Shown here piece by piece: positions 1 through 64,000 of a stretch of 64,000 bases of DNA. This DNA is from an alpha proteobacterium SCGC AAA536-G10. Its GTDB lineage: Bacteria; Pseudomonadota; Alphaproteobacteria; Puniceispirillales; Marisalimonadaceae. Positions within the stretch are counted from its first letter, which is position 1, and every line of letters begins with the position of its first letter. The notes beneath the pieces are model-generated. The model searched no databases. It was not told where the DNA came from and saw only the letters and a list, made by a program, of their open reading frames with translations. The DNA lies in NCBI GenBank assembly GCA_000384615.1, contig ARQU01000009.1, positions 25,831 through 89,830 on the forward strand. The letters are read 5' to 3'. The position numbers and the translations under genes were made by a program.

Positions 1-245
1 ATTAATGGTATAAAATCACCAACTTCTTCAAGTGAAAAACTTAATATTCTTTTTTGCTCCTCAAAATTACATGCGTGTATTTCAGAGGAATGCCCATTTA
101 CTGTTACAGCTGATATACCATCTGTTAAAGCACATTCTTTTATATGTTTTCTACTAGCTTTTTCATTTATTTGAAAATCTTTATCAAAGGCTAGCAATGT
201 TGCTGGAATTACACCTTCTAGTTTGAATTCTTTATTATGAGACAC
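1..245 (-). CDS. Dihydrodipicolinate synthase (DapA/NanA) family protein, partial (runs off left edge)
   Basis: Minus-strand reading from GTG at 245: VSHNKEFKLEGVIPATLLAFDKDFQINEKASRKHIKECALTDGISAVTVNGHSSEIHACNFEEQKRILSFSLEEVGDFIPLI, open to window edge; DHDPS-family N-terminal pattern. Confidence 0.75.
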   Translation of the reverse strand, partial: MSHNKEFKLEGVIPATLLAFDKDFQINEKASRKHIKECALTDGISAVTVNGHSSEIHACNFEEQKRILSFSLEEVGDFIPL

Positions 246-333
246 GAAAATCTCCACAAAATTTTATTTTTATTTAATATTAAATAAACTATCATTTATT
301 CTGAAATTTAAATAGAAAATAAGAGAGTTGAAA

Positions 334-793
334 ATGGTAATTATAGAACGCCCTTCTGAAATTATAAATTATGTTGATAAACCTCTGACACCAAGCGAAT
401 GGTATCATGTAACTCAAGAAAAAATTAATAACTTTGCAGAAGCAACATCTGACCATCAATGGATCCATGTAGATGAAGAAAGAGCAAAAAAAAGAAATGC
501 CTGAGGGAAAAACAATTGCCCATGGTTATTTTATGTTATCTTTACTTCCAAAATTAGCTGCCCAAAACTCACAAGTTCGAAATTCATCTAAAACATTAAA
601 TTATGGATCTGATAAAGTACGGTTTATTAACATGGTAAAAGTTGGATCATATGTTAGGCTTAACAAAACGATAATTTCCTGTGAGGAAATGAGTAATGGG
701 GGATATAGAGTAGTTAACAAATGTGAATTAGAAATTAAAAATGAAACTAAGCCAGCATTTATTGCTGAGACAATATCATTAGTATTTCCATAA
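334..793 (+). pseudogene. MaoC-like (R-specific enoyl-CoA hydratase type) dehydratase, interrupted by a frameshift at an A8 run (486-493)
   Basis: Frame 334..504 gives [56 protein letters not shown]; ORF 473..793 continues as [23 protein letters not shown]. Removing one A restores [26 protein letters not shown]. Confidence 0.8.
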
Positions 794-822
794 TTAAAAA
801 AAATTTATATAAAGGCCATTAA

Positions 823-1791
823 ATGAAAGCAATTGTTTGTAACAATTTTGGACCAATCCAGGATATAGAATATAAAGATGTAAAAAAACCTATTATTCAG
901 GATAAAAGTGTAATCATTAATGTAAAATCTGTGGGTGTAAACTTTCCAGATGGATTATTAGTTCAAGGTAAATATCAATTAAAACCTGAAACTCCTTTTA
1001 TTCCTGGTATGGAAGTAGCTGGTGAAATTATTACAGTTGGATCAAGTGTTAAAAATTTTCAGATAGGTGATAGGGTGGCAGCTCTTTCTCAGTTAAGTGG
1101 ATATGCCGAACAAGCTGTTGTTCAAGAAAAATCTGTTTTCAAAATACCTTCTAATATGTCGTTTGATGATTCATGTGCACTCTTATGTGCGTATGGGACA
1201 TCCCATTACGCACTAAAACAAAGAGCTCAATTACAAAAAAATGAGTTATTAGTTGTTTTAGGAGCTTCAGGTTCAACTGGAATAGCAGCGATTCAAATAG
1301 GTAAAATAATAGGAGCAAAAGTAATTGCTGTATCTTCAAATCCTGAGAAGCAAAAAATAGCTAAAGATAATGGAGCAGATATTTCCATTGGATACGATAA
1401 TCTTAAAGAAGAATTGAAAAGCATATCTAATGGCAAAGGTGTCGATGTTATTTTTGACCCTGTTGGAGGGGATATATTTGATACAGTAGCTAGAACAATG
1501 GCTAGAAGTGGTAGATTATTAGTTATTGGATTTGCATCAGGTACAATACCAAAATTAGCAGTCAACTTAGCATTAGTAAAAGAGTTTAGTGTAGTTGGTG
1601 TCTTCTGGGGAGCTTTTACCCGAGGAGAACCCGAAGAATATAAAAAGAATATGATTGAACTATTTCAATGGTATCAAAAAGATCTACTTAAACCTTTGAT
1701 AGAGCAAAATTATCCATTGTCAGAAGCTGCAAAAGTGTTAGAAAAAATTCTTGCTAGAGGCGCTAAGGGTAAAATAATTTTAAAACCTTAA
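823..1791 (+). CDS. NADPH:quinone oxidoreductase / zinc-type MDR family (Zn-independent)
   Basis: GASGSTGIAAIQIGKIIGAKVIAVSS Rossmann motif, MDR architecture. Confidence 0.85.
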   Translation: MKAIVCNNFGPIQDIEYKDVKKPIIQDKSVIINVKSVGVNFPDGLLVQGKYQLKPETPFIPGMEVAGEIITVGSSVKNFQIGDRVAALSQLSGYAEQAVVQEKSVFKIPSNMSFDDSCALLCAYGTSHYALKQRAQLQKNELLVVLGASGSTGIAAIQIGKIIGAKVIAVSSNPEKQKIAKDNGADISIGYDNLKEELKSISNGKGVDVIFDPVGGDIFDTVARTMARSGRLLVIGFASGTIPKLAVNLALVKEFSVVGVFWGAFTRGEPEEYKKNMIELFQWYQKDLLKPLIEQNYPLSEAAKVLEKILARGAKGKIILKP

Positions 1792-1813
1792 TCGATAAAA
1801 AAATATAAATTTT

Positions 1814-2608
1814 TTATTCTTTTTTTAAAAACTTCCCAAAAAAATGGGAAAGAAAAAATAAAACTGCACTAACAACTACAATGGAAGGTCCAGATGGAAT
1901 ATCTGTTTTAACAGATATATAAATTCCTATTATAACTGAAAAAATACCAATTAGTGTTGAAATAACTACCATAATTCCTGGAGAATTAACTAGTCTTCTA
2001 GCAGTTGCAGCAGGTATTATTAACATTGCTGTAATTAATAAAAGTCCAATAATTTGCAATGACAACGCAACAACTATAGTTAAAACTGATGTCAATAACA
2101 AATTCATGTACAGAGAATTAATCCCCTCTGCTTTTGCTAAATCTTCATCCACGGTAACTAAAAGTAAAGATGACCAATTAAATAATATAAGAATTATAGC
2201 TAAAAAAACTCCTATATACATTCCCCAAATATCATTTGAGCTTACTGTCAAAATGTCACCAAATAAAATAGCATGTAGATCTATTTTAATTTTATTGAAT
2301 GAAATTACTATAATCCCAATAGCAAGGGCTACGTGGGCCAATACACCTAATAGGGTATCAGATGAGAGAGCTTTACTTTGTTGCAACCATAAAAATAGAA
2401 ATCCAAAGACCAAACAGACAAAAACAACCCCTATATTTATGCCAACACCAAGTAATATTCCTATTCCCGCACCTAGTAAGGAACTATGTGCAATTGATTC
2501 ACCATAATATGAAAGTCTTCTCCAAACGATAAAACAGCCTACTAGACCAGATATTAGAGCAACGGCAACACCAGCTAAAATACCTCTTATAATGAAAGGA
2601 TCAGTTAT
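1814..2608 (-). CDS. znuB: Zinc ABC transporter permease ZnuB; no canonical start found, likely starts at ATA 2608..2606
   Basis: N-terminal continuation upstream of the listed ORF reads ITDPFIIRGILAGVAVALISGLVGCFIVWRRLSYYGESIAHSSLLGAGIGILLGVGINIGVVFVCLVFGFLFLWLQQ; ABC-3 family permease next to ATPase and SBP genes. Confidence 0.85.
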   Translation of the reverse strand: MTDPFIIRGILAGVAVALISGLVGCFIVWRRLSYYGESIAHSSLLGAGIGILLGVGINIGVVFVCLVFGFLFLWLQQSKALSSDTLLGVLAHVALAIGIIVISFNKIKIDLHAILFGDILTVSSNDIWGMYIGVFLAIILILFNWSSLLLVTVDEDLAKAEGINSLYMNLLLTSVLTIVVALSLQIIGLLLITAMLIIPAATARRLVNSPGIMVVISTLIGIFSVIIGIYISVKTDIPSGPSIVVVSAVLFFLSHFFGKFLKKE

Positions 2609-2609
2609 T

Positions 2610-3359
2610 TTATTCTCCAGTAATAGTATTATTATGTTGAACTTTTTCAGTCTCGTTTGAATGTTGATAAACTGCCATTATATTTGCCATATCTTTACCA
2701 AACATGGATATAAATTCTGGATCTTTAGTAATTTGCTGAGGTTTACCGATGCAGCATATGTGATTAGAAAGACATAATACTTTTTTTGTTGAAGCCATAA
2801 CTAAATGTAAATCGTGAGACACCATCAAAATACTTAAACCTCTTTTTAAATATATGGATTGCAAAAGATTATAAAAGTAGATTTGACCAGAAACATCTAA
2901 ATTTTGAGCAGGTTCGTCGAGAATAAGTAATTCAGGATTATTAAGCAAACTTCTTGCAAGCAATACTCTTTGCATTTCACCACCAGACAAAACTGAAAGT
3001 TGCTTGTTAATTATTTTCTCAATTTGTGTCTCAGATACAACTTGTCTAAAAGAAATTTCATCAAATTTTTTTCTCATGGTTATAAAATTTTGGACACTCA
3101 TAGGCATTGTATTAATGATATTTATGGACTGGGGCATGTATCCTATTTTTAAATTAGGTTTCTTAATAATTTGACCACTATTAGGCTTATAAAACTCCAT
3201 TAAACATTTTAATAGCATAGTTTTACCAGCACCATTTGGTCCAATAATTGTAAGAAAGTCGTTTTTTTTTATTTCTATTTCAATATTATCTAATATGGCT
3301 TTTTCATTTTTAATTACGCTAATATTGTGAGCCGATATTAATGCATTTGTAGTTTTCAT
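2610..3359 (-). CDS. znuC: Zinc ABC transporter ATP-binding protein ZnuC
   Basis: Walker A GPNGAGKT, signature LSGGEMQR, Walker B LLILDEPAQNLD; start chosen at MKTTNALISAHNISV (ORF track begins at 3440). Confidence 0.88.
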   Translation of the reverse strand: MKTTNALISAHNISVIKNEKAILDNIEIEIKKNDFLTIIGPNGAGKTMLLKCLMEFYKPNSGQIIKKPNLKIGYMPQSINIINTMPMSVQNFITMRKKFDEISFRQVVSETQIEKIINKQLSVLSGGEMQRVLLARSLLNNPELLILDEPAQNLDVSGQIYFYNLLQSIYLKRGLSILMVSHDLHLVMASTKKVLCLSNHICCIGKPQQITKDPEFISMFGKDMANIMAVYQHSNETEKVQHNNTITGE

Positions 3360-3530
3360 TTTTTGATGACAATCTTTTTTTGAACTTTGAATTTTAAAAA
3401 ATATTAATAAATCATTTTTAATAAATTGTTTAACATTCAAAATTAACTAATTTTCTTAATATTTTTTATAAATTTTAATAATTTCTTATACCTTATTAAT
3501 CTTGACTTTTAAAGGTTATATAAATACGTA

Positions 3531-3552
3531 TTGTTATGTTATAACATTACAA
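3531..3552. promoter_or_regulatory. Zur-like operator palindrome in the divergent znuC/znuA promoter
   Basis: TTGTTATGTTATAACATTACAA; 20 of 22 positions symmetric with perfect core ATGTTATAACAT. Confidence 0.7.
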
Positions 3553-3566
3553 AATTTTAAGGATAA

Positions 3567-4613
3567 ATGATGAATAAAATACTTTCTATTATAATTTTTA
3601 TATTATTTTCAAACTCTACTGTTTTTGCCAGCGAGACAAAAGGAGTTGTCACAACAATTCAGCCTATCAATTCACTTGTTAGTGCAGTAATTGGTAATAC
3701 TGGCAAAACTATTTCATTGATACCAGCAGAAATTTCTCCACATGAGTATAAATTAAAACCTTCTGATGCAAAGAAAATGCAAGAAGCGAACATTATTTTC
3801 TTCGTTTCAAATCATTTAGAAAGTGGCGTTACAAAAGTTTTCAAAAATTTGCCTAAAAATATTAAAATAATAGATCTATTAGAAGAGACAGGGATCGAAC
3901 ATCTCGCAATAAGAGATAATGAAGCTTGGGAACGTCATGACCACCATGGACATGAAGGCCATGACGACCACGATGATCATGATAAGCATGGTAAAAAACA
4001 TGACGATCACGACCATGATAAACATGCTAAAAAGCATGACGACCACGATGATCATGATAAGCATGATAAAAAACATGACGATCACGATGATCATCAAAGT
4101 AAAGACGATATTCACATCTGGTTAAGCCCAGATAATGCAATCAAAATAGTTAAAAAAGTTAATGAAGAATTAAGTTTGCTTTTCCCAGACAATGCTAGTC
4201 AATATAAAGTAAATTCAAATAATATTATTAATAAAATAAGTGATTTAAAAAGTGAGTTAACAAAAGATCTAGCTTCAATTAAAGACAAACCTTATGTGGT
4301 TTTTCATGATGCGTATCAATATTTCGAAAAAGCATTTGGGCTAAATGCCGTTGGTTCTGTTGCACTAGAAGATGATATCGCATCATCACCAAAACAGATA
4401 TCTTTTATTAAAGATAAAATAAAAAAATTAAATGCCTCATGTGTATTTCAAGAGCCACAATTTGACAGTAAATTAGTAAAAATAGTTGTTGAAGGAACGA
4501 ATGCGCAAATTGGAACTCTAGATCCATTAGGCGTGAACATTTCTGGAAAAGAAAATTTTTATATACAATTACTAAAAAATATGGCTAAAAGTTTAAAGGA
4601 ATGTTTAGGATAA
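3567..4613 (+). CDS. znuA: Zinc ABC transporter substrate-binding protein ZnuA with extended His/Asp-rich loop
   Basis: Signal peptide, SPHEYKLKPSDAKKMQEANIIFFV, DIHIWLSPDNA, FHDAYQYFEKAFGL motifs of TroA/ZnuA family; His-rich insert. Confidence 0.92.
   Translation: MMNKILSIIIFILFSNSTVFASETKGVVTTIQPINSLVSAVIGNTGKTISLIPAEISPHEYKLKPSDAKKMQEANIIFFVSNHLESGVTKVFKNLPKNIKIIDLLEETGIEHLAIRDNEAWERHDHHGHEGHDDHDDHDKHGKKHDDHDHDKHAKKHDDHDDHDKHDKKHDDHDDHQSKDDIHIWLSPDNAIKIVKKVNEELSLLFPDNASQYKVNSNNIINKISDLKSELTKDLASIKDKPYVVFHDAYQYFEKAFGLNAVGSVALEDDIASSPKQISFIKDKIKKLNASCVFQEPQFDSKLVKIVVEGTNAQIGTLDPLGVNISGKENFYIQLLKNMAKSLKECLG
3943..4095 (+). repeat. In-frame tandem repeat encoding HDDHDDHDKHxKK-type units (His-rich zinc loop)
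   Basis: About four degenerate copies of a 36-39 bp unit (catgacgaccacgatgatcatgataagcatg.taaaaaa). Confidence 0.85.
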
Positions 4614-4620
4614 ATGAGTT

Positions 4621-5262
4621 ATGTTAATCTGTGAAAATCTTTCATTTTCAATTGATGGTCACAAATTACTCTCAAACATAGATTTTAAAATAAAAAAAGA
4701 AAAGGACCTGTTAATTACAGGTCCTTCTGGTATAGGAAAGACAACATTATTAAGTATTTTATGTGGTCTTCAAATACCTACTGAAGGAAGCATTCGTTAT
4801 AATGATATTTCCCTTTATAGTTTATCTGAAAACAAAATTGACGAATTTAGAGGAAAACAACTCGGAATAGTTTTTCAAAGTTTTAATTTAATTAATGCGT
4901 TTACAATTAAGCAAAATCTCCAAATAGCAAATACTGCGGAAGGTTCCAAAGATACTGATCATCTTTACGACCTCCTTGAAAGAGTGGGATTAGCTGATAA
5001 ATCTCATATCAAGGTTTCAAATTTAAGTATTGGTGAAAAACAAAGGGTTGCGGTAGCGCGTGCATTTATAGGGCAACCGAAATGGATATTTTGTGATGAG
5101 CCTACATCATCATTAGATGATAAGAATACAGATATTATTACAAACCTAATCAAAGAAGAAAGCTTAAGACACAAAGCCTCATTAATTTTAATAACTCACG
5201 ACAAACGTGTTCAATCAATTCTTAATTTCAACAAAATATTAAGATTAGGAGAAGTATTATAA
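4621..5262 (+). CDS. LolD/MacB-type ABC transporter ATP-binding protein (zinc-locus associated, ZrgB-like)
   Basis: GPSGIGKTT, LSIGEKQRVAVARAF, IFCDEPTSSLD; LolD-like length and context. Confidence 0.85.
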   Translation: MLICENLSFSIDGHKLLSNIDFKIKKEKDLLITGPSGIGKTTLLSILCGLQIPTEGSIRYNDISLYSLSENKIDEFRGKQLGIVFQSFNLINAFTIKQNLQIANTAEGSKDTDHLYDLLERVGLADKSHIKVSNLSIGEKQRVAVARAFIGQPKWIFCDEPTSSLDDKNTDIITNLIKEESLRHKASLILITHDKRVQSILNFNKILRLGEVL

Positions 5263-6446
5263 ATATATTCTTAATTTCATTTTTGTATTTAAACTCTAAG
5301 CCATTAAATTTTTTGATGAGTACACTTTTAATGATATTAGGTGTCACAATAATTACATTGTCAGTTTTGGTTAATCAAATTACTAAAAATACCTTTACTA
5401 AAAATAATCCTGATTTGGATGTAGTAGTAGGCGCCAAGGGAAGCCCTCTCCAATTAGTTTTATCATCTATTCATCATATTGATATTCCAACAGGAAATAT
5501 AAGTTACAAAAATGCTAAAAAAATTATGAAACATCCTGCTATTAAATTTGGAGTTCCAATTTCGTTAGGTGATAATTTCCAAAATTACAGGATAGTAGGT
5601 ACTGATAAGAAATTCTTAAAACTATATGATGCAGAATTAGAAATAGGTTCTATGTGGGAAAAGCCTATGCAATCCGTAATTGGTTCCAATGTAGCTAATT
5701 TCACTAAATTAAAAATTGACAAATTTTTTGTAGGATCTCATGGTTTAATAGATACAGGCGACATTCATTCTGAACAACCTTATAAAGTAGTTGGTATCTT
5801 AAAAAAGACAGGTACTATATTAGATAATTTAATTATCACCAGCTTGGATAGTGTATGGAATTTACATTCAAATCAAAATGACATTTTGAAAAAAAGTGAT
5901 AGCTTAGAAGTAACAGCATTATTATTAAAATATAAAAATAAAACTTCCGTCTTTTCTTTTCCAAGACTAATTAACAAAAACACAAGTATGCAGGCAGCTA
6001 GTCCTAATCTTGAAATTTCTAAATTATTTAAGTTAACTGGCGAAGCCCATAAAATTATTAATTATTTAAGTATTATAATTGTATCTTTATCATTCGCAGG
6101 AATTTTATTCACATTATTAAATAACATAAATGAAAGAAAATATGACCTGGCAATATTAAGAACACTTGGTTTTACTAGGGAACGAATTTTTTCTATAATT
6201 TTAATCGAGGGAATGACTGTTTCAATTTTAGGAAGTTTTATTGGGTTGATCTTAGGAGGTATAGTCTACAAGTGCATTGAATTTTTTTCATTACTAGGAA
6301 GAAATATAGTTACTGGACAGCTTAATTTTATTTATGAAATTTTAACGATATGGTTTGTTATTCTGATTATATCTTTTCTTACTTGTCTTATACCCGGCAT
6401 CAAAGTATATAAACAAAATATTAGAAACACCTTGTTAAATAGTTAA
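5259..6446 (+). CDS. FtsX/MacB-type ABC transporter permease (ZrgC-like); likely starts at ATA 5259 overlapping the upstream stop
   Basis: In-frame upstream residues NIFLISFLYLNSKPLNFLMSTLLMILGVTI; C-terminal FtsX domain with NNINERKYDLAILRTLGFTRERIFSIILIEG. Confidence 0.83.
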   Translation: MNIFLISFLYLNSKPLNFLMSTLLMILGVTIITLSVLVNQITKNTFTKNNPDLDVVVGAKGSPLQLVLSSIHHIDIPTGNISYKNAKKIMKHPAIKFGVPISLGDNFQNYRIVGTDKKFLKLYDAELEIGSMWEKPMQSVIGSNVANFTKLKIDKFFVGSHGLIDTGDIHSEQPYKVVGILKKTGTILDNLIITSLDSVWNLHSNQNDILKKSDSLEVTALLLKYKNKTSVFSFPRLINKNTSMQAASPNLEISKLFKLTGEAHKIINYLSIIIVSLSFAGILFTLLNNINERKYDLAILRTLGFTRERIFSIILIEGMTVSILGSFIGLILGGIVYKCIEFFSLLGRNIVTGQLNFIYEILTIWFVILIISFLTCLIPGIKVYKQNIRNTLLNS

Positions 6447-6492
6447 TTATTTATTTTTATAGACGTAAAGTGAGATATGAAAAGATTAAAAT

Positions 6493-7011
6493 ATGAATAA
6501 AAAATTTGTAATTATACTCATATGTTCTTTATTTACATTTAAGGTATTTGGTTATGAAAAATTTAACCTTAATGATATTGATCCATCTGAGAATATTATA
6601 GTTGAAGATTTATATGAGCCACTCGAAGTAACGGGTGATGCCATACCCTGGCAATTATTTAAAAAAACCAAAGAGATTGAAGACTGTACAATTGATAAAG
6701 ATGGTTTTGACTATTGTCTCATAAAACCAGTTTATGATGATAATGTTAAAAAATATAATGGTAAAACAGTTACAATAATGGGCTTTATGTTCCCTCTTGA
6801 GCAATCAGAAAAACAAAAAAAATTTTTAATTGGACCATATCCTTTAAGTTGTCCATTTCACTACCACGTTGGACCATCGCAAGTTATCGAAATCAGTTCA
6901 GAAAAGGCTATTGACTTTTCCTTTGATCCTATAACAATAAAAGGTAGGCTTGAGGTAAAATATAATAAAGAAACTGGAACTTTTTATTATCTAAAAATTC
7001 TCAAATCATAA
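6493..7011 (+). CDS. DUF3299-like exported protein
   Basis: Signal peptide; ITGDAIPWQLF..., GFMFPLEQSEKQKKFLIGPYPLSCPFHYHVGPSQVIEI pattern of DUF3299 proteins found in zinc ABC loci. Confidence 0.7.
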   Translation: MNKKFVIILICSLFTFKVFGYEKFNLNDIDPSENIIVEDLYEPLEVTGDAIPWQLFKKTKEIEDCTIDKDGFDYCLIKPVYDDNVKKYNGKTVTIMGFMFPLEQSEKQKKFLIGPYPLSCPFHYHVGPSQVIEISSEKAIDFSFDPITIKGRLEVKYNKETGTFYYLKILKS

Positions 7012-7012
7012 T

Positions 7013-8203
7013 TTAAAGAGTTTCAGAAACACCCCAAACATTTGTGACCTGACTTGATAATACTCCGCCATTACCATGAGCTACTGACAATTTTGCATTG
7101 TCAATCCATCCTCCACCCGATCTTTCACCTACATTGTCTCCTGCAGAATTCCTTAATTGACGAATAGCTTCTAAAGTTACAAAAAGACCATACATTCCTG
7201 GATGTACACAGGACAACCCTCCTCCATTAGTATTAACTTTTAAGGATCCAGAGGGCCCAATATTGTTGTTTTTAACCAATTCAATAGCTTCACCTTTTTT
7301 ACAAAAACCTAAATCTTCAAGAAATAACAATGTATTTATGGTGAAGGCATCATATAATTGTATTGTATCCATGTCAGTAGCTTTATAACTAGACATTTTA
7401 AACGCCCTTTGGCTGCTATCTATTGCCGATGTTCTAACTAAATCTGGCATTTCAGAAACCATTCGGTGATGGTGTTCCATTGCTGCTCCAAGCAAATAAA
7501 TAGGAGTATTCTTTGTATCTTTAGCTCTATCAGACCTTGTCATTATGACCGCAGCTCCTCCGTCAGTCACTAGGCAACAATCTAGTTTACCCAAGGGATC
7601 TACAATTGGTCTTGCTGAAAGAACATCTTCAACAGTCAAGGGTCCCTTATCATAAGTGTAAGCTCTTGGATTAAGTAAGGCCCAGTCTCTTGCAGATACT
7701 GCTACATTTGCTAAATCTTCGCGAGACGCTCCAAATTCGTGCATATATCTTTTTGCAGCTAAAGCATATGCAGTAACTGGCATTCTAGGTTCATATTGTG
7801 CTTCATATGGCATTGCTTCTGAAATAGTTTTAAATCCTCCAATACTTTTTTGATTAGAGCCATATGCAACGACTGCTACATTTATCAATCCCGCATCTAA
7901 AGCCAAAGCAGCTGTCAAAATATGAGATAAAAAGCTTGATCCACCAATCTGAGAACCATCAGCAAATTTCGGTTTTAAACCAAGATATTCAGATAAAGAC
8001 ATCGCCGCCATGGAATGAAAGGCTGTTGCAGCAAAAACTCCATCAACTTCATTTAATTTTATTCCTGCATCATCTAAAGCGTCATGAACAGAGTTTGCCA
8101 TTATCTCCATAGCGCTCCAACCTGATGCCATTCCACAACCACTTTCTGCCAGGCCAACGACAGCAGTTTTACCTCTTAAATTATTAATATCATTTTGGTT
8201 CAT
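7013..8203 (-). CDS. Thiolase-like / SCP-x type protein (non-Cys thiolase superfamily; possible retro-aldolase)
   Basis: Thiolase fold motifs QIGGSSFLSHILTAALALDAGLINVAVVAYGS; NTNGGGLSCVHPGMYG. Confidence 0.8.
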   Translation of the reverse strand: MNQNDINNLRGKTAVVGLAESGCGMASGWSAMEIMANSVHDALDDAGIKLNEVDGVFAATAFHSMAAMSLSEYLGLKPKFADGSQIGGSSFLSHILTAALALDAGLINVAVVAYGSNQKSIGGFKTISEAMPYEAQYEPRMPVTAYALAAKRYMHEFGASREDLANVAVSARDWALLNPRAYTYDKGPLTVEDVLSARPIVDPLGKLDCCLVTDGGAAVIMTRSDRAKDTKNTPIYLLGAAMEHHHRMVSEMPDLVRTSAIDSSQRAFKMSSYKATDMDTIQLYDAFTINTLLFLEDLGFCKKGEAIELVKNNNIGPSGSLKVNTNGGGLSCVHPGMYGLFVTLEAIRQLRNSAGDNVGERSGGGWIDNAKLSVAHGNGGVLSSQVTNVWGVSETL

Positions 8204-8208
8204 TATAA

Positions 8209-8598
8209 TTATCCTTGTAAAATATCAAAAATTACTGCTGGTTCCCCATTAAGAATAGAAATTCTAGCTTTTACTTTTTGACCTATTTGAATTTTATCTG
8301 GCTCTGTACCTTCAACCCTTGCCATCATTCTTGGGCCTTCATCTAAAGTAATTAAAGACAAATTAAAATCACCTCCCTTTTCTGGTAACCTCCTATTGCA
8401 AGTGGTGCTATGAACAGTTCCTGTTCCAGATGCTTCTACCCACTGTAAATCCCTTTCACCAGTACCTGGAAAAGCAACTCGCGGATGAAAGAAAAATTTA
8501 TCTAAACTTTTACACCTTTGGATCATAAATTTTCCTTCAGACAAATAATTTTTAAATTGTTGTTCTGGGCCAACTAATCCTTTTAAATTTTCTGGCAT
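8209..8598 (-). CDS. DUF35 / Zn-ribbon OB-fold family acyl-CoA-associated protein (degenerate zinc ribbon)
   Basis: QRCKSLDKFFFHPRVAFPGTGERDLQWVEASGTGTVHSTT; adjacent to thiolase-like gene. Confidence 0.82.
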   Translation of the reverse strand: MPENLKGLVGPEQQFKNYLSEGKFMIQRCKSLDKFFFHPRVAFPGTGERDLQWVEASGTGTVHSTTCNRRLPEKGGDFNLSLITLDEGPRMMARVEGTEPDKIQIGQKVKARISILNGEPAVIFDILQG

Positions 8599-8618
8599 TT
8601 TTCTTCCTTTTTTAAGTT

Positions 8619-10703
8619 CTATTTAGTTACAATCAATGCATCAAGTGCAATAACACTATTCTCACTGACTAAAATTGGGTTCATTTCAACTTGATCAATC
8701 CGATCAAAATTAGCTGCAATTAAATTAGATAAGTTAACAATCGCAGTTATTAAAGACTTTATATCAACAGAAGGTTGACCCCTAGTACCAAAAAAAACAT
8801 CTTTACTTTTTAAAGACAAAATCATTTTTTTAGCTTTGTCAGAAGATACTGGAGCTTCAGCAAAAGAAATATCTTTCATTACCTCCGTATATATTCCACC
8901 AAGACCAAACATAACTATTGGTCCAAATACTGGGTCAATTTTAGCACCTAAAATGCATTCAACTCCTCCTTTTATCATTGGTGAAATCATGACCCCGTCA
9001 ATTATAGCCTTAGGAGCTTTTTCATTAACATTTTTATGAATTTTTTTGAAAGCTTCTCTAGCCTGATCAATATTTTTAATTTCTAAAATTACACCACCAA
9101 CTTCTGTTTTATGTTGAATGTCTGATGACAAAATCTTCATTACATATTTGGTATCATCATTTTTAAAAAGGGAGGATAAATCATCTAAGTTTTTGATCTG
9201 CAAAGATTTTACAACTGGTAAATTAGCAGCTCTTAAAATTTCACTACAGTCGATTTCGTTTAATTTCTTTTTAGGCATTTTTATGACATGATCATTTTTT
9301 TTAAAATCTTGTTTAGCCTCATTTAGATTAAATTTTTCTCCAAAAAACATTAATGCAGACATTGCTATAATAGCTCTTGTAGGATCTTCAATACATGGAA
9401 ACCCCTCTTTTTCATACATTTTAACGTATTCTTCAGGCGCAACCATACAATTTATAAACAATTTATCTTCGTACCCTTTCATAGCCTGTTTGAGAGATGA
9501 TAAAAGGGGTTTTGATAAAACAGGAGAGCCTGCAACAGATGTCCAAAAACCTATTAATGCATCATAACCACCTTTTGAGAGCATTAAGTCAGTAAACTTG
9601 GGTATCAACGATAAATCATTAAAAAATTGAGCTGTCACATCTACAGGATTCATCGGTGATGCAAAAGGTACAAGTTGTTTCAATTCATCTTGAGCATCCT
9701 CTGGCATGGGACCAACTATTAGTCCTTCATCGGATGCAGCATCTGCCATCAATACACCGCCTCCTCCTGATATAGTTACTATACCTAAATTTTTTCCCGC
9801 AGGAAATATCCTTGGTTTAGTTGCATAAGCTACATCTAACATTTCTTCTGTGCTTCTTACTCTATAGGCACCATGAGCTTTTAACACTTCATCGTAAATA
9901 ACGTCTTCACCTGCCAAAGAAGCTGTGTGAGAGTTAGCTGCTGCAGCACCAACTTCTGATCTACCCACTTTCATAAAAATTACTGGCTTTTTTTCAGATC
10001 TTGCAGTGTCTAAAGCTTTAGTAAATTGCTCTCCATCTTTTACACTTTCAGCATATGCCATAATTGAATGAACATCTGGATCCTCGGCCATTAATTGGAT
10101 TGTTTCTCCTACTGACAAGTCAACTTCGTTTCCAGTTGTCATCCAATATCTTATTCCTAAACCTCTTTGATGAGCTACCATATATATATGGCTTCCATAA
10201 GCGCCTGATTGGCTGGCAATTGATATTCCGCCTGGCTTTGGAGTAGCCCTGTCTATGGTTGATGTAAATGTTGGATAAAAATTAGTAGCTGAGTTAAAAA
10301 GTCCAAGGCAATTTGGGCCTATTATTCTTAAACCACTATCTTTACTAATTTTTTTAATTTGGTTTTGATAGATTTGTCCTTGACCACCTATTTCGGAAAA
10401 CCCTGAAGAAAAAATTAATGCTGTTTTTGCCTTTTTTTCTACAGCCTGTTCAAGAACAGATACAACTATTTGAGAAGGAACTGCGACTAAAATAAAATCT
10501 AAATCTTCTTTCACATCTAATAAAGAAGAGTAAGCTTTAATACCTTGAACACTGTCTCTATTTGGGTTAATTGGAAAAATCCCTCCTGAAAATTTTTGTT
10601 CAATCATATGGGCTAATGGGCGTCCTCCAATCCTAGCTTTATTATCTGAAGCTCCAACAATAGCAATTGATTTAGGTGACATAATTTCTTGTAGAGTAGT
10701 CAT
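8619..10703 (-). CDS. Acetate/acyl-CoA ligase family protein (ADP-forming type; CoA-binding + ATP-grasp)
   Basis: SIAIVGASDNKARIGGRPL, GPNCLGLFN, SQSGAYG; C-terminal ATP-grasp KILSSDIQHKTEVGGV. Confidence 0.88.
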   Translation of the reverse strand: MTTLQEIMSPKSIAIVGASDNKARIGGRPLAHMIEQKFSGGIFPINPNRDSVQGIKAYSSLLDVKEDLDFILVAVPSQIVVSVLEQAVEKKAKTALIFSSGFSEIGGQGQIYQNQIKKISKDSGLRIIGPNCLGLFNSATNFYPTFTSTIDRATPKPGGISIASQSGAYGSHIYMVAHQRGLGIRYWMTTGNEVDLSVGETIQLMAEDPDVHSIMAYAESVKDGEQFTKALDTARSEKKPVIFMKVGRSEVGAAAANSHTASLAGEDVIYDEVLKAHGAYRVRSTEEMLDVAYATKPRIFPAGKNLGIVTISGGGGVLMADAASDEGLIVGPMPEDAQDELKQLVPFASPMNPVDVTAQFFNDLSLIPKFTDLMLSKGGYDALIGFWTSVAGSPVLSKPLLSSLKQAMKGYEDKLFINCMVAPEEYVKMYEKEGFPCIEDPTRAIIAMSALMFFGEKFNLNEAKQDFKKNDHVIKMPKKKLNEIDCSEILRAANLPVVKSLQIKNLDDLSSLFKNDDTKYVMKILSSDIQHKTEVGGVILEIKNIDQAREAFKKIHKNVNEKAPKAIIDGVMISPMIKGGVECILGAKIDPVFGPIVMFGLGGIYTEVMKDISFAEAPVSSDKAKKMILSLKSKDVFFGTRGQPSVDIKSLITAIVNLSNLIAANFDRIDQVEMNPILVSENSVIALDALIVTK

Positions 10704-10798
10704 GTTTAGCCTTTAATTAATAGACAAGTTTTAAACAGTCTATAATCTACATTAAATAATAAACTTGTTAAATTAAATATTAAATATAATTAGTCAGA

Positions 10799-12022
10799 TT
10801 GTTCAAAGATATAATGCCTAGAATTGTTTTTTTAAGTTGCTTTATACAGATGTTTTCTATGACTGGATTTGCTGTATGGCCTATCTATTTATTAGACCTT
10901 CAAACCTTATGGAATTTGTCAAATAGTGAAGCTGGTTGGATAAGTGGATCATTCTATATTGGTTATGTTATTGCAACTCCATTTTTAGTGAGCATGACTG
11001 ACACTTTTGATGCAAGAAAACTATATTGCTTATCTTCTCTACTTGGTTGCTTAGGTTTATTATTATTTTCTTTATTTGCCAGCAACGTAATTAATGCTTC
11101 AATCTATTGGGGTCTTGTTGGTGCAGGTCTTGCTGGCACTTATATGCCTGGACTACAAATACTTAACTCAAGACTCAACAAAATTTCTAGAGAGAAATAT
11201 GTTGCAGTTTATACCTCTTTTTTTGGATTGGGTGTCGCATTTTCGTTCTCTCTATTTGGTTTCATAAAGAGTTATGAAATTTCATGGGAGCAAGCCTTCT
11301 TATTTGCCTCATTTATTTTATTTATTTCTGCTTTTCCTTTGTTGTTATTTTCAGGAGAAGAAATTGAAGAACGCCAAAAAAGACCATATCAAGGTATTAT
11401 AAAAGTAATTATCCCTATTTTTACTACATTTAAAAATAAAAAAGCATTGCCATTTATACTTGGCTATGGGGGACATACATATGAGTTATTTGGCTTTAGA
11501 AGTTGGACTTTTCCATGTATATTATTTCTTTCAAATTATTTTAACACCAAAGTAAGTGACGCATTTATTGCTAATTGTATTGGTTTAATGGGCTTTTTGG
11601 GTATTTTCGCATCTATCTATGGTGCTAAATATTGTATAGGAAAAGACAGAGCAAGAATAGTAAGTACAATGGGATTATTATGTTTCATAGGTTCAATTTT
11701 GACTGCTATTTCTTTTTGGTTTAGTTTCTGGTTAGCCCTTTTAATGCTTTTAATCTATAATGGACTTATAGTGATTGATTCAGGATCTTTAACTACTGGA
11801 ACTGTAATTAACGGTGAACCAGAAGATAGAGGTGTAAGACTGGCTCTTCACTCTATGGTCGGATTTTTTGGAGGAGCTTTGGGAGGCCCTATAATTGGTT
11901 TTGTTTTGGATAATTTTGGTGGACAAACAAGTCATTTAGCTTGGTTCTTATCATTTTTATGTTTAGGGTTAGGGTCTTTATTTTCAACATTATGTTTTAA
12001 GTATTATCTATCAAAAGTTTAA
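10799..12022 (+). CDS. MFS transporter
   Basis: Multiple TM segments, AGWISGSFYIGYVIATPFLVSMTDTFDARKLY. Confidence 0.85.
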   Translation: MFKDIMPRIVFLSCFIQMFSMTGFAVWPIYLLDLQTLWNLSNSEAGWISGSFYIGYVIATPFLVSMTDTFDARKLYCLSSLLGCLGLLLFSLFASNVINASIYWGLVGAGLAGTYMPGLQILNSRLNKISREKYVAVYTSFFGLGVAFSFSLFGFIKSYEISWEQAFLFASFILFISAFPLLLFSGEEIEERQKRPYQGIIKVIIPIFTTFKNKKALPFILGYGGHTYELFGFRSWTFPCILFLSNYFNTKVSDAFIANCIGLMGFLGIFASIYGAKYCIGKDRARIVSTMGLLCFIGSILTAISFWFSFWLALLMLLIYNGLIVIDSGSLTTGTVINGEPEDRGVRLALHSMVGFFGGALGGPIIGFVLDNFGGQTSHLAWFLSFLCLGLGSLFSTLCFKYYLSKV

Positions 12023-12081
12023 ATAAAAAAGATGTCATAATAAATCAATTGCAAAAATATTTAACAAACGGAGAAAATTAC

Positions 12082-13107
12082 ATGAACACCAAAATTTTAC
12101 TCAATGAAAGACCGGATGGTGAACCAACTCTTGAAAACTTCAAAACTGTAAAAGAAAAAATTAGATCTCCAAAAGAAGGTGAGGTTCTACTTAAAACTAT
12201 CTACATGTCCTTAGATCCATATATGCGAGGTAGAATGAATGATACAAAAAGCTACGCTAAACCTGTTGCAATTGGTGAAGAAATGGAAGCAGGCGCATTA
12301 AGTCAAGTCATAGAAAGTAAATCTAAAAACTTTAAAGTTGGGGATTTTGTAGAAGGTCGAACCGGTTGGCAAGATAATCCTACTGTTGATGAAAAAAAAT
12401 TAAGAATAATTGATCCAAATATGGCTCCACTTTCAACCTCTATTGGAGTATTGGGTATGCCTGGGACAACTGCATATGTTGGAATGCACAACTTTGCAAA
12501 ACCTCAAAGAGGTGAAACTTTAGTTGTTTCAGCAGCTTCAGGGGCAGTTGGATCAACTGTTGGTCAGATTGGGAAGATATATGGATGCAAAGTGATTGGC
12601 GTAGCTGGCACTAATGAAAAATGTGAGTTTACAAAATCAGAATTAGGCTTTGATGAATGTATAAACTACAAAGACGATGATTTTAAAGATCAACTTAAAT
12701 CGGCTTGCCCCGATGGTGTGGATATTTATTGGGAAAATGTTGGTGGTATTACCTTTGATACTGTAATGCCACTTCTAAATGATTATGCAAGAATACCTGT
12801 CTGTGGTTTAATTTCCTTGTATAATGCTACAAGTATGCCAGGTGGTGAAAAAGATCGTTTACCACTATTATTTAGACAAGTCTTAACAAAAAGGATGATG
12901 ATTAAAGGGTTCATAGTGTTTAACCATTATGATCAAAGAGAAGAGTCAATTATAGCTTTGTCTAATTGGATTAAAGAGGGTAAAATTAAATATAAGGAAG
13001 ATTTTGTGGATGGACTCGAAAATGCTCCTAATGCTTTCATTGGTTTATTAAATGGAAAGAATTTTGGGAAACTAGTTGTTAGAGTAAATCATGACCCAAC
13101 AATCTAA
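12082..13107 (+). CDS. NADP-dependent oxidoreductase (CurA/leukotriene B4 12-hydroxydehydrogenase-like MDR)
   Basis: MSLDPYMRGRMND, AASGAVGSTVGQIGKIYGCKVIGVAG, YWENVGG. Confidence 0.88.
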   Translation: MNTKILLNERPDGEPTLENFKTVKEKIRSPKEGEVLLKTIYMSLDPYMRGRMNDTKSYAKPVAIGEEMEAGALSQVIESKSKNFKVGDFVEGRTGWQDNPTVDEKKLRIIDPNMAPLSTSIGVLGMPGTTAYVGMHNFAKPQRGETLVVSAASGAVGSTVGQIGKIYGCKVIGVAGTNEKCEFTKSELGFDECINYKDDDFKDQLKSACPDGVDIYWENVGGITFDTVMPLLNDYARIPVCGLISLYNATSMPGGEKDRLPLLFRQVLTKRMMIKGFIVFNHYDQREESIIALSNWIKEGKIKYKEDFVDGLENAPNAFIGLLNGKNFGKLVVRVNHDPTI

Positions 13108-13118
13108 TCGGTTGTTTC

Positions 13119-13150
13119 TTGATAGCCTTAATTAAGGCTATCAAAATTTT
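13119..13150. terminator. Probable bidirectional rho-independent terminator between convergent genes
   Basis: Perfect 26-nt palindrome TTGATAGCCTTAATTAAGGCTATCAA followed by AATTTTT. Confidence 0.8.
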
Positions 13151-15224
13151 TGCCATTATTAACCAAATCATTAAGTAATTGAGGTGGAGACCAAAATCTT
13201 TTATCTTCTTGATAAAACTTTTCAATATTTGCTAATACTTTATCTAAACCAATCATATCAGCATATTTCATTGGTCCTCCTCTCCACTTAGGAAAACCAT
13301 AGCCATTAGTATAAACAACATCTATGTCAGAAGGCCTGATAGCAATTTTTTCTTGTAAAATTTTGGCTCCTTCATAGACCATTGCAGCAATATATCTATC
13401 TAATATTTCTTGATCAGAAAAATTTTTAGGAGTTATTCCAACTCTTTTTCTTTCTTCATTACATATAATCTCTATCTCAGGGTTTGGTGTAAAAAGCTCT
13501 ATACCTTCTCCATAAAGATAATAACCTTTTGAAGTTTTTTGTCCAAACCACCCTCTTTCACATACTCTATCGGCAATTTCAACATATCTATCATCTTTAT
13601 GACGAAATGGAGCCTTTCTTTTTCTAGTAGCCCAGCCTATATCGCCTCCAGCAAGATCTATAACTTGAAAAACACCCATTGCACATCCAAATTTTCTTAA
13701 AACTTTATCAATATGGAATGGACTTGCTCCGTCCTCTACCATGTGATAAGTACCTACCAAGTATTTTGAAAGGATTCTATTACCGATAAATCCGTCACAA
13801 ACTCCAGAACGCACCGGAACTTTTCTCATTTTTTTGGCTAACATAAACGCAGTTGATACTGTATTCTCTGAAGTATTTTCTGCCACTACAATTTCTAGCA
13901 ATTTCATAATATTAGCAGGTGAAAAAAAATGAAGGCCTATGACCCTATCTGGATTATCAACTACTGTCGCAATTTCATTTACATCCAAATAACTTGTATT
14001 TGAGGCTAGAATACATTTTTGGTTGCATATTTTATTTAGTTTAATAAAAACTTCTTTTTTCACATCCATATTTTCAAAAACAGCTTCTATTATTAAATCT
14101 CTATCATTTAAAACATTCATGTCAGTATCTGATTTAAATAAATTAATTATTTGGCTTTTTTGATCTGTCGTCATTCTACCCAAATTTACATTTCTGTCAT
14201 ATGTTGAGTTAATTTTATCAAAAGCCTTTTTAATTGCTTCTTGATTTTGTTCAATCATAATCACATCAAATCCTGCATTCATAGCAGCCATTGAAATTCC
14301 TGTACCCATAGTTCCACCACCAATGATACCAATTTTTTTTAGTTCAGAGGGTTTACCATTTTTTAATTCAGGTATTTTTGTTATTGCTCGTTCAGCAAAG
14401 AACGAATGTATTAGTCCCTGTCTCTGTGGACTTTCTATACATTCTTTAAATAGTCTTCTTTCATTTTTTATAGCAGTTGGAAAATCTAAATTTAAGCCTT
14501 CTTCAACAGACTTAATAATATTATGTGGAGAAAATAAATTTTTATACTTTTTTAAAGCGTTAGCTTTTGCATTAGTAATTATTTCTTGTATCTCTTCAAG
14601 ATTGTTAACTTTACTTGTGATTTTTGAAGTTGGCCTTACATCAAAACCTTCACTAATTAATTTTCGAGCATAAGATACTCCGTTTTCTACAGTTTTATCA
14701 TTAGGAGCAATTTCATCAATAATACCATTTGCAAATGCCTCTTCAGCAGGAACATGTTTACCAGTAAGCATCATATCTAAGGCCATTGAAACACCGCACA
14801 ATCTTGGCAGTCTCTGAGTTCCACCTGCGCCAGGTAAAATTCCAAGTAAAACTTCTGGTAATCCAACTTTAGTTTTTGGAGCAGCTATCCTGTAATGAGC
14901 TGACATTGCCACCTCCAGCCCCCCTCCTAGAGGAGTACCATGAAGGGACGCAACAACTATTTTATCTAAATTCTCTATTTTATCACAAATTTCACTTAAA
15001 ATTGGTGCATCAACATCTTTACCAAATTCTTTAATATCAGCTCCTGCAAGAAACGTTCTTTCAGGAGCAGTTATCACAATTGCTTTAATATTTTTTTCTA
15101 CTGAAAGTTTGTTAACTGTCTCAAGAAGTTCAATTCTTACCGCAGCACTAATAGCATTAACTGGAGGATTAGAAATCTCAATAACGGCTATATCATTTAA
15201 AATATTATGTTTAACTACTGTCAT
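13128..15224 (-). CDS. Multifunctional enoyl-CoA hydratase / 3-hydroxyacyl-CoA dehydrogenase (FadB/FadJ type)
   Basis: Crotonase LLGILPGAGGTQRLPRLCG; HAD domain IGIIGGGTMGTGISMAAMNAGFDV. Confidence 0.9.
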   Translation of the reverse strand: MTVVKHNILNDIAVIEISNPPVNAISAAVRIELLETVNKLSVEKNIKAIVITAPERTFLAGADIKEFGKDVDAPILSEICDKIENLDKIVVASLHGTPLGGGLEVAMSAHYRIAAPKTKVGLPEVLLGILPGAGGTQRLPRLCGVSMALDMMLTGKHVPAEEAFANGIIDEIAPNDKTVENGVSYARKLISEGFDVRPTSKITSKVNNLEEIQEIITNAKANALKKYKNLFSPHNIIKSVEEGLNLDFPTAIKNERRLFKECIESPQRQGLIHSFFAERAITKIPELKNGKPSELKKIGIIGGGTMGTGISMAAMNAGFDVIMIEQNQEAIKKAFDKINSTYDRNVNLGRMTTDQKSQIINLFKSDTDMNVLNDRDLIIEAVFENMDVKKEVFIKLNKICNQKCILASNTSYLDVNEIATVVDNPDRVIGLHFFSPANIMKLLEIVVAENTSENTVSTAFMLAKKMRKVPVRSGVCDGFIGNRILSKYLVGTYHMVEDGASPFHIDKVLRKFGCAMGVFQVIDLAGGDIGWATRKRKAPFRHKDDRYVEIADRVCERGWFGQKTSKGYYLYGEGIELFTPNPEIEIICNEERKRVGITPKNFSDQEILDRYIAAMVYEGAKILQEKIAIRPSDIDVVYTNGYGFPKWRGGPMKYADMIGLDKVLANIEKFYQEDKRFWSPPQLLNDLVNNGKNFDSLN

Positions 15225-15234
15225 TCTAACCTCA

Positions 15235-16224
15235 CTACATTAATGTTTTTTTTGCTTCCATATATTCGTTATTAATTCTTTCAACTAACTTACTTGCTGG
15301 TAAAATACTCTTAACTGCAGAAATACCTTGACCAGAACCCCAAATCTCTTTCCAACTTTTTGGTTTTGATGTACCTGAGCTAAAATTCATCTTACTTGAA
15401 TCACTCTCTTCCAAGTTGTCAGGATCAAGTCCTTGTGCCTCAATAGACCCCTTTAAGTAATTACCATGAACTCCTGTAAATAGATTTGTATAAACAATAT
15501 CATCAGCGTTTGATTGAGTAATCATTTCTTTATACCTTTGATCCGCATTAGCTTCATTAGTAGCAATGAATGCAGAACCTATATACGCAAGATCAGCTCC
15601 CATAGCTTGTGCTGCAAGAACAGCTCCACCATTTGCTATTGAACCAGATAATAAAAGAGGACCATCAAACCATTCCCGAATTTCTTGGATTAATGCAAAA
15701 GGTGATAAAGTTCCAGCATGACCACCTGCACCAGCAGCTACAGCAACTAAACCGTCAGCCCCTTTATCAATTGCTTTTTTTGCAAAAAAATTATTAATAA
15801 TGTCATGTAAAACTATACCATTAGCTTCATGTGCAACTTTATTCACTTCTGGTCTAGCACCTAAAGATGTTATCCATACAGGAGCCTTCCATTTTGCACA
15901 AATATCAATATCTTTTTCTAATCTTATGTTAGACTTGTGTACTATATGATTTACTGCATATGGCGCTGCTGGATTATCTGGATTTTTTTGGTTATGCCTG
16001 TCTAATTCATCATTTATTTTCTTTAACCAAATCTCTAACATGTTTGGTTCACCTTCTCCTTCTCTAGCATTCAAACAAGGGAATGAGCCAATTACACCCG
16101 CTTTACATTGAGCAATCACAAGATCAGGATTTGAAATGATAAAAAGTGGGGAACCTATTACTGGTATTTTAAGTTTATCTAATGGAGGAAGAAGTGACAA
16201 ATTCGTCTCCTGTGTTTTATTCAA
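15235..16224 (-). CDS. Nitronate monooxygenase / 2-nitropropane dioxygenase family
   Basis: PVIGSPLFIISNPDLVIAQCKAGVIGSFP; GADGLVAVAAGAGGHAG; LLSGSIANG. Confidence 0.85.
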   Translation of the reverse strand: MNKTQETNLSLLPPLDKLKIPVIGSPLFIISNPDLVIAQCKAGVIGSFPCLNAREGEGEPNMLEIWLKKINDELDRHNQKNPDNPAAPYAVNHIVHKSNIRLEKDIDICAKWKAPVWITSLGARPEVNKVAHEANGIVLHDIINNFFAKKAIDKGADGLVAVAAGAGGHAGTLSPFALIQEIREWFDGPLLLSGSIANGGAVLAAQAMGADLAYIGSAFIATNEANADQRYKEMITQSNADDIVYTNLFTGVHGNYLKGSIEAQGLDPDNLEESDSSKMNFSSGTSKPKSWKEIWGSGQGISAVKSILPASKLVERINNEYMEAKKTLM

Positions 16225-16335
16225 AAATAGAATAACTATTTAACACGCTAATAATAAATTCTTCAATTATTTTAATTACATAAACTTATTTTTTTTATAT
16301 GATTAGATAATAATTATTAGATGGGAGGGATAAAA

Positions 16336-17136
16336 ATGTTTTTGAATGACACTGATTTAAAAAAATTTGATGAAGATGGTTATTTGTTTTTTCCAGAAAT
16401 GTTTAGCAAAGATGAAGCTTCACTTTTAAAGGAGGAAGCAGAAAAAGTTTATTCACAAGATAGAAAAGAAGTTTGGAAAGAAAGTTCTGGAGTCGCACGT
16501 ACAGCATTTGCTGCTCATAAATATAATGAAGCTTTTAGAAGATTAGGAGCACACCCCAGATTAATTGACCCTGTTTCTCAAGTATTGCAAGGAGATATTT
16601 ATATGCATCAGTTTAAGTTAAATGCAAAAGCTGCATTTGACGGAGCCGTATGGCAATGGCACCAAGATTATGGCACCTGGAAAAGAGATGATGGTATGCC
16701 AGAGCCAAGAGCAATGAATATAGCAGTTTTTTTAGATGATGTAACAGCTGCAAATGGTCCGTTGTTATTTATTCCTGGAAGTCATAAGTCTGGCGTTATA
16801 GACGCAGGTCACGACCTCGAGACAACCAGTTACCCATTATGGACTTTAGATAATAAAAAAGTTCTTGAGTTAGCTGAAAGAGGCGGCTGTGTTGCGCCGA
16901 CAGGACCTGCAGGAAGCATGCTTATGTTTTCTTCACTTTTAGTGCATGCAAGCCCACCAAATATTTCTCCATTTGGAAGAAGTATTGTCTACCTCTCATT
17001 ATGCCATGTTGACAACCATATACAAAAATTTAAGCGTGACGAATGGATAGCTCACAGAGACTTTGCACCTATTTCTAAACTTAGTGACAATTGTTTAAAC
17101 GAATTAATAAGCGAAAACGTTAGTGCCGCTGAGTAA
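16336..17136 (+). CDS. Phytanoyl-CoA dioxygenase (PhyH) family, EctD-like
   Basis: WQWHQDYGTWKRDDGMPEPRAMNIAVFLDDV (HxD), GPLLFIPGSHKSG, distal His HASPPN; start chosen after GGGAGG. Confidence 0.85.
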   Translation: MFLNDTDLKKFDEDGYLFFPEMFSKDEASLLKEEAEKVYSQDRKEVWKESSGVARTAFAAHKYNEAFRRLGAHPRLIDPVSQVLQGDIYMHQFKLNAKAAFDGAVWQWHQDYGTWKRDDGMPEPRAMNIAVFLDDVTAANGPLLFIPGSHKSGVIDAGHDLETTSYPLWTLDNKKVLELAERGGCVAPTGPAGSMLMFSSLLVHASPPNISPFGRSIVYLSLCHVDNHIQKFKRDEWIAHRDFAPISKLSDNCLNELISENVSAAE

Positions 17137-17169
17137 ACATTAATACTTTCTATCAAGGAATATTTAATT

Positions 17170-17919
17170 TTGTTAACAATAAACTCAGTTGCAAATTTTA
17201 GAGATGTAGCTATTGGCTCCAAAATGAAGACAAATTTATTATTTAGATGTGCTAAGTTAAGCACTCTAAATCAAGAAGATATTATTAATTTAGAAACGCT
17301 AAATCCATGCGCTATTATTGACTTTAGAGATCCTAAGGAAATAAATAAAGCTCCAGATAATTTATCAAAAACATTACTAAGTAAATATATAAGTCTTCCA
17401 ATATCAGCTAGCACTCTAGGTAGAATGGTTACACAAAAAAAGATAGATGGTGATAATGTAAGAACCTATGAAAAAGTTATGGAAGAGAGTTACAAATTAT
17501 ATATAAATAATCACAAACATGTATGGAAAGAATTTATTAAGATTTTACTAAATTCTGATAACAAACCAGTAATTTTTCACTGCTCTGCTGGAAAAGATAG
17601 GACTGGTATAGCAAGTTTTATTATTCAAAGAATATTAAACAGTTCTATGGAACTGATTTATAAAAACTATTTATTATCAAATAAATTATTGACCACGAAA
17701 GCTGCCACAGCTGAACAAACAACTACTTCTAGTAGTGATAATCTTCAGGTAACAAATACTATGTTAAGTACTCTTGGAAAAGTAAAAAAAACATACTTAT
17801 TATCAGCAATTAATGAAATAGAAAGTAAATATCTAACTTTAGAAAATTATATAATGAAAGAACTTTATTTTGATGAAAATGATATTGCTAAATTAAAAAA
17901 ACAATATTCCATTAAATAG
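17170..17919 (+). CDS. Tyrosine/dual-specificity protein phosphatase (Y_phosphatase3-like)
   Basis: SVANFRDVAIGSKMKTNLLFRCAKLS; P-loop VIFHCSAGKDRTGIASF; TTG start. Confidence 0.85.
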   Translation: MLTINSVANFRDVAIGSKMKTNLLFRCAKLSTLNQEDIINLETLNPCAIIDFRDPKEINKAPDNLSKTLLSKYISLPISASTLGRMVTQKKIDGDNVRTYEKVMEESYKLYINNHKHVWKEFIKILLNSDNKPVIFHCSAGKDRTGIASFIIQRILNSSMELIYKNYLLSNKLLTTKAATAEQTTTSSSDNLQVTNTMLSTLGKVKKTYLLSAINEIESKYLTLENYIMKELYFDENDIAKLKKQYSIK

Positions 17920-17926
17920 GTAGAAA

Positions 17927-19237
17927 ATGTTTTTACAAAATGCAATTGCAAAAAGAATCGATGATAATGACCCAGTCAAAGTAGCTCTAATAGGAGCTGG
18001 TAAATTTGGTTCAATGTTTTTGAGTCAAGTTCCAAGCACTATAGGAATAGAAGTTTTAGTTATTGCAGATCTAAAACCTGAAAATGCCATAAAAGCTTGT
18101 AAAAACGTTGGTTGGAGTGACGATTTAATCAACAAAACAAAGTTTGTTGATAAAGGTGCTGATGCGATAAAATTAAATGAAGTTGAGGTAGTTATTGAGG
18201 CAACAGGATTTCCTGCAGCTGGTATTGAACATGCAATACAAGCTTTTCAAAATGGCAAACATATAATAATGGTAAATGTTGAAGCAGATGTTTTGGCCGG
18301 AGCAGCTTTAGCTAAAGAAGCTAATTCTGTAGGAGTTGTTTATTCCATGGCTTATGGAGATCAACCTGCCCTAACTGCAGAAATAGTTGAGTGGGCAAGA
18401 GCTTCTGGCTTTAATGTCACTAGCGCGGGTAAAGGAACCAGATATCAACCAATATACCACAAATCATCACCTGACACAGTATGGGATTACTACGGCTTGA
18501 CCCACGAAGAAGCAAGAAAAGCAGGAATGAATCCTAAAATGTTCAACTCATTTTTAGATGGGACTAAGTCAGGATTGGAAATGGCTGCCATAGCTAATGC
18601 ATGTGATCTAGAAGTCCCAACTAATGGTCTATTATTTCCACCATGTGGAATGGACGATCTTGCAAATATTTTAAAACCATTAGAATTTGGTGGTTTGTTA
18701 GAAAAGAATGGACAAGTTGAAGTTGTATCTTCACTTGAGAGAGATGGTCGACCCGTATTTAGAGATTTACGTTGGGGCGTGTATGCCGTGTTAGAAGCTC
18801 CAAATGATTATGCGGCGTCTTGTTTCAAACAATATGGAATGAATACTGATGATACTGGGAAATATTCTGCGATGTATAAACCTTTTCACCTTATAGGGAT
18901 GGAGCTAAATATATCAGTTTTTTCAGCTGCATTGTTAAATCAGGCAACGGGACAAACCAAAAAGTTTACTGGAGATGTTGTATCAACAACTAAGAAAAAT
19001 TTGAAAAAAGGTGAAATTCTTGATGGAGAAGGTGGAGCAACTGTATGGGGCAAACTTGTACCATCAAAACTATCTTTATCAATGGAAGCTCTTCCTATTG
19101 GGCTAGCTCATGGAATTAAACTTAAAAATGAAATTAAAGAAAATAAAATAATTACATGGAATGATGTTGATTTTTCATCAAATGATCCTGCAATTTCATA
19201 CAGAAGAAAAATGGAAAAGGATTTTAAAAAATCATAG
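17927..19237 (+). CDS. Homoserine-dehydrogenase-like NAD(P) oxidoreductase with C-terminal SAF-type domain
   Basis: VKVALIGAGKFGSMFLSQV; EATGFPAAGIEHAIQAFQNGKHIIMVNVEADVLAG; GEILDGEGGATVWGKLVP. Confidence 0.8.
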   Translation: MFLQNAIAKRIDDNDPVKVALIGAGKFGSMFLSQVPSTIGIEVLVIADLKPENAIKACKNVGWSDDLINKTKFVDKGADAIKLNEVEVVIEATGFPAAGIEHAIQAFQNGKHIIMVNVEADVLAGAALAKEANSVGVVYSMAYGDQPALTAEIVEWARASGFNVTSAGKGTRYQPIYHKSSPDTVWDYYGLTHEEARKAGMNPKMFNSFLDGTKSGLEMAAIANACDLEVPTNGLLFPPCGMDDLANILKPLEFGGLLEKNGQVEVVSSLERDGRPVFRDLRWGVYAVLEAPNDYAASCFKQYGMNTDDTGKYSAMYKPFHLIGMELNISVFSAALLNQATGQTKKFTGDVVSTTKKNLKKGEILDGEGGATVWGKLVPSKLSLSMEALPIGLAHGIKLKNEIKENKIITWNDVDFSSNDPAISYRRKMEKDFKKS

Positions 19238-20063
19238 GCTTATCTGGTCCTTTATCTAAACGCCATACAAAACCTGAATTTCCTTCGTTTGGAAAAAATT
19301 TTCTTAATAGTGGATCATGACCAGGTATTACCAGTTCGTCCTTTGAAGCTAACTTTCTGATGGTTTTAAAACCATTGAGCATATCTTCAAGATCTACAAC
19401 AATCGGAAAAGGTTTACCTGTGAGAAAATTTTCATAAAAGTGAGTGGCATCAGATGCTAAACACATATATCCGTTTTCAGTTTTAACTCTTACTGACTGC
19501 AATCCTCTTGAGTGTCCTCCAATAAGGTGAGTGGTTACTCCAGGTTGAATTGCTCCAATTCCATTATAAAATATAACTCTTCCTGAAAAAACATTTTTTA
19601 CCATATGGCATACATGTTCTCCAGTGAAAGGCATTTTTATTGTCTCGTGACACATACAAGGTCCAGTTGCATACGCCATTTCTGTTTCTTGCAAGTGAAA
19701 CTTTGCATTAGGAAACTCAATTAATCCCCCTGCATGATCATAATGTAAATGCGTTATAATAACGTCAGTTACTTGACTGGCATTTATATTGATTGCTTTA
19801 AGAGCCTCAGATGGTGATCTATCAATTGGCCTATTTCTTCTTTTTGCTTCTTCGTAATCATAACCAGTATCAATAATAATAATATCTTTGTCTGATTTAA
19901 GGACCCATATAAAATAATCAATTGTATGAGCTTCGTGGGAATGATCATCAAATATGAAACTCTCTTTTCTAGTCCTGTCCGTTCTTTCTGCATATTTTAA
20001 AGCATATACTTCCCATTTTTTTTCTAAAACTGTATCCACTTTAATTTCTCCTTTGACAATCAA
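19224..20063 (-). CDS. MBL-fold hydrolase, AHL-lactonase-like
   Basis: HLHYDHAGGL metal motif, IIIDTGYDYEEAKRR, GHSRGLQSVRV, ASDATHFYEN. Confidence 0.82.
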   Translation of the reverse strand: MIVKGEIKVDTVLEKKWEVYALKYAERTDRTRKESFIFDDHSHEAHTIDYFIWVLKSDKDIIIIDTGYDYEEAKRRNRPIDRSPSEALKAININASQVTDVIITHLHYDHAGGLIEFPNAKFHLQETEMAYATGPCMCHETIKMPFTGEHVCHMVKNVFSGRVIFYNGIGAIQPGVTTHLIGGHSRGLQSVRVKTENGYMCLASDATHFYENFLTGKPFPIVVDLEDMLNGFKTIRKLASKDELVIPGHDPLLRKFFPNEGNSGFVWRLDKGPDKPMIF

Positions 20064-21019
20064 ACTTCTTCTAGTCTATCGGTGGCTGGAGGGGGTGTTG
20101 GGCTAATATTAGATATTAAATTATAAGTTTCTTGATCTAAAGAAATTTCCACTGAGTCTAGTGATGGTTTTAATTGTTTTAAGTTTCTTGCACTTATAAT
20201 AGGTGCAGTTATAGCATCATTATATGATACCCAAGCAACAGCTAAAGCAATTGGGTCATAATCTAAATCGTTAGCTAAATTGACAAGTGAATGAGCTACG
20301 TCGTACATCCAATTTTGACCATATCTTTTTTTATATTTAGAATTATCGTGCAGTCTACCCAAACTATTTTTATTAGATGAATTAACTGAACTATATTTTC
20401 CAGTGAGAAGTCCACCACCCAATGGACTATAGCTAATAACGCCAATATTTTCAGTTTTGGACATAGGAAGAATTTCGACCTCAGCTTGTCTTTTAACTAT
20501 GTTGTACATAGGCTGAAGAATATCAATTGACGGGAACCCATTTTTTTCCGCAACCAACTGCGCTTTCATAACTTGCCAAGCAGAAAAATTTGAAGCACCT
20601 AATTGAAAAAATTTTCCTTCTTCTCTAAGTTTTTGAAGTGTTTCAAATGTTTCTTCTAATGGGACATTGTCATCCCAATGATGTAAGAAAAAAACATCTA
20701 CATAGTCTTGCTTTAATCTTTTAAGACTTTCTTCTAACTGTGATCTTATATTTTTACCACTAGACCCACCAACTGATCCGGCCTTAGTAATTAAAATTAT
20801 CTTATCCCTTTCTTCTTTAATTAAATTACCAAGTATTACTTCTGACTTACCTCCCGTATATACAAAAGCAGTATCAAAGAAGTTTATACCTCTATCACGA
20901 CATGCTTCATACATTTCTTGACTATCTTTTTCGTTTGCTCCGTCACCAAATTGCATAGTACCAAAACATAACGATGAGTTTTTTAGATTATTAGGTCCAA
21001 ACTCTCTTATCATTTTCAT
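20060..21019 (-). CDS. Aldo/keto reductase
   Basis: LCFGTMQFG, INFFDTAFVYTGGKSEVILGNLI, LGASNFSAWQV; 4-bp overlap with downstream MBL gene. Confidence 0.88.
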   Translation of the reverse strand: MKMIREFGPNNLKNSSLCFGTMQFGDGANEKDSQEMYEACRDRGINFFDTAFVYTGGKSEVILGNLIKEERDKIILITKAGSVGGSSGKNIRSQLEESLKRLKQDYVDVFFLHHWDDNVPLEETFETLQKLREEGKFFQLGASNFSAWQVMKAQLVAEKNGFPSIDILQPMYNIVKRQAEVEILPMSKTENIGVISYSPLGGGLLTGKYSSVNSSNKNSLGRLHDNSKYKKRYGQNWMYDVAHSLVNLANDLDYDPIALAVAWVSYNDAITAPIISARNLKQLKPSLDSVEISLDQETYNLISNISPTPPPATDRLEEV

Positions 21020-21032
21020 ATAACAAAACCTC

Positions 21033-21806
21033 TTAATTATTCTTAAAATTTCTCATCCAAGTAAGACCCGCTTCAGTAGTAGTCTTTGGTTTATACTCAG
21101 CTCCAACAATACTTTTATATCCAGCTTTGTATATTTCGGGAATAATGTAACTAAAGTCTAATTCCCCACTATCTGGTTCTGCTCGATCCTGTACTGATGC
21201 TATTTGGACATGACCAATAAAAGGTAAATTATCTTTAAATCTTTTAAGTACATTGCCTTGATTTATTTGAACATGGTAAAAATCAAACATAATTTTAACA
21301 GTATCTGATCCAACTAGTTCACAAATTTCTCTTGCTTGCTCTACTTTAGTTAAAAAGTATCCTGGATTATCTTTTAAATTTAAAGGTTCAATAACTAATC
21401 CTATACCACTATCTTTTAGTAAGTCCTTAGCAAACTTTAAATTATCAATAAAAGTCACGAGAGATTTTGTTGATAAATCCGTCACACCAGCCATAGCATG
21501 AATATTTTTTGATTTAATAACTTTAGCATACTCAAAAGCTTGAATTATAGCATCTCTTGCTTCAGAAATTCTTGATGGAACTGCAAGTAAACCATTATCA
21601 CCTTCCTCAATATTACCCTTTATAGTATTTATACCCATCACTGGTAAATTAACTTCATCTAAAGCTTTTTTTATATCTTGTGAGTCAAATTGATATGGAT
21701 ATTGAAATTCAACAGCATCAAATCCATATTCTTTTGCTTTATAAATAGCATCTATTTGGGAAAATTCATTCCATAAAAGACCTAAATTTGCAGAAAATTT
21801 ATACAT
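21033..21806 (-). CDS. Hydroxypyruvate isomerase / OtnI-like TIM barrel
   Basis: KFSANLGLLWNEF..., FDAVEFQYPY, NLKDNPGYFLT, IMFDFYHVQINQGN, GHVQIASVQDRAEPDSGELDF. Confidence 0.85.
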   Translation of the reverse strand: MYKFSANLGLLWNEFSQIDAIYKAKEYGFDAVEFQYPYQFDSQDIKKALDEVNLPVMGINTIKGNIEEGDNGLLAVPSRISEARDAIIQAFEYAKVIKSKNIHAMAGVTDLSTKSLVTFIDNLKFAKDLLKDSGIGLVIEPLNLKDNPGYFLTKVEQAREICELVGSDTVKIMFDFYHVQINQGNVLKRFKDNLPFIGHVQIASVQDRAEPDSGELDFSYIIPEIYKAGYKSIVGAEYKPKTTTEAGLTWMRNFKNN

Positions 21807-21810
21807 AATA

Positions 21811-22458
21811 TTAATCCCATTCTACATTAAATTTTTTTATAACTGAGTTTATTTGAGATTCATCTAATGCTTTTGCATCTGCTCCTTTTAAGATTAGAGC
21901 TAATTTTGCAGTAGCTTCTAATTCTTCAATAGCATTAACTGAAGATTCTAAGTCTTTGCCTGAGACAACGGGTCCATGGTTAGCTAACAGAACTGCTGAT
22001 CTTTTACCAGCAAGATCTTTGATTGCATCCCCCATAGCAGGGTCACCAGGCACAAAGAAGGGAAGTAACTTAACTTTCCCTAACAGCATTATTGAGTATG
22101 GTGTATAAGATGGTAATACATTATCTTCATCTATTCCAGGTAGCATAGATAAAGCAACAGAATGAGTAGAATGAAGATGAACTACAGCACCAGATTTCAT
22201 ACCTCTTGTTTCATAAAAAGCTTTGTGAAGGGGTAACTCCTTAGTTGGTGATAAAGACCCTATGAATTGACCTGACTTTGTCACTTTAACTATTTCATTT
22301 GGTTCAAGCCTTCCAAATGAAGATCCTGAGGGTGTAACTAGTATATCATCATTATCTAAACGAACTGAAATATTACCTGTTGATCCATGAGTAATACCCC
22401 TATCAAACATTGAAGACGCCAAAGTACAGATTTGTTCTCTTAATTTATTTTCGTTCAT
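21811..22458 (-). CDS. Class II aldolase/adducin family, OtnC-like
   Basis: GNISVRLDNDDILVTPSGSSFGRL, VVHLHSTHSVALSML, NHGPVVSG. Confidence 0.85.
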   Translation of the reverse strand: MNENKLREQICTLASSMFDRGITHGSTGNISVRLDNDDILVTPSGSSFGRLEPNEIVKVTKSGQFIGSLSPTKELPLHKAFYETRGMKSGAVVHLHSTHSVALSMLPGIDEDNVLPSYTPYSIMLLGKVKLLPFFVPGDPAMGDAIKDLAGKRSAVLLANHGPVVSGKDLESSVNAIEELEATAKLALILKGADAKALDESQINSVIKKFNVEWD

Positions 22459-22489
22459 TTATAAAATATAACCTATATATATATTAATT

Positions 22490-22966
22490 TCAGTAACCAA
22501 ATAATTGGTATAAAATACCTATAGACAAGCCAATTACCACATGACTGCCAATAGCTAAGGAACAAGATAAAAAAGGTGATGGTGTTTTTAATCCCAGAAA
22601 ACCTTTACCCAAAACAGGCATGAAGAAAAACCAAGGAACAACAACACTTAGCAAACCAAAAACAAATCCATTAAAAATTGAAGCATTACAAATATTATAT
22701 TTTAGTAACATAAAGAAAAATATTGAATACATAATCGCAATAGTGTAATGAACAGCCCATCCAATTTTTAATTCATTTTTAATTGGGGGCACTTCTTCGA
22801 TTATTGGATTATATATTTTTGCTTTTGATATTAATAATATATACCATCTTCCAACAATAGCCCAGTCTGATGGATTTATGTCATACATAATTTTTAATAA
22901 TCTCTGCCAAATATCCATCACAAGACATGAAATAATCCCAATAATTACAATGTTGAATATTTCCAT
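22490..22966 (-). CDS. DUF2938-like membrane protein
   Basis: MDIWQRLLKIMYDINPSDWAIVGRWYILL, GWAVHYTIAIMYSIFFFMLL. Confidence 0.65.
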   Translation of the reverse strand: MEIFNIVIIGIISCLVMDIWQRLLKIMYDINPSDWAIVGRWYILLISKAKIYNPIIEEVPPIKNELKIGWAVHYTIAIMYSIFFFMLLKYNICNASIFNGFVFGLLSVVVPWFFFMPVLGKGFLGLKTPSPFLSCSLAIGSHVVIGLSIGILYQLFGY

Positions 22967-23109
22967 TAAAAGCCCTTTTTATATTTAAATTTTTATAGCA
23001 ATGAACTCTTTAACAATATAAAACAATATAAGGGATCTTTAAAATATATCTATTGTATTTTATTTTTTTGATGAACTTTGAAACTATAAAAACTAGAGGA
23101 GAGAGATTT

Positions 23110-23844
23110 ATGGCTAATTTTAATGGACAAACTGCAGTAATTACTGGAGGAGCACAAGGTATTGGTTTAGCGACTGCAAGGAGTTTTATTAACGATGGCT
23201 GTGAAGTTATGATTTGGGACATAGATGAGAAAAAGGGTGTGGAGGCAGCAAAAGAGCTAAATTGTCATTTTTTAAAAGTTGATCAAACTAATAACAACTT
23301 AGTCGAAGAAGTTACAGAAAAAACTCTTAAACAAATAAATAAAATTGATATTCTAGTTTGTAGCGCAGGTATTGCTGGACCAACTTATTCAACTTGGGAT
23401 TATCCTGTTGAAGAATGGTCAAGAGTATTTGACGTAAATGTAAATGGTGTATTTTACTGTAATAAGCATGTTGTAAAATCAATGCGTGAAAAAAATTATG
23501 GTAGAATTATCAATATAGCCTCAATTGCAGGCAAAGAAGGTAATCCTAATGCTCCTGCATATTCCGCATCTAAAGCAGCTGTAATAGGTTTAACAAAATC
23601 TCTTGGTAAAGAAACAGCAGATAAAGACATCGCTGTTAATTGTATAACACCAGCTACTGCTAAAACGAGAATTCTTGATCAAGTATCACAGGAATTTATT
23701 GATTATATGATTTCAAAAATTCCAAGAAATAGATTTGTCACCGTCGAAGAAGTTGCAGCTCTTATTACGTTTCTAGCAAGTAAGGAAAATAGTTTTACCA
23801 CTGCAGGTGTCTTTGATATTTCAGGTGGTAGAGCTACTTATTAA
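23110..23844 (+). CDS. SDR family oxidoreductase
   Basis: TAVITGGAQGIGLATARSF, YxxxK at YSASKAAVIGLTKSL; start chosen at MANFNGQ after AGAGGAGAGAG. Confidence 0.9.
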   Translation: MANFNGQTAVITGGAQGIGLATARSFINDGCEVMIWDIDEKKGVEAAKELNCHFLKVDQTNNNLVEEVTEKTLKQINKIDILVCSAGIAGPTYSTWDYPVEEWSRVFDVNVNGVFYCNKHVVKSMREKNYGRIINIASIAGKEGNPNAPAYSASKAAVIGLTKSLGKETADKDIAVNCITPATAKTRILDQVSQEFIDYMISKIPRNRFVTVEEVAALITFLASKENSFTTAGVFDISGGRATY

Positions 23845-23846
23845 TT

Positions 23847-23951
23847 GGTGAGGATTTTTAGGAGATCCTCTGCACCTTAACTCAAAAACTAATAATCGGG
23901 GGAGGAACTTATTAGCTAGAATTAGTACAATTAAACGGGGGAGTTTTATTG
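23847..23951. ncRNA. Candidate structured RNA: three consecutive hairpins (strand unresolved)
   Basis: Hairpins 23847-23876, 23889-23915, 23928-23951 with loops containing AGGAG, GGGGGAGGA, GGGGGA on + (CUCCU, CCUCCCCC, UCCCCC on -). Confidence 0.35.
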
Positions 23952-24083
23952 AACACTCTCATTAATTAAGTTTTTTTCGGAATTTGTCTTGTGATAATAA
24001 AAATTAACTTTAAAAGCTTTAAATCTGTTATATATTTGTGCAAAAAACTTTCTTTTATAATTTTTGTTTAATAATTAATCATT

Positions 24084-24686
24084 TTAAACTTCTGTATTAA
24101 GTTCCATTACTGCTGAAAGTATTACAACTGCGAATAAAGAAAGTCCCATTCCCCTATTTACCCAAAGCTGCTTGTTAGATGTTAATGACCATCTTTTTAG
24201 ACTTATCCCTAACCACAGCCAAAATAAATGTATAGGTATCCAAATTGAATTTACTATAATAAATTTAGTTAGAATCTCAACATCATATGAAGCCATTCCA
24301 AGTGAGAGCACTACAAACAAATGTCCTTGGACCACATAAGCCTTTGGATTGACAAATTGTAAAAAAATTCCTTCATATAATTTTGGAGCTTTAAAACTTT
24401 GTTTAAAACCAGTTTTATTTTCAGATGTAGCTATACGCCAAGATAAAAAAGATAAGTAAGATAATGATAAAAATAAAAAAGTTAGTTCAACTCCTTCAAT
24501 TTCAAACAAAAACTGTTTAAAGCCTAGCACAACTAGTAATGCTACCCCATTAGTTCCAAAAAACAACCCAATGAGATACATCATTCCAACTTTCCATCCA
24601 AAACCAGCACCAACACCAGCTAAAGAAAGTACACCTGGACCAGGAGTAACCATCATTAAAAAACTAATAATTATGTAAGCAATCAT
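24084..24686 (-). CDS. LysE/RhtB family amino-acid exporter
   Basis: MIAYIIISFLMMVTPGPGVLSLAGVGAGFGWKVG; QFVNPKAYV. Confidence 0.88.
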   Translation of the reverse strand: MIAYIIISFLMMVTPGPGVLSLAGVGAGFGWKVGMMYLIGLFFGTNGVALLVVLGFKQFLFEIEGVELTFLFLSLSYLSFLSWRIATSENKTGFKQSFKAPKLYEGIFLQFVNPKAYVVQGHLFVVLSLGMASYDVEILTKFIIVNSIWIPIHLFWLWLGISLKRWSLTSNKQLWVNRGMGLSLFAVVILSAVMELNTEV

Positions 24687-24772
24687 TTAAATCTATAAAT
24701 AAAATCTATACCTTGGCTCAATAGGATTATTTTTGAAAATATAATTATAATAAGATTTTGATAATCACATTA

Positions 24773-26185
24773 TTATAGAAAAATCTTTCCTGGGTTCATT
24801 ATTTTTTTTGGATCAAAAGCATTTTTAACTTTTTTCATAAAGTCTACAGCGTTTCCTAATTCCTTCAACATATATTTTCTTTTGCCTTGTCCAATACCAT
24901 GCTCTCCGGTACATGTACCATCCATTCTAATAGCCCTTTCAGATATTCTGATTAAAAAACTATCTAGTTTGTCTAATTCAGTCTTGCTGTTTTTATCAAT
25001 TAGTAATGCAACATGAAAATTTCCATCACCTGCATGACTTACTATTGGACCTATCAATTCGTTCTTTTCCATGTCTTCAATCGTTTCTGTAATACAATCA
25101 GACAATTTGGAAATTGGCACACAAACGTCTGTTGAATAAATTTCTGCCTCAGGCCTTACTGACCTACATGACCAATATGCATCATGCCTTGCTTTCCATA
25201 ATTTGTTTCTTTCTTCATTATTAGAAGTCCATTCAAAATCGTTACCACCAAAATCTGATGCTATTTCACTAAATAATTCTGATTGCTCTTTTACAGATTT
25301 TTCACTGCCATGAAACTCTAATAGTAATAAAGGCGCTTCAGGAAGGTTTGTCTTAGAATAACTATTAACTGCCTTTACTTGAGCAACATCTAAAAACTCT
25401 ATCCTTGCTACTGGTATTCCAGCTTGTACAGTCATTATAACTGCATCAGTTGCATCCTTAACTGATGGAAAACTTACTCTACCTCCTGCAATAACTTCCG
25501 GGATACCATAAAGCTTTAGTGTAATTTCTGTAGTTATACCTAATGTCCCCTCTGAACCAACCATTAACCGAGTTAAATCATAACCTGCTGAACTTTTTCT
25601 AGCTTTATTTGCTGTTTTTATTATTTGACCATCAGGAGTAACAACCTCAAGAGCAATTACATTATCTTTCATTGTTCCATAACGCACTGCATTTGTTCCA
25701 GAAGCTCGAGTAGCTGTCATCCCACCAAGTGAAGCATTTGCACCAGGATCAATTGGAAAAAACAATCCAGTATCTCTTAAGTGGGTGTTTAGTTGTTCTC
25801 TGGTAACCCCAGGTTGAACAACAACTAACAGATCTTCCTGATGTACAGTCAGGATCTTATTCATATTATTCATATCAATAGAAATTCCGCCATAAGGAGC
25901 ATTAAGATGTCCTTCAAATGAAGAGCCAACACCAAAAGGAATTATTGGACATTTAAATTCATTACAAATTTTTACAACTTTTTGAACATCTCCTTTGCTC
26001 TCGGCAAAAACAACGCCATTGGGTAATTCTGATTCATGAATAGTCATCGTATGAGTATGTTGTTCAAGTATACTTTTACTACTAGAGAATTGTTGCCCAA
26101 ATTCTTCTTGAATTTTTTTTATACATAAATTGATGCTCTCTTTATCATAATCCTCGTCAGACCATACAGAAACACTACCATCCAT
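24773..26185 (-). CDS. FAD-binding oxidase / D-lactate dehydrogenase (GlcD/Dld-type), paralog A
   Basis: PFGVGSSFEGHLNAPYGGISIDMNNMNKIL, RASGTNAVRYGTMKDNVI, GTCTGEHGIGQGKRKYM. Confidence 0.9.
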   Translation of the reverse strand: MDGSVSVWSDEDYDKESINLCIKKIQEEFGQQFSSSKSILEQHTHTMTIHESELPNGVVFAESKGDVQKVVKICNEFKCPIIPFGVGSSFEGHLNAPYGGISIDMNNMNKILTVHQEDLLVVVQPGVTREQLNTHLRDTGLFFPIDPGANASLGGMTATRASGTNAVRYGTMKDNVIALEVVTPDGQIIKTANKARKSSAGYDLTRLMVGSEGTLGITTEITLKLYGIPEVIAGGRVSFPSVKDATDAVIMTVQAGIPVARIEFLDVAQVKAVNSYSKTNLPEAPLLLLEFHGSEKSVKEQSELFSEIASDFGGNDFEWTSNNEERNKLWKARHDAYWSCRSVRPEAEIYSTDVCVPISKLSDCITETIEDMEKNELIGPIVSHAGDGNFHVALLIDKNSKTELDKLDSFLIRISERAIRMDGTCTGEHGIGQGKRKYMLKELGNAVDFMKKVKNAFDPKKIMNPGKIFL

Positions 26186-26206
26186 TTTAAAAACCTTTTC
26201 TATAAT

Positions 26207-27619
26207 TTATAAAATTTTTCCTGGGTTCATTATACCCTTTGGATCAATTTCTTCTTTTATTAATTTCATGAAATTAACAGCAGGACCTAATTCATCGACT
26301 AAGTATTGTTTTTTACCCTGCCCTACTCCATGTTCTCCTGTACATGTTCCATCCATACTAATGGCTCTATGAGCTAATCTCTCTAAAAACCCGTTTGCAA
26401 CATCAACTTCTTTTTGTATCTTAGGATCAATCATTAGCTGAACATGAAAATTACCATCACCAACATGACCAACAATGGGTCCAAACAAATTATTTTTTTC
26501 CATGTCATCTATCGTTTCAGTAATACATTCTGACAATCTTGATATTGGCACACAAACATCCGTAGCAATATAATCCGCATCTGGCCTGCAAGCTTTAACA
26601 GCATAATAAACATCATGCCTAGCCTTCCAAAGTCTATTTCTTTCTTCAATATTTGCATTCCACTCAAAGTTATCACCACCAAAATCTTTGGAAATTTCGT
26701 TAAACAACTCGGATTGTTCTTGCACAGAAGATTTACTTCCATGAAACTCTAATAATAATAATGGTGACTCAGGTAAGTTTAACTTTGAGTAATTATTTAC
26801 AGCTTTAACCTGCGCAATATCTAATAGTTCTATTCTGGCAACTGGAATTCCAGCCTGTATAGTCATAATCACAGCATCCGTTGCATCCTGAACAGACGGA
26901 AAAGTACATCTACCAGCTCCAATTTCTTCAGGAATACCATAAAGTTTAAGTGTAATTTCAGTTATTACACCTAACGTACCTTCAGATCCAACAATTAATC
27001 TTGTCAAATCATATCCAGCAGAACTTTTTCTAGCTCTACTAGCCGTATTTATTATTTCTCCATTTGGCATTACAACTTCTAATGAAATTACATTATCTTT
27101 CATAGTTCCATAACGAACGGCGTTGGTTCCAGAGGCTCTTGTCGATGCCATTCCTCCAATTGAGGCATTGGCACCTGGGTCAATAGGGAAAAACAAACCC
27201 GTATCTCTAAGGTGTGTATTTAGTTGTTCTCTAGTTACACCTGGTTGAACAACAACAGTTGAATCTTCAGGGTGAACTTCAATTATATTATTCAGATTAT
27301 TCATATCTATGGAGATCCCACCAAAATTAGCATTTAGATGACCTTCAAGGGAAGAACCTACTCCAAAAGGTATTATGGGACATCCATATTCATGGCATAT
27401 TTTTACTGTTTTTATTACATCCTCTTTGTTGTAGGCAAAAACAACACCATCAGGCAATTCTGGTTTATGAACTGTTGTTGTACTTGTATGTTGCTCACGA
27501 ACTGATTTAGAAACTGAGAATTGCTGCCCAAACTCTTTTTTTAATGCTTCTACCGCACTATTTGTGTTGTACTCAAATTTTGAGTAAAAAGAGCTGTTTT
27601 TAACATCTAAAATTGTCAC
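26207..27619 (-). CDS. FAD-binding oxidase / D-lactate dehydrogenase (GlcD/Dld-type), paralog B
   Basis: Same motifs as adjacent paralog; HVGDGNFHVQLMID, TCTGEHGVGQGKKQYL. Confidence 0.9.
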   Translation of the reverse strand: MTILDVKNSSFYSKFEYNTNSAVEALKKEFGQQFSVSKSVREQHTSTTTVHKPELPDGVVFAYNKEDVIKTVKICHEYGCPIIPFGVGSSLEGHLNANFGGISIDMNNLNNIIEVHPEDSTVVVQPGVTREQLNTHLRDTGLFFPIDPGANASIGGMASTRASGTNAVRYGTMKDNVISLEVVMPNGEIINTASRARKSSAGYDLTRLIVGSEGTLGVITEITLKLYGIPEEIGAGRCTFPSVQDATDAVIMTIQAGIPVARIELLDIAQVKAVNNYSKLNLPESPLLLLEFHGSKSSVQEQSELFNEISKDFGGDNFEWNANIEERNRLWKARHDVYYAVKACRPDADYIATDVCVPISRLSECITETIDDMEKNNLFGPIVGHVGDGNFHVQLMIDPKIQKEVDVANGFLERLAHRAISMDGTCTGEHGVGQGKKQYLVDELGPAVNFMKLIKEEIDPKGIMNPGKIL

Positions 27620-27753
27620 TAATTAACCTCACATAAGTTTTTCTCAATATCGTATTAATATATTTCAAAATAAAGATTGAGTAAATTATTACATTTTAAT
27701 AAAAATTATATTTGTTATAGTTTTGAACTTCTTGTTAGGAAGCTTACAAAAAA

Positions 27754-28689
27754 ATGTATAATAAAGCTATTTTTTTAGGTGAATGCATGATTGAACTCAA
27801 TGGAGACATTTCTTCATTGGAAAATAAAAGTTCAAAAATGCAAATTAATTTTGGAGGCGACACTTATAATTCTGCAATATATTTTTCAAGACTAGCAAAT
27901 AATAAAACTAATACTTTCTATTCAACTGTACTCGGGAATGACAGTTTTTCTAGAAAAATGATTTTAAGATTTAAAAATGAAAAAATAAAATGTGATTATG
28001 TAAGAACTGATGGAAAAAACCCTCCTGGTTTATATTCAATAGAAATTAATGAAATAGGTGAAAGAAGTTTTTCTTATTGGAGAGATCAATCACCATCGAG
28101 ATACATTTTTTTAGGGTCAAAAGGAAAAAAACTAGCTAGAGAAATAAAAAATGCAGATGTTTTTTATTATACTGGTATTTCTGCCGGTATTCTTGATGCA
28201 AAACAAAAAAAGGATTTAATACATATAGGATCCACTGCAGTTACATGTGGATTTGATTTTAATTATAGGTCCCAATTACATAATGATAAGAAAGTGTCAC
28301 AATTATTATTTAAAAAAATTAGTGAAAATGTAGATATCAACTTTGTATCTTTTGATGACGTTAAAGAGTTATTTGATATTAAAAATCCATATGAAGTTTT
28401 TGAAATATTAAATGACAAAAAAAATCTAATTCTTATAAGATACAAGGACTCAATTATTTTTAAAAACAAACAAGAAATAATAAAAACTGTTAAAGTTCAT
28501 CATGGAGAGGTGGTTGATACAACAGCGGCAGGTGACGCATTCAATGGATCTTTCCTTGCTTTAATAAATAACGATAAAAATATTTCAATAGAAGAAAATA
28601 TATTAAAGTCCCACTCTGTTACTAGAGAAGTGATAAAGCATAAAGGCGCTATTATTTCCAATAAAAATATGCCTAAAATAAATACTTAA
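27754..28689 (+). CDS. kdgK: PfkB family sugar kinase, 2-keto-3-deoxygluconate kinase-like
   Basis: FLGECMIELNG, NFGGDTYNSAIYFSRL, VDTTAAGDAFNGSFLA. Confidence 0.82.
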   Translation: MYNKAIFLGECMIELNGDISSLENKSSKMQINFGGDTYNSAIYFSRLANNKTNTFYSTVLGNDSFSRKMILRFKNEKIKCDYVRTDGKNPPGLYSIEINEIGERSFSYWRDQSPSRYIFLGSKGKKLAREIKNADVFYYTGISAGILDAKQKKDLIHIGSTAVTCGFDFNYRSQLHNDKKVSQLLFKKISENVDINFVSFDDVKELFDIKNPYEVFEILNDKKNLILIRYKDSIIFKNKQEIIKTVKVHHGEVVDTTAAGDAFNGSFLALINNDKNISIEENILKSHSVTREVIKHKGAIISNKNMPKINT

Positions 28690-28705
28690 ATAAGGAATAA
28701 ATAAA

Positions 28706-29641
28706 ATGGACAAAAACTTACTTATAATGACAGAAATGCCTGAATATTTTGTAAGTCTGGCAGATAAAAACTTCAATACTTATAAATTGTGGTTAAACAA
28801 AAATGAAGATGATTACTTATCTGAAATTAGAACAGACATGGATGCAATTGCCGTTATGGGAGGTTATAAAATTACACCTGAGTTAATGAAAAGTATGCCT
28901 AATTTAAAAATAATTGCCTGTTATGGTGTAGGTTATGACGCAATAGATATAAATTATGCTAAAAGCCTAGGTATAAAAGTCACTAATACACCTGAAGTAC
29001 TTAATGACGAAGTGGCAGACACAGCTATTGCACTAATGCTATGTGTCTATAAAAAAATTGTAGATGCAGATAGTTTTGCTAGAAACAACTCTTGGCTTAA
29101 TGGAGATTTTCCATTAACAAAAAAATTTAGTGGTACTAAATTAGGTATTGTTGGAATGGGTAGAATTGGAAAAACAATAGCAAAAAGAGCTGAAGCCTTT
29201 GACTGCAAAATTTCTTATCACTCTAGAAACAAAAAAGATGTAAAATATAAATATTTCACTGACTTAAATCAGTTGGCTAAAGAAGTTGATACTCTATGTG
29301 TTATTACACCAGGTGGAAAAGAAACAGAAAAATTAATTAATAAAGAAGTTCTTAGTAGCCTAGGCAAAAATGGCGTAATTATTAATGTAGCAAGGGGGTC
29401 AGTAATTGATCAAGATGAACTGATTTATAGCCTTGAAAACAATCTTATTTTAGCAGCGGGATTAGATGTTTACACTAATGAGCCTAATATCCCAGAAAAA
29501 TTAATAAATCTTAAAAATACTGTTTTATTACCTCATATAGCATCTGGAACAGTTGAAACTAGAAATGCTATGGGACAATTAGTATTTGATAATATAAAAA
29601 ATTATTTTGAAAATAAATCTCTTATATCAGAAGTAGTATAA
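28706..29641 (+). CDS. D-isomer specific 2-hydroxyacid dehydrogenase (hydroxypyruvate/glyoxylate reductase-like)
   Basis: LGIVGMGRIGKTIAKRAEAFDCKISYHSRN, NVARGSVIDQDEL, LPHIASGTVETR. Confidence 0.9.
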   Translation: MDKNLLIMTEMPEYFVSLADKNFNTYKLWLNKNEDDYLSEIRTDMDAIAVMGGYKITPELMKSMPNLKIIACYGVGYDAIDINYAKSLGIKVTNTPEVLNDEVADTAIALMLCVYKKIVDADSFARNNSWLNGDFPLTKKFSGTKLGIVGMGRIGKTIAKRAEAFDCKISYHSRNKKDVKYKYFTDLNQLAKEVDTLCVITPGGKETEKLINKEVLSSLGKNGVIINVARGSVIDQDELIYSLENNLILAAGLDVYTNEPNIPEKLINLKNTVLLPHIASGTVETRNAMGQLVFDNIKNYFENKSLISEVV

Positions 29642-29648
29642 AAATATT

Positions 29649-30533
29649 CTAATTTTGGGGTAATTTTATTCCAGCATTTCTAGCATATATTTTTGCAACT
29701 GCAGCATCATCTTCTTGTCCTAAACCTGAGCCTGCAGCGGAAATAAACTGTTGTAACGCTGCAGCAGTCAAGGGAGCAGAAAAATTTGAATTTTTAGCTA
29801 TATCTAAAACTATACCTAGATCCTTTGGCCAAATATTGATCGAAGATTTTGGGGAATAATCATTATCTATAATATGAGGCGTTCTGTTCTCAAGCATCCA
29901 AGAGGTCCCAGCACATTTCGAGATAACTTCTAAAAACCTTTTTGGATCAATTCCTTGCGTTATACCAAATGTAATAGCCTCAGCCATTGCAGCAATATGA
30001 ACACCCGCAAGCATTTGATTAACTGCTTTCATAGCAGAACCTGATCCGACATGTTCCCCAAATTCGAAGACTGTTTCTGAAGTGCAGTCTAAAATAGGCT
30101 TAGCAACCTCAAAAGCTTTTTGGCTACCTGAAATCATATAGGATAACTTACCCTCAGCTGATTTTTTTGATCCTCCAGAAATTGGAGCGTCCAAATATAA
30201 AAGTCCTTTATCATTACAAGATGATGCCATTTCTTTTGCAAAATCTGGAGATACAGTAGTGCAAACCATAATAAGAGTGTTTTTCATTAGTTTATCTGAA
30301 ATACCGTTTTGGCCAAAAATAATTTCCCTTGTTTGTTTCTCATTTAGAACAACTATAATTACTGCTTGTAAGTCTTGAAAAGGGATATCAGCATCAAACC
30401 CACCTCCTTCAACAAATCTCTTCTGTTGCACTGGGTTTTTATCTTGTCCATAAACCTTGTAGCCTGAACGATGTAGAGTTTGAGCTATTCCATAACCCAT
30501 AGAACCTAAACCAAAAACTAATATTTTTTTCAT
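29649..30533 (-). CDS. NAD-binding 3-hydroxyisobutyrate dehydrogenase family, LtnD-like
   Basis: ILVFGLGSMGYGIAQTLHRSGYKVYGQD, LYLDAPISGGSKKSAEGKLSYMISG, GSGSAMKAVNQMLAGVHIAAMAEA. Confidence 0.85.
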   Translation of the reverse strand: MKKILVFGLGSMGYGIAQTLHRSGYKVYGQDKNPVQQKRFVEGGGFDADIPFQDLQAVIIVVLNEKQTREIIFGQNGISDKLMKNTLIMVCTTVSPDFAKEMASSCNDKGLLYLDAPISGGSKKSAEGKLSYMISGSQKAFEVAKPILDCTSETVFEFGEHVGSGSAMKAVNQMLAGVHIAAMAEAITFGITQGIDPKRFLEVISKCAGTSWMLENRTPHIIDNDYSPKSSINIWPKDLGIVLDIAKNSNFSAPLTAAALQQFISAAGSGLGQEDDAAVAKIYARNAGIKLPQN

Positions 30534-30547
30534 AAAAAATCTTTAAT

Positions 30548-30901
30548 CTACATCGAACATTTTGCAAGAATTGAAGCTTTTTCTAGTGCTTCATATTCAC
30601 CTTTTAATCTTGCGTATTCTGCTTCTTCTTCTTTTGTTCCTCCCAAGAAAAAAACAGCTGGCCAAAATAAAATTAATGAAACACCCGTTGCAACTTTATC
30701 ATTTTCATTATTCTTATCAAGTTTGCCCGTAAGGGATCTTACTTTCCCAGCCACTCTCTGCATTTCTGCTATAATTTGATCACAATCATAATTTGAATAT
30801 TGCTGAGGTGAGACATATTGGGCAACAATATCTTTTGAAGAATTAGAACAAGAAGTTAAAAAACTTATTGAAATAATATAAATTAAAATTTTCTTAAACA
30901 T
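30548..30901 (-). CDS. Small lipoprotein of unknown function
   Basis: Lipobox FLTSCSNS; 117 aa. Confidence 0.75.
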   Translation of the reverse strand: MFKKILIYIISISFLTSCSNSSKDIVAQYVSPQQYSNYDCDQIIAEMQRVAGKVRSLTGKLDKNNENDKVATGVSLILFWPAVFFLGGTKEEEAEYARLKGEYEALEKASILAKCSM

Positions 30902-30915
30902 TTTTATCCTCTTTT

Positions 30916-32697
30916 TTAATGATTATCTCTAGGTAAAGTTTTTCTAACCTTTTGATATTTTACAGCGTTTTCAAGAACAGCTCCGTCAGATAATTCTCCA
31001 ACAAATTTTCTTTGAATTTCTTGCCATGGTGTTTGACTTTCAGGATATGGTGGAACACCGTCTTTCTTTCTTAATTCTATTTCTTCGTCACTAACTAACA
31101 TGTTTGCTGTACATTTATTTAAATCTATTACTACCGTATCACCAGTTCTTAACCAAGCCAAGCCACCTCCAGTTGCACTCTCTGGAGAAGCATTTAGAAT
31201 TGAAGGGCTTCCTGATGTTCCAGATTGTCTTCCATCTCCAATGCAAGGTAATTCGGTAATGCCTTTTTTTATTAGTTCATCAGATGGCTGCATGTTTACC
31301 ACTTCAGCAGACCCAGGCCAACCTATAGGTCCAGCACCTCTAATAACTAAGATTGAATTTTCATTCATATCTAAACTTTTATCATTTAAACGGTCGTGAT
31401 AATCCTCAGAACCCTCAAAAACTATAACTTTACCTTCTAGTATCCCTTCTTTGCCAGGGCGGTTTAAAAATTTATCTTTAAAGCTTTTTGAAATAACAGA
31501 TGTTTTCATTATTGCTGCACTAAAAAGGTTACCTTTTAAAACAATAAAGCCTGCTTTTTGTTTCATTGGATTTTTAAAAGGGGTAATAACCTTTTCATCT
31601 TTAATTTTAATACCCTTTAAATTTTCAGACAATTTTTTACCCGTCACCGTCATTACGTCTCCATGAAGCTTGTCATAACTTAAAAGCTCTGACATTATGG
31701 CCGCCGTTCCTCCAGCTCTGTGATAACTTTCACATAAATACTCACCTGCCGGCTGTATGTTTGCCATTAACGGTATGTCGTAACCTACTTTTTGCCATGC
31801 TTCAGTTTCTAATTCCACTCCTATATGTCTTGCAATTGCAGTAATGTGAATTTGAGCATTAGTAGAGCCTCCAATAGCTGAGTTTACAGTAATAGCATTT
31901 TCAAAAGCCTCTCTGGTCATAACTTGTGAGGGCGATAAATCGTCTTTAACCATATCAACAATTCTAAGACCAGTTTTGTACGCCATCTGCCCTCGTTCTC
32001 TATATGGTGCAGGAATATTAGCATTACCTGTTAAACTCATTCCTAATGCTTCAGCCAGAGAATTCATTGTTGAAGCAGTTCCCATTGTATTACAATGTCC
32101 ATCTGATGGCGCTGAGCTTGTTACAATATCTATAAATTGTTCATAGTCTATTCTGCCTGCTGCTAGTTCAACTCTACTATCCCAAACAGCTGTACCAGAA
32201 CCCGCAAGTTTGCCATTATGCCATCCGTCTAACATTGGTCCACCATTAAGAACAATCGCAGGAAGATCAACAGTTGCTGCCGCCATTAAACAAGACGGAG
32301 TTGTTTTATCACAGCCTGTCATTAAAACTACACCATCTAAAGGATAACCGTGAAGAATTTCAACTAATCCTAAATATGCTAAGTTTCTATCAACTGCTGC
32401 AGTTGGTCTCTTAAGGGTTTCTTGAATAGGATGGACAGGAAATTCAAAGGCTATTCCTCCTGCACTTCTTATTCCCTCTCTAACTCTTTCTGCTAACTTT
32501 ATATGTACTCTATTACAAGGAGATATATCTGAACCTGTTTGTGCAATTCCAATGATAGGGTTACCTGATCTCAACTCTTCTGGCGTAAGTCCAAAGTTCA
32601 TTGATCTTTCAAGATATAAAGCAGTCATTCCAGGATTAGTCGGATTATCAAACCATTGTTGACTTCGATATTTTGGATTGAAATTTTTATCTGACAT
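30916..32697 (-). CDS. IlvD/Edd family sugar-acid dehydratase
   Basis: [77 protein letters not shown]; start chosen at MSDKNFNPK. Confidence 0.9.
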
Positions 32698-32885
32698 AAC
32701 TTTTCTCCCAAGTAAAATTTTAAAGTTTAACAAATAATAAAATATATAATTTAATTTAAAATAGTGTGAATATTTTACATTATTTATTTTAAATTTTAAG
32801 AATATTGTTAATATCATACTTGATTTTAAAAAAATCGAAAAGATAATTTCAGTTTTTATTTTTTATAATGTGGGAGGTTATAAAT

Positions 32886-34409
32886 ATGTCTAATAGTGAG
32901 AAATTAACTGTTAAACTTAATAATAATGATAATGTTGCTACTGCTTTAAGGGAGATAGGCGTAGGTGAAACCACACAGAACCTTGAAAGCATTAACAAAA
33001 TCCCAAAAGGCCATAAAATAGCTCTTAGAAAAATTAATAAAGGTGAGAAAATAATCAAATATGATCAACTTATTGGTGTTGCTAGCAAAGAAATTCTAGC
33101 TGGAGACCATGTTCACGTTGAAAATACTGATTTCAAATCAACTGATCATGATTATGAGTTTTCAACATCTATTAAGTTACCAAATATGATTGAACCTGAA
33201 AAAAGACCTACTTTTAAAGGTTACAAACGACAAAACGGCAAAGTTGGAACTAGAAATTATATAGGTATCCTTACATCAGTTAATTGCTCTGCGACAGCTG
33301 CAAAAAATATTGCAGAATTTTTTACAGAAGACAAATTACATCTATATCCAAATGTTGATGGGGTTGTTTCATTTACTCATGGTACTGGTTGTGGAATGGC
33401 AGATTCTGGCGATGGCTTTGATGCTCTTCAAAGAGTTCTTTTAGGCTATATCCAACATCCTAATTTAGCCGGAATTTTGTTAATTGGCTTAGGATGTGAG
33501 GCAAACCAAATAAAATTTCTTTTAGATGCTTTTGACTTACATGAAAATCCATTTTTTAAAACAATGACACTACAGGATATGGGTGGACTTAGAAAAACAA
33601 TTAAAGCAGGAATAAAATGCATAGATGACATGCTACCAGAAGTAAATTTGATAGAACGAACAGAGCAATCAGTAGAACATCTTAGCGTTGCGCTTCAATG
33701 TGGAGGGTCTGATGCTTGGTCAGGAATAACCTCAAATCCATCACTTGGTCATGCCGCAGACTTATTAGTAAAAAATGGTGGCACAGCTATTTTGGCTGAA
33801 ACACCTGAGATTTACGGCGCTGAACACATGTTAACTAGAAGGGCGATCTCTCCAGAAGTTGGAAAAAAACTTGTTGACAGAATTTTGTGGTGGGAAGATT
33901 ACGTTACAAGAAATAAAGGAAGTTTAAATAACAATCCGTCACCTGGTAATAAGGCTGGTGGTTTGACCACTATATTGGAAAAGTCACTAGGAGCAGCTGC
34001 TAAAGGGGGAACAACTCCATTAAACGATGTTCTTTTGTACGCCCAACAAGCTGAAAAAAAAGGTTTTTTATTTATGGATAGTCCTGGGTATGATCCTGCG
34101 TCTGTTACTGGGCAAATAGCAAGTGGTTGTAATGTAGTTACTTTTACAACTGGAAGAGGTTCTTGCTTTGGTTGCAAACCTTCTCCATCTATAAAAATAG
34201 CTACAAATACAGAGATGTATAATAATATGGTTGAAGATATGGATGTTAACGCAGGAAAAGTAATAACTGATAATAAAAGTATTGAAGACGTTGGTCAGGA
34301 AATTTTTGATTTAATAGTCAGGGTAGCTTCAGGTGAAAAATCAAAGTCTGAGTATCAAGGTCTTGGAGACTTAGAGTTTGTACCTTGGCAAATTGGAGCA
34401 ACAATGTGA
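32886..34409 (+). CDS. UxaA/altronate dehydratase family
   Basis: SAF-like N-terminus and catalytic domain: FKGYKRQNGKVGTRNYIGILTSVNCSATAA, LIGLGCEANQI, LQCGGSDAWSGITSNP; start after GGGAGG. Confidence 0.9.
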   Translation: MSNSEKLTVKLNNNDNVATALREIGVGETTQNLESINKIPKGHKIALRKINKGEKIIKYDQLIGVASKEILAGDHVHVENTDFKSTDHDYEFSTSIKLPNMIEPEKRPTFKGYKRQNGKVGTRNYIGILTSVNCSATAAKNIAEFFTEDKLHLYPNVDGVVSFTHGTGCGMADSGDGFDALQRVLLGYIQHPNLAGILLIGLGCEANQIKFLLDAFDLHENPFFKTMTLQDMGGLRKTIKAGIKCIDDMLPEVNLIERTEQSVEHLSVALQCGGSDAWSGITSNPSLGHAADLLVKNGGTAILAETPEIYGAEHMLTRRAISPEVGKKLVDRILWWEDYVTRNKGSLNNNPSPGNKAGGLTTILEKSLGAAAKGGTTPLNDVLLYAQQAEKKGFLFMDSPGYDPASVTGQIASGCNVVTFTTGRGSCFGCKPSPSIKIATNTEMYNNMVEDMDVNAGKVITDNKSIEDVGQEIFDLIVRVASGEKSKSEYQGLGDLEFVPWQIGATM

Positions 34410-34418
34410 GGAATTTTT

Positions 34419-35153
34419 ATGATTGATTTGAAAGGTAAAACTGCCCTTTTAACTGCATCTGGTCAGGGCATTGGGAAAGCTACCGCTAGAGCATTCTCTG
34501 AGGCTGGTGCGTACGTTATTGCTACGGATATAAATCGTGAAACATTATCTTCTTTAGATAAGATTGTGGATGAAACCCATATACTTGATGTAACAGACAA
34601 TAATGCAGTTAAAAACTTAATCTGGTCAATCAAAGAACCTGATATACTATTTAACTGTGCTGGAATTGTCCATAATGGAACAATTTTAGAATCTACTGAT
34701 GATGACTGGGATTTTGCTTTTAAACTTAATGGCAAAGCAATGTATCACATGATTAAAGAAGTTATACCGATAATGATAAAAAAAGGAGGAGGATCGATTG
34801 TTAATATAGCTTCTGTTGCATCATCTCTAAAAGGTATTCCAAACCGTTTTATTTATAGTGCATCAAAAGCCGCTGTTTTAGGTTTAACTAAGTCTGTTGC
34901 TGCGGACTATATTACCCAAGGCATAAGATGCAATGCCATATGTCCTGGTACAATAAATAGTCCATCACTAGAGCAAAGATTATCCGATATGGGTGATTAT
35001 GAAAAAGCAAGGAAGGAATTTGTTGCCCGACAACCGATGGGAAGAATTGGAGAGGCAGAGGAAGTGGCAAACCTTGCAGTTTATTTAGCAAGTGATGCCT
35101 CCGCTTTTACAACCGGTCAATTTCACATTATAGATGGTGGAATATGTACTTAA
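34419..35153 (+). CDS. SDR family oxidoreductase (2-keto-3-deoxy-L-fuconate dehydrogenase-like)
   Basis: GKTALLTASGQGIGKATARAFSEAGA, YSASKAAVLGLTKSVAADY, CPGTINSPSLEQRL. Confidence 0.85.
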   Translation: MIDLKGKTALLTASGQGIGKATARAFSEAGAYVIATDINRETLSSLDKIVDETHILDVTDNNAVKNLIWSIKEPDILFNCAGIVHNGTILESTDDDWDFAFKLNGKAMYHMIKEVIPIMIKKGGGSIVNIASVASSLKGIPNRFIYSASKAAVLGLTKSVAADYITQGIRCNAICPGTINSPSLEQRLSDMGDYEKARKEFVARQPMGRIGEAEEVANLAVYLASDASAFTTGQFHIIDGGICT

Positions 35154-35204
35154 GAAAATGTCATATTAAGAAAAAGTATTAATTGTAAAAAGGAGGAGAA
35201 TAAA

Positions 35205-36047
35205 ATGAAATTGTTACGTCATGGAGCTTTTGGAAAAGAAAAACCAGGTATTCTTGATCAAAATGGTTCTATAAGGGATTTGTCTGAGCATTTACCAGAT
35301 ATTAATGGAGAAACTATAAGTGAAAATAGTTTAAAAAAAATTTCTTCAATAGATTTATCTTCTCTACCAATTGTATCTGATGATACGAGACTAGGTGCAT
35401 GTGTTGGTAATGTTGGCAAGTTTCTATGTATTGGATTAAATTATTCTGATCATGCAGCGGAAAGCGGCATGGCTGTTCCTAGTGAGCCTATCCTTTTTTC
35501 AAAAGCTACTTCTGCAATTGTCGGTCCAAATGATAATATTGAAATACCAAGAAATTCGGTTGAGACTGATTGGGAAGTAGAACTTGGCATAATTATTGGA
35601 AAAAAAGCCAAATATATAAATGAGAATGATGCGGATGATTATATCGCTGGCTACTGCCTAGTAAATGACGTCTCTGAAAGAGAGTTTCAATTAAAAAAAG
35701 AAGGTCAGTGGACTAAAGGAAAGTCATGCGACACTTTTGGACCTACAGGACCTTACTTAGTTACAAAAGATGAGATAGCTGACGTACAAAAATTAAAAAT
35801 GTATTTGGATGTTAATGGACAGAGAATGCAAGATGGTTCTACAAATACTATGATATTTTCAGCTAGATATATTGTATATTACTTATCTCAATTTATGAGC
35901 CTTAATCCCGGAGATATTATTGCTACTGGAACTCCTCCTGGGGTAGGAGGTGGAATGAAACCACCAGTATTTTTAAAAGCTGGGGATAAAATGAAGCTTG
36001 GAATTGAAGGTCTTGGTGAGCAAAACCAAGTTTGTATTCAAGGATAA
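35205..36047 (+). CDS. Fumarylacetoacetate hydrolase family (2,4-diketo-3-deoxy sugar-acid hydrolase-like)
   Basis: CIGLNYSDHAAESGMAVPSEPILFSKATSAIVGPND, DWEVELGIIIGKKAKYI, GTPPGVGGGMKPPVFLKAGDKM. Confidence 0.88.
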   Translation: MKLLRHGAFGKEKPGILDQNGSIRDLSEHLPDINGETISENSLKKISSIDLSSLPIVSDDTRLGACVGNVGKFLCIGLNYSDHAAESGMAVPSEPILFSKATSAIVGPNDNIEIPRNSVETDWEVELGIIIGKKAKYINENDADDYIAGYCLVNDVSEREFQLKKEGQWTKGKSCDTFGPTGPYLVTKDEIADVQKLKMYLDVNGQRMQDGSTNTMIFSARYIVYYLSQFMSLNPGDIIATGTPPGVGGGMKPPVFLKAGDKMKLGIEGLGEQNQVCIQG

Positions 36048-36056
36048 ATATAGTTA

Positions 36057-37070
36057 ATGAACAGATTAAGCAATAGAACTAAAGCTGCAATTATTTATGA
36101 AAAAGGTACACCAGACGTTTTTAAATGGGAAGAAGTTGAAGTTCCAAATCCAACTAACAAAGAAGTACGTTTAAAAAATACTGCTATAGGTGTGAATTAT
36201 ATTGATACCTATCACAGACGCGGTATGCCTCATCCCTGGCCAGTTCCAGAGCTGCCAATTGTTTTAGGAATTGAAGGAGTGAGTGTCGTAGAAGAATTAG
36301 GTGCTGATGTAAACGAGTTTTCAATCGGTGACAGAGTTGCCTACGCTCTTCCTCCACATGGCGCATACAGCGAAGAAAGAGTGTATCCCGTTGACAAATT
36401 AATAAAAGTGCCTGATTCATTATCTCATGTTTCTGATCAGGATCTTGCTGCATTAATGTTAAAAGGATTAACAGCTCAATTTCTTCTTAAAAGAACATAT
36501 TCCGTTAAATCACGAGATGTTATTTTAGTTCACGCTGCAGCCGGTGGAATGGGTCTTATATTATGTCAATGGGCTAAGTATCTAGGTGCTACGGTTATTG
36601 GAACTGTTAGTTCAGAACAGAAAGCAGAACAAGCAAAAAAAGCTGGAGCTGAACATGTTGTTATTCATTCTGAAGGAGATTTTGTTAAAAAGGTTCTAGA
36701 AGTTACAAATGGTGAAGGATGCCCAGTTGTATATGAATCAATAGGAAAGGATACCTTTAGAAGATCCATGGAATGCCTGCAACCCATGGGAATGCTTGCT
36801 GCATATGGTCATGCCTCAGGTGCTCCAGACCCAGTTGATGTTGTGGAATTGGGTACGAAAGGTTCACTTTTTCTAACCAGACCAGCTATAATGCATTATA
36901 TGGCTAAAAGAGAGGATTTAATATCGAGTGCGAATGATCTATTCAATGTAATTGAAAAAGGTGTCTTAAAATCAAATGTCAACCATACATACCCTTTGAG
37001 TGAGGTTGGTAAAGCTCATCGTGCAATAGAGAATAAAGAAACAACTGGAGCCACAGTATTAATTCCCTAA
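36057..37070 (+). CDS. Quinone oxidoreductase (QOR-type MDR)
   Basis: VGVNYIDTYHRRGMP, VHAAAGGMGLILCQWAKYLGATVIGTVSS. Confidence 0.9.
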   Translation: MNRLSNRTKAAIIYEKGTPDVFKWEEVEVPNPTNKEVRLKNTAIGVNYIDTYHRRGMPHPWPVPELPIVLGIEGVSVVEELGADVNEFSIGDRVAYALPPHGAYSEERVYPVDKLIKVPDSLSHVSDQDLAALMLKGLTAQFLLKRTYSVKSRDVILVHAAAGGMGLILCQWAKYLGATVIGTVSSEQKAEQAKKAGAEHVVIHSEGDFVKKVLEVTNGEGCPVVYESIGKDTFRRSMECLQPMGMLAAYGHASGAPDPVDVVELGTKGSLFLTRPAIMHYMAKREDLISSANDLFNVIEKGVLKSNVNHTYPLSEVGKAHRAIENKETTGATVLIP

Positions 37071-37104
37071 ATATTTTTTAATAAATCAATGTGCGTACAA
37101 TAAC

Positions 37105-37665
37105 TTAATTTTGGACTTGAACAATACATGGAGTTTCAGTTTTGGTTTTGATATCAAATATAGATCTTCCAGTGTGGTTTAAATGCATGCCATAAGTGTG
37201 TATAGAAAGTGCTACTTCTTTTCCATTATTCCACACACTATGTATATCTTCTGGTAGGCAACAAGTGGCATTTCCCGGAAAAATTGTTTCTTCATTAGTT
37301 TTTATTAAATCGGCAAATCCATCTTTAGATCCATCATCTAATCTTTTATAATTAGTTTCATGTTCTTGACCTTGAATTCCTGCAACTACTGCCCAAGTTT
37401 TATGATTATGCGGAGCAAGACCTTTTCCTGGTGCCCATGCAATAACAAAAACAGCTAATTTATGATCATCTTCTTCATGCAGAAGATGTAGTCCAAAACC
37501 TTGCTCTTCATTTACATTATAATACTCAGGTTTAATCCAGCTTTTATCTTCAGCAAGACGAAGAGCTAATGGCTTTATTCGTTCTGTTATAGACTTTTCG
37601 GCAACTTCTTCGTTAACTACCTTACGTATATCCCTAACATAATTTTCAACTGAGTAATTGTTCAT
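37105..37665 (-). CDS. Cysteine dioxygenase-type cupin
   Basis: FVIAWAPGKGLAPHNHKTWAVVAGIQGQEHETNYKR, PEDIHSVWN. Confidence 0.78.
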   Translation of the reverse strand: MNNYSVENYVRDIRKVVNEEVAEKSITERIKPLALRLAEDKSWIKPEYYNVNEEQGFGLHLLHEEDDHKLAVFVIAWAPGKGLAPHNHKTWAVVAGIQGQEHETNYKRLDDGSKDGFADLIKTNEETIFPGNATCCLPEDIHSVWNNGKEVALSIHTYGMHLNHTGRSIFDIKTKTETPCIVQVQN

Positions 37666-37674
37666 ATTTTTTCC

Positions 37675-39312
37675 TTATTTATTTTCAAGTTCACGTAATT
37701 CAACTCTTCTAATCTTACCAGATATAGTTTTAGGTAAAGAATCAACAAATTCAACTTTTCTTGGGTACTTATATGGGGCGGTTAAATTTTTGCAAAAATC
37801 TTGAATTTCTCTAATTAATTCATTTGATCCTTTGTAACCTTCTACTAGAACAATATATGCTTTTACTAGTTGACCCCTCGTCTCATCAGGAACTCCAACC
37901 ACAGCACTTTCTGCAATCAAATCATGCTCTAATAAAGCACTTTCGACTTCAAAGGGACTAATTCTATAACCTGCTGATGAAATTAAATCATCCGATCTAC
38001 CAACGAACCACAAGTAGCCATCCTTATCTCGAGACGCAGTGTCACCTGTGTAATACCAACCATGTCGAAAAGAATCTTTTACAATAACTTTATTTTGTAA
38101 GTACCCATGAAATAAACCCGGAGGCCATTTTTTTTCTGTACAAATAGCAATATGGCCAACTTCACCATCTGGTAAGATTTTACCATTATCATCAACAACG
38201 TTTATATCAAAACCTGGAACGGGTTTACCCATTGATCCAAAACGTGTCTCTACGCCAGGGAAATTTCCTACAATGTTAATTGTTTCAGTTTGGCCATAAC
38301 CATCTGCGATAACTGTTCCTGTATTTTCAGACCAATATCTTATCACCTCTGGATTAAGAGGTTCACCAGCACCAAGACATCTCCTTAATGATTTGAGATT
38401 AAATTGTTTGAGGTCTTGCTGAACGAACAACCTGTATACAGTTGGAGGCGCGCAAAAAGTAGTTACTTTATACTCAGAAATTGCTTTAAGATGTTCCACT
38501 GGATCCATTTCAGGAGTATCATACAAAACAGTTGTGCAACCAATCATCATTTGAGGAAAAAGTATGCCCCAAGCAGCTTTTGCCCATCCTGTATCAGTCA
38601 AAGTCCAATGTATATCGTCTTCTTTAAGATCCATCCAAAAAAGTGCCGTTGCAGCATGTGCATATGCATAACCAAAATCTCTTGGAACCATTTTTGGTAA
38701 TGCTGTTGTGCCTGAAGTAAAATATATCATCATAGTTTCATTAGATGTAAAAGGCTCTAAATCTTCTATATTCAAATTAGTATCTTGTTTATCACAAAGC
38801 TCTTTAAAAGATAACCAATTATCTGGTGCATCTCCAGTGACAATCAAGTGTTTAAGAGTTGGGCATTCATTAATTATTTGGCTCACCTTCTCAACATGCA
38901 TTGGCGAAACAATAACAGCCTTAGCTTCAGATTCATTAACACGATAGGCTATATCTTTAGCGGTTAGCAAATTAGTTCCAGGCATAGAGATTACACCAAC
39001 TTTCATACATCCAAAAAGTACTTTATGCCAATCAGGGTTTCTGCCAATAATAACACAAGCAGCATCACCTCGTTTCAAGCCAAGTGATAAAAGAGCCTTT
39101 CCAAATTGCGATGAAGCTTTTGATAGTTCTGAATATGTTACAGACGTTTTATATCCTGTGACTGTGTCGATAGCCAATAAAGCTACTTTATCAGCTTGTT
39201 GAGCTCGTACATCCAAGATATCATATGCAAAGTTAAAAAATTTCGGAATATCAAGTGAGAAAGACTTACTTGCAATTTCATAATTTCTTTCAATATTGTC
39301 AAAAGTAATCAT
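37675..39312 (-). CDS. AMP-dependent acyl-CoA synthetase
   Basis: MIYFTSGTTALPKMVPRDFGY, DGYGQTETINIVGN, GWYYTGDTASRDKDGYLWFVGRSDDLISSAGYRISPFEVE, PKTISGKIRR. Confidence 0.92.
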   Translation of the reverse strand: MITFDNIERNYEIASKSFSLDIPKFFNFAYDILDVRAQQADKVALLAIDTVTGYKTSVTYSELSKASSQFGKALLSLGLKRGDAACVIIGRNPDWHKVLFGCMKVGVISMPGTNLLTAKDIAYRVNESEAKAVIVSPMHVEKVSQIINECPTLKHLIVTGDAPDNWLSFKELCDKQDTNLNIEDLEPFTSNETMMIYFTSGTTALPKMVPRDFGYAYAHAATALFWMDLKEDDIHWTLTDTGWAKAAWGILFPQMMIGCTTVLYDTPEMDPVEHLKAISEYKVTTFCAPPTVYRLFVQQDLKQFNLKSLRRCLGAGEPLNPEVIRYWSENTGTVIADGYGQTETINIVGNFPGVETRFGSMGKPVPGFDINVVDDNGKILPDGEVGHIAICTEKKWPPGLFHGYLQNKVIVKDSFRHGWYYTGDTASRDKDGYLWFVGRSDDLISSAGYRISPFEVESALLEHDLIAESAVVGVPDETRGQLVKAYIVLVEGYKGSNELIREIQDFCKNLTAPYKYPRKVEFVDSLPKTISGKIRRVELRELENK

Positions 39313-39494
39313 TTTAAACCTCAGCTCTCTCAAAGTAGTCAATAAGTTTGTAAATGAACTATGTTTAATAAAAATAAAGCTTAACTTATTAAAAAAGATT
39401 ATAAATTATTAATTATATTTTAATCAAGATTTTTGATCTAATGTAAATAATAAACTTATTACTACAAATATTTATTAAATTATAAGTATAAAAT

Positions 39495-40115
39495 TTAATT
39501 ACCTAATCGAGAAGCGGACAATGCTCTTCTTGTAATTTCTTTATAATTATGAGCTTCTGAGGGAACTATCCAACTTCCTCCTACACATATTACATTTTTT
39601 TGACTTATCCATTGAGAAGCATTTTCCTCGTTTATTCCACCAGTAGGACAAAATAATATACCTGGGAAAGGACCATTTAACGATTTTAAATAATTTATAC
39701 CACCAGCTGCTTGGGCTGGAAAAAATTTAAACGACTTATATCCTAAATCGAGTAATTTCATTATATCACTTGAATTAGAAACTCCAGGAAGAAATGGATA
39801 ATCCATTTCAATCGCTTTTTTTGCTAACTCATTTGTTGTGCCCGGGCTTACCGCAAAGGAAGCCCCTGCATCTTTTACCGATTGTAAATCACTTTCATTT
39901 AAAACAGTACCCGCTCCTACTTGAAGACTAGAAAACTTTTTAGATACAACTTCTATAACCTGCAGAGCACAATCAGTTCTTAATGTAATTTCAACTGTTT
40001 TAAGATTACCTTTTATTAATGCTTCAAATAAATAATCTATATTTTCAACCTTGTTAATAGTTAATACAGGCATAACTGGTGACATTGAAAGAATAGATTT
40101 TATAGAATGATGCAT
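39495..40115 (-). CDS. eda: KDPG/KHG aldolase
   Basis: MPVLTINKVENIDYLFEALIKGNLKTVEITLRTDCAL, VGAGTVLNESDLQSVKDAGASFAVSPG, FKFFPAQAAGGINYLKSLNGPFPGILFCPTGGI. Confidence 0.93.
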   Translation of the reverse strand: MHHSIKSILSMSPVMPVLTINKVENIDYLFEALIKGNLKTVEITLRTDCALQVIEVVSKKFSSLQVGAGTVLNESDLQSVKDAGASFAVSPGTTNELAKKAIEMDYPFLPGVSNSSDIMKLLDLGYKSFKFFPAQAAGGINYLKSLNGPFPGILFCPTGGINEENASQWISQKNVICVGGSWIVPSEAHNYKEITRRALSASRLGN

Positions 40116-40210
40116 ATGTTTTTTAAAAATATGTTTTTTTATTTTAAGTTTGTATTAAATATGTTGTTATACAAAAATCTTCAACAATTAATTAAATATA
40201 AGGTGCTTTT

Positions 40211-41182
40211 ATGAAAATTTTGATAATGGGTGGAGCTGGCATGATTGGGCAAAAGTTGCTTAATCTTATTCTTAATAAAGGAGAATTAAGAGGTCAGAAA
40301 ATAAGTGAAATCACATTATTTGATATTATAGACGCACCTTACCCAAAAAACACCTCAACTTCTATTATAACAAAAACAGGAGACATATCTGATCCTAAAG
40401 TAAGTAATGTTCTCGTTTCGTCTGAACCAGACATTATTTTTCATCTGGCAGCCATAGTTTCAGGACAGGCTGAACAGGAATTTGATTTAGGCTGGAATAT
40501 CAATGCTAGGGGAAGTTGGGGATTATTTGATGCAGTAAGACACAGAGGTGAAGGTTATTGTCCTAGAGTTGTCTTTACAAGTTCAATTGCTGTTTTTGGA
40601 GCACCATTTCCAGATCAAATACCTGACAATTTTTTTACTACTCCCCTTACTTCTTATGGAGCTCAAAAAGCAATTTCTGAGCTTTTACTTGCTGATTATT
40701 CCAGAAAAGGAATGATTGACGGTATTTCAATAAGACTTCCAACCATATGTGTAAGACCAGGAAAACCTAATTTAGCTGCATCTGGCTTCTTCTCTGGTAT
40801 TATTAGAGAACCCTTAAATGGAAAAGAAGCTATTTTACCAGTGAGTAAAGATGTAAGACATTGGCATGCTACACCTCGATCAGCTGCAGGTTTTTTAGTT
40901 CATGCAGCAGAAATAGATACCGTAAATTTAAACAATAGAATCACACTAAATATGCCAGGCTTATCCGTAACTGTTCAAGAACAAATTGAGGCCTTAGAGA
41001 GAGTTGCCGGCAGCGATGTAGTAAAATTAATTAAACACCAATCAGATCCTATCATAGAAAAAATAGTAAGTGGGTGGGCAAGAGATTTTGAAACTAAAAG
41101 ATCTATTGATTTAGGTTTCAAAGCTGAAAGTAATTTTGATGAGATAATTAAAATCTACATTGAAGACGATTTAGAAAAATAA
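40211..41182 (+). CDS. NAD-dependent epimerase/dehydratase, DenD-like
   Basis: ILIMGGAGMIGQKLLNLIL, TSSIAVFGAPFPDQIPDNFFTTPLTSYGAQKAISELLLADYSRKGMIDGISIRLPTICVRPGKPN. Confidence 0.85.
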   Translation: MKILIMGGAGMIGQKLLNLILNKGELRGQKISEITLFDIIDAPYPKNTSTSIITKTGDISDPKVSNVLVSSEPDIIFHLAAIVSGQAEQEFDLGWNINARGSWGLFDAVRHRGEGYCPRVVFTSSIAVFGAPFPDQIPDNFFTTPLTSYGAQKAISELLLADYSRKGMIDGISIRLPTICVRPGKPNLAASGFFSGIIREPLNGKEAILPVSKDVRHWHATPRSAAGFLVHAAEIDTVNLNNRITLNMPGLSVTVQEQIEALERVAGSDVVKLIKHQSDPIIEKIVSGWARDFETKRSIDLGFKAESNFDEIIKIYIEDDLEK

Positions 41183-41218
41183 ACTTAAACTTATCAATTA
41201 CATAATGGTGATAAAATA

Positions 41219-44200
41219 ATGTGGCAATTCTGGATTGATAGAGGTGGAACTTTTACTGATATTGTAGCTAGAAAACCTGACGGAACAATTCTAATTGACA
41301 AACTTTTATCTGAAAATGTGTCAATGTATAAAGATGCAGCGATAGCAGGTATAAAAAGAATTCTTAACTTAAAAAATGAAGATAAAATTCCCACTGATAA
41401 AATAGCTTCTGTAAAAATGGGTACTACAGTTGCAACAAACGCCTTACTAGAAAGAAAAGGAGATAGAACACTTCTATTAATAACTAAGGGTTTTGGGGAT
41501 TTATTAAGAATAGGTTATCAAAATAGACCTCTATTATTTGACCTAAATATTCAACTACCAGAATTGTTATATGATAGAGTGGTTGAAGTATCTGAAAGGT
41601 TGGATGCACAGGGTAATATAGTTAAAAAACTTGACGAAAATCAAGTCAAGATAGCTCTAAAAAAAGCAAAAAATGATGGTATAAATAGCGTTGCAATAGC
41701 ATTTATGCACTCTTATATAAATCCTGATCATGAAAATATCATTGCTAAAATTGCTGAAAACGAAAATTTTGATCAAATTTCAGTTAGTCATAAAGTATCT
41801 CCTTTAATTAAATTAGTTGGTAGAGGAGATACTACCGTAGTCGATGCTTACCTATCTCCAATACTTCGTAGATACGTCAATCAAGTTTCTGAAGAACTTG
41901 AAGAAGACAAATCCACAAAGTTGATGTTCATGCAATCAAATGGTGGATTAACCGATGCAAATCTATTTCAAGGTAAAGATGCTCTTTTATCTGGTCCAGC
42001 TGGAGGTGTGGTCAGTATGGTGCAAACTGGAAAACAAGCGGGATATGAAAAATTAATTGGATTTGATATGGGTGGCACTTCCACAGATGTTTGTCATTTT
42101 GCAGGAGAATATGAACGATCATTTGAAACTGAGTTAGCCGGTGTAAGAATTAGAGCACCTATGATGCAAATTAATACAGTAGCAGCTGGAGGTGGTTCAA
42201 TACTTTCATTTAAGGATGGTCGATTTCAGGTTGGACCTGAAAGCGCAGGAGCGATACCAGGGCCGGCTTCATACGGAAAAGATGGGCCATTGACTGTAAC
42301 AGATTGTAATGTTTTACTTGGAAAACTTCATCCTGAACATTTTCCTAATGTGTTTGGGAAAACTGGTGATAAACCTCTTAATGTTGAAATTGTAAAAACA
42401 AAATTTATAGCATTAGCCAAAGAAATTTCTGCTCAAACAAAAAAGCCAGAAATGGATATTATTTTCATGGCTGAAGGTTTTTTAAAAATTGCTGTCGAAA
42501 ATATGGCTAACGCCATAAAAAAAATATCTATTCAAAAAGGTTATGACGTAACAAACTATACAATGAATTGTTTTGGTGGTGCAGGCGGTCAACATGCGTG
42601 CCATGTTGCGGATTCTCTTGGAATTTCAAAAGTTTTAATTCATCCATACGCGGGTGTTTTATCTGCCTATGGAATGGGACTAGCCGAAATTAGAAGTATT
42701 AGAGAGGGTCATCTAGAACAAAATATTGAAGAAATTGAAAATGCTAAAACTTTAATAAATAAATTATCATTAAAAGCGAAAGAAGATTTAAGTAGACAAG
42801 GTATTGAAAACTCTTCGATAAAATTAGTTAAACTTGCTTTTCTACATTATCAAGGTTCTCATCAAAACCTAGAAATTAATTTTGATACTGTTGAAAAAAT
42901 GAGAGAAGCTTTTGAACAAGAACATAAAAAAAGATTTGGATTTTTTGTTGATGGCAGAACAATTTTTGTTGAAATGCTTACGGTTGAAGCCATAGGTAAA
43001 ACCACGGACAATAACAAATTTTTAAATGTTTCCTCACAATCAAAAGTAGCTGCTCCAATATCTCACAAAACAATGTATGTTGATAACAATAAAAACAGTG
43101 TTCCTATTTATAAGAGATCAGACTTAAAAATTGAACAAAAAGTAATTGGTCCTGCTATCATATCTGAAGCAACTGGTACAAATGTAATTGAAAGAGGTTG
43201 GTTAGGATCATTAGATAAATATTATAATTTAATACTCAGTAGAGCTGAAGAAAAAAAGTCAGATAAAGGATTAGGCACCTCTGTTGATGTAGTAATGTTA
43301 GAGGTATTCAACAACCTTTTTATGAATATTGCTGAGCAGATGGGAGCTACATTAGCCAACACAGCATATTCCGTAAACATCAAAGAAAGATTAGATTTTT
43401 CTTGTGCTCTTTTTGACAACTCCGGCGCACTAGTAGCTAATGCTCCTCACGTGCCTGTTCATCTTGGCTCCATGTCTGAAGCTATTAGAACAGTAATAAA
43501 ATTAAATAAAAATGATATATTTCCAGGAGATGTTTTTGTTCTAAATGCTCCTTTTAATGGCGGAACGCATCTTCCTGACGTTACAGTTATTACTCCAGTT
43601 TTTGATAATGATGGAAAACAAATTACATTCTTTGTAGCTTCACGCGGACACCATGCGGACATAGGAGGTAAAACACCGGGTTCAGGTCCTCCCGACTCCA
43701 AACATATTGATGAAGAAGGTGTTTTGATAGATAATTTTAAAATGTTTGATAAAGGTGTATTTCGTGAGAGTGAAATAAGAAAAATTTTATCATCTGGAAG
43801 ATATCCTTGTAGAAATATAGAACATAATATGGCTGATCTTGCAGCTCAAGTGGCTGCAAATAATACTGGTATAGTTGAAATTAATTCAATGATTGAGCAG
43901 TTTGGTATTGAAACTGTTCATTCTTACATGAACCATGTTCAAGATAATGCTGAGGAATGTATAAGAAATGCAATTGTAAATTTAAGAGAAGGTAAATATG
44001 AGTACGAATTAGATAATGGAGAATTTATTAGAGTAAAAATTACAATCGATAAAATTAAACGCGAAGCCACTATTGACTTCACAGGCACTGCTCCGAAAAA
44101 CCCTTTCAATTATAATGCTCCAATGGCAGTATGTCATGCTGTTATATTATACGTTTTTAGAACTTTAGTAGGTAGCAATATTCCTTTAAACGAGGGTTGC

Positions 44201-44812
44201 TTTAAACCTTTAAATATAGTTGTTCCGAATAACTCAATGATAAACGCTAAATACCCATCTGCTGTAATTGCAGGAAATACTGAAGTGAGTCAATTGACGT
44301 GCAATGCCCTATTTGGTGCACTTGGAATCATAGCAGGTAGTCAAGCCACAATGAATAATTTTATTTGGGGAAACGATAAAATTCAAAATTATGAAACTAT
44401 TTGTGGTGGAACTGGTGCTGGCCCAAATTTTCATGGAACTTCTGCTGTTCAAACGCATATGACCAATACTAGGAGTACAGATCCTGAAATTTTAGAGGCG
44501 AGATTTCCTGTTCGTTTAGAAGAGTATTCAATAAGAAAAAATTCAGGTGGCAAAGGGATGTTTAACGGAGGAGATGGTGTTACAAGAAAATTAAGATTTC
44601 TTGAACCAATGACAGTAACAACATTATGTTCTCATCGAAGAGTTAAACCATTTGGTGTTGATGGTGGAGAACCTGGGCAATGTGGAAAAGAATGGCTTGA
44701 AAAAGAGGATGGCGGATTTATTAAACTTGAAGGAAATGATAGCTGCGAAGTAGAAGTAAATGATTTATTTGTAATGGAGACCCCAGGGGGTGGTGGTTTT
44801 GGATCAAAGTAA
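41219..44812 (+). CDS. 5-oxoprolinase / hydantoinase, fused A+B subunits (OplAH-type)
   Basis: WQFWIDRGGTFTDIVARKPDG, GFDMGGTSTDVCHF, hydantoinase B domain GHHADIGGKTPGSGPPDSKHIDEEGV; 1197 aa. Confidence 0.92.
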   Translation: MWQFWIDRGGTFTDIVARKPDGTILIDKLLSENVSMYKDAAIAGIKRILNLKNEDKIPTDKIASVKMGTTVATNALLERKGDRTLLLITKGFGDLLRIGYQNRPLLFDLNIQLPELLYDRVVEVSERLDAQGNIVKKLDENQVKIALKKAKNDGINSVAIAFMHSYINPDHENIIAKIAENENFDQISVSHKVSPLIKLVGRGDTTVVDAYLSPILRRYVNQVSEELEEDKSTKLMFMQSNGGLTDANLFQGKDALLSGPAGGVVSMVQTGKQAGYEKLIGFDMGGTSTDVCHFAGEYERSFETELAGVRIRAPMMQINTVAAGGGSILSFKDGRFQVGPESAGAIPGPASYGKDGPLTVTDCNVLLGKLHPEHFPNVFGKTGDKPLNVEIVKTKFIALAKEISAQTKKPEMDIIFMAEGFLKIAVENMANAIKKISIQKGYDVTNYTMNCFGGAGGQHACHVADSLGISKVLIHPYAGVLSAYGMGLAEIRSIREGHLEQNIEEIENAKTLINKLSLKAKEDLSRQGIENSSIKLVKLAFLHYQGSHQNLEINFDTVEKMREAFEQEHKKRFGFFVDGRTIFVEMLTVEAIGKTTDNNKFLNVSSQSKVAAPISHKTMYVDNNKNSVPIYKRSDLKIEQKVIGPAIISEATGTNVIERGWLGSLDKYYNLILSRAEEKKSDKGLGTSVDVVMLEVFNNLFMNIAEQMGATLANTAYSVNIKERLDFSCALFDNSGALVANAPHVPVHLGSMSEAIRTVIKLNKNDIFPGDVFVLNAPFNGGTHLPDVTVITPVFDNDGKQITFFVASRGHHADIGGKTPGSGPPDSKHIDEEGVLIDNFKMFDKGVFRESEIRKILSSGRYPCRNIEHNMADLAAQVAANNTGIVEINSMIEQFGIETVHSYMNHVQDNAEECIRNAIVNLREGKYEYELDNGEFIRVKITIDKIKREATIDFTGTAPKNPFNYNAPMAVCHAVILYVFRTLVGSNIPLNEGCFKPLNIVVPNNSMINAKYPSAVIAGNTEVSQLTCNALFGALGIIAGSQATMNNFIWGNDKIQNYETICGGTGAGPNFHGTSAVQTHMTNTRSTDPEILEARFPVRLEEYSIRKNSGGKGMFNGGDGVTRKLRFLEPMTVTTLCSHRRVKPFGVDGGEPGQCGKEWLEKEDGGFIKLEGNDSCEVEVNDLFVMETPGGGGFGSK

Positions 44813-44829
44813 AAGGAGTATCAATTTTT

Positions 44830-45507
44830 TTAAAATTTAAAATTTTTTTCTGCATGATATACACCATTTTCAATATGCTCTTTTAAAATCATTTGGGCCT
44901 TTACAAAATTTTTGTTAATAGAAAAATCTAATAATTTCTTATGCTCATCAATAGAACCCTTCCCTCTAAAAGTTAAAACTAATAATTGATATCTTAAATA
45001 TTTATCAAAAATTAATTTATGAAGTTCAATTAAATTTTGTGAACCACAATTTCTTGCTAGGGTCTGATGGAATTCACTGTCATATTTCTTCCAATTCATT
45101 CTATCATCATATTTATTTTGTATCATTTCACTTTCGTATAAACTTAACTTATGGTGCGCAGATAAAAGTGATCCTTCCCATTCTGGATTAGAATTTTCGA
45201 TTGATAGTTTCAAAGCATAACTTTCTATCAAAATTCTTAAATTAGCTATTTCTAATAAATCTGACTTTGATACGGGGCTAACATGAAATCCTTTTTGCTC
45301 TTCTGAAATAACAAAACCATCTCCACATAATCTACTTAGAATTTCTCTCAATATAGAAATACTGGTGCTGTAATTAATTTTAAGCTCTTGGAGTTTTAAT
45401 TTTTTAAGAGGTGGAAGAATTCCAAAAATAATATCTCTTTTAATTATTTCGTAAGTATTAGCACTAACTGTTTTTAAATTATAATTCATAGAAATTTTAT
45501 TGCACAA
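44830..45507 (-). CDS. GntR/FCD-family transcriptional regulator
   Basis: TYEIIKRDIIFGILPPLKKLKLQELKINYSTSISILREILSRLCGDGFVISEEQKGFHVSPVSKSDL. Confidence 0.85.
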   Translation of the reverse strand: MCNKISMNYNLKTVSANTYEIIKRDIIFGILPPLKKLKLQELKINYSTSISILREILSRLCGDGFVISEEQKGFHVSPVSKSDLLEIANLRILIESYALKLSIENSNPEWEGSLLSAHHKLSLYESEMIQNKYDDRMNWKKYDSEFHQTLARNCGSQNLIELHKLIFDKYLRYQLLVLTFRGKGSIDEHKKLLDFSINKNFVKAQMILKEHIENGVYHAEKNFKF

Positions 45508-45512
45508 TTTAA

Positions 45513-45544
45513 AATATCATATATTATACATAATATCATATATT
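45513..45544. promoter_or_regulatory. Candidate GntR operator: 13-bp direct repeat AATATCATATATT x2 with overlapping inverted repeat
   Basis: AATATCATATATT at 45513-45525 and 45532-45544; ATATTA-TACA-TAATAT at 45521-45536; lies between divergent regulator and target. Confidence 0.5.
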
Positions 45545-45557
45545 TTTAAGGCTGTAC

Positions 45558-47384
45558 ATGAAAACATCTATAGCAACTGTTTCAATCAACGGATCATTAA
45601 AAGAAAAAATAAATGCAATTGCAAATGCAGGTTTTGATGGTGTTGAGATTTTTGAAAATGACTTTTTAACTAATAACTTATCCCCTAAAGAAGTGAAAAA
45701 TATAGTTAAAGACAATGGACTAGCGATCACTCTTTTCCAACCTTTTAGAGACTTTGAAGGTATGCCAGACAAACACCGAATTAGGGCATTTGATAGAGCA
45801 AAAAGAAAATTTGATATAATGGGAGAGCTTGAGACTGAACTGATATTAATTTGTTCTAATACTTCGAATATTTCATTAGGTGGCGTGGATAGAGCAGCTG
45901 CCGACTTTTTTGAACTTGGTGAGATAGCAAAAGATAGATCAATAAAAGTTGGATATGAGGCTCTTGCTTGGGGAAAATATGTTAATGATCATAGAGATGC
46001 ATGGGAAATAGTAAGAAGAACAAATCACGATAATATAGGAATTATATTAGATTCATTTCACACTCTTTCAAGAAATATTGATTTGAATTCAATTTCATCT
46101 ATCCCAAAAGAAAAAATATTCATTGTGCAATTAGCTGATGCTCCTTTACATGATATGGATTTATTATATTGGAGCAGACATTTTAGAAATATGCCTGGAC
46201 AAGGTGATTTACCTATTTCAAAATTTATGAATTCGCTTAACAGCACTGGTTATAATGGTTATTTATCTTTAGAGATATTCAATGATCATTACAGATCAGG
46301 ACCAAGAAATTTAATAGCAAAAGATGGTAAAAGGTCATTAACATCATTAATTCATAAAAAAAATATAGAAAAGATAGAAAAAAATGAGATAGACGGAATT
46401 GAATTTATAGAATTCGCCACAGATAAAAATAATTTAAAAGATCTACAGACTTTATTTAAAAGTTTAGGATTTACTGAAATAGGAAAACATAAGACAAGAT
46501 CAATCAATCTATTTGTTTTTGATCAAGTAAAATTCATAATTAATTATGAAAATCACAATTTAGTAAAAGATGGAAGCAAGGCCGGCCCCTTCCCATACGC
46601 ATATGGAGTTAAAATACAGGACATAAATGCTTTATTTGAAAAAGCCAAATTGTTAGACATAGATTTTATTAATAAAGAAAATGAAAATAGTTTATCAATG
46701 GATGTAATTAAACATATTGATGGATTAATTTATATTATTGATAAAAATAATTATGAGATATGGAAAAAAGATTTTCAATTCAAACTTTCCGATCAAACAA
46801 ATGACTTTTATTTGAAAATAGATCATATTGCAAAAACTTTACGTGCTGACGAAATGCCGTCAGCATTATTATCTTACTCAACTTTATTCAATTTTAAGAA
46901 ATCTCCAATTGTAGATATTATTGATCCGCATGGAATTACAAAAAGCCAAGTAATTGAAAATGAAACAAAAACATTTCGAATGACGATGAACGGCGCTGAT
47001 AATAATAAAACAGTTGCCGGTCAATTCCTTGAAAATAAGCAAGGTTCTGGAATACAACATATTGCATTAAAAACTAAAAACTTAATTGATTTAGTTGAAA
47101 TGTTAAAAACAAAAGGTCAAAATTTCCTGGAAATATCTAACAATTATTATGATGACATTGAAGCTCGTTTTGGATTGAATTATAACTTTTGTAAAAAATT
47201 AAAAGAGTTAAATATATTATATGATGAAGATGAGCACGGTTCTTTTCTTCAAATTTATCCACATGTTTTTAATGATACATTTTTCTTTGAATTTGTTGAA
47301 AGAATAGATGATTATCAAGGTTATGGAGCAAATAATGCTCTATTTAGAATAGCCGCACAAAAACATTTTAAACAACTAAATTGA
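45558..47384 (+). CDS. Bifunctional sugar-phosphate isomerase/HPPD-like protein (QuiC-type 3-dehydroshikimate dehydratase)
   Basis: N-terminal AP-endonuclease-2 TIM barrel (ISINGSLKEKINAIANAGFDGVEIFENDF, LSLEIFND) fused to C-terminal VOC/HPPD-like domain (GSGIQHIALKTKNL, FFFEFVER). Confidence 0.82.
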   Translation: MKTSIATVSINGSLKEKINAIANAGFDGVEIFENDFLTNNLSPKEVKNIVKDNGLAITLFQPFRDFEGMPDKHRIRAFDRAKRKFDIMGELETELILICSNTSNISLGGVDRAAADFFELGEIAKDRSIKVGYEALAWGKYVNDHRDAWEIVRRTNHDNIGIILDSFHTLSRNIDLNSISSIPKEKIFIVQLADAPLHDMDLLYWSRHFRNMPGQGDLPISKFMNSLNSTGYNGYLSLEIFNDHYRSGPRNLIAKDGKRSLTSLIHKKNIEKIEKNEIDGIEFIEFATDKNNLKDLQTLFKSLGFTEIGKHKTRSINLFVFDQVKFIINYENHNLVKDGSKAGPFPYAYGVKIQDINALFEKAKLLDIDFINKENENSLSMDVIKHIDGLIYIIDKNNYEIWKKDFQFKLSDQTNDFYLKIDHIAKTLRADEMPSALLSYSTLFNFKKSPIVDIIDPHGITKSQVIENETKTFRMTMNGADNNKTVAGQFLENKQGSGIQHIALKTKNLIDLVEMLKTKGQNFLEISNNYYDDIEARFGLNYNFCKKLKELNILYDEDEHGSFLQIYPHVFNDTFFFEFVERIDDYQGYGANNALFRIAAQKHFKQLN

Positions 47385-49118
47385 ACTTATAAAATTGATA
47401 AGATTTTTTTGAATTTCTTCGTCTTGAATGTGAAATCTATCAATTGTTTGCTCCCAATCGGTATCTTTAAACTCATTTTTAAAAGATTCATATTCGCTAC
47501 TTACTTTGATATCTTGGTTTAATTTTGATCTAGAATAAAGAATTAAAGCTAGTGACCTTGTATCCATTACCCTGATATCAAAACTCAGTTCCACTACTTT
47601 ATTAAAATCCTCAGCAAAAAAGTATCCAAGTATTAAATCTTTGATTCTATTATCTGAAGTTGATTGTCCTTGAGGTATGGGATCAAGCTCAAAAGCTTTA
47701 TTAAGTAATTCCAAACCCTTTTCAACTTTTCCTATTCTAACTAAAACTTCACCATATCCAGATAGTACTCTTGGGTCATTTGGAACCATATTGAATGCTT
47801 TTCTTCCATGGTCTTCAGCTAGTAAATAGTCATGATTACTTAAATAAACAGCTGACAACATTCTATGACATTCAAAATCGTTTTCGTTTAACTCTAAAGC
47901 TTTGTCTATATTTTGTTTTGCATCAGCAAATATTTCTTCCATTTTACGTTCAGAAAATCCTCTAAACATTGCCTGACCTAAAGTACAAACTTTCCATGCA
48001 TAAGCTTGAGCGTTTCCAGCATCTGCTTCTATGGCTTTATCAAAGTTTTGCAATGCTTCTTGATTTGCTTCTTTGGTAAATTTGTGGTGATTCTCTTTAC
48101 CTCTAAGCAAATACTCATATGAACTTATATTTTCTGTAGGCTTTCTTTTTGAACGTTGCAATGAACTAATCTCAATCTCACCAAGTAAAGCAATCGATAT
48201 TTTCCTAACTATTTCATCTTGAAGATCAAAAATATCTTCAAGGACTCTATCATATTTATTACTCCAAATAATGCTTTCGTCATTCGCATCACTTAATTCA
48301 ATATTTATTCTAACTCTTTTACCAGATGCTCTAATACCGCCAGTAACAATAAAATCTAAATCAAATTTTTTGGAAAATTCTTTTATATCTTGATTTTCAT
48401 CTTTAAAATTAACGCTCGTTTGTCTGGAAAGAATATCAAATTCTCGCATCATTGAAAATTCGGTAATTAGATCTTCAACTATTCCATCAACTAAAAAACC
48501 ACTATCTTCGTCTTTACTAGTATTTACAAATGGCAAAATTGCAAACTTGGGCTTTTTATTTACAGACGGGCTTGTTTTTTTTGATATTTTATTTTTACCA
48601 TCACCTAAAATAGAAAAAACTTCAAAGTCACTAGAAATATTTTTTAATTCAATTTTTCCTAATGAATGTATCTTTTGTTCAATTTTTTTATTAATTTGTT
48701 GGTTAACTACGTCAGATATTAAAATTTCACCAACTGGAGACTGACTTTCTAATCTAGCAGCAATATTGACACCATTACCATAAATATTGTCACCTTCTAT
48801 AATAATATCATCTAGATGGATGCCAACACGCCATGAAAGTTTTGGGTTAACTTCTTCATTTTTGTTTCTATCTTTTATAGCGTTCTGAAATTCAATTGCT
48901 GCATTAGCGCTCCCAACAGGACTATCAAATTCTGCAATCACTGAATCACCTGCGGTATGAAATATCCTTCCAGAATATTTTGAAATTAACGGATCTATGA
49001 TTTCACGACAAGCTTTTAAGCTCTCAAGAGTTTTTTCTTCTTGTTCTTCCATATGTTTGCTAAAACTAACACAGTCTGTAGCTAAAATGGTCGCTAATTT
49101 TCTTTTTACTTGAGACAA
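47376..49118 (-). CDS. Class III adenylate/guanylate cyclase domain protein with C-terminal TPR region
   Basis: KLATILATDCVSFSKHMEE, GRIFHTAGDSVIAEFDSPVGSANAAIEFQ; FVNTSKDEDSGFLVDGIVEDLITEFS; TPR repeats. Confidence 0.87.
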   Translation of the reverse strand: MSQVKRKLATILATDCVSFSKHMEEQEEKTLESLKACREIIDPLISKYSGRIFHTAGDSVIAEFDSPVGSANAAIEFQNAIKDRNKNEEVNPKLSWRVGIHLDDIIIEGDNIYGNGVNIAARLESQSPVGEILISDVVNQQINKKIEQKIHSLGKIELKNISSDFEVFSILGDGKNKISKKTSPSVNKKPKFAILPFVNTSKDEDSGFLVDGIVEDLITEFSMMREFDILSRQTSVNFKDENQDIKEFSKKFDLDFIVTGGIRASGKRVRINIELSDANDESIIWSNKYDRVLEDIFDLQDEIVRKISIALLGEIEISSLQRSKRKPTENISSYEYLLRGKENHHKFTKEANQEALQNFDKAIEADAGNAQAYAWKVCTLGQAMFRGFSERKMEEIFADAKQNIDKALELNENDFECHRMLSAVYLSNHDYLLAEDHGRKAFNMVPNDPRVLSGYGEVLVRIGKVEKGLELLNKAFELDPIPQGQSTSDNRIKDLILGYFFAEDFNKVVELSFDIRVMDTRSLALILYSRSKLNQDIKVSSEYESFKNEFKDTDWEQTIDRFHIQDEEIQKNLINFISSI

Positions 49119-49241
49119 CTTTCAAATTCCATTTAAACAATTTAATTAATATAATTAGATATCTCATTTCGTGAATTAAACACAAAATAAAGAAACATTT
49201 TCATGTTAATATTATTCTATAATACAAAATAGAAAAATTAA

Positions 49242-49439
49242 ATGGATATTACAAAATACAAAAATAAAAACTTGATCTGCTTAAAAACTGGAGCCAAAGC
49301 AAAGATAATAAACTATTTTGATGATCAAAATTCTTCATTTGTTAAAGTTAATATAAACGTTAAGTTTAATGATACGACACTTCAAGTTTTAAAAACAATA
49401 GAATTGGAAGAATTAAGAAAGCAATTTAAGTTTGTTTAG
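49242..49439 (+). CDS. Small hypothetical protein
   Basis: 65 aa ORF in otherwise empty intergenic space, ATG start; no family recognised. Confidence 0.4.
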   Translation: MDITKYKNKNLICLKTGAKAKIINYFDDQNSSFVKVNINVKFNDTTLQVLKTIELEELRKQFKFV

Positions 49440-49464
49440 ATATCAATTTTGACAATTTTTCGAT

Positions 49465-50706
49465 TTAAAAAAATGCTTGTATACCAGTTTGGGCCCTACC
49501 AAGAATTAATGCATGAACATCGTGAGTTCCTTCATAGGTATTAACTGTTTCAAGGTTCATTAAATGTCTCATAACTTGATACTCTGCGTGAATACCATTT
49601 CCGCCATGCATATCTCTAGACATTCTAGCTATATCAAGAGCCTTTCCACAATTATTTCTTTTAATAAGAGAAATAGACTCTGGAGCCAAATTACCTTGAT
49701 CAAATAATCTCCCGACTTGCAAAGCAGCACCTAAGCCTAAAGTAATTTCGGTTTGCATGTCTGCTAGTTTCTTCTGTATTAATTGAGTTGCAGCTAGTGG
49801 CTTGCCAAATTGTTTTCTGTCTAGTGTATATTGACGTGCTCTAAACCAACAATCTTCCGCAGCACCCATAACACCCCAAGCTATACCGTATCTAGCCCTA
49901 TTTAAACAACCAAAAGGTCCTTTAAGACCACTTACATTAGGCATCAGATTTTCTTCTGGAACAAATACATTATCCATAACAATTTCACCTGTAATTGAGG
50001 CACGTAAGGATAATTTCCCTTTGATTTTAGGTGCTGTTAATCCATCCATTCCCTTTTCTAGAATAAAACCTTTTATGGCATCTCCGTGTTCTTTTGACTT
50101 TGCCCAAACAACAAAAACATCAGCTATTGGAGAGTTAGATATCCACATTTTAGAGCCTGACAATGAATATCCACCATTTACTTTGGTTGCTGTTGTTTTC
50201 ATAGATCCTGGATCTGAACCAGCATCTGGTTCTGTTAAACCAAAACAACCAATTAATTTTCCCGATGCTAAACCAGGTAAGTATTTTTGTCTTTGATCTT
50301 CATTTCCATATGTATAAATTGGATGCATTACTAATGAAGATTGAACAGACATCATAGATCTATATCCTGAATCTATACGTTCAACTTCTCTTGCGACTAG
50401 ACCATATGATACGTATGAGGCTCCTGCACAACCGTACTTTTCAGGTATAGTAATACCTAAAAGACCTAACTCTCCCATTTCCTTGAAAATTTCTTTGTCT
50501 GTTTTCTCGTCTAAAAAAGCTTCTTCTACTCTGGGTAAAAGTTTTGATTGTGCATAATCATGTGCAGTTGATTTTATAAGTTTCTCTTCTTCAGAAATAA
50601 GAGTGTCCAATAACAAAGGATCTTCCCAATTAAATTTAGGTTGGGAAGCTTTTGTATTTTTTAAATCAACAAAATTCTTTTCATTAGTATTGAGGGTAGA
50701 GTCCAT
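49465..50706 (-). CDS. Acyl-CoA dehydrogenase, glutaryl-CoA dehydrogenase type
   Basis: [87 protein letters not shown]. Confidence 0.92.
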
Positions 50707-50764
50707 GGTAATTCCTTATTTTTTTCATATATAGCCAATGTATAAAAATAAATCCATCATTTTA

Positions 50765-51373
50765 TTAGGAGTTATTTAATTTTAATATATGCCTCTCAAT
50801 AAATTCTAATCTGTCCTGTCCCCAATAAATTTGATCTTCTAATATGTATGTTGGGGCTCCAAAAACATGCTTATCAATCGCAATTTTAGTATATTCCTTA
50901 AATACATTTTCACATTCTTGACTTTTTGCTAAGGATAATAGGTCTTCCGAATCTAATTCTAATTTATCTGTAATATTTTTTAAGACATTCTCATCATCAA
51001 TATTTAATTCTTCAACCCATAACGCATTCATTATATAACCTGCTAGTTGAAAATCTTTATCAGTTTTTCTGATTTTAGCAGCAATTATCAATAAAGAAGG
51101 TAACAAAGATTTTGAAGGGAAAAATTTAGGCTCAGGAATAAGGTTTATATTAAGAAATTCTGCCCATCTTTTTAATTCTTGCAAACGTATCTTTTGTCTT
51201 TGTAAAGGTCGTTTGAAAACAGGAAGCCCGCCGCTAACAGGGAAAATTTCTCCATAGTTAACAGGATACATATTTAGTTGGACATTAAATTCTTTTACTA
51301 TGTTATTAACCCGATTGTGACCAAGAAAAGTCCACGGACTTCCATGACTCATAAAATAATCAATTTCTATCAT
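50765..51373 (-). CDS. DsbA-family 2-hydroxychromene-2-carboxylate isomerase-like protein
   Basis: MIEIDYFMSHGSPWTFLGHNRV; KHVFGAPTYILEDQIYWGQDRLEFIE; start trimmed from ORF track. Confidence 0.83.
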   Translation of the reverse strand: MIEIDYFMSHGSPWTFLGHNRVNNIVKEFNVQLNMYPVNYGEIFPVSGGLPVFKRPLQRQKIRLQELKRWAEFLNINLIPEPKFFPSKSLLPSLLIIAAKIRKTDKDFQLAGYIMNALWVEELNIDDENVLKNITDKLELDSEDLLSLAKSQECENVFKEYTKIAIDKHVFGAPTYILEDQIYWGQDRLEFIERHILKLNNS

Positions 51374-51389
51374 CTTTACCTTATTAAAA

Positions 51390-51770
51390 TTAATTACCAA
51401 ATCCTGAACCTTCGACTTTATATTCATCTCTAGGTGGACTAAACACATCTAATACTTTAGCCCCTTCTGGCCCTCCAATGATACCATGATCAACTCCACC
51501 AGGTGTTTGCCAAAAATCTCCTTTATTGATCTCAATTTCTTCATTCCCTTGAATTCTTATTCCAGACCCTTCTATTAAAAATCCCCATTGTTCTTGTGGA
51601 TGTGAGTGAATTTTTCCCTTTGCGTTGGGTTCAATTGTTACAATTGACAACATTGCTTGATCCCCACAAAATATTCTGGTTGAAATACCCTCGCCTAAAA
51701 TTCTTTTGATTCCAGTATTTTCATCATTAACGTTATTAAAATAATTTTTCTGTGACATTCTTTTCTCCAT
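51390..51770 (-). CDS. Cupin domain protein
   Basis: GKIHSHPQEQWGFLIEGSGI, GGVDHGIIGGPEGAKVLDVFSPPRDEY. Confidence 0.82.
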   Translation of the reverse strand: MEKRMSQKNYFNNVNDENTGIKRILGEGISTRIFCGDQAMLSIVTIEPNAKGKIHSHPQEQWGFLIEGSGIRIQGNEEIEINKGDFWQTPGGVDHGIIGGPEGAKVLDVFSPPRDEYKVEGSGFGN

Positions 51771-51778
51771 AAAAAAAA

Positions 51779-52642
51779 TTACATTGGTTTATCACCTGCA
51801 AATGTAATTCTGTGCATCAATCTTCTTTGGCCATGATAATCATTAATTGGATTGTGCATTGTGCATCTATTATCCCATATTGCTACAGAACCAGGTTTCC
51901 ATTGAAATCTACATGTAAACTCAGATTTAATTTGGTGCTTGAATAAAAACTCTAGGATAGGTGTACTTTCTTCTTCAGTCATACCAACAAAGTTGGTTGT
52001 ATGGGCTTCATTTACATAAAGTGATTTTTTCTTAGTTTCTGGATGTGTTCTTACTACTGGATGAATTGCTTTTAATTCGTCACCTTTAAGGCCAACAGAA
52101 GCATGTTTCATAATATCAGATCTGGTTTTGGCAACTCTGGCCTTTCCTGATATATTTACCGCTTCTAATGTATCTAAAAATTTTTTCATGCCATCTGATA
52201 AACTTTCATAAGCAAGGTACTGATTTGACCACTCAGTATCTCCGCCGTATTTAGGTATTTCAATTCCGTACAACATTGTACCCATTGGAGGTTCTGCTTG
52301 ATATGTAGTATCACTATGCCAAATTCCTCCAAAATTATTTACATCTGTTTCTTTTTTTAATATTGGAGTAATTTCAGGAAAATCTTCTAAACTTTTTACA
52401 AATGGATACACAATTGGATTTCCAATTTTTTTTGCAAAAGCTTTCTGGGATTTAGGATCAAATTCTTGATCTCGGAAAAATATTACTTGATAGGTTAATA
52501 AAGCATCATATATCTCATTGACAACTTCTTCAGATAAGTCGTCTGAAAGATTTACATTTTCTATTTGAGCACCTAATGCTCCGGCAGTAGGAAAAACTTC
52601 AATATTTTGGAAATCTTTCTTTGTATTAAAATGTATATTCAT
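51779..52642 (-). CDS. TauD/TfdA family alpha-ketoglutarate-dependent dioxygenase
   Basis: LTYQVIFFRDQEF, WHSDTTYQAEPPMGTMLYG, WDNRCTMHNPINDYHGQRRLMHRITFAG. Confidence 0.9.
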   Translation of the reverse strand: MNIHFNTKKDFQNIEVFPTAGALGAQIENVNLSDDLSEEVVNEIYDALLTYQVIFFRDQEFDPKSQKAFAKKIGNPIVYPFVKSLEDFPEITPILKKETDVNNFGGIWHSDTTYQAEPPMGTMLYGIEIPKYGGDTEWSNQYLAYESLSDGMKKFLDTLEAVNISGKARVAKTRSDIMKHASVGLKGDELKAIHPVVRTHPETKKKSLYVNEAHTTNFVGMTEEESTPILEFLFKHQIKSEFTCRFQWKPGSVAIWDNRCTMHNPINDYHGQRRLMHRITFAGDKPM

Positions 52643-52768
52643 ATTGTAAAACGATCTCCTTAAAATAGAGAAACTCAAAAGAAATTATTTGCACTAAAAA
52701 AATTTAACGGCAATAATTTAGATGATAAATTAAAATAAATTTATTTCAATTATTACAAAGTAATTTAA

Positions 52769-53812
52769 ATGAAAAAAATAATATCTCCACATCTTGAGGT
52801 TAGAGAGGACTGGTTAAGTCAACTAGTAGAAGAACCAATCTCACCTAATATGCCTATTATTGATCCACATCACCATCTTTGGAATGCAGGGTTTGGTAGA
52901 TATTATGTTGAAGAACTACTAGAAGATATACAGTCATCGGGTCATAATATTAGGGCAACTGTATACATTATGAGTTCGTCAAATACAATAATGTACTGCA
53001 AAGATGGTCCAGATGAATTCAAGCCCATAACTGAGATAGAATTTGCAACTAAGGAGGCTAAAAGAAGTGATCTTATTATCAATAATAAAGTTAAAATCAA
53101 CTCATCAATTGTTGGTTCACTAGATCTAACTTTTGGAAATAAGTTAGAACCTGTAATTGAAAAAGCATTAGATATTAGCGAAGGAAGACTTAAAGGGATA
53201 AGAATGCTTTTAGCTTCCCATGCAGATCCAAGAATAACGTCAGGTGCAGTGAAATCAGATCTCAATCTTATGCTACATCCAAATTTTATTGAAGGTGCAA
53301 GATGTCTTCAATCAGCTGGTTTGTCATTAGACTTTTGGATTTATCACACACAACTTAATGAAATGGAAAAAATAGCCAGAGCGCTTCCAGATTTAAACAT
53401 AATTTTAAATCATATTGGCGGTCCTATACACCTTGGGGAGTATGAAGGAAAGCAAGCCCTAACCCATAGAGAATGGAGATCAGCTATGATGAGATTATCT
53501 AGATTACCAAATGTCAATGTAAAATTAGGTGGTTTGGGAATGGCTGTAAATGGTGCCAAATTTCATTTGAATTCTAAGCCTCCACACTCAAAAGATTTAT
53601 CAGAAATTTGGAAACCATGGATTTATGAAACAATTAATATGTTTGGATTTGAAAGATGTATGTATGAAAGCAACTTTCCTGTTGATAAAGGGTCTTGTAG
53701 TTATGGATCTTTATGGAATGCGTTTAAAATAATTTCTGAAGACATGTCAGAAGAAGAAAAAAGTAAATTATTTTATGAAAATGCTTCCAGAATATATAAA
53801 ATAAAATTATGA
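52769..53812 (+). CDS. Amidohydrolase 2 / COG3618 (lactonase-like TIM barrel)
   Basis: MPIIDPHHHLWNAGFGRYYVEELLED, NIILNHIGGPI, RCMYESNFPVDKGS. Confidence 0.85.
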   Translation: MKKIISPHLEVREDWLSQLVEEPISPNMPIIDPHHHLWNAGFGRYYVEELLEDIQSSGHNIRATVYIMSSSNTIMYCKDGPDEFKPITEIEFATKEAKRSDLIINNKVKINSSIVGSLDLTFGNKLEPVIEKALDISEGRLKGIRMLLASHADPRITSGAVKSDLNLMLHPNFIEGARCLQSAGLSLDFWIYHTQLNEMEKIARALPDLNIILNHIGGPIHLGEYEGKQALTHREWRSAMMRLSRLPNVNVKLGGLGMAVNGAKFHLNSKPPHSKDLSEIWKPWIYETINMFGFERCMYESNFPVDKGSCSYGSLWNAFKIISEDMSEEEKSKLFYENASRIYKIKL

Positions 53813-53836
53813 TTATTGTATATTGGGGTTAATCAA

Positions 53837-54874
53837 ATGCTAGTATCTATTCTAGAACAATCTGTTTCAGTAGAAGGAAAGCCGCAGACACACACTATTC
53901 AAGATAGTATCAATCTCGCCATAAAAGCAGAACAACTCGGTTATAAAAGATTTTGGGTGTCAGAGCATCACAATCATCCAACGATAATAGGAAGTGCCCC
54001 CGAAGTATTAATGGCTGCTATTGCAACTCAAACGAAAAAAATTCGAATTGGAAGTGCTGGTATTATGTTGCCTCATTATGCTCCATTTAAAGTTGCAGAA
54101 CAATTTAGAGTTTTAGAAGCTATAGCGCCTGGCAGAATAGACTTAGGACTTGGTAGAGCTCCAGGTTCCGATGGTAGAACTGCTCTAGCTTTAAATCCAA
54201 ATAGCAGAGAAGATAGCGAACAATTTCCTGGTAACGTTAGAGATTTAATGGCTTGGGTATCTAATGAAAAATTATTAGAAGGACATCCGTTTAGACATTT
54301 AGTTGCTCAACCTGAATCTAAAACCCATCCAGAAATTTGGATGTTAGGAACTTCAAACTATGGAGCCCAACTTGCTGCATACCTTGGAATTCCATACTGT
54401 TTTGCCCATTTCATAACTGATGGCCAAGGAATGAAGAATGCTATCGATCTGTATAAATCAGAATTTCGTCCAAGCAAAAATTTTAATAAACCAATTGTTA
54501 ATGTTTGTCTCTGGGCTTTAACTGCTAAAACAGAAGAAGAAGCGAAATATCTTTTTGCTTCCAGAGCAGCGTGGAAAATTGGTAGAAACTATGGTCACCT
54601 TGGACCAATAACTGATCCAGACAATGCATTAAATATAATTAACGAAAATAATTGGCAAGAACAGTATGATTTTATGTTTAAAAACTCAATTGTTGGCGAA
54701 ACTAGCAATACCAAAGAGAAAATCAAAAATTTAGTAAAAACCAATAATGTAGATGAGATTGCGATTTTGACTTGGTGTCATGACGAAAAAGCAAGAACTC
54801 GATCATATGAATTATTCGCAGACCAATTTAAATTAAAGGCAAAAAATCTCTTCAAAAAACTTGTTAATAATTGA
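53837..54874 (+). CDS. LLM-class flavin-dependent oxidoreductase (luciferase-like)
   Basis: YKRFWVSEHHNHPTIIGSAPEVLMAAIATQTKKIRIGSAGIMLPHYAPFKVAEQFRVLEAIAPGRIDLGLGRAPG. Confidence 0.92.
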   Translation: MLVSILEQSVSVEGKPQTHTIQDSINLAIKAEQLGYKRFWVSEHHNHPTIIGSAPEVLMAAIATQTKKIRIGSAGIMLPHYAPFKVAEQFRVLEAIAPGRIDLGLGRAPGSDGRTALALNPNSREDSEQFPGNVRDLMAWVSNEKLLEGHPFRHLVAQPESKTHPEIWMLGTSNYGAQLAAYLGIPYCFAHFITDGQGMKNAIDLYKSEFRPSKNFNKPIVNVCLWALTAKTEEEAKYLFASRAAWKIGRNYGHLGPITDPDNALNIINENNWQEQYDFMFKNSIVGETSNTKEKIKNLVKTNNVDEIAILTWCHDEKARTRSYELFADQFKLKAKNLFKKLVNN

Positions 54875-54922
54875 AAATCAAATATAAATAGCCATATCCT
54901 TCATACTATTAAGGAGTTATCT

Positions 54923-55528
54923 TTGTTATTTATTAATAACATCACATATTGGTTTAAGTCATTTATTACTCTTTTTATCATATTATTATTTACTGGATGT
55001 TCTCAAACTGACATGAAAGAATTTCAAAATAACACTCCCAAGCTTGATTTGTTTTCCTTTTTTGAAGGAGATACAATTGCATATGGAATATTTGAAGACA
55101 GATTTGGTAACCTAAAGAGACAATTTCGAGTAAATATTAATGGAAAGATTGACAATCAAATTCTTACATTAGACGAAGATTTTTTATACGATGACGGCGA
55201 GCAAGCTAAACGAATATGGAAAATTGAAAAGAAAATAGATAATAATCAACATGTTACGTATGAAGGGCAAGCTGATGATGTTGATGGTAAAGCTTCAGGT
55301 TCTATTTCAGGTAATGCTCTTAATTGGTCATATGATATTTACTTGAACATTAAGGGAAGTGATATAAAAGTTCATTTTAATGATTGGATTTATAAACAAA
55401 GTGAAGATTTAGCTATTAATAGAGCTTATGTTAGTAAGTTTGGAATTAATATTGGTTCTGTAACTTTAGTATTTCTAAGGGGGAATACTGCAAATAAAAT
55501 TGGTCCTCTGAATTTGAAGAATTGGTAA
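54923..55528 (+). CDS. DUF3833-like lipoprotein
   Basis: Lipobox LLFTGCSQ; FFEGDTIAYGIFEDRFGNLKRQFRVNINGKI; TTG start. Confidence 0.72.
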   Translation: MLFINNITYWFKSFITLFIILLFTGCSQTDMKEFQNNTPKLDLFSFFEGDTIAYGIFEDRFGNLKRQFRVNINGKIDNQILTLDEDFLYDDGEQAKRIWKIEKKIDNNQHVTYEGQADDVDGKASGSISGNALNWSYDIYLNIKGSDIKVHFNDWIYKQSEDLAINRAYVSKFGINIGSVTLVFLRGNTANKIGPLNLKNW

Positions 55529-55534
55529 AATATC

Positions 55535-56086
55535 GTGTTATTAAATTTTCCAATCTTTCTTTTAATTATTTTTAACTTTGTATCTTTTGGATTTGCTCAA
55601 GAAACCAATAAAGTTTTATCTGATACAAATACAAAAAATCTAATCGCTAAAGTAATGCCCAAATACAAAGTTGTCGGAACAGCAAACTACAGTTACTTAT
55701 TTTGGGATGTTTACGATGCAATTTTAATAACTGAAACCGGGCAATTTAATAATGAAGAATTTATTCTAATTTTGAAATACAATAAAGTGATTACAAAAGA
55801 TAGGTTAGTAAAAGAAACAATTAATGAATTTAAAAAACAAGAAAACTTAACTCAGAAAAAATTAAACAGATTGAAAGTTTTATTTAATAAAACTTATAAG
55901 AAGACAAAAGTTGGGAGTATTTTTGTTGGAATAAAAACAAAAAATTCAGCAGAACTTTTTTTTGAAGGTAAAAAAGTACTAACCTCTAAAGATATTAAAT
56001 TTATTAATAGTTTTTTTAATATATGGCTTAGAGAAGATAGTCAAAATCCAAATTTTACTAAATCGCTTTTAGGTAAAAATAATTAG
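55535..56086 (+). CDS. Chalcone isomerase-like exported protein
   Basis: KVVGTANYSYLFWDVYDAILITETGQFNNEEFILILKYNKVITKDRLVKETINEFKKQ. Confidence 0.7.
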   Translation: MLLNFPIFLLIIFNFVSFGFAQETNKVLSDTNTKNLIAKVMPKYKVVGTANYSYLFWDVYDAILITETGQFNNEEFILILKYNKVITKDRLVKETINEFKKQENLTQKKLNRLKVLFNKTYKKTKVGSIFVGIKTKNSAELFFEGKKVLTSKDIKFINSFFNIWLREDSQNPNFTKSLLGKNN

Positions 56087-56098
56087 GGAAAGCATCAA

Positions 56099-56638
56099 AT
56101 GCGTTTAAGTGCGTTTTTTTTTGAAATTGTCCCACTAACAGGTTTTTTCATAAGCACACAATATTTTAACTTAATTATAGCTGCTTTAATCTCATTAGTT
56201 TTAAGCTTAATTGTAATGTTTACATTTTTTATTTTGGAAAAAAGAATTTCTAAATTCCAAATTTTTGGAATTTCTATGTCAGCTCTTTTTACCTTATTTG
56301 CATATTTATTTAATGACGAACAATTCATAAAAATCAAACCTACAATTTTTAATGGATTTTTCAGTGCGGTTTTACTAATAGGAATTCTGAACAAGAAAGC
56401 AATGATGAAACAATTTTTTGGATCCCAATTTTTTCTAAATGACGATACCTGGTATAAATTAAGTTTAAGGTGGGGATTGTTTTTTTTATTTCTTACATTT
56501 GTAAATGAATTAGCATGGAGAAATCTAGAAACTGAAGACTGGGTTTTTATCAAAGTTTTTATATTAAGCCCTCTAGTTGGTTTATTTATGCTTGCTCAGT
56601 TACCTCTTACTTTAAGAGGAAGAATTAAAATTAAATAA
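56099..56638 (+). CDS. Septation protein A / YciB (IspZ) family membrane protein
   Basis: FEIVPLTGFFISTQYF, PTIFNGFFSAVLLIGIL, WGLFFLFLTFVNELAWRNLETEDWVFIKVF. Confidence 0.85.
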   Translation: MRLSAFFFEIVPLTGFFISTQYFNLIIAALISLVLSLIVMFTFFILEKRISKFQIFGISMSALFTLFAYLFNDEQFIKIKPTIFNGFFSAVLLIGILNKKAMMKQFFGSQFFLNDDTWYKLSLRWGLFFLFLTFVNELAWRNLETEDWVFIKVFILSPLVGLFMLAQLPLTLRGRIKIK

Positions 56639-56679
56639 TTTATAAAAATAAAAATATATTACATTATCCAATTAAATAA

Positions 56680-57846
56680 ATGGGGGATCTAATGAGTATT
56701 AAAATCAAAGATATAATTGTTCATGTAATCAAATCTGGATTGGATATCCCCTTCGCTTTTTCACAAGGTTGGGTTACAAAAAGATCTGCTACACTTGTAG
56801 AGATTAAAACTGATGATGGGCTTACAGGTTGGGGAGAAGCTTTTTGTCAAGGATTAGAACCTCCTGAAATTTCGGCTGCTGTTATCGAAACTGCTCTAAA
56901 ACCATTACTTTTAAACGAATCTCCATTGGATATAGAGGTTCTTTGGCACAAAATGTATAATGCTACTAGAGACTTTGGAAGAAAAGGGTCAGTAATCTCT
57001 GGGATAAGCGCTATTGATATTGCATTGTGGGATATTTTAGGAAAATTTCTTAATCAGCCTATTCACCAATTATTGGGAGGTGCATTTAGAAAAAAAATTA
57101 AACCTTATGCTACTGGTTTTTATCGAATTAAAGGTCAAGGAGAAGCAAAAAGATTAGCAGAAGAAGCTATATCACATTTTGAAAATAAATTTGATCATAT
57201 GAAGGTTAAACTTGGATTTGGTCTTCAAGATGATATTAAGTGTATGGAAGCTATATATGATGTATTGGAAAATAAAAATGTAACATTAATGATTGATACC
57301 AATCATGCTTATGGAAGATCAGAAGCACTCACTTTAGGAGAAGCCCTTAAAGATTATAATTTACGGTGGTATGAGGAACCAGTAACTCCTGAGGATATTC
57401 AGGGTTATACAGAGTTAAGATCAAAACTTAACATACCTATTGCAGGTGGTGAAAATGAACATACTTTGTACGGATTTAGGACACTATTTGAGGCTAAAGC
57501 TGTTGATATTGCTCAACCAGACATTGGATCCTGTGGCGGTATTTCAGGAGTAAGGCACATTATTAATTTAGCTCAAAGTTTTGGTGTAGAAGTAAACCCA
57601 CATGTATGGGGCTCTGCAGTTGCTCAGGCTGCGTCAATCCAAGTTATTGCTTCTATTCCAACTACGCATCATTCAATTTATGCTCGATCTCCAATATTAG
57701 AATATGACCAATCAAGTCATCCTTTCAGAAGAGAGTTATTAGAAAATCCTCTTGAGTTAGACAATGGTATGGTCAATGTTTCATCAAAACCTGGTTTAGG
57801 TATTAAGATAAATATAGACACAGTTAACAAATATAAATGTAATTAA
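56680..57846 (+). CDS. Mandelate racemase/muconate lactonizing enzyme (enolase superfamily) sugar-acid dehydratase-like
   Basis: AIDIALWDILGKFLNQPIHQLLGG, FDHMKVKLGFG, LMIDTNHAYG, YEEPVTPED, NPHVWGSAVAQAASIQ. Confidence 0.88.
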   Translation: MGDLMSIKIKDIIVHVIKSGLDIPFAFSQGWVTKRSATLVEIKTDDGLTGWGEAFCQGLEPPEISAAVIETALKPLLLNESPLDIEVLWHKMYNATRDFGRKGSVISGISAIDIALWDILGKFLNQPIHQLLGGAFRKKIKPYATGFYRIKGQGEAKRLAEEAISHFENKFDHMKVKLGFGLQDDIKCMEAIYDVLENKNVTLMIDTNHAYGRSEALTLGEALKDYNLRWYEEPVTPEDIQGYTELRSKLNIPIAGGENEHTLYGFRTLFEAKAVDIAQPDIGSCGGISGVRHIINLAQSFGVEVNPHVWGSAVAQAASIQVIASIPTTHHSIYARSPILEYDQSSHPFRRELLENPLELDNGMVNVSSKPGLGIKINIDTVNKYKCN

Positions 57847-57861
57847 TTTAGATATTATAAA

Positions 57862-58965
57862 ATGATTGAATTAATAGATCCAATAATTAGTAGTAACAAG
57901 ATAGATATTTCAACGGGTCTTAATGTTCACTATCTAGAAGCTTCTAAGAACAATAATAATCAGTCCATTGCTCTTTTACTTCATGGCTTTCCTGAGTTAA
58001 GTTTTAGTTGGCGAAAAATAATACCAATTTTAGCAAATGAAGGCTTTAGAGTAATAGCGCCTGATATGAGAGGGTATGGCCTCACATCTGGAGGTACTAA
58101 AAAATATGATTCAAACATATCCGAATACAGATTATTAAACCTGACTACAGATATACTTAGTTTGATCAGTGCACTTAAAATCAATAAAGTTGATTTATTA
58201 GTAGGACATGATGCTGGATCATCAGTCGCAGGAACGTCAGCTTTGATTAGACCTGACATATTCAAGTCAGTTGTAATGATGAGTGCTCCATTTACTGGCG
58301 CACCAAATATAGATAGTAATTTATCATATCAAGATCCAATACATAAAGACTTAGAAGAATTAAATCCTCCAAGAAAACACTATCAATGGTATTACTCTAC
58401 CCGTGAGGCTAATAAAGACATGCATCTGGATAGAGAAGGACTTCATAAGTTCCTAAGAGCTTACTATCATATGAAAAGTGCTGACTGGAAAGAAAACAAT
58501 CCATATGAATTAGGTTCATGGACAGCCATAAATTTGGCTAAAATGCCTGAATACTACATTATGAAGTTAGATCAGACAATGGTCGAAGCAGTTATGTCTC
58601 AATATCCAAAAGATAACTGTTACGAAAATTGGTTAAATGACAAAGAATTGGAGATATATTCCAATAGTTTTCATTCCAATTCGTTTCAACCAGCTCTTAA
58701 TTGGTATAGGTGCATGACATCACCTAATCTAAATAGTGATTTGAAAGTTTTTTCAAATAAAAAAATTGAAGTCCCTTCATGTTTTATTGCTGGAGAAAAA
58801 GACTGGGGAACATTTCAAAAACCAGGTGCTTTAGATATAATGGAAAATATATTATGTACTAATTATTATGGTAGACATATTCTTGAAAATGCAGGACATT
58901 GGGTGCAACAAGAAAACCCTAATGATGTAGCTGAAACATTATTAAACTTTTACAAAAATAAGTAA
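57862..58965 (+). CDS. Alpha/beta hydrolase (epoxide hydrolase-like)
   Basis: LLLHGFPELSFSWRKIIPILANEGFRVIAPDMRGYGLT, VGHDAGSSVAG, AGHWVQQENP. Confidence 0.88.
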   Translation: MIELIDPIISSNKIDISTGLNVHYLEASKNNNNQSIALLLHGFPELSFSWRKIIPILANEGFRVIAPDMRGYGLTSGGTKKYDSNISEYRLLNLTTDILSLISALKINKVDLLVGHDAGSSVAGTSALIRPDIFKSVVMMSAPFTGAPNIDSNLSYQDPIHKDLEELNPPRKHYQWYYSTREANKDMHLDREGLHKFLRAYYHMKSADWKENNPYELGSWTAINLAKMPEYYIMKLDQTMVEAVMSQYPKDNCYENWLNDKELEIYSNSFHSNSFQPALNWYRCMTSPNLNSDLKVFSNKKIEVPSCFIAGEKDWGTFQKPGALDIMENILCTNYYGRHILENAGHWVQQENPNDVAETLLNFYKNK

Positions 58966-58980
58966 TTTTTAGGAAGAAAT

Positions 58981-59871
58981 TTGACATTCTCAATATCTGG
59001 AAATCTTTTCAAGGGTATCGGAATTGCAAGTATAGGTGCTTTAATTTTATCACCTGATACCCTTTTCATGAGATGGTCTGAAATGGATGTTTGGTCTATG
59101 TTAACATGGAGGGGAATTGAGATGGGTGTCATCTTAGTTTTTTTTTCAAGTTGTTTTAAAATTTATAGACAAAACTTCAAGTATGTCTATTCGAATGTCG
59201 GTCTGGGCATCATATGTAGTCAGATCGTAAGCTCTTTTTTCTTTACATATGGTGTAGCCGAAACATCAGTTTCTCTGATACTATTTTGTTTAGCAACCTC
59301 TCCTATTTTTGCTTCTATTTTTTCAATATTTATTCTTGGTGAAAAAACAACTAATTCAACATGGATTACAGCTTTTTTTGCTTTAATAGGGGTAGGAATT
59401 TCTGTTGCCAACGGTGATGATGTTTTGAATGCCCCGCAAGGTAGCGTTTTAGTAGGTTCTATATGCGGGGTAGGAGCATCAGCAACATTAGGTTTAAGCT
59501 TAGTTCTACTTAGGTATAAGCCCAAAATTCCTGCCATGACAGTTACAGGCATAAGTGCTTTGGGTAATGGTTTTATTGGCTTACTAATAGTATCACCCGG
59601 ATTGCTTTTCCAAGGAGATATATTATCAATTTCATTATCTGGATTAATTATACTACCAATATCATTTGCTTGCTTGACTTTTGCAACACGTTACACACAA
59701 GCTTCAAATATTGGCCTTTTAATGTTGTTAGAAACTGCTCTAGGGCCATTTTGGGTTTGGTTAGGAACAAATGAAACGCCAAATATCTTTATGATTTTTG
59801 GAGGAGTTATCGTAATTTTAAGTCTTGCTTGGTATATTTTAGTTGACCAAATTAATATATCCAAAAATTAA
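58981..59871 (+). CDS. DMT/EamA family transporter
   Basis: Ten TM-like segments; TSPIFASIFSIFILGEKTTNSTWITAFFALIGVGISV; TTG start. Confidence 0.82.
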   Translation: MTFSISGNLFKGIGIASIGALILSPDTLFMRWSEMDVWSMLTWRGIEMGVILVFFSSCFKIYRQNFKYVYSNVGLGIICSQIVSSFFFTYGVAETSVSLILFCLATSPIFASIFSIFILGEKTTNSTWITAFFALIGVGISVANGDDVLNAPQGSVLVGSICGVGASATLGLSLVLLRYKPKIPAMTVTGISALGNGFIGLLIVSPGLLFQGDILSISLSGLIILPISFACLTFATRYTQASNIGLLMLLETALGPFWVWLGTNETPNIFMIFGGVIVILSLAWYILVDQINISKN

Positions 59872-59886
59872 TTATCATTAATAAAT

Positions 59887-60288
59887 TTATTCTAAAAATT
59901 TTGTAATTAATTTTGACCTTTTCTGTTTTATTTCTTGATCAAGGTTAGTAGTTAATTCCCAACCCCAAACAGGTCCAGGCCAGGCAGCGTCATTTCTTTT
60001 TCTTAAAACAATATGTAAATGTAATTGTGAGACAACATTACCCAACATTCCAATATTTACTTTGTCATATTTTTCTGAAGATTTGATGAACTTTCCTAAA
60101 TCAATAGCAAAATTCATCAAGTAATTCCTTTCATGGATATTTAAATCACTTAATTCAGTTAAATTAGGTTTGTTAGGTATCAAAACAATCCAAAAAAATT
60201 GTCTAGCATTCATAAGTCTTACCTGAAAACTTTCTAATTCTTTTACAAGTATTGTGTCACTTTCTAATCTTTTATCTAATTTAAACAC
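59887..60288 (-). CDS. HIT family protein
   Basis: QFFWIVLIPNKPNLTELSDL, GNVVSQLHLHIVLRKRND (HxHxH variant LHLHIV). Confidence 0.85.
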   Translation of the reverse strand: MFKLDKRLESDTILVKELESFQVRLMNARQFFWIVLIPNKPNLTELSDLNIHERNYLMNFAIDLGKFIKSSEKYDKVNIGMLGNVVSQLHLHIVLRKRNDAAWPGPVWGWELTTNLDQEIKQKRSKLITKFLE

Positions 60289-60371
60289 TTCAAATTCCTA
60301 TTGATTTAATCTAATTTTACATTGTCATAACTTTCAAGCTAGTTAACAGTTATAATATAGAGGATATTCTA

Positions 60372-61610
60372 ATGGTAAAAGAAACAAATATTTCAATCAA
60401 TAGTGACAGACTTTGGGATAGCTTAATGACGATGGCTAAAATTGGGCCTGGAATTGCTGGAGGTAATAATAGACAAACTGTTACCGTAGAAGATGGAGAA
60501 GCAAGAAAATTATTACAAAAATGGTCTGAAGATGCTGGCATGACAATGAAAGTAGATGAGCTTGGATCAATGTTTTTTAAAAGAGAAGGAACTGATAAAA
60601 ATGCACTTCCAGTTGTCATTGGAAGCCATTTAGACACTCAACCAACAGGTGGGAAATATGACGGTGTTCTTGGAGTTTTAGCCGGACTAGAAATAGTTAG
60701 AACTCTTAATGATTTAAACATTCAAACAAAACATCCAATCCTAGTTGTAAATTGGACTAATGAAGAAGGTTCCCGTTTTCCTCCTGCAATGATGGCATCT
60801 GCAGGATATGCAGGAATATATGAGGTTAATACTCTTCTTTCAGCAAAAGATGCTGAAGGAAATATCTTTGGAAATGAGCTTGATAAAATAGGTTGGAAAG
60901 GCTCTGAGCCTGTTGGATCACAAAAATTCCATTGTTACTATGAATTGCATATAGAACAAGGACCTATTCTTGAAACGGAAGAAGTTGACATAGGTATAGT
61001 CACGCACGGTCAAGGTCTAAAATGGTTGGAAGTTAAACTTTCTGGAGTTGAGCAACATACTGGCACTACACCAATGAACGTTAGAAAAGATACATCACTT
61101 GCATTGTCTGAAATTATTTTAGCCGTCAATCATATTGCAAATAAAAATCAACCAAATGCTCTTGGTAGCGTGGGTCATATCGAAGTGTCTCCTAATTCAC
61201 GAAATGTAATTGCAGGCAATTCACTTTTTACAGTTGATATAAGATCTCCAGATATTAACAAACTAGTAAAAATGGAAAATGAATTAAAACAAATGACTAC
61301 AGATATATGTAAAAAACATAAGATTGAATTTAAAATGGATCAAATTGGAGGGTTTGATCCTGTTGCTTTTGACAAAGATTGTCTTAATAATATTCGTAAT
61401 AGCGCCAAAAAGTTTGGATATTCTTATAAGAATATTGTTTCAGGTGCAGGACATGATGCTTGCTGGATAAATACTGTTGCTCCATCAGCAATGATAATGT
61501 GTCCATGCGTTGATGGATTAAGCCATAATGAAGCAGAAGAAATAAAACCTGAATGGGCATCTTCAAGCACTAATGTAATGCTTCACGCCGCCATTACTTC
61601 AGCAACTTAA
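60372..61610 (+). CDS. Zn-dependent hydrolase, N-carbamoyl-L-amino-acid hydrolase / allantoate amidohydrolase family
   Basis: VVIGSHLDTQPTGGKYDGVLGVLAGLE, VNWTNEEGSRFPPAMMASAGYAG, HIEQGPILE, SGAGHDACW. Confidence 0.9.
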   Translation: MVKETNISINSDRLWDSLMTMAKIGPGIAGGNNRQTVTVEDGEARKLLQKWSEDAGMTMKVDELGSMFFKREGTDKNALPVVIGSHLDTQPTGGKYDGVLGVLAGLEIVRTLNDLNIQTKHPILVVNWTNEEGSRFPPAMMASAGYAGIYEVNTLLSAKDAEGNIFGNELDKIGWKGSEPVGSQKFHCYYELHIEQGPILETEEVDIGIVTHGQGLKWLEVKLSGVEQHTGTTPMNVRKDTSLALSEIILAVNHIANKNQPNALGSVGHIEVSPNSRNVIAGNSLFTVDIRSPDINKLVKMENELKQMTTDICKKHKIEFKMDQIGGFDPVAFDKDCLNNIRNSAKKFGYSYKNIVSGAGHDACWINTVAPSAMIMCPCVDGLSHNEAEEIKPEWASSSTNVMLHAAITSAT

Positions 61611-61616
61611 AAATTA

Positions 61617-63440
61617 TTAATAATTATTAATTATATCTAGGCCAGCTCCATTTTCAGCACTACTGGCATTTTGTCTTAATAATGAAAATAAATTTCTTCC
61701 AAATGTATTTTTCTGATTAAATTTTGAAGGCACTTTAATATCTCTTTTAGCAACGGTCTCATTAACTTCAATTCTTCCAGAAACGGCATCAATATCTATG
61801 ATGTCTCCATCTAAAATTTTTCCAATTATGCCATTATCTAAAGCTTCAGGAATAACATGAATAGCTGCTGGAACTTTACCAGATGCCCCAGACATCCTTC
61901 CATCAGTTAACAAGGCCACTTTGAAACCTAAGTCTTGAATATTTGATAAAATTGGAGTTAAAGCATGGAGTTCTGGCATTCCATTAGCTTTTGGACCTTG
62001 AAAACGAACAACAACAACAACATCCTTGTTTAACAGACCCTTTTCATATGCTTTCTTAACATCAGTTTGATTATTAAAAACCATTGCCGGGGCTTTTATT
62101 TTTTGATTTTTAAAATCAACAGCAGAAATTTTAATTACCCCTTTACCAATATTACCTTTTAATATTTTCAAACCACCTTTTTTTTGATGTGGGTTTTTTA
62201 CATATTTTAAAATTTTATTATCATAAGATTTTGATTTTGTTTTTTTCCAAAGTAATTCTGATTTTCCCAGAGTAGCTTCAGAAACATAATTAAAAATATT
62301 TTTCCCCCATACTGTTTTAGCAGTACCATCTAACAAACCTGCGTCTAAAAGTTCTCCAATAATAAAGCTCATACCACCTGCAGCATGAAATTGATTTACA
62401 TCCGCGCTACCATTTGGATACACCCTAGCCAACAAAGGTATCACTTCTGACAAATCTACAAAATCTTCCCATAATAATTTAATTCCAGCTGCAGCAGCCA
62501 TTGCAGGCAAGTGTAAAGTATGATTAGTTGATCCTCCTGTTGCAAGTAAACCAATAATCGCATTAATAAAACTTCTTTCATCAATAATTTTTCCAATAGG
62601 CCTTATATCATTTCCTTTTCTTGATATTGAAATTGCTTGTTGAGTTGCAGCTACATTATAAGCATTTCTCAAGTCACTATGAGGATGAACAAATGCAGAC
62701 CCAGGGAGGTGTAAACCCATAATTTCCATTAACATTTGATTCGAGTTGGCTGTTCCATAAAATGTACAAGTCCCTTCTCCGTGATAAGCAGCAATTTCAA
62801 CTTTTAGTAATTCCTCTCTGGTTGCCTTACCTTTAGCAAATTCATTTCTTATTCGATTTTTTTCTTCATTTGGAATTCCAGTAGACATGGGTCCAGCTGG
62901 TACAAAAATTATTGGTAAATGACCAAATGATAAAGATCCGATTACTAGTCCAGGTACTATCTTATCGCATACACCCAAACATAGTGCAGCATCATATACA
63001 CCATGGCTTAATGCTACTGCAGTGGACATAGCAATAACATCCCTTGACATTAATGATAACTCCATGCCTGGTCTTCCTTGAGTGACCCCGTCACACATTG
63101 CAGGTACAGCACCTGCCATTTGTGCAGTAGCACCAAATTTATTTGCAGCTGCTTTAATTATTTTAGGAAAATGTTCTAGTGGTTTATGAGCTGAAAGCAT
63201 ATCATTATAAGCAGAGACAATACCTATATTTGGCTTTGAATTCATTAGTATTGAAGACTGTTCATCTATTGGAGCTGCAGCTGCAGCGTGAGCCATATTA
63301 GAGCATGAAACTTGACTTCTATCGTTATCAACATCTTTTTCCATAGCTTGAATATTATTTAAATAGTTTTGTCTAGTTAATTTGCTTCTTTCAATTATCC
63401 TTTTTGTAACATTAAGAATTGTTGGGTGCAATTTACTCAT
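61617..63440 (-). CDS. edd: 6-phosphogluconate dehydratase
   Basis: SVSAYNDMLSAHKPLEHFPKIIKAAA, MAGAVPAMCDGVTQGRPGMELSLMSRDVIAMSTAVALSH, CTFYGTANSNQMLMEIMGLHLPGSAFVHP; start chosen at MSKLHPTIL. Confidence 0.95.
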   Translation of the reverse strand: MSKLHPTILNVTKRIIERSKLTRQNYLNNIQAMEKDVDNDRSQVSCSNMAHAAAAAPIDEQSSILMNSKPNIGIVSAYNDMLSAHKPLEHFPKIIKAAANKFGATAQMAGAVPAMCDGVTQGRPGMELSLMSRDVIAMSTAVALSHGVYDAALCLGVCDKIVPGLVIGSLSFGHLPIIFVPAGPMSTGIPNEEKNRIRNEFAKGKATREELLKVEIAAYHGEGTCTFYGTANSNQMLMEIMGLHLPGSAFVHPHSDLRNAYNVAATQQAISISRKGNDIRPIGKIIDERSFINAIIGLLATGGSTNHTLHLPAMAAAAGIKLLWEDFVDLSEVIPLLARVYPNGSADVNQFHAAGGMSFIIGELLDAGLLDGTAKTVWGKNIFNYVSEATLGKSELLWKKTKSKSYDNKILKYVKNPHQKKGGLKILKGNIGKGVIKISAVDFKNQKIKAPAMVFNNQTDVKKAYEKGLLNKDVVVVVRFQGPKANGMPELHALTPILSNIQDLGFKVALLTDGRMSGASGKVPAAIHVIPEALDNGIIGKILDGDIIDIDAVSGRIEVNETVAKRDIKVPSKFNQKNTFGRNLFSLLRQNASSAENGAGLDIINNY

Positions 63441-64000
63441 TGATTTTCTCAATAATAAAATTTTTGTGTTTGTTTTTTAATAAATAATGAATGGGATATG
63501 TTTCATCATTTTTAGCAAGTTCTAAAATGTTTTGTTTTGCTTTACCTTTAACTAATAAAATTATTAATGCACTACTCATGATCAAAGATAAGTTCATTGT
63601 TATTCTAGGAAGAAAAGGATTACCCTGCGGCGATGTTTTAAATATTTTGTGATTTGCATCTATACTATAACTTTCTTTATCCGCAATCATACTAGGAAAT
63701 AAAGAAGCAAAATGACCATCTTCTCCCATACCAATTAAAGTAACATCAAAAGGGATTTTAAACTTTTTATTAAAGATTAAGTCTTCTGATAAAGGAAATA
63801 AATTAGCATTTTTAGCTTTGTTTATAAAAAAATACTCCGATAAAAGTTTTTGATTACTATTTTCATTTTGGGGATCAACTAGTCTATCATCAACCAGGGT
63901 TATTTGTACTTTCGACCAAGCAAGTTCAATTTGAGATAAATCTTTAAAGATCTTAATTGGACTACTTCCACCAGGTACGACTAAACTCGCGGTTCCAAAT
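63433..64000 (-). CDS. pgl: 6-phosphogluconolactonase, partial (runs off right edge)
   Basis: Open to window edge: TASLVVPGGSSPIKIFKDLSQIELAWSKVQITLVDDRLVDPQNENSNQKLL...VTLIGMGEDGHFASLFPSM; 8-bp overlap with edd. Confidence 0.9.
   Translation of the reverse strand, partial: FGTASLVVPGGSSPIKIFKDLSQIELAWSKVQITLVDDRLVDPQNENSNQKLLSEYFFINKAKNANLFPLSEDLIFNKKFKIPFDVTLIGMGEDGHFASLFPSMIADKESYSIDANHKIFKTSPQGNPFLPRITMNLSLIMSSALIILLVKGKAKQNILELAKNDETYPIHYLLKNKHKNFIIEKINE

Follow-up and report, generated by a model that had tools for sequence, protein, structure and literature searches.

NfeR1, of the alpha-r14 (cuckoo) family (Rfam RF02344, ar14), has three hairpins, each with an unpaired CCUCCUCCC, variable stems and no dependence on Hfq, and it silences mRNAs at the ribosome-binding site through redundant motifs (PMC10746234). 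The alpha-R8 RNAs (RF00519; MmgR and SisA-D) also pair with Shine-Dalgarno (SD) sequences, through a core that is single-stranded and is followed by a Rho-independent terminator. In Caulobacter, the alpha-R8 sRNAs SisA-D are in turn sponged via their core, UUUCCUCCCU, by CrfA, a separate sRNA that acts through Hfq on all four (PMC12559287). Sponges of the CsrB/RsmZ type carry repeated GGA loops.

The stretch of DNA analysed here (the window, 64,000 nt) contains an element that can be compared with each of these. The original prediction had described three inverted repeats at 23847-23951, flanked by convergent SDR (plus) and LysE (minus) genes, as a candidate regulatory RNA. Every coordinate and letter of the repeats was correct on re-check, and both genes were located, converging on the element. 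The name LysE is that of the original prediction, for a gene with no NCBIfam match. The features are as follows.

23110..23844, plus strand: SDR-family oxidoreductase gene; its stop (23842-23844) abuts H1.
23845..23956, minus strand: whole element, a candidate ~110-nt anti-SD small RNA.
23847..23876, minus strand: hairpin H1, third hairpin of the proposed minus-strand RNA, near-invariant.
23889..23915, minus strand: hairpin H2, with a stem that varies with compensation.
23928..23951, minus strand: hairpin H3, first hairpin of the proposed minus-strand RNA, with a stem that varies with compensation.
23963..23990, minus strand: putative promoter position, AAGACA-N16-TAATTA in the window, weak.
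24084..24686, minus strand: LysE-type exporter gene (stop 24084-24086), upstream of the element on that strand.
24773-26185 and 26207-27619: two GlcD-like genes, with the LysE gene downstream of both.

On the plus strand, the hairpins read GGTG-AGGAT(TTTTAGGAG)ATCCT-CTG-CACC (H1), CTAATAA(TCGGGGGAGGAAC)TTATTAG (H2) and CAATTAAAC(GGGGGA)GTTTTATTG (H3), with AGGAG, GGGGGAGGA and GGGGGA in their loops. The corresponding minus-strand loops are CUCCUNAAA (CUCCU, within GAGGAU/AUCCUC), UUCCUCCC(C/U) and UCCCCC or CUCCCC.

The element was found by covariance model in 32 of 136 genomes of the SAR116 order, in two genera of one family. It occupies one locus per genome, the exception being G028, with the element on two contigs. 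A multi-copy repeat was consequently rejected, as the triple-loop pattern also matches only this locus, with zero matches for the reversed-pattern control. When 84,980 species genomes (GTDB 220) were scanned for the exact pattern, 30 loci were returned, titled SAR116 or uncultured Alphaproteobacteria/Pseudomonadota MAGs; the SAR116 titles of homologous contigs place the window in a genome of that cluster. GGGGGAG itself is neither rarer nor commoner than chance in the window (two occurrences, 1.7 expected). With blastn, 28 genomes of the genus matched query positions 1-120, with identities of 77-99% and a downstream part that was weaker in most of them. At every inspected locus, the element lies between SDR and LysE. 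H1 is 93-100% identical over 28 nt in most members, while fourfold sites of the SDR gene reach only ~40%; L022 scores 0.50 in an ungapped count, since its H1 carries one inserted base. Compared with clade 2, the larger clade, the window is ~40% identical at SDR fourfold-degenerate sites, ~63-79% over the element and ~93% over the 28 nt of H1. In ten genomes of the genus that lack the element, no SDR match was found at E<=1e-60 save in G029, where the match is just 56% identical. SDR orthologues in genera g11 and g13 (73-80% identity) have different neighbours and no element, so a fixed 3'UTR of this SDR family is not supported.

The spacer on the LysE side of the element contains two further conserved stretches. 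One, at 24065-24083 and immediately following the LysE stop, is an imperfect palindrome of 15-17 nt present in 31 of 31 aligned loci (TGATTAAAATTTAATCA in L051/L054); it is possibly a protein-binding site or an end signal. At ~24025-24050, on the minus strand, the block TTTTTTGCNCAAA..(GGCAAATATATT) is strongly conserved in clade 2.

Folding of the single genome is of modest significance (z of -2.6, -1.2 and -3.5 for H1, H2 and H3; -1.3 on plus and -2.5 on minus for the whole region), and the question of chance is settled by comparative evidence. The H2 stem is CTAATAA/TTATTAG in the window's clade and GCTAATAAT/ATTATTAGC in L047. In L051/L054, the whole stem is replaced (GACAATAAT/ATTATTGTC) and the G/C-run loop is kept, and the H3 stem of L025 (TTGTAG/CTACAA) is likewise replaced around a kept loop. 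In the model-fitted alignment, 94.5% of 678 cells pair. Changes on both sides were counted in 13 of 23 pairs, against 2.8 in shuffles and reached by 0 of 500 shuffles, although misregistered rows (L051/L054, together with some arms of L022/L025) inflate this count and some related ones. With L051/L054 left out, Watson-Crick pairs fill 605 of 644 cells, and clear-cut double changes persist at columns 48/99, 54/92 and 118/135. The core pairs of H1 do not vary across members and are therefore uninformative on pairing. RNAalifold missed H2 and H3 on the MAFFT alignment because that alignment was misregistered, and the covariance-model alignment was used instead.

Judged by this comparison of sequences, the three hairpins are not due to chance, and the element is real: a structured RNA that has been conserved. 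Its description as a candidate regulatory RNA is thus borne out by how strongly it is conserved and by compensatory changes, with the covariation among relatives falling in the H2 and H3 stems and the loops fixed. The other origin that had been considered, in which the G-rich blocks are leftover ribosome-binding sites of a deleted gene, fails because stem covariation and loop invariance place stems and loops under joint selection. A mini-ORF (AUG-UAU-UAG) in the clade 2 H2 loop was also rejected; it is absent as a conserved feature in the window's clade, and the indels are not in threes.

Which strand is used is a separate matter, and four computed lines (folding z, open loops, wobble changes and a promoter-like block) favour minus. 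Across members, the mean folding z is -3.5 on minus versus -1.8 on plus, with minus lower in 27 of 29. The three loops have unpaired probabilities of 0.96/0.99/0.96 on minus and 0.57/0.84/0.83 on plus, where loop 1 is half paired and H2 and H3 fail to form reliably in several members. The H2 of L024 has 13 bp with two G-U pairs on minus and two A-C mismatches on plus. Strand-specific wobble changes comprise ~7 minus-type events (L001, L025, two in L024, clade 1, L015 and L010) versus 2 plus-type events (L021 and L007), a small count (one-sided binomial ~0.09 by our own arithmetic) from an alignment built with the plus-strand model, with the misregistered H3 of L025 left out and events grouped by eye. 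In clade 2, the minus strand carries a conserved -35/-10-like block, ATGACT-N17-TATAAA (with variants), that ends ~25 nt before the H3 loop and would place the transcript start just before H3. The window equivalent is weakly sigma70-like and was not listed by a simple promoter scan; the block is weak in the clade of the window and missing from the most distant members.

Our reading of the element is consequently that of a minus-strand, ~110-nt anti-SD sRNA with three hairpins, to which we give about an even chance of being correct. The analysis shows conservation, covariation, loop invariance, better folding on minus and the absence of CsrA and Hfq; we infer transcription of the minus-strand RNA, its ends (5' near 23956, 3' near 23845), its targets and repression by it. 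The element would be a SAR116 gene for a structured non-coding RNA, with the minus strand transcribed in the direction of SDR. The start would lie just before H3, set either by a dedicated promoter or by processing at the 3' end of glcD-glcD-lysE. The three consecutive hairpins of this RNA would keep the C-rich anti-SD loops (UCCCCC, UUCCUCCC and CUCCU) open to base-pair with the ribosome-binding sites of several mRNAs, which would be repressed in translation with no need for Hfq. Since SDR leaders carry CAGGGGGUG in clade 2 and AGAGGAGAGAG in the window, SDR itself could be a target. Target prediction across the window's 57 ORFs gave generally low and indecisive pairing scores. Counting against the minus strand are the wobbles of L021 and L007, the patchy promoter block, the tight abutment on SDR, an inner UUUU/GAGA of H1 that can pair on plus only, and the lack of a terminator after H1.

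Terminator-like sites were indeed found at the element on neither strand. A T7 run had been put forward as a plus-strand terminator; the run is present at 23971-23977, but neither it nor the adjoining stem is conserved, and therefore no conserved terminator is recognised there. A further explanation is that the hairpins are ordinary 3'-end structures of the two converging mRNAs, SDR and LysE, which they would stabilise or terminate without acting in trans. The location between converging genes, the stability of H1 and the failure to find another separator or terminator would all fit such a role. However, there is a U tract on neither strand, and mRNA ends need neither a nearly invariant 28-nt H1 nor G/C-run loops that stay invariant when a whole stem is replaced. 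We consider this explanation improbable.

The original prediction had also likened the plus strand to CsrA/RsmA-sequestering RNAs, and GGA in three hairpin loops does recall CsrB/RsmZ-type sponges. However, a search for CsrA (PF02599) found csrA absent from 41 of 41 genomes of the order, mostly incomplete but 15 of good quality, with positive controls found. Sequestration of CsrA is contradicted by this result, and we regard it as very nearly inconceivable here. In the same kind of search, Hfq was found in 0 of 40 genomes of the genus (mostly incomplete, 5 of good quality), again with positive controls found.

The other comparison made in the original prediction, with anti-SD sRNAs on the minus strand, is the better-supported one, although assignment to the cuckoo type by sequence does not hold. 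On paper, the element would act like alpha-r14/NfeR1: it has three hairpins with anti-SD motifs in unpaired loops on minus, stems free to vary, a length of ~110-120 nt and a predicted independence from Hfq. It differs in that its loops are three different C-rich sequences rather than identical copies of CCUCCUCCC, which is absent, and in having no terminator U tract. We do not file it as a member because of these loops and because no Rfam model matches. At the gathering threshold, no Rfam family was found in the window, and cmscan of 23830-24090 at E<=10 (Rfam including ar14) gave chance matches only. An RF02344 search of genome G000 gave no match, and control genomes likewise gave none.

As for alpha-R8, the minus H2 loop of clade 2, AUUCCUCCCUAG, is nearly identical to the core UUUCCUCCCU. 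In the element, however, the core sits in a hairpin loop, there are three loops rather than one core, no terminator follows, the locus is another one and no Rfam model matches. Read from plus, the same hairpin has a G/A-rich loop, as in CrfA: the clade 2 loop AGGGAGGAA perfectly complements UUCCUCCCU within the alpha-R8 core, the site used by CrfA (PMC12559287). This raises the possibility of a plus-strand RNA in the SDR mRNA 3'UTR, or processed from it, whose SD-mimic loops sponge a C-rich anti-SD sRNA. H1 starts at most a few nt from the SDR stop in all members, which makes a 3'UTR role natural, and H1 is more stable on plus than on minus. RF00519 is also carried by other SAR116 families (f2-f4). 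Yet the genomes of the element's genus g1 gave no RF00519 match at E<=0.1, with f2-f4 positive, nor did the window; a few weak matches occur in f1, at least one of them (L169) an ordinary terminator matched by chance. Thus, the sponge would be without a partner here. Poorer plus-strand folding, with H2 and H3 unreliable in several members, and the g11/g13 SDR orthologues without the element also count against it. We rank the minus-strand sRNA as most likely and this plus-strand sponge next, as unlikely but deserving of attention. A combination, in which both strands are used with the same base pairs, the minus sRNA and a complementary SDR 3'UTR sponge, seems to us a slim prospect; SDR transcription would then titrate the sRNA via loop-loop pairing with the three SD-like loops.

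An alpha-R8 partner was also sought in the window's genome. There, TTTCCTCCCT occurs three times, never in alpha-R8 form, and the candidate was rejected as no terminator follows any of the three sites. Across genus g1 (G000-G036, G066-G068), neither Hfq nor RF00519 was found, unlike the setting of CrfA. With alpha-R8 present in other SAR116 families, this points to an apparent loss of a widespread sRNA in the genus. For SAR116, a lineage abundant in the ocean, no small-RNA work was found in the literature searched. Though apparently without Hfq and alpha-R8, the genus retains an RNA with the build of a multi-loop anti-SD regulator. Confirmation of our reading would show that such regulation can survive the lack of Hfq, in a lineage whose sRNA biology is untouched.

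Finally, the element lies within a sugar-acid catabolism cluster (20060-28689) that includes a 3-oxo-tetronate 4-phosphate decarboxylase (over cut-off), a 2-oxo-tetronate isomerase-like protein, an aldo-keto reductase, two GlcD-like oxidases and a KDG-kinase-like PfkB protein. At 23845-23876 on the minus strand, H1 reads GGUGCAGAGGAUC-UCCUU, which is similar to the 16S rRNA 3' end, GGAUCACCUCCUUU.
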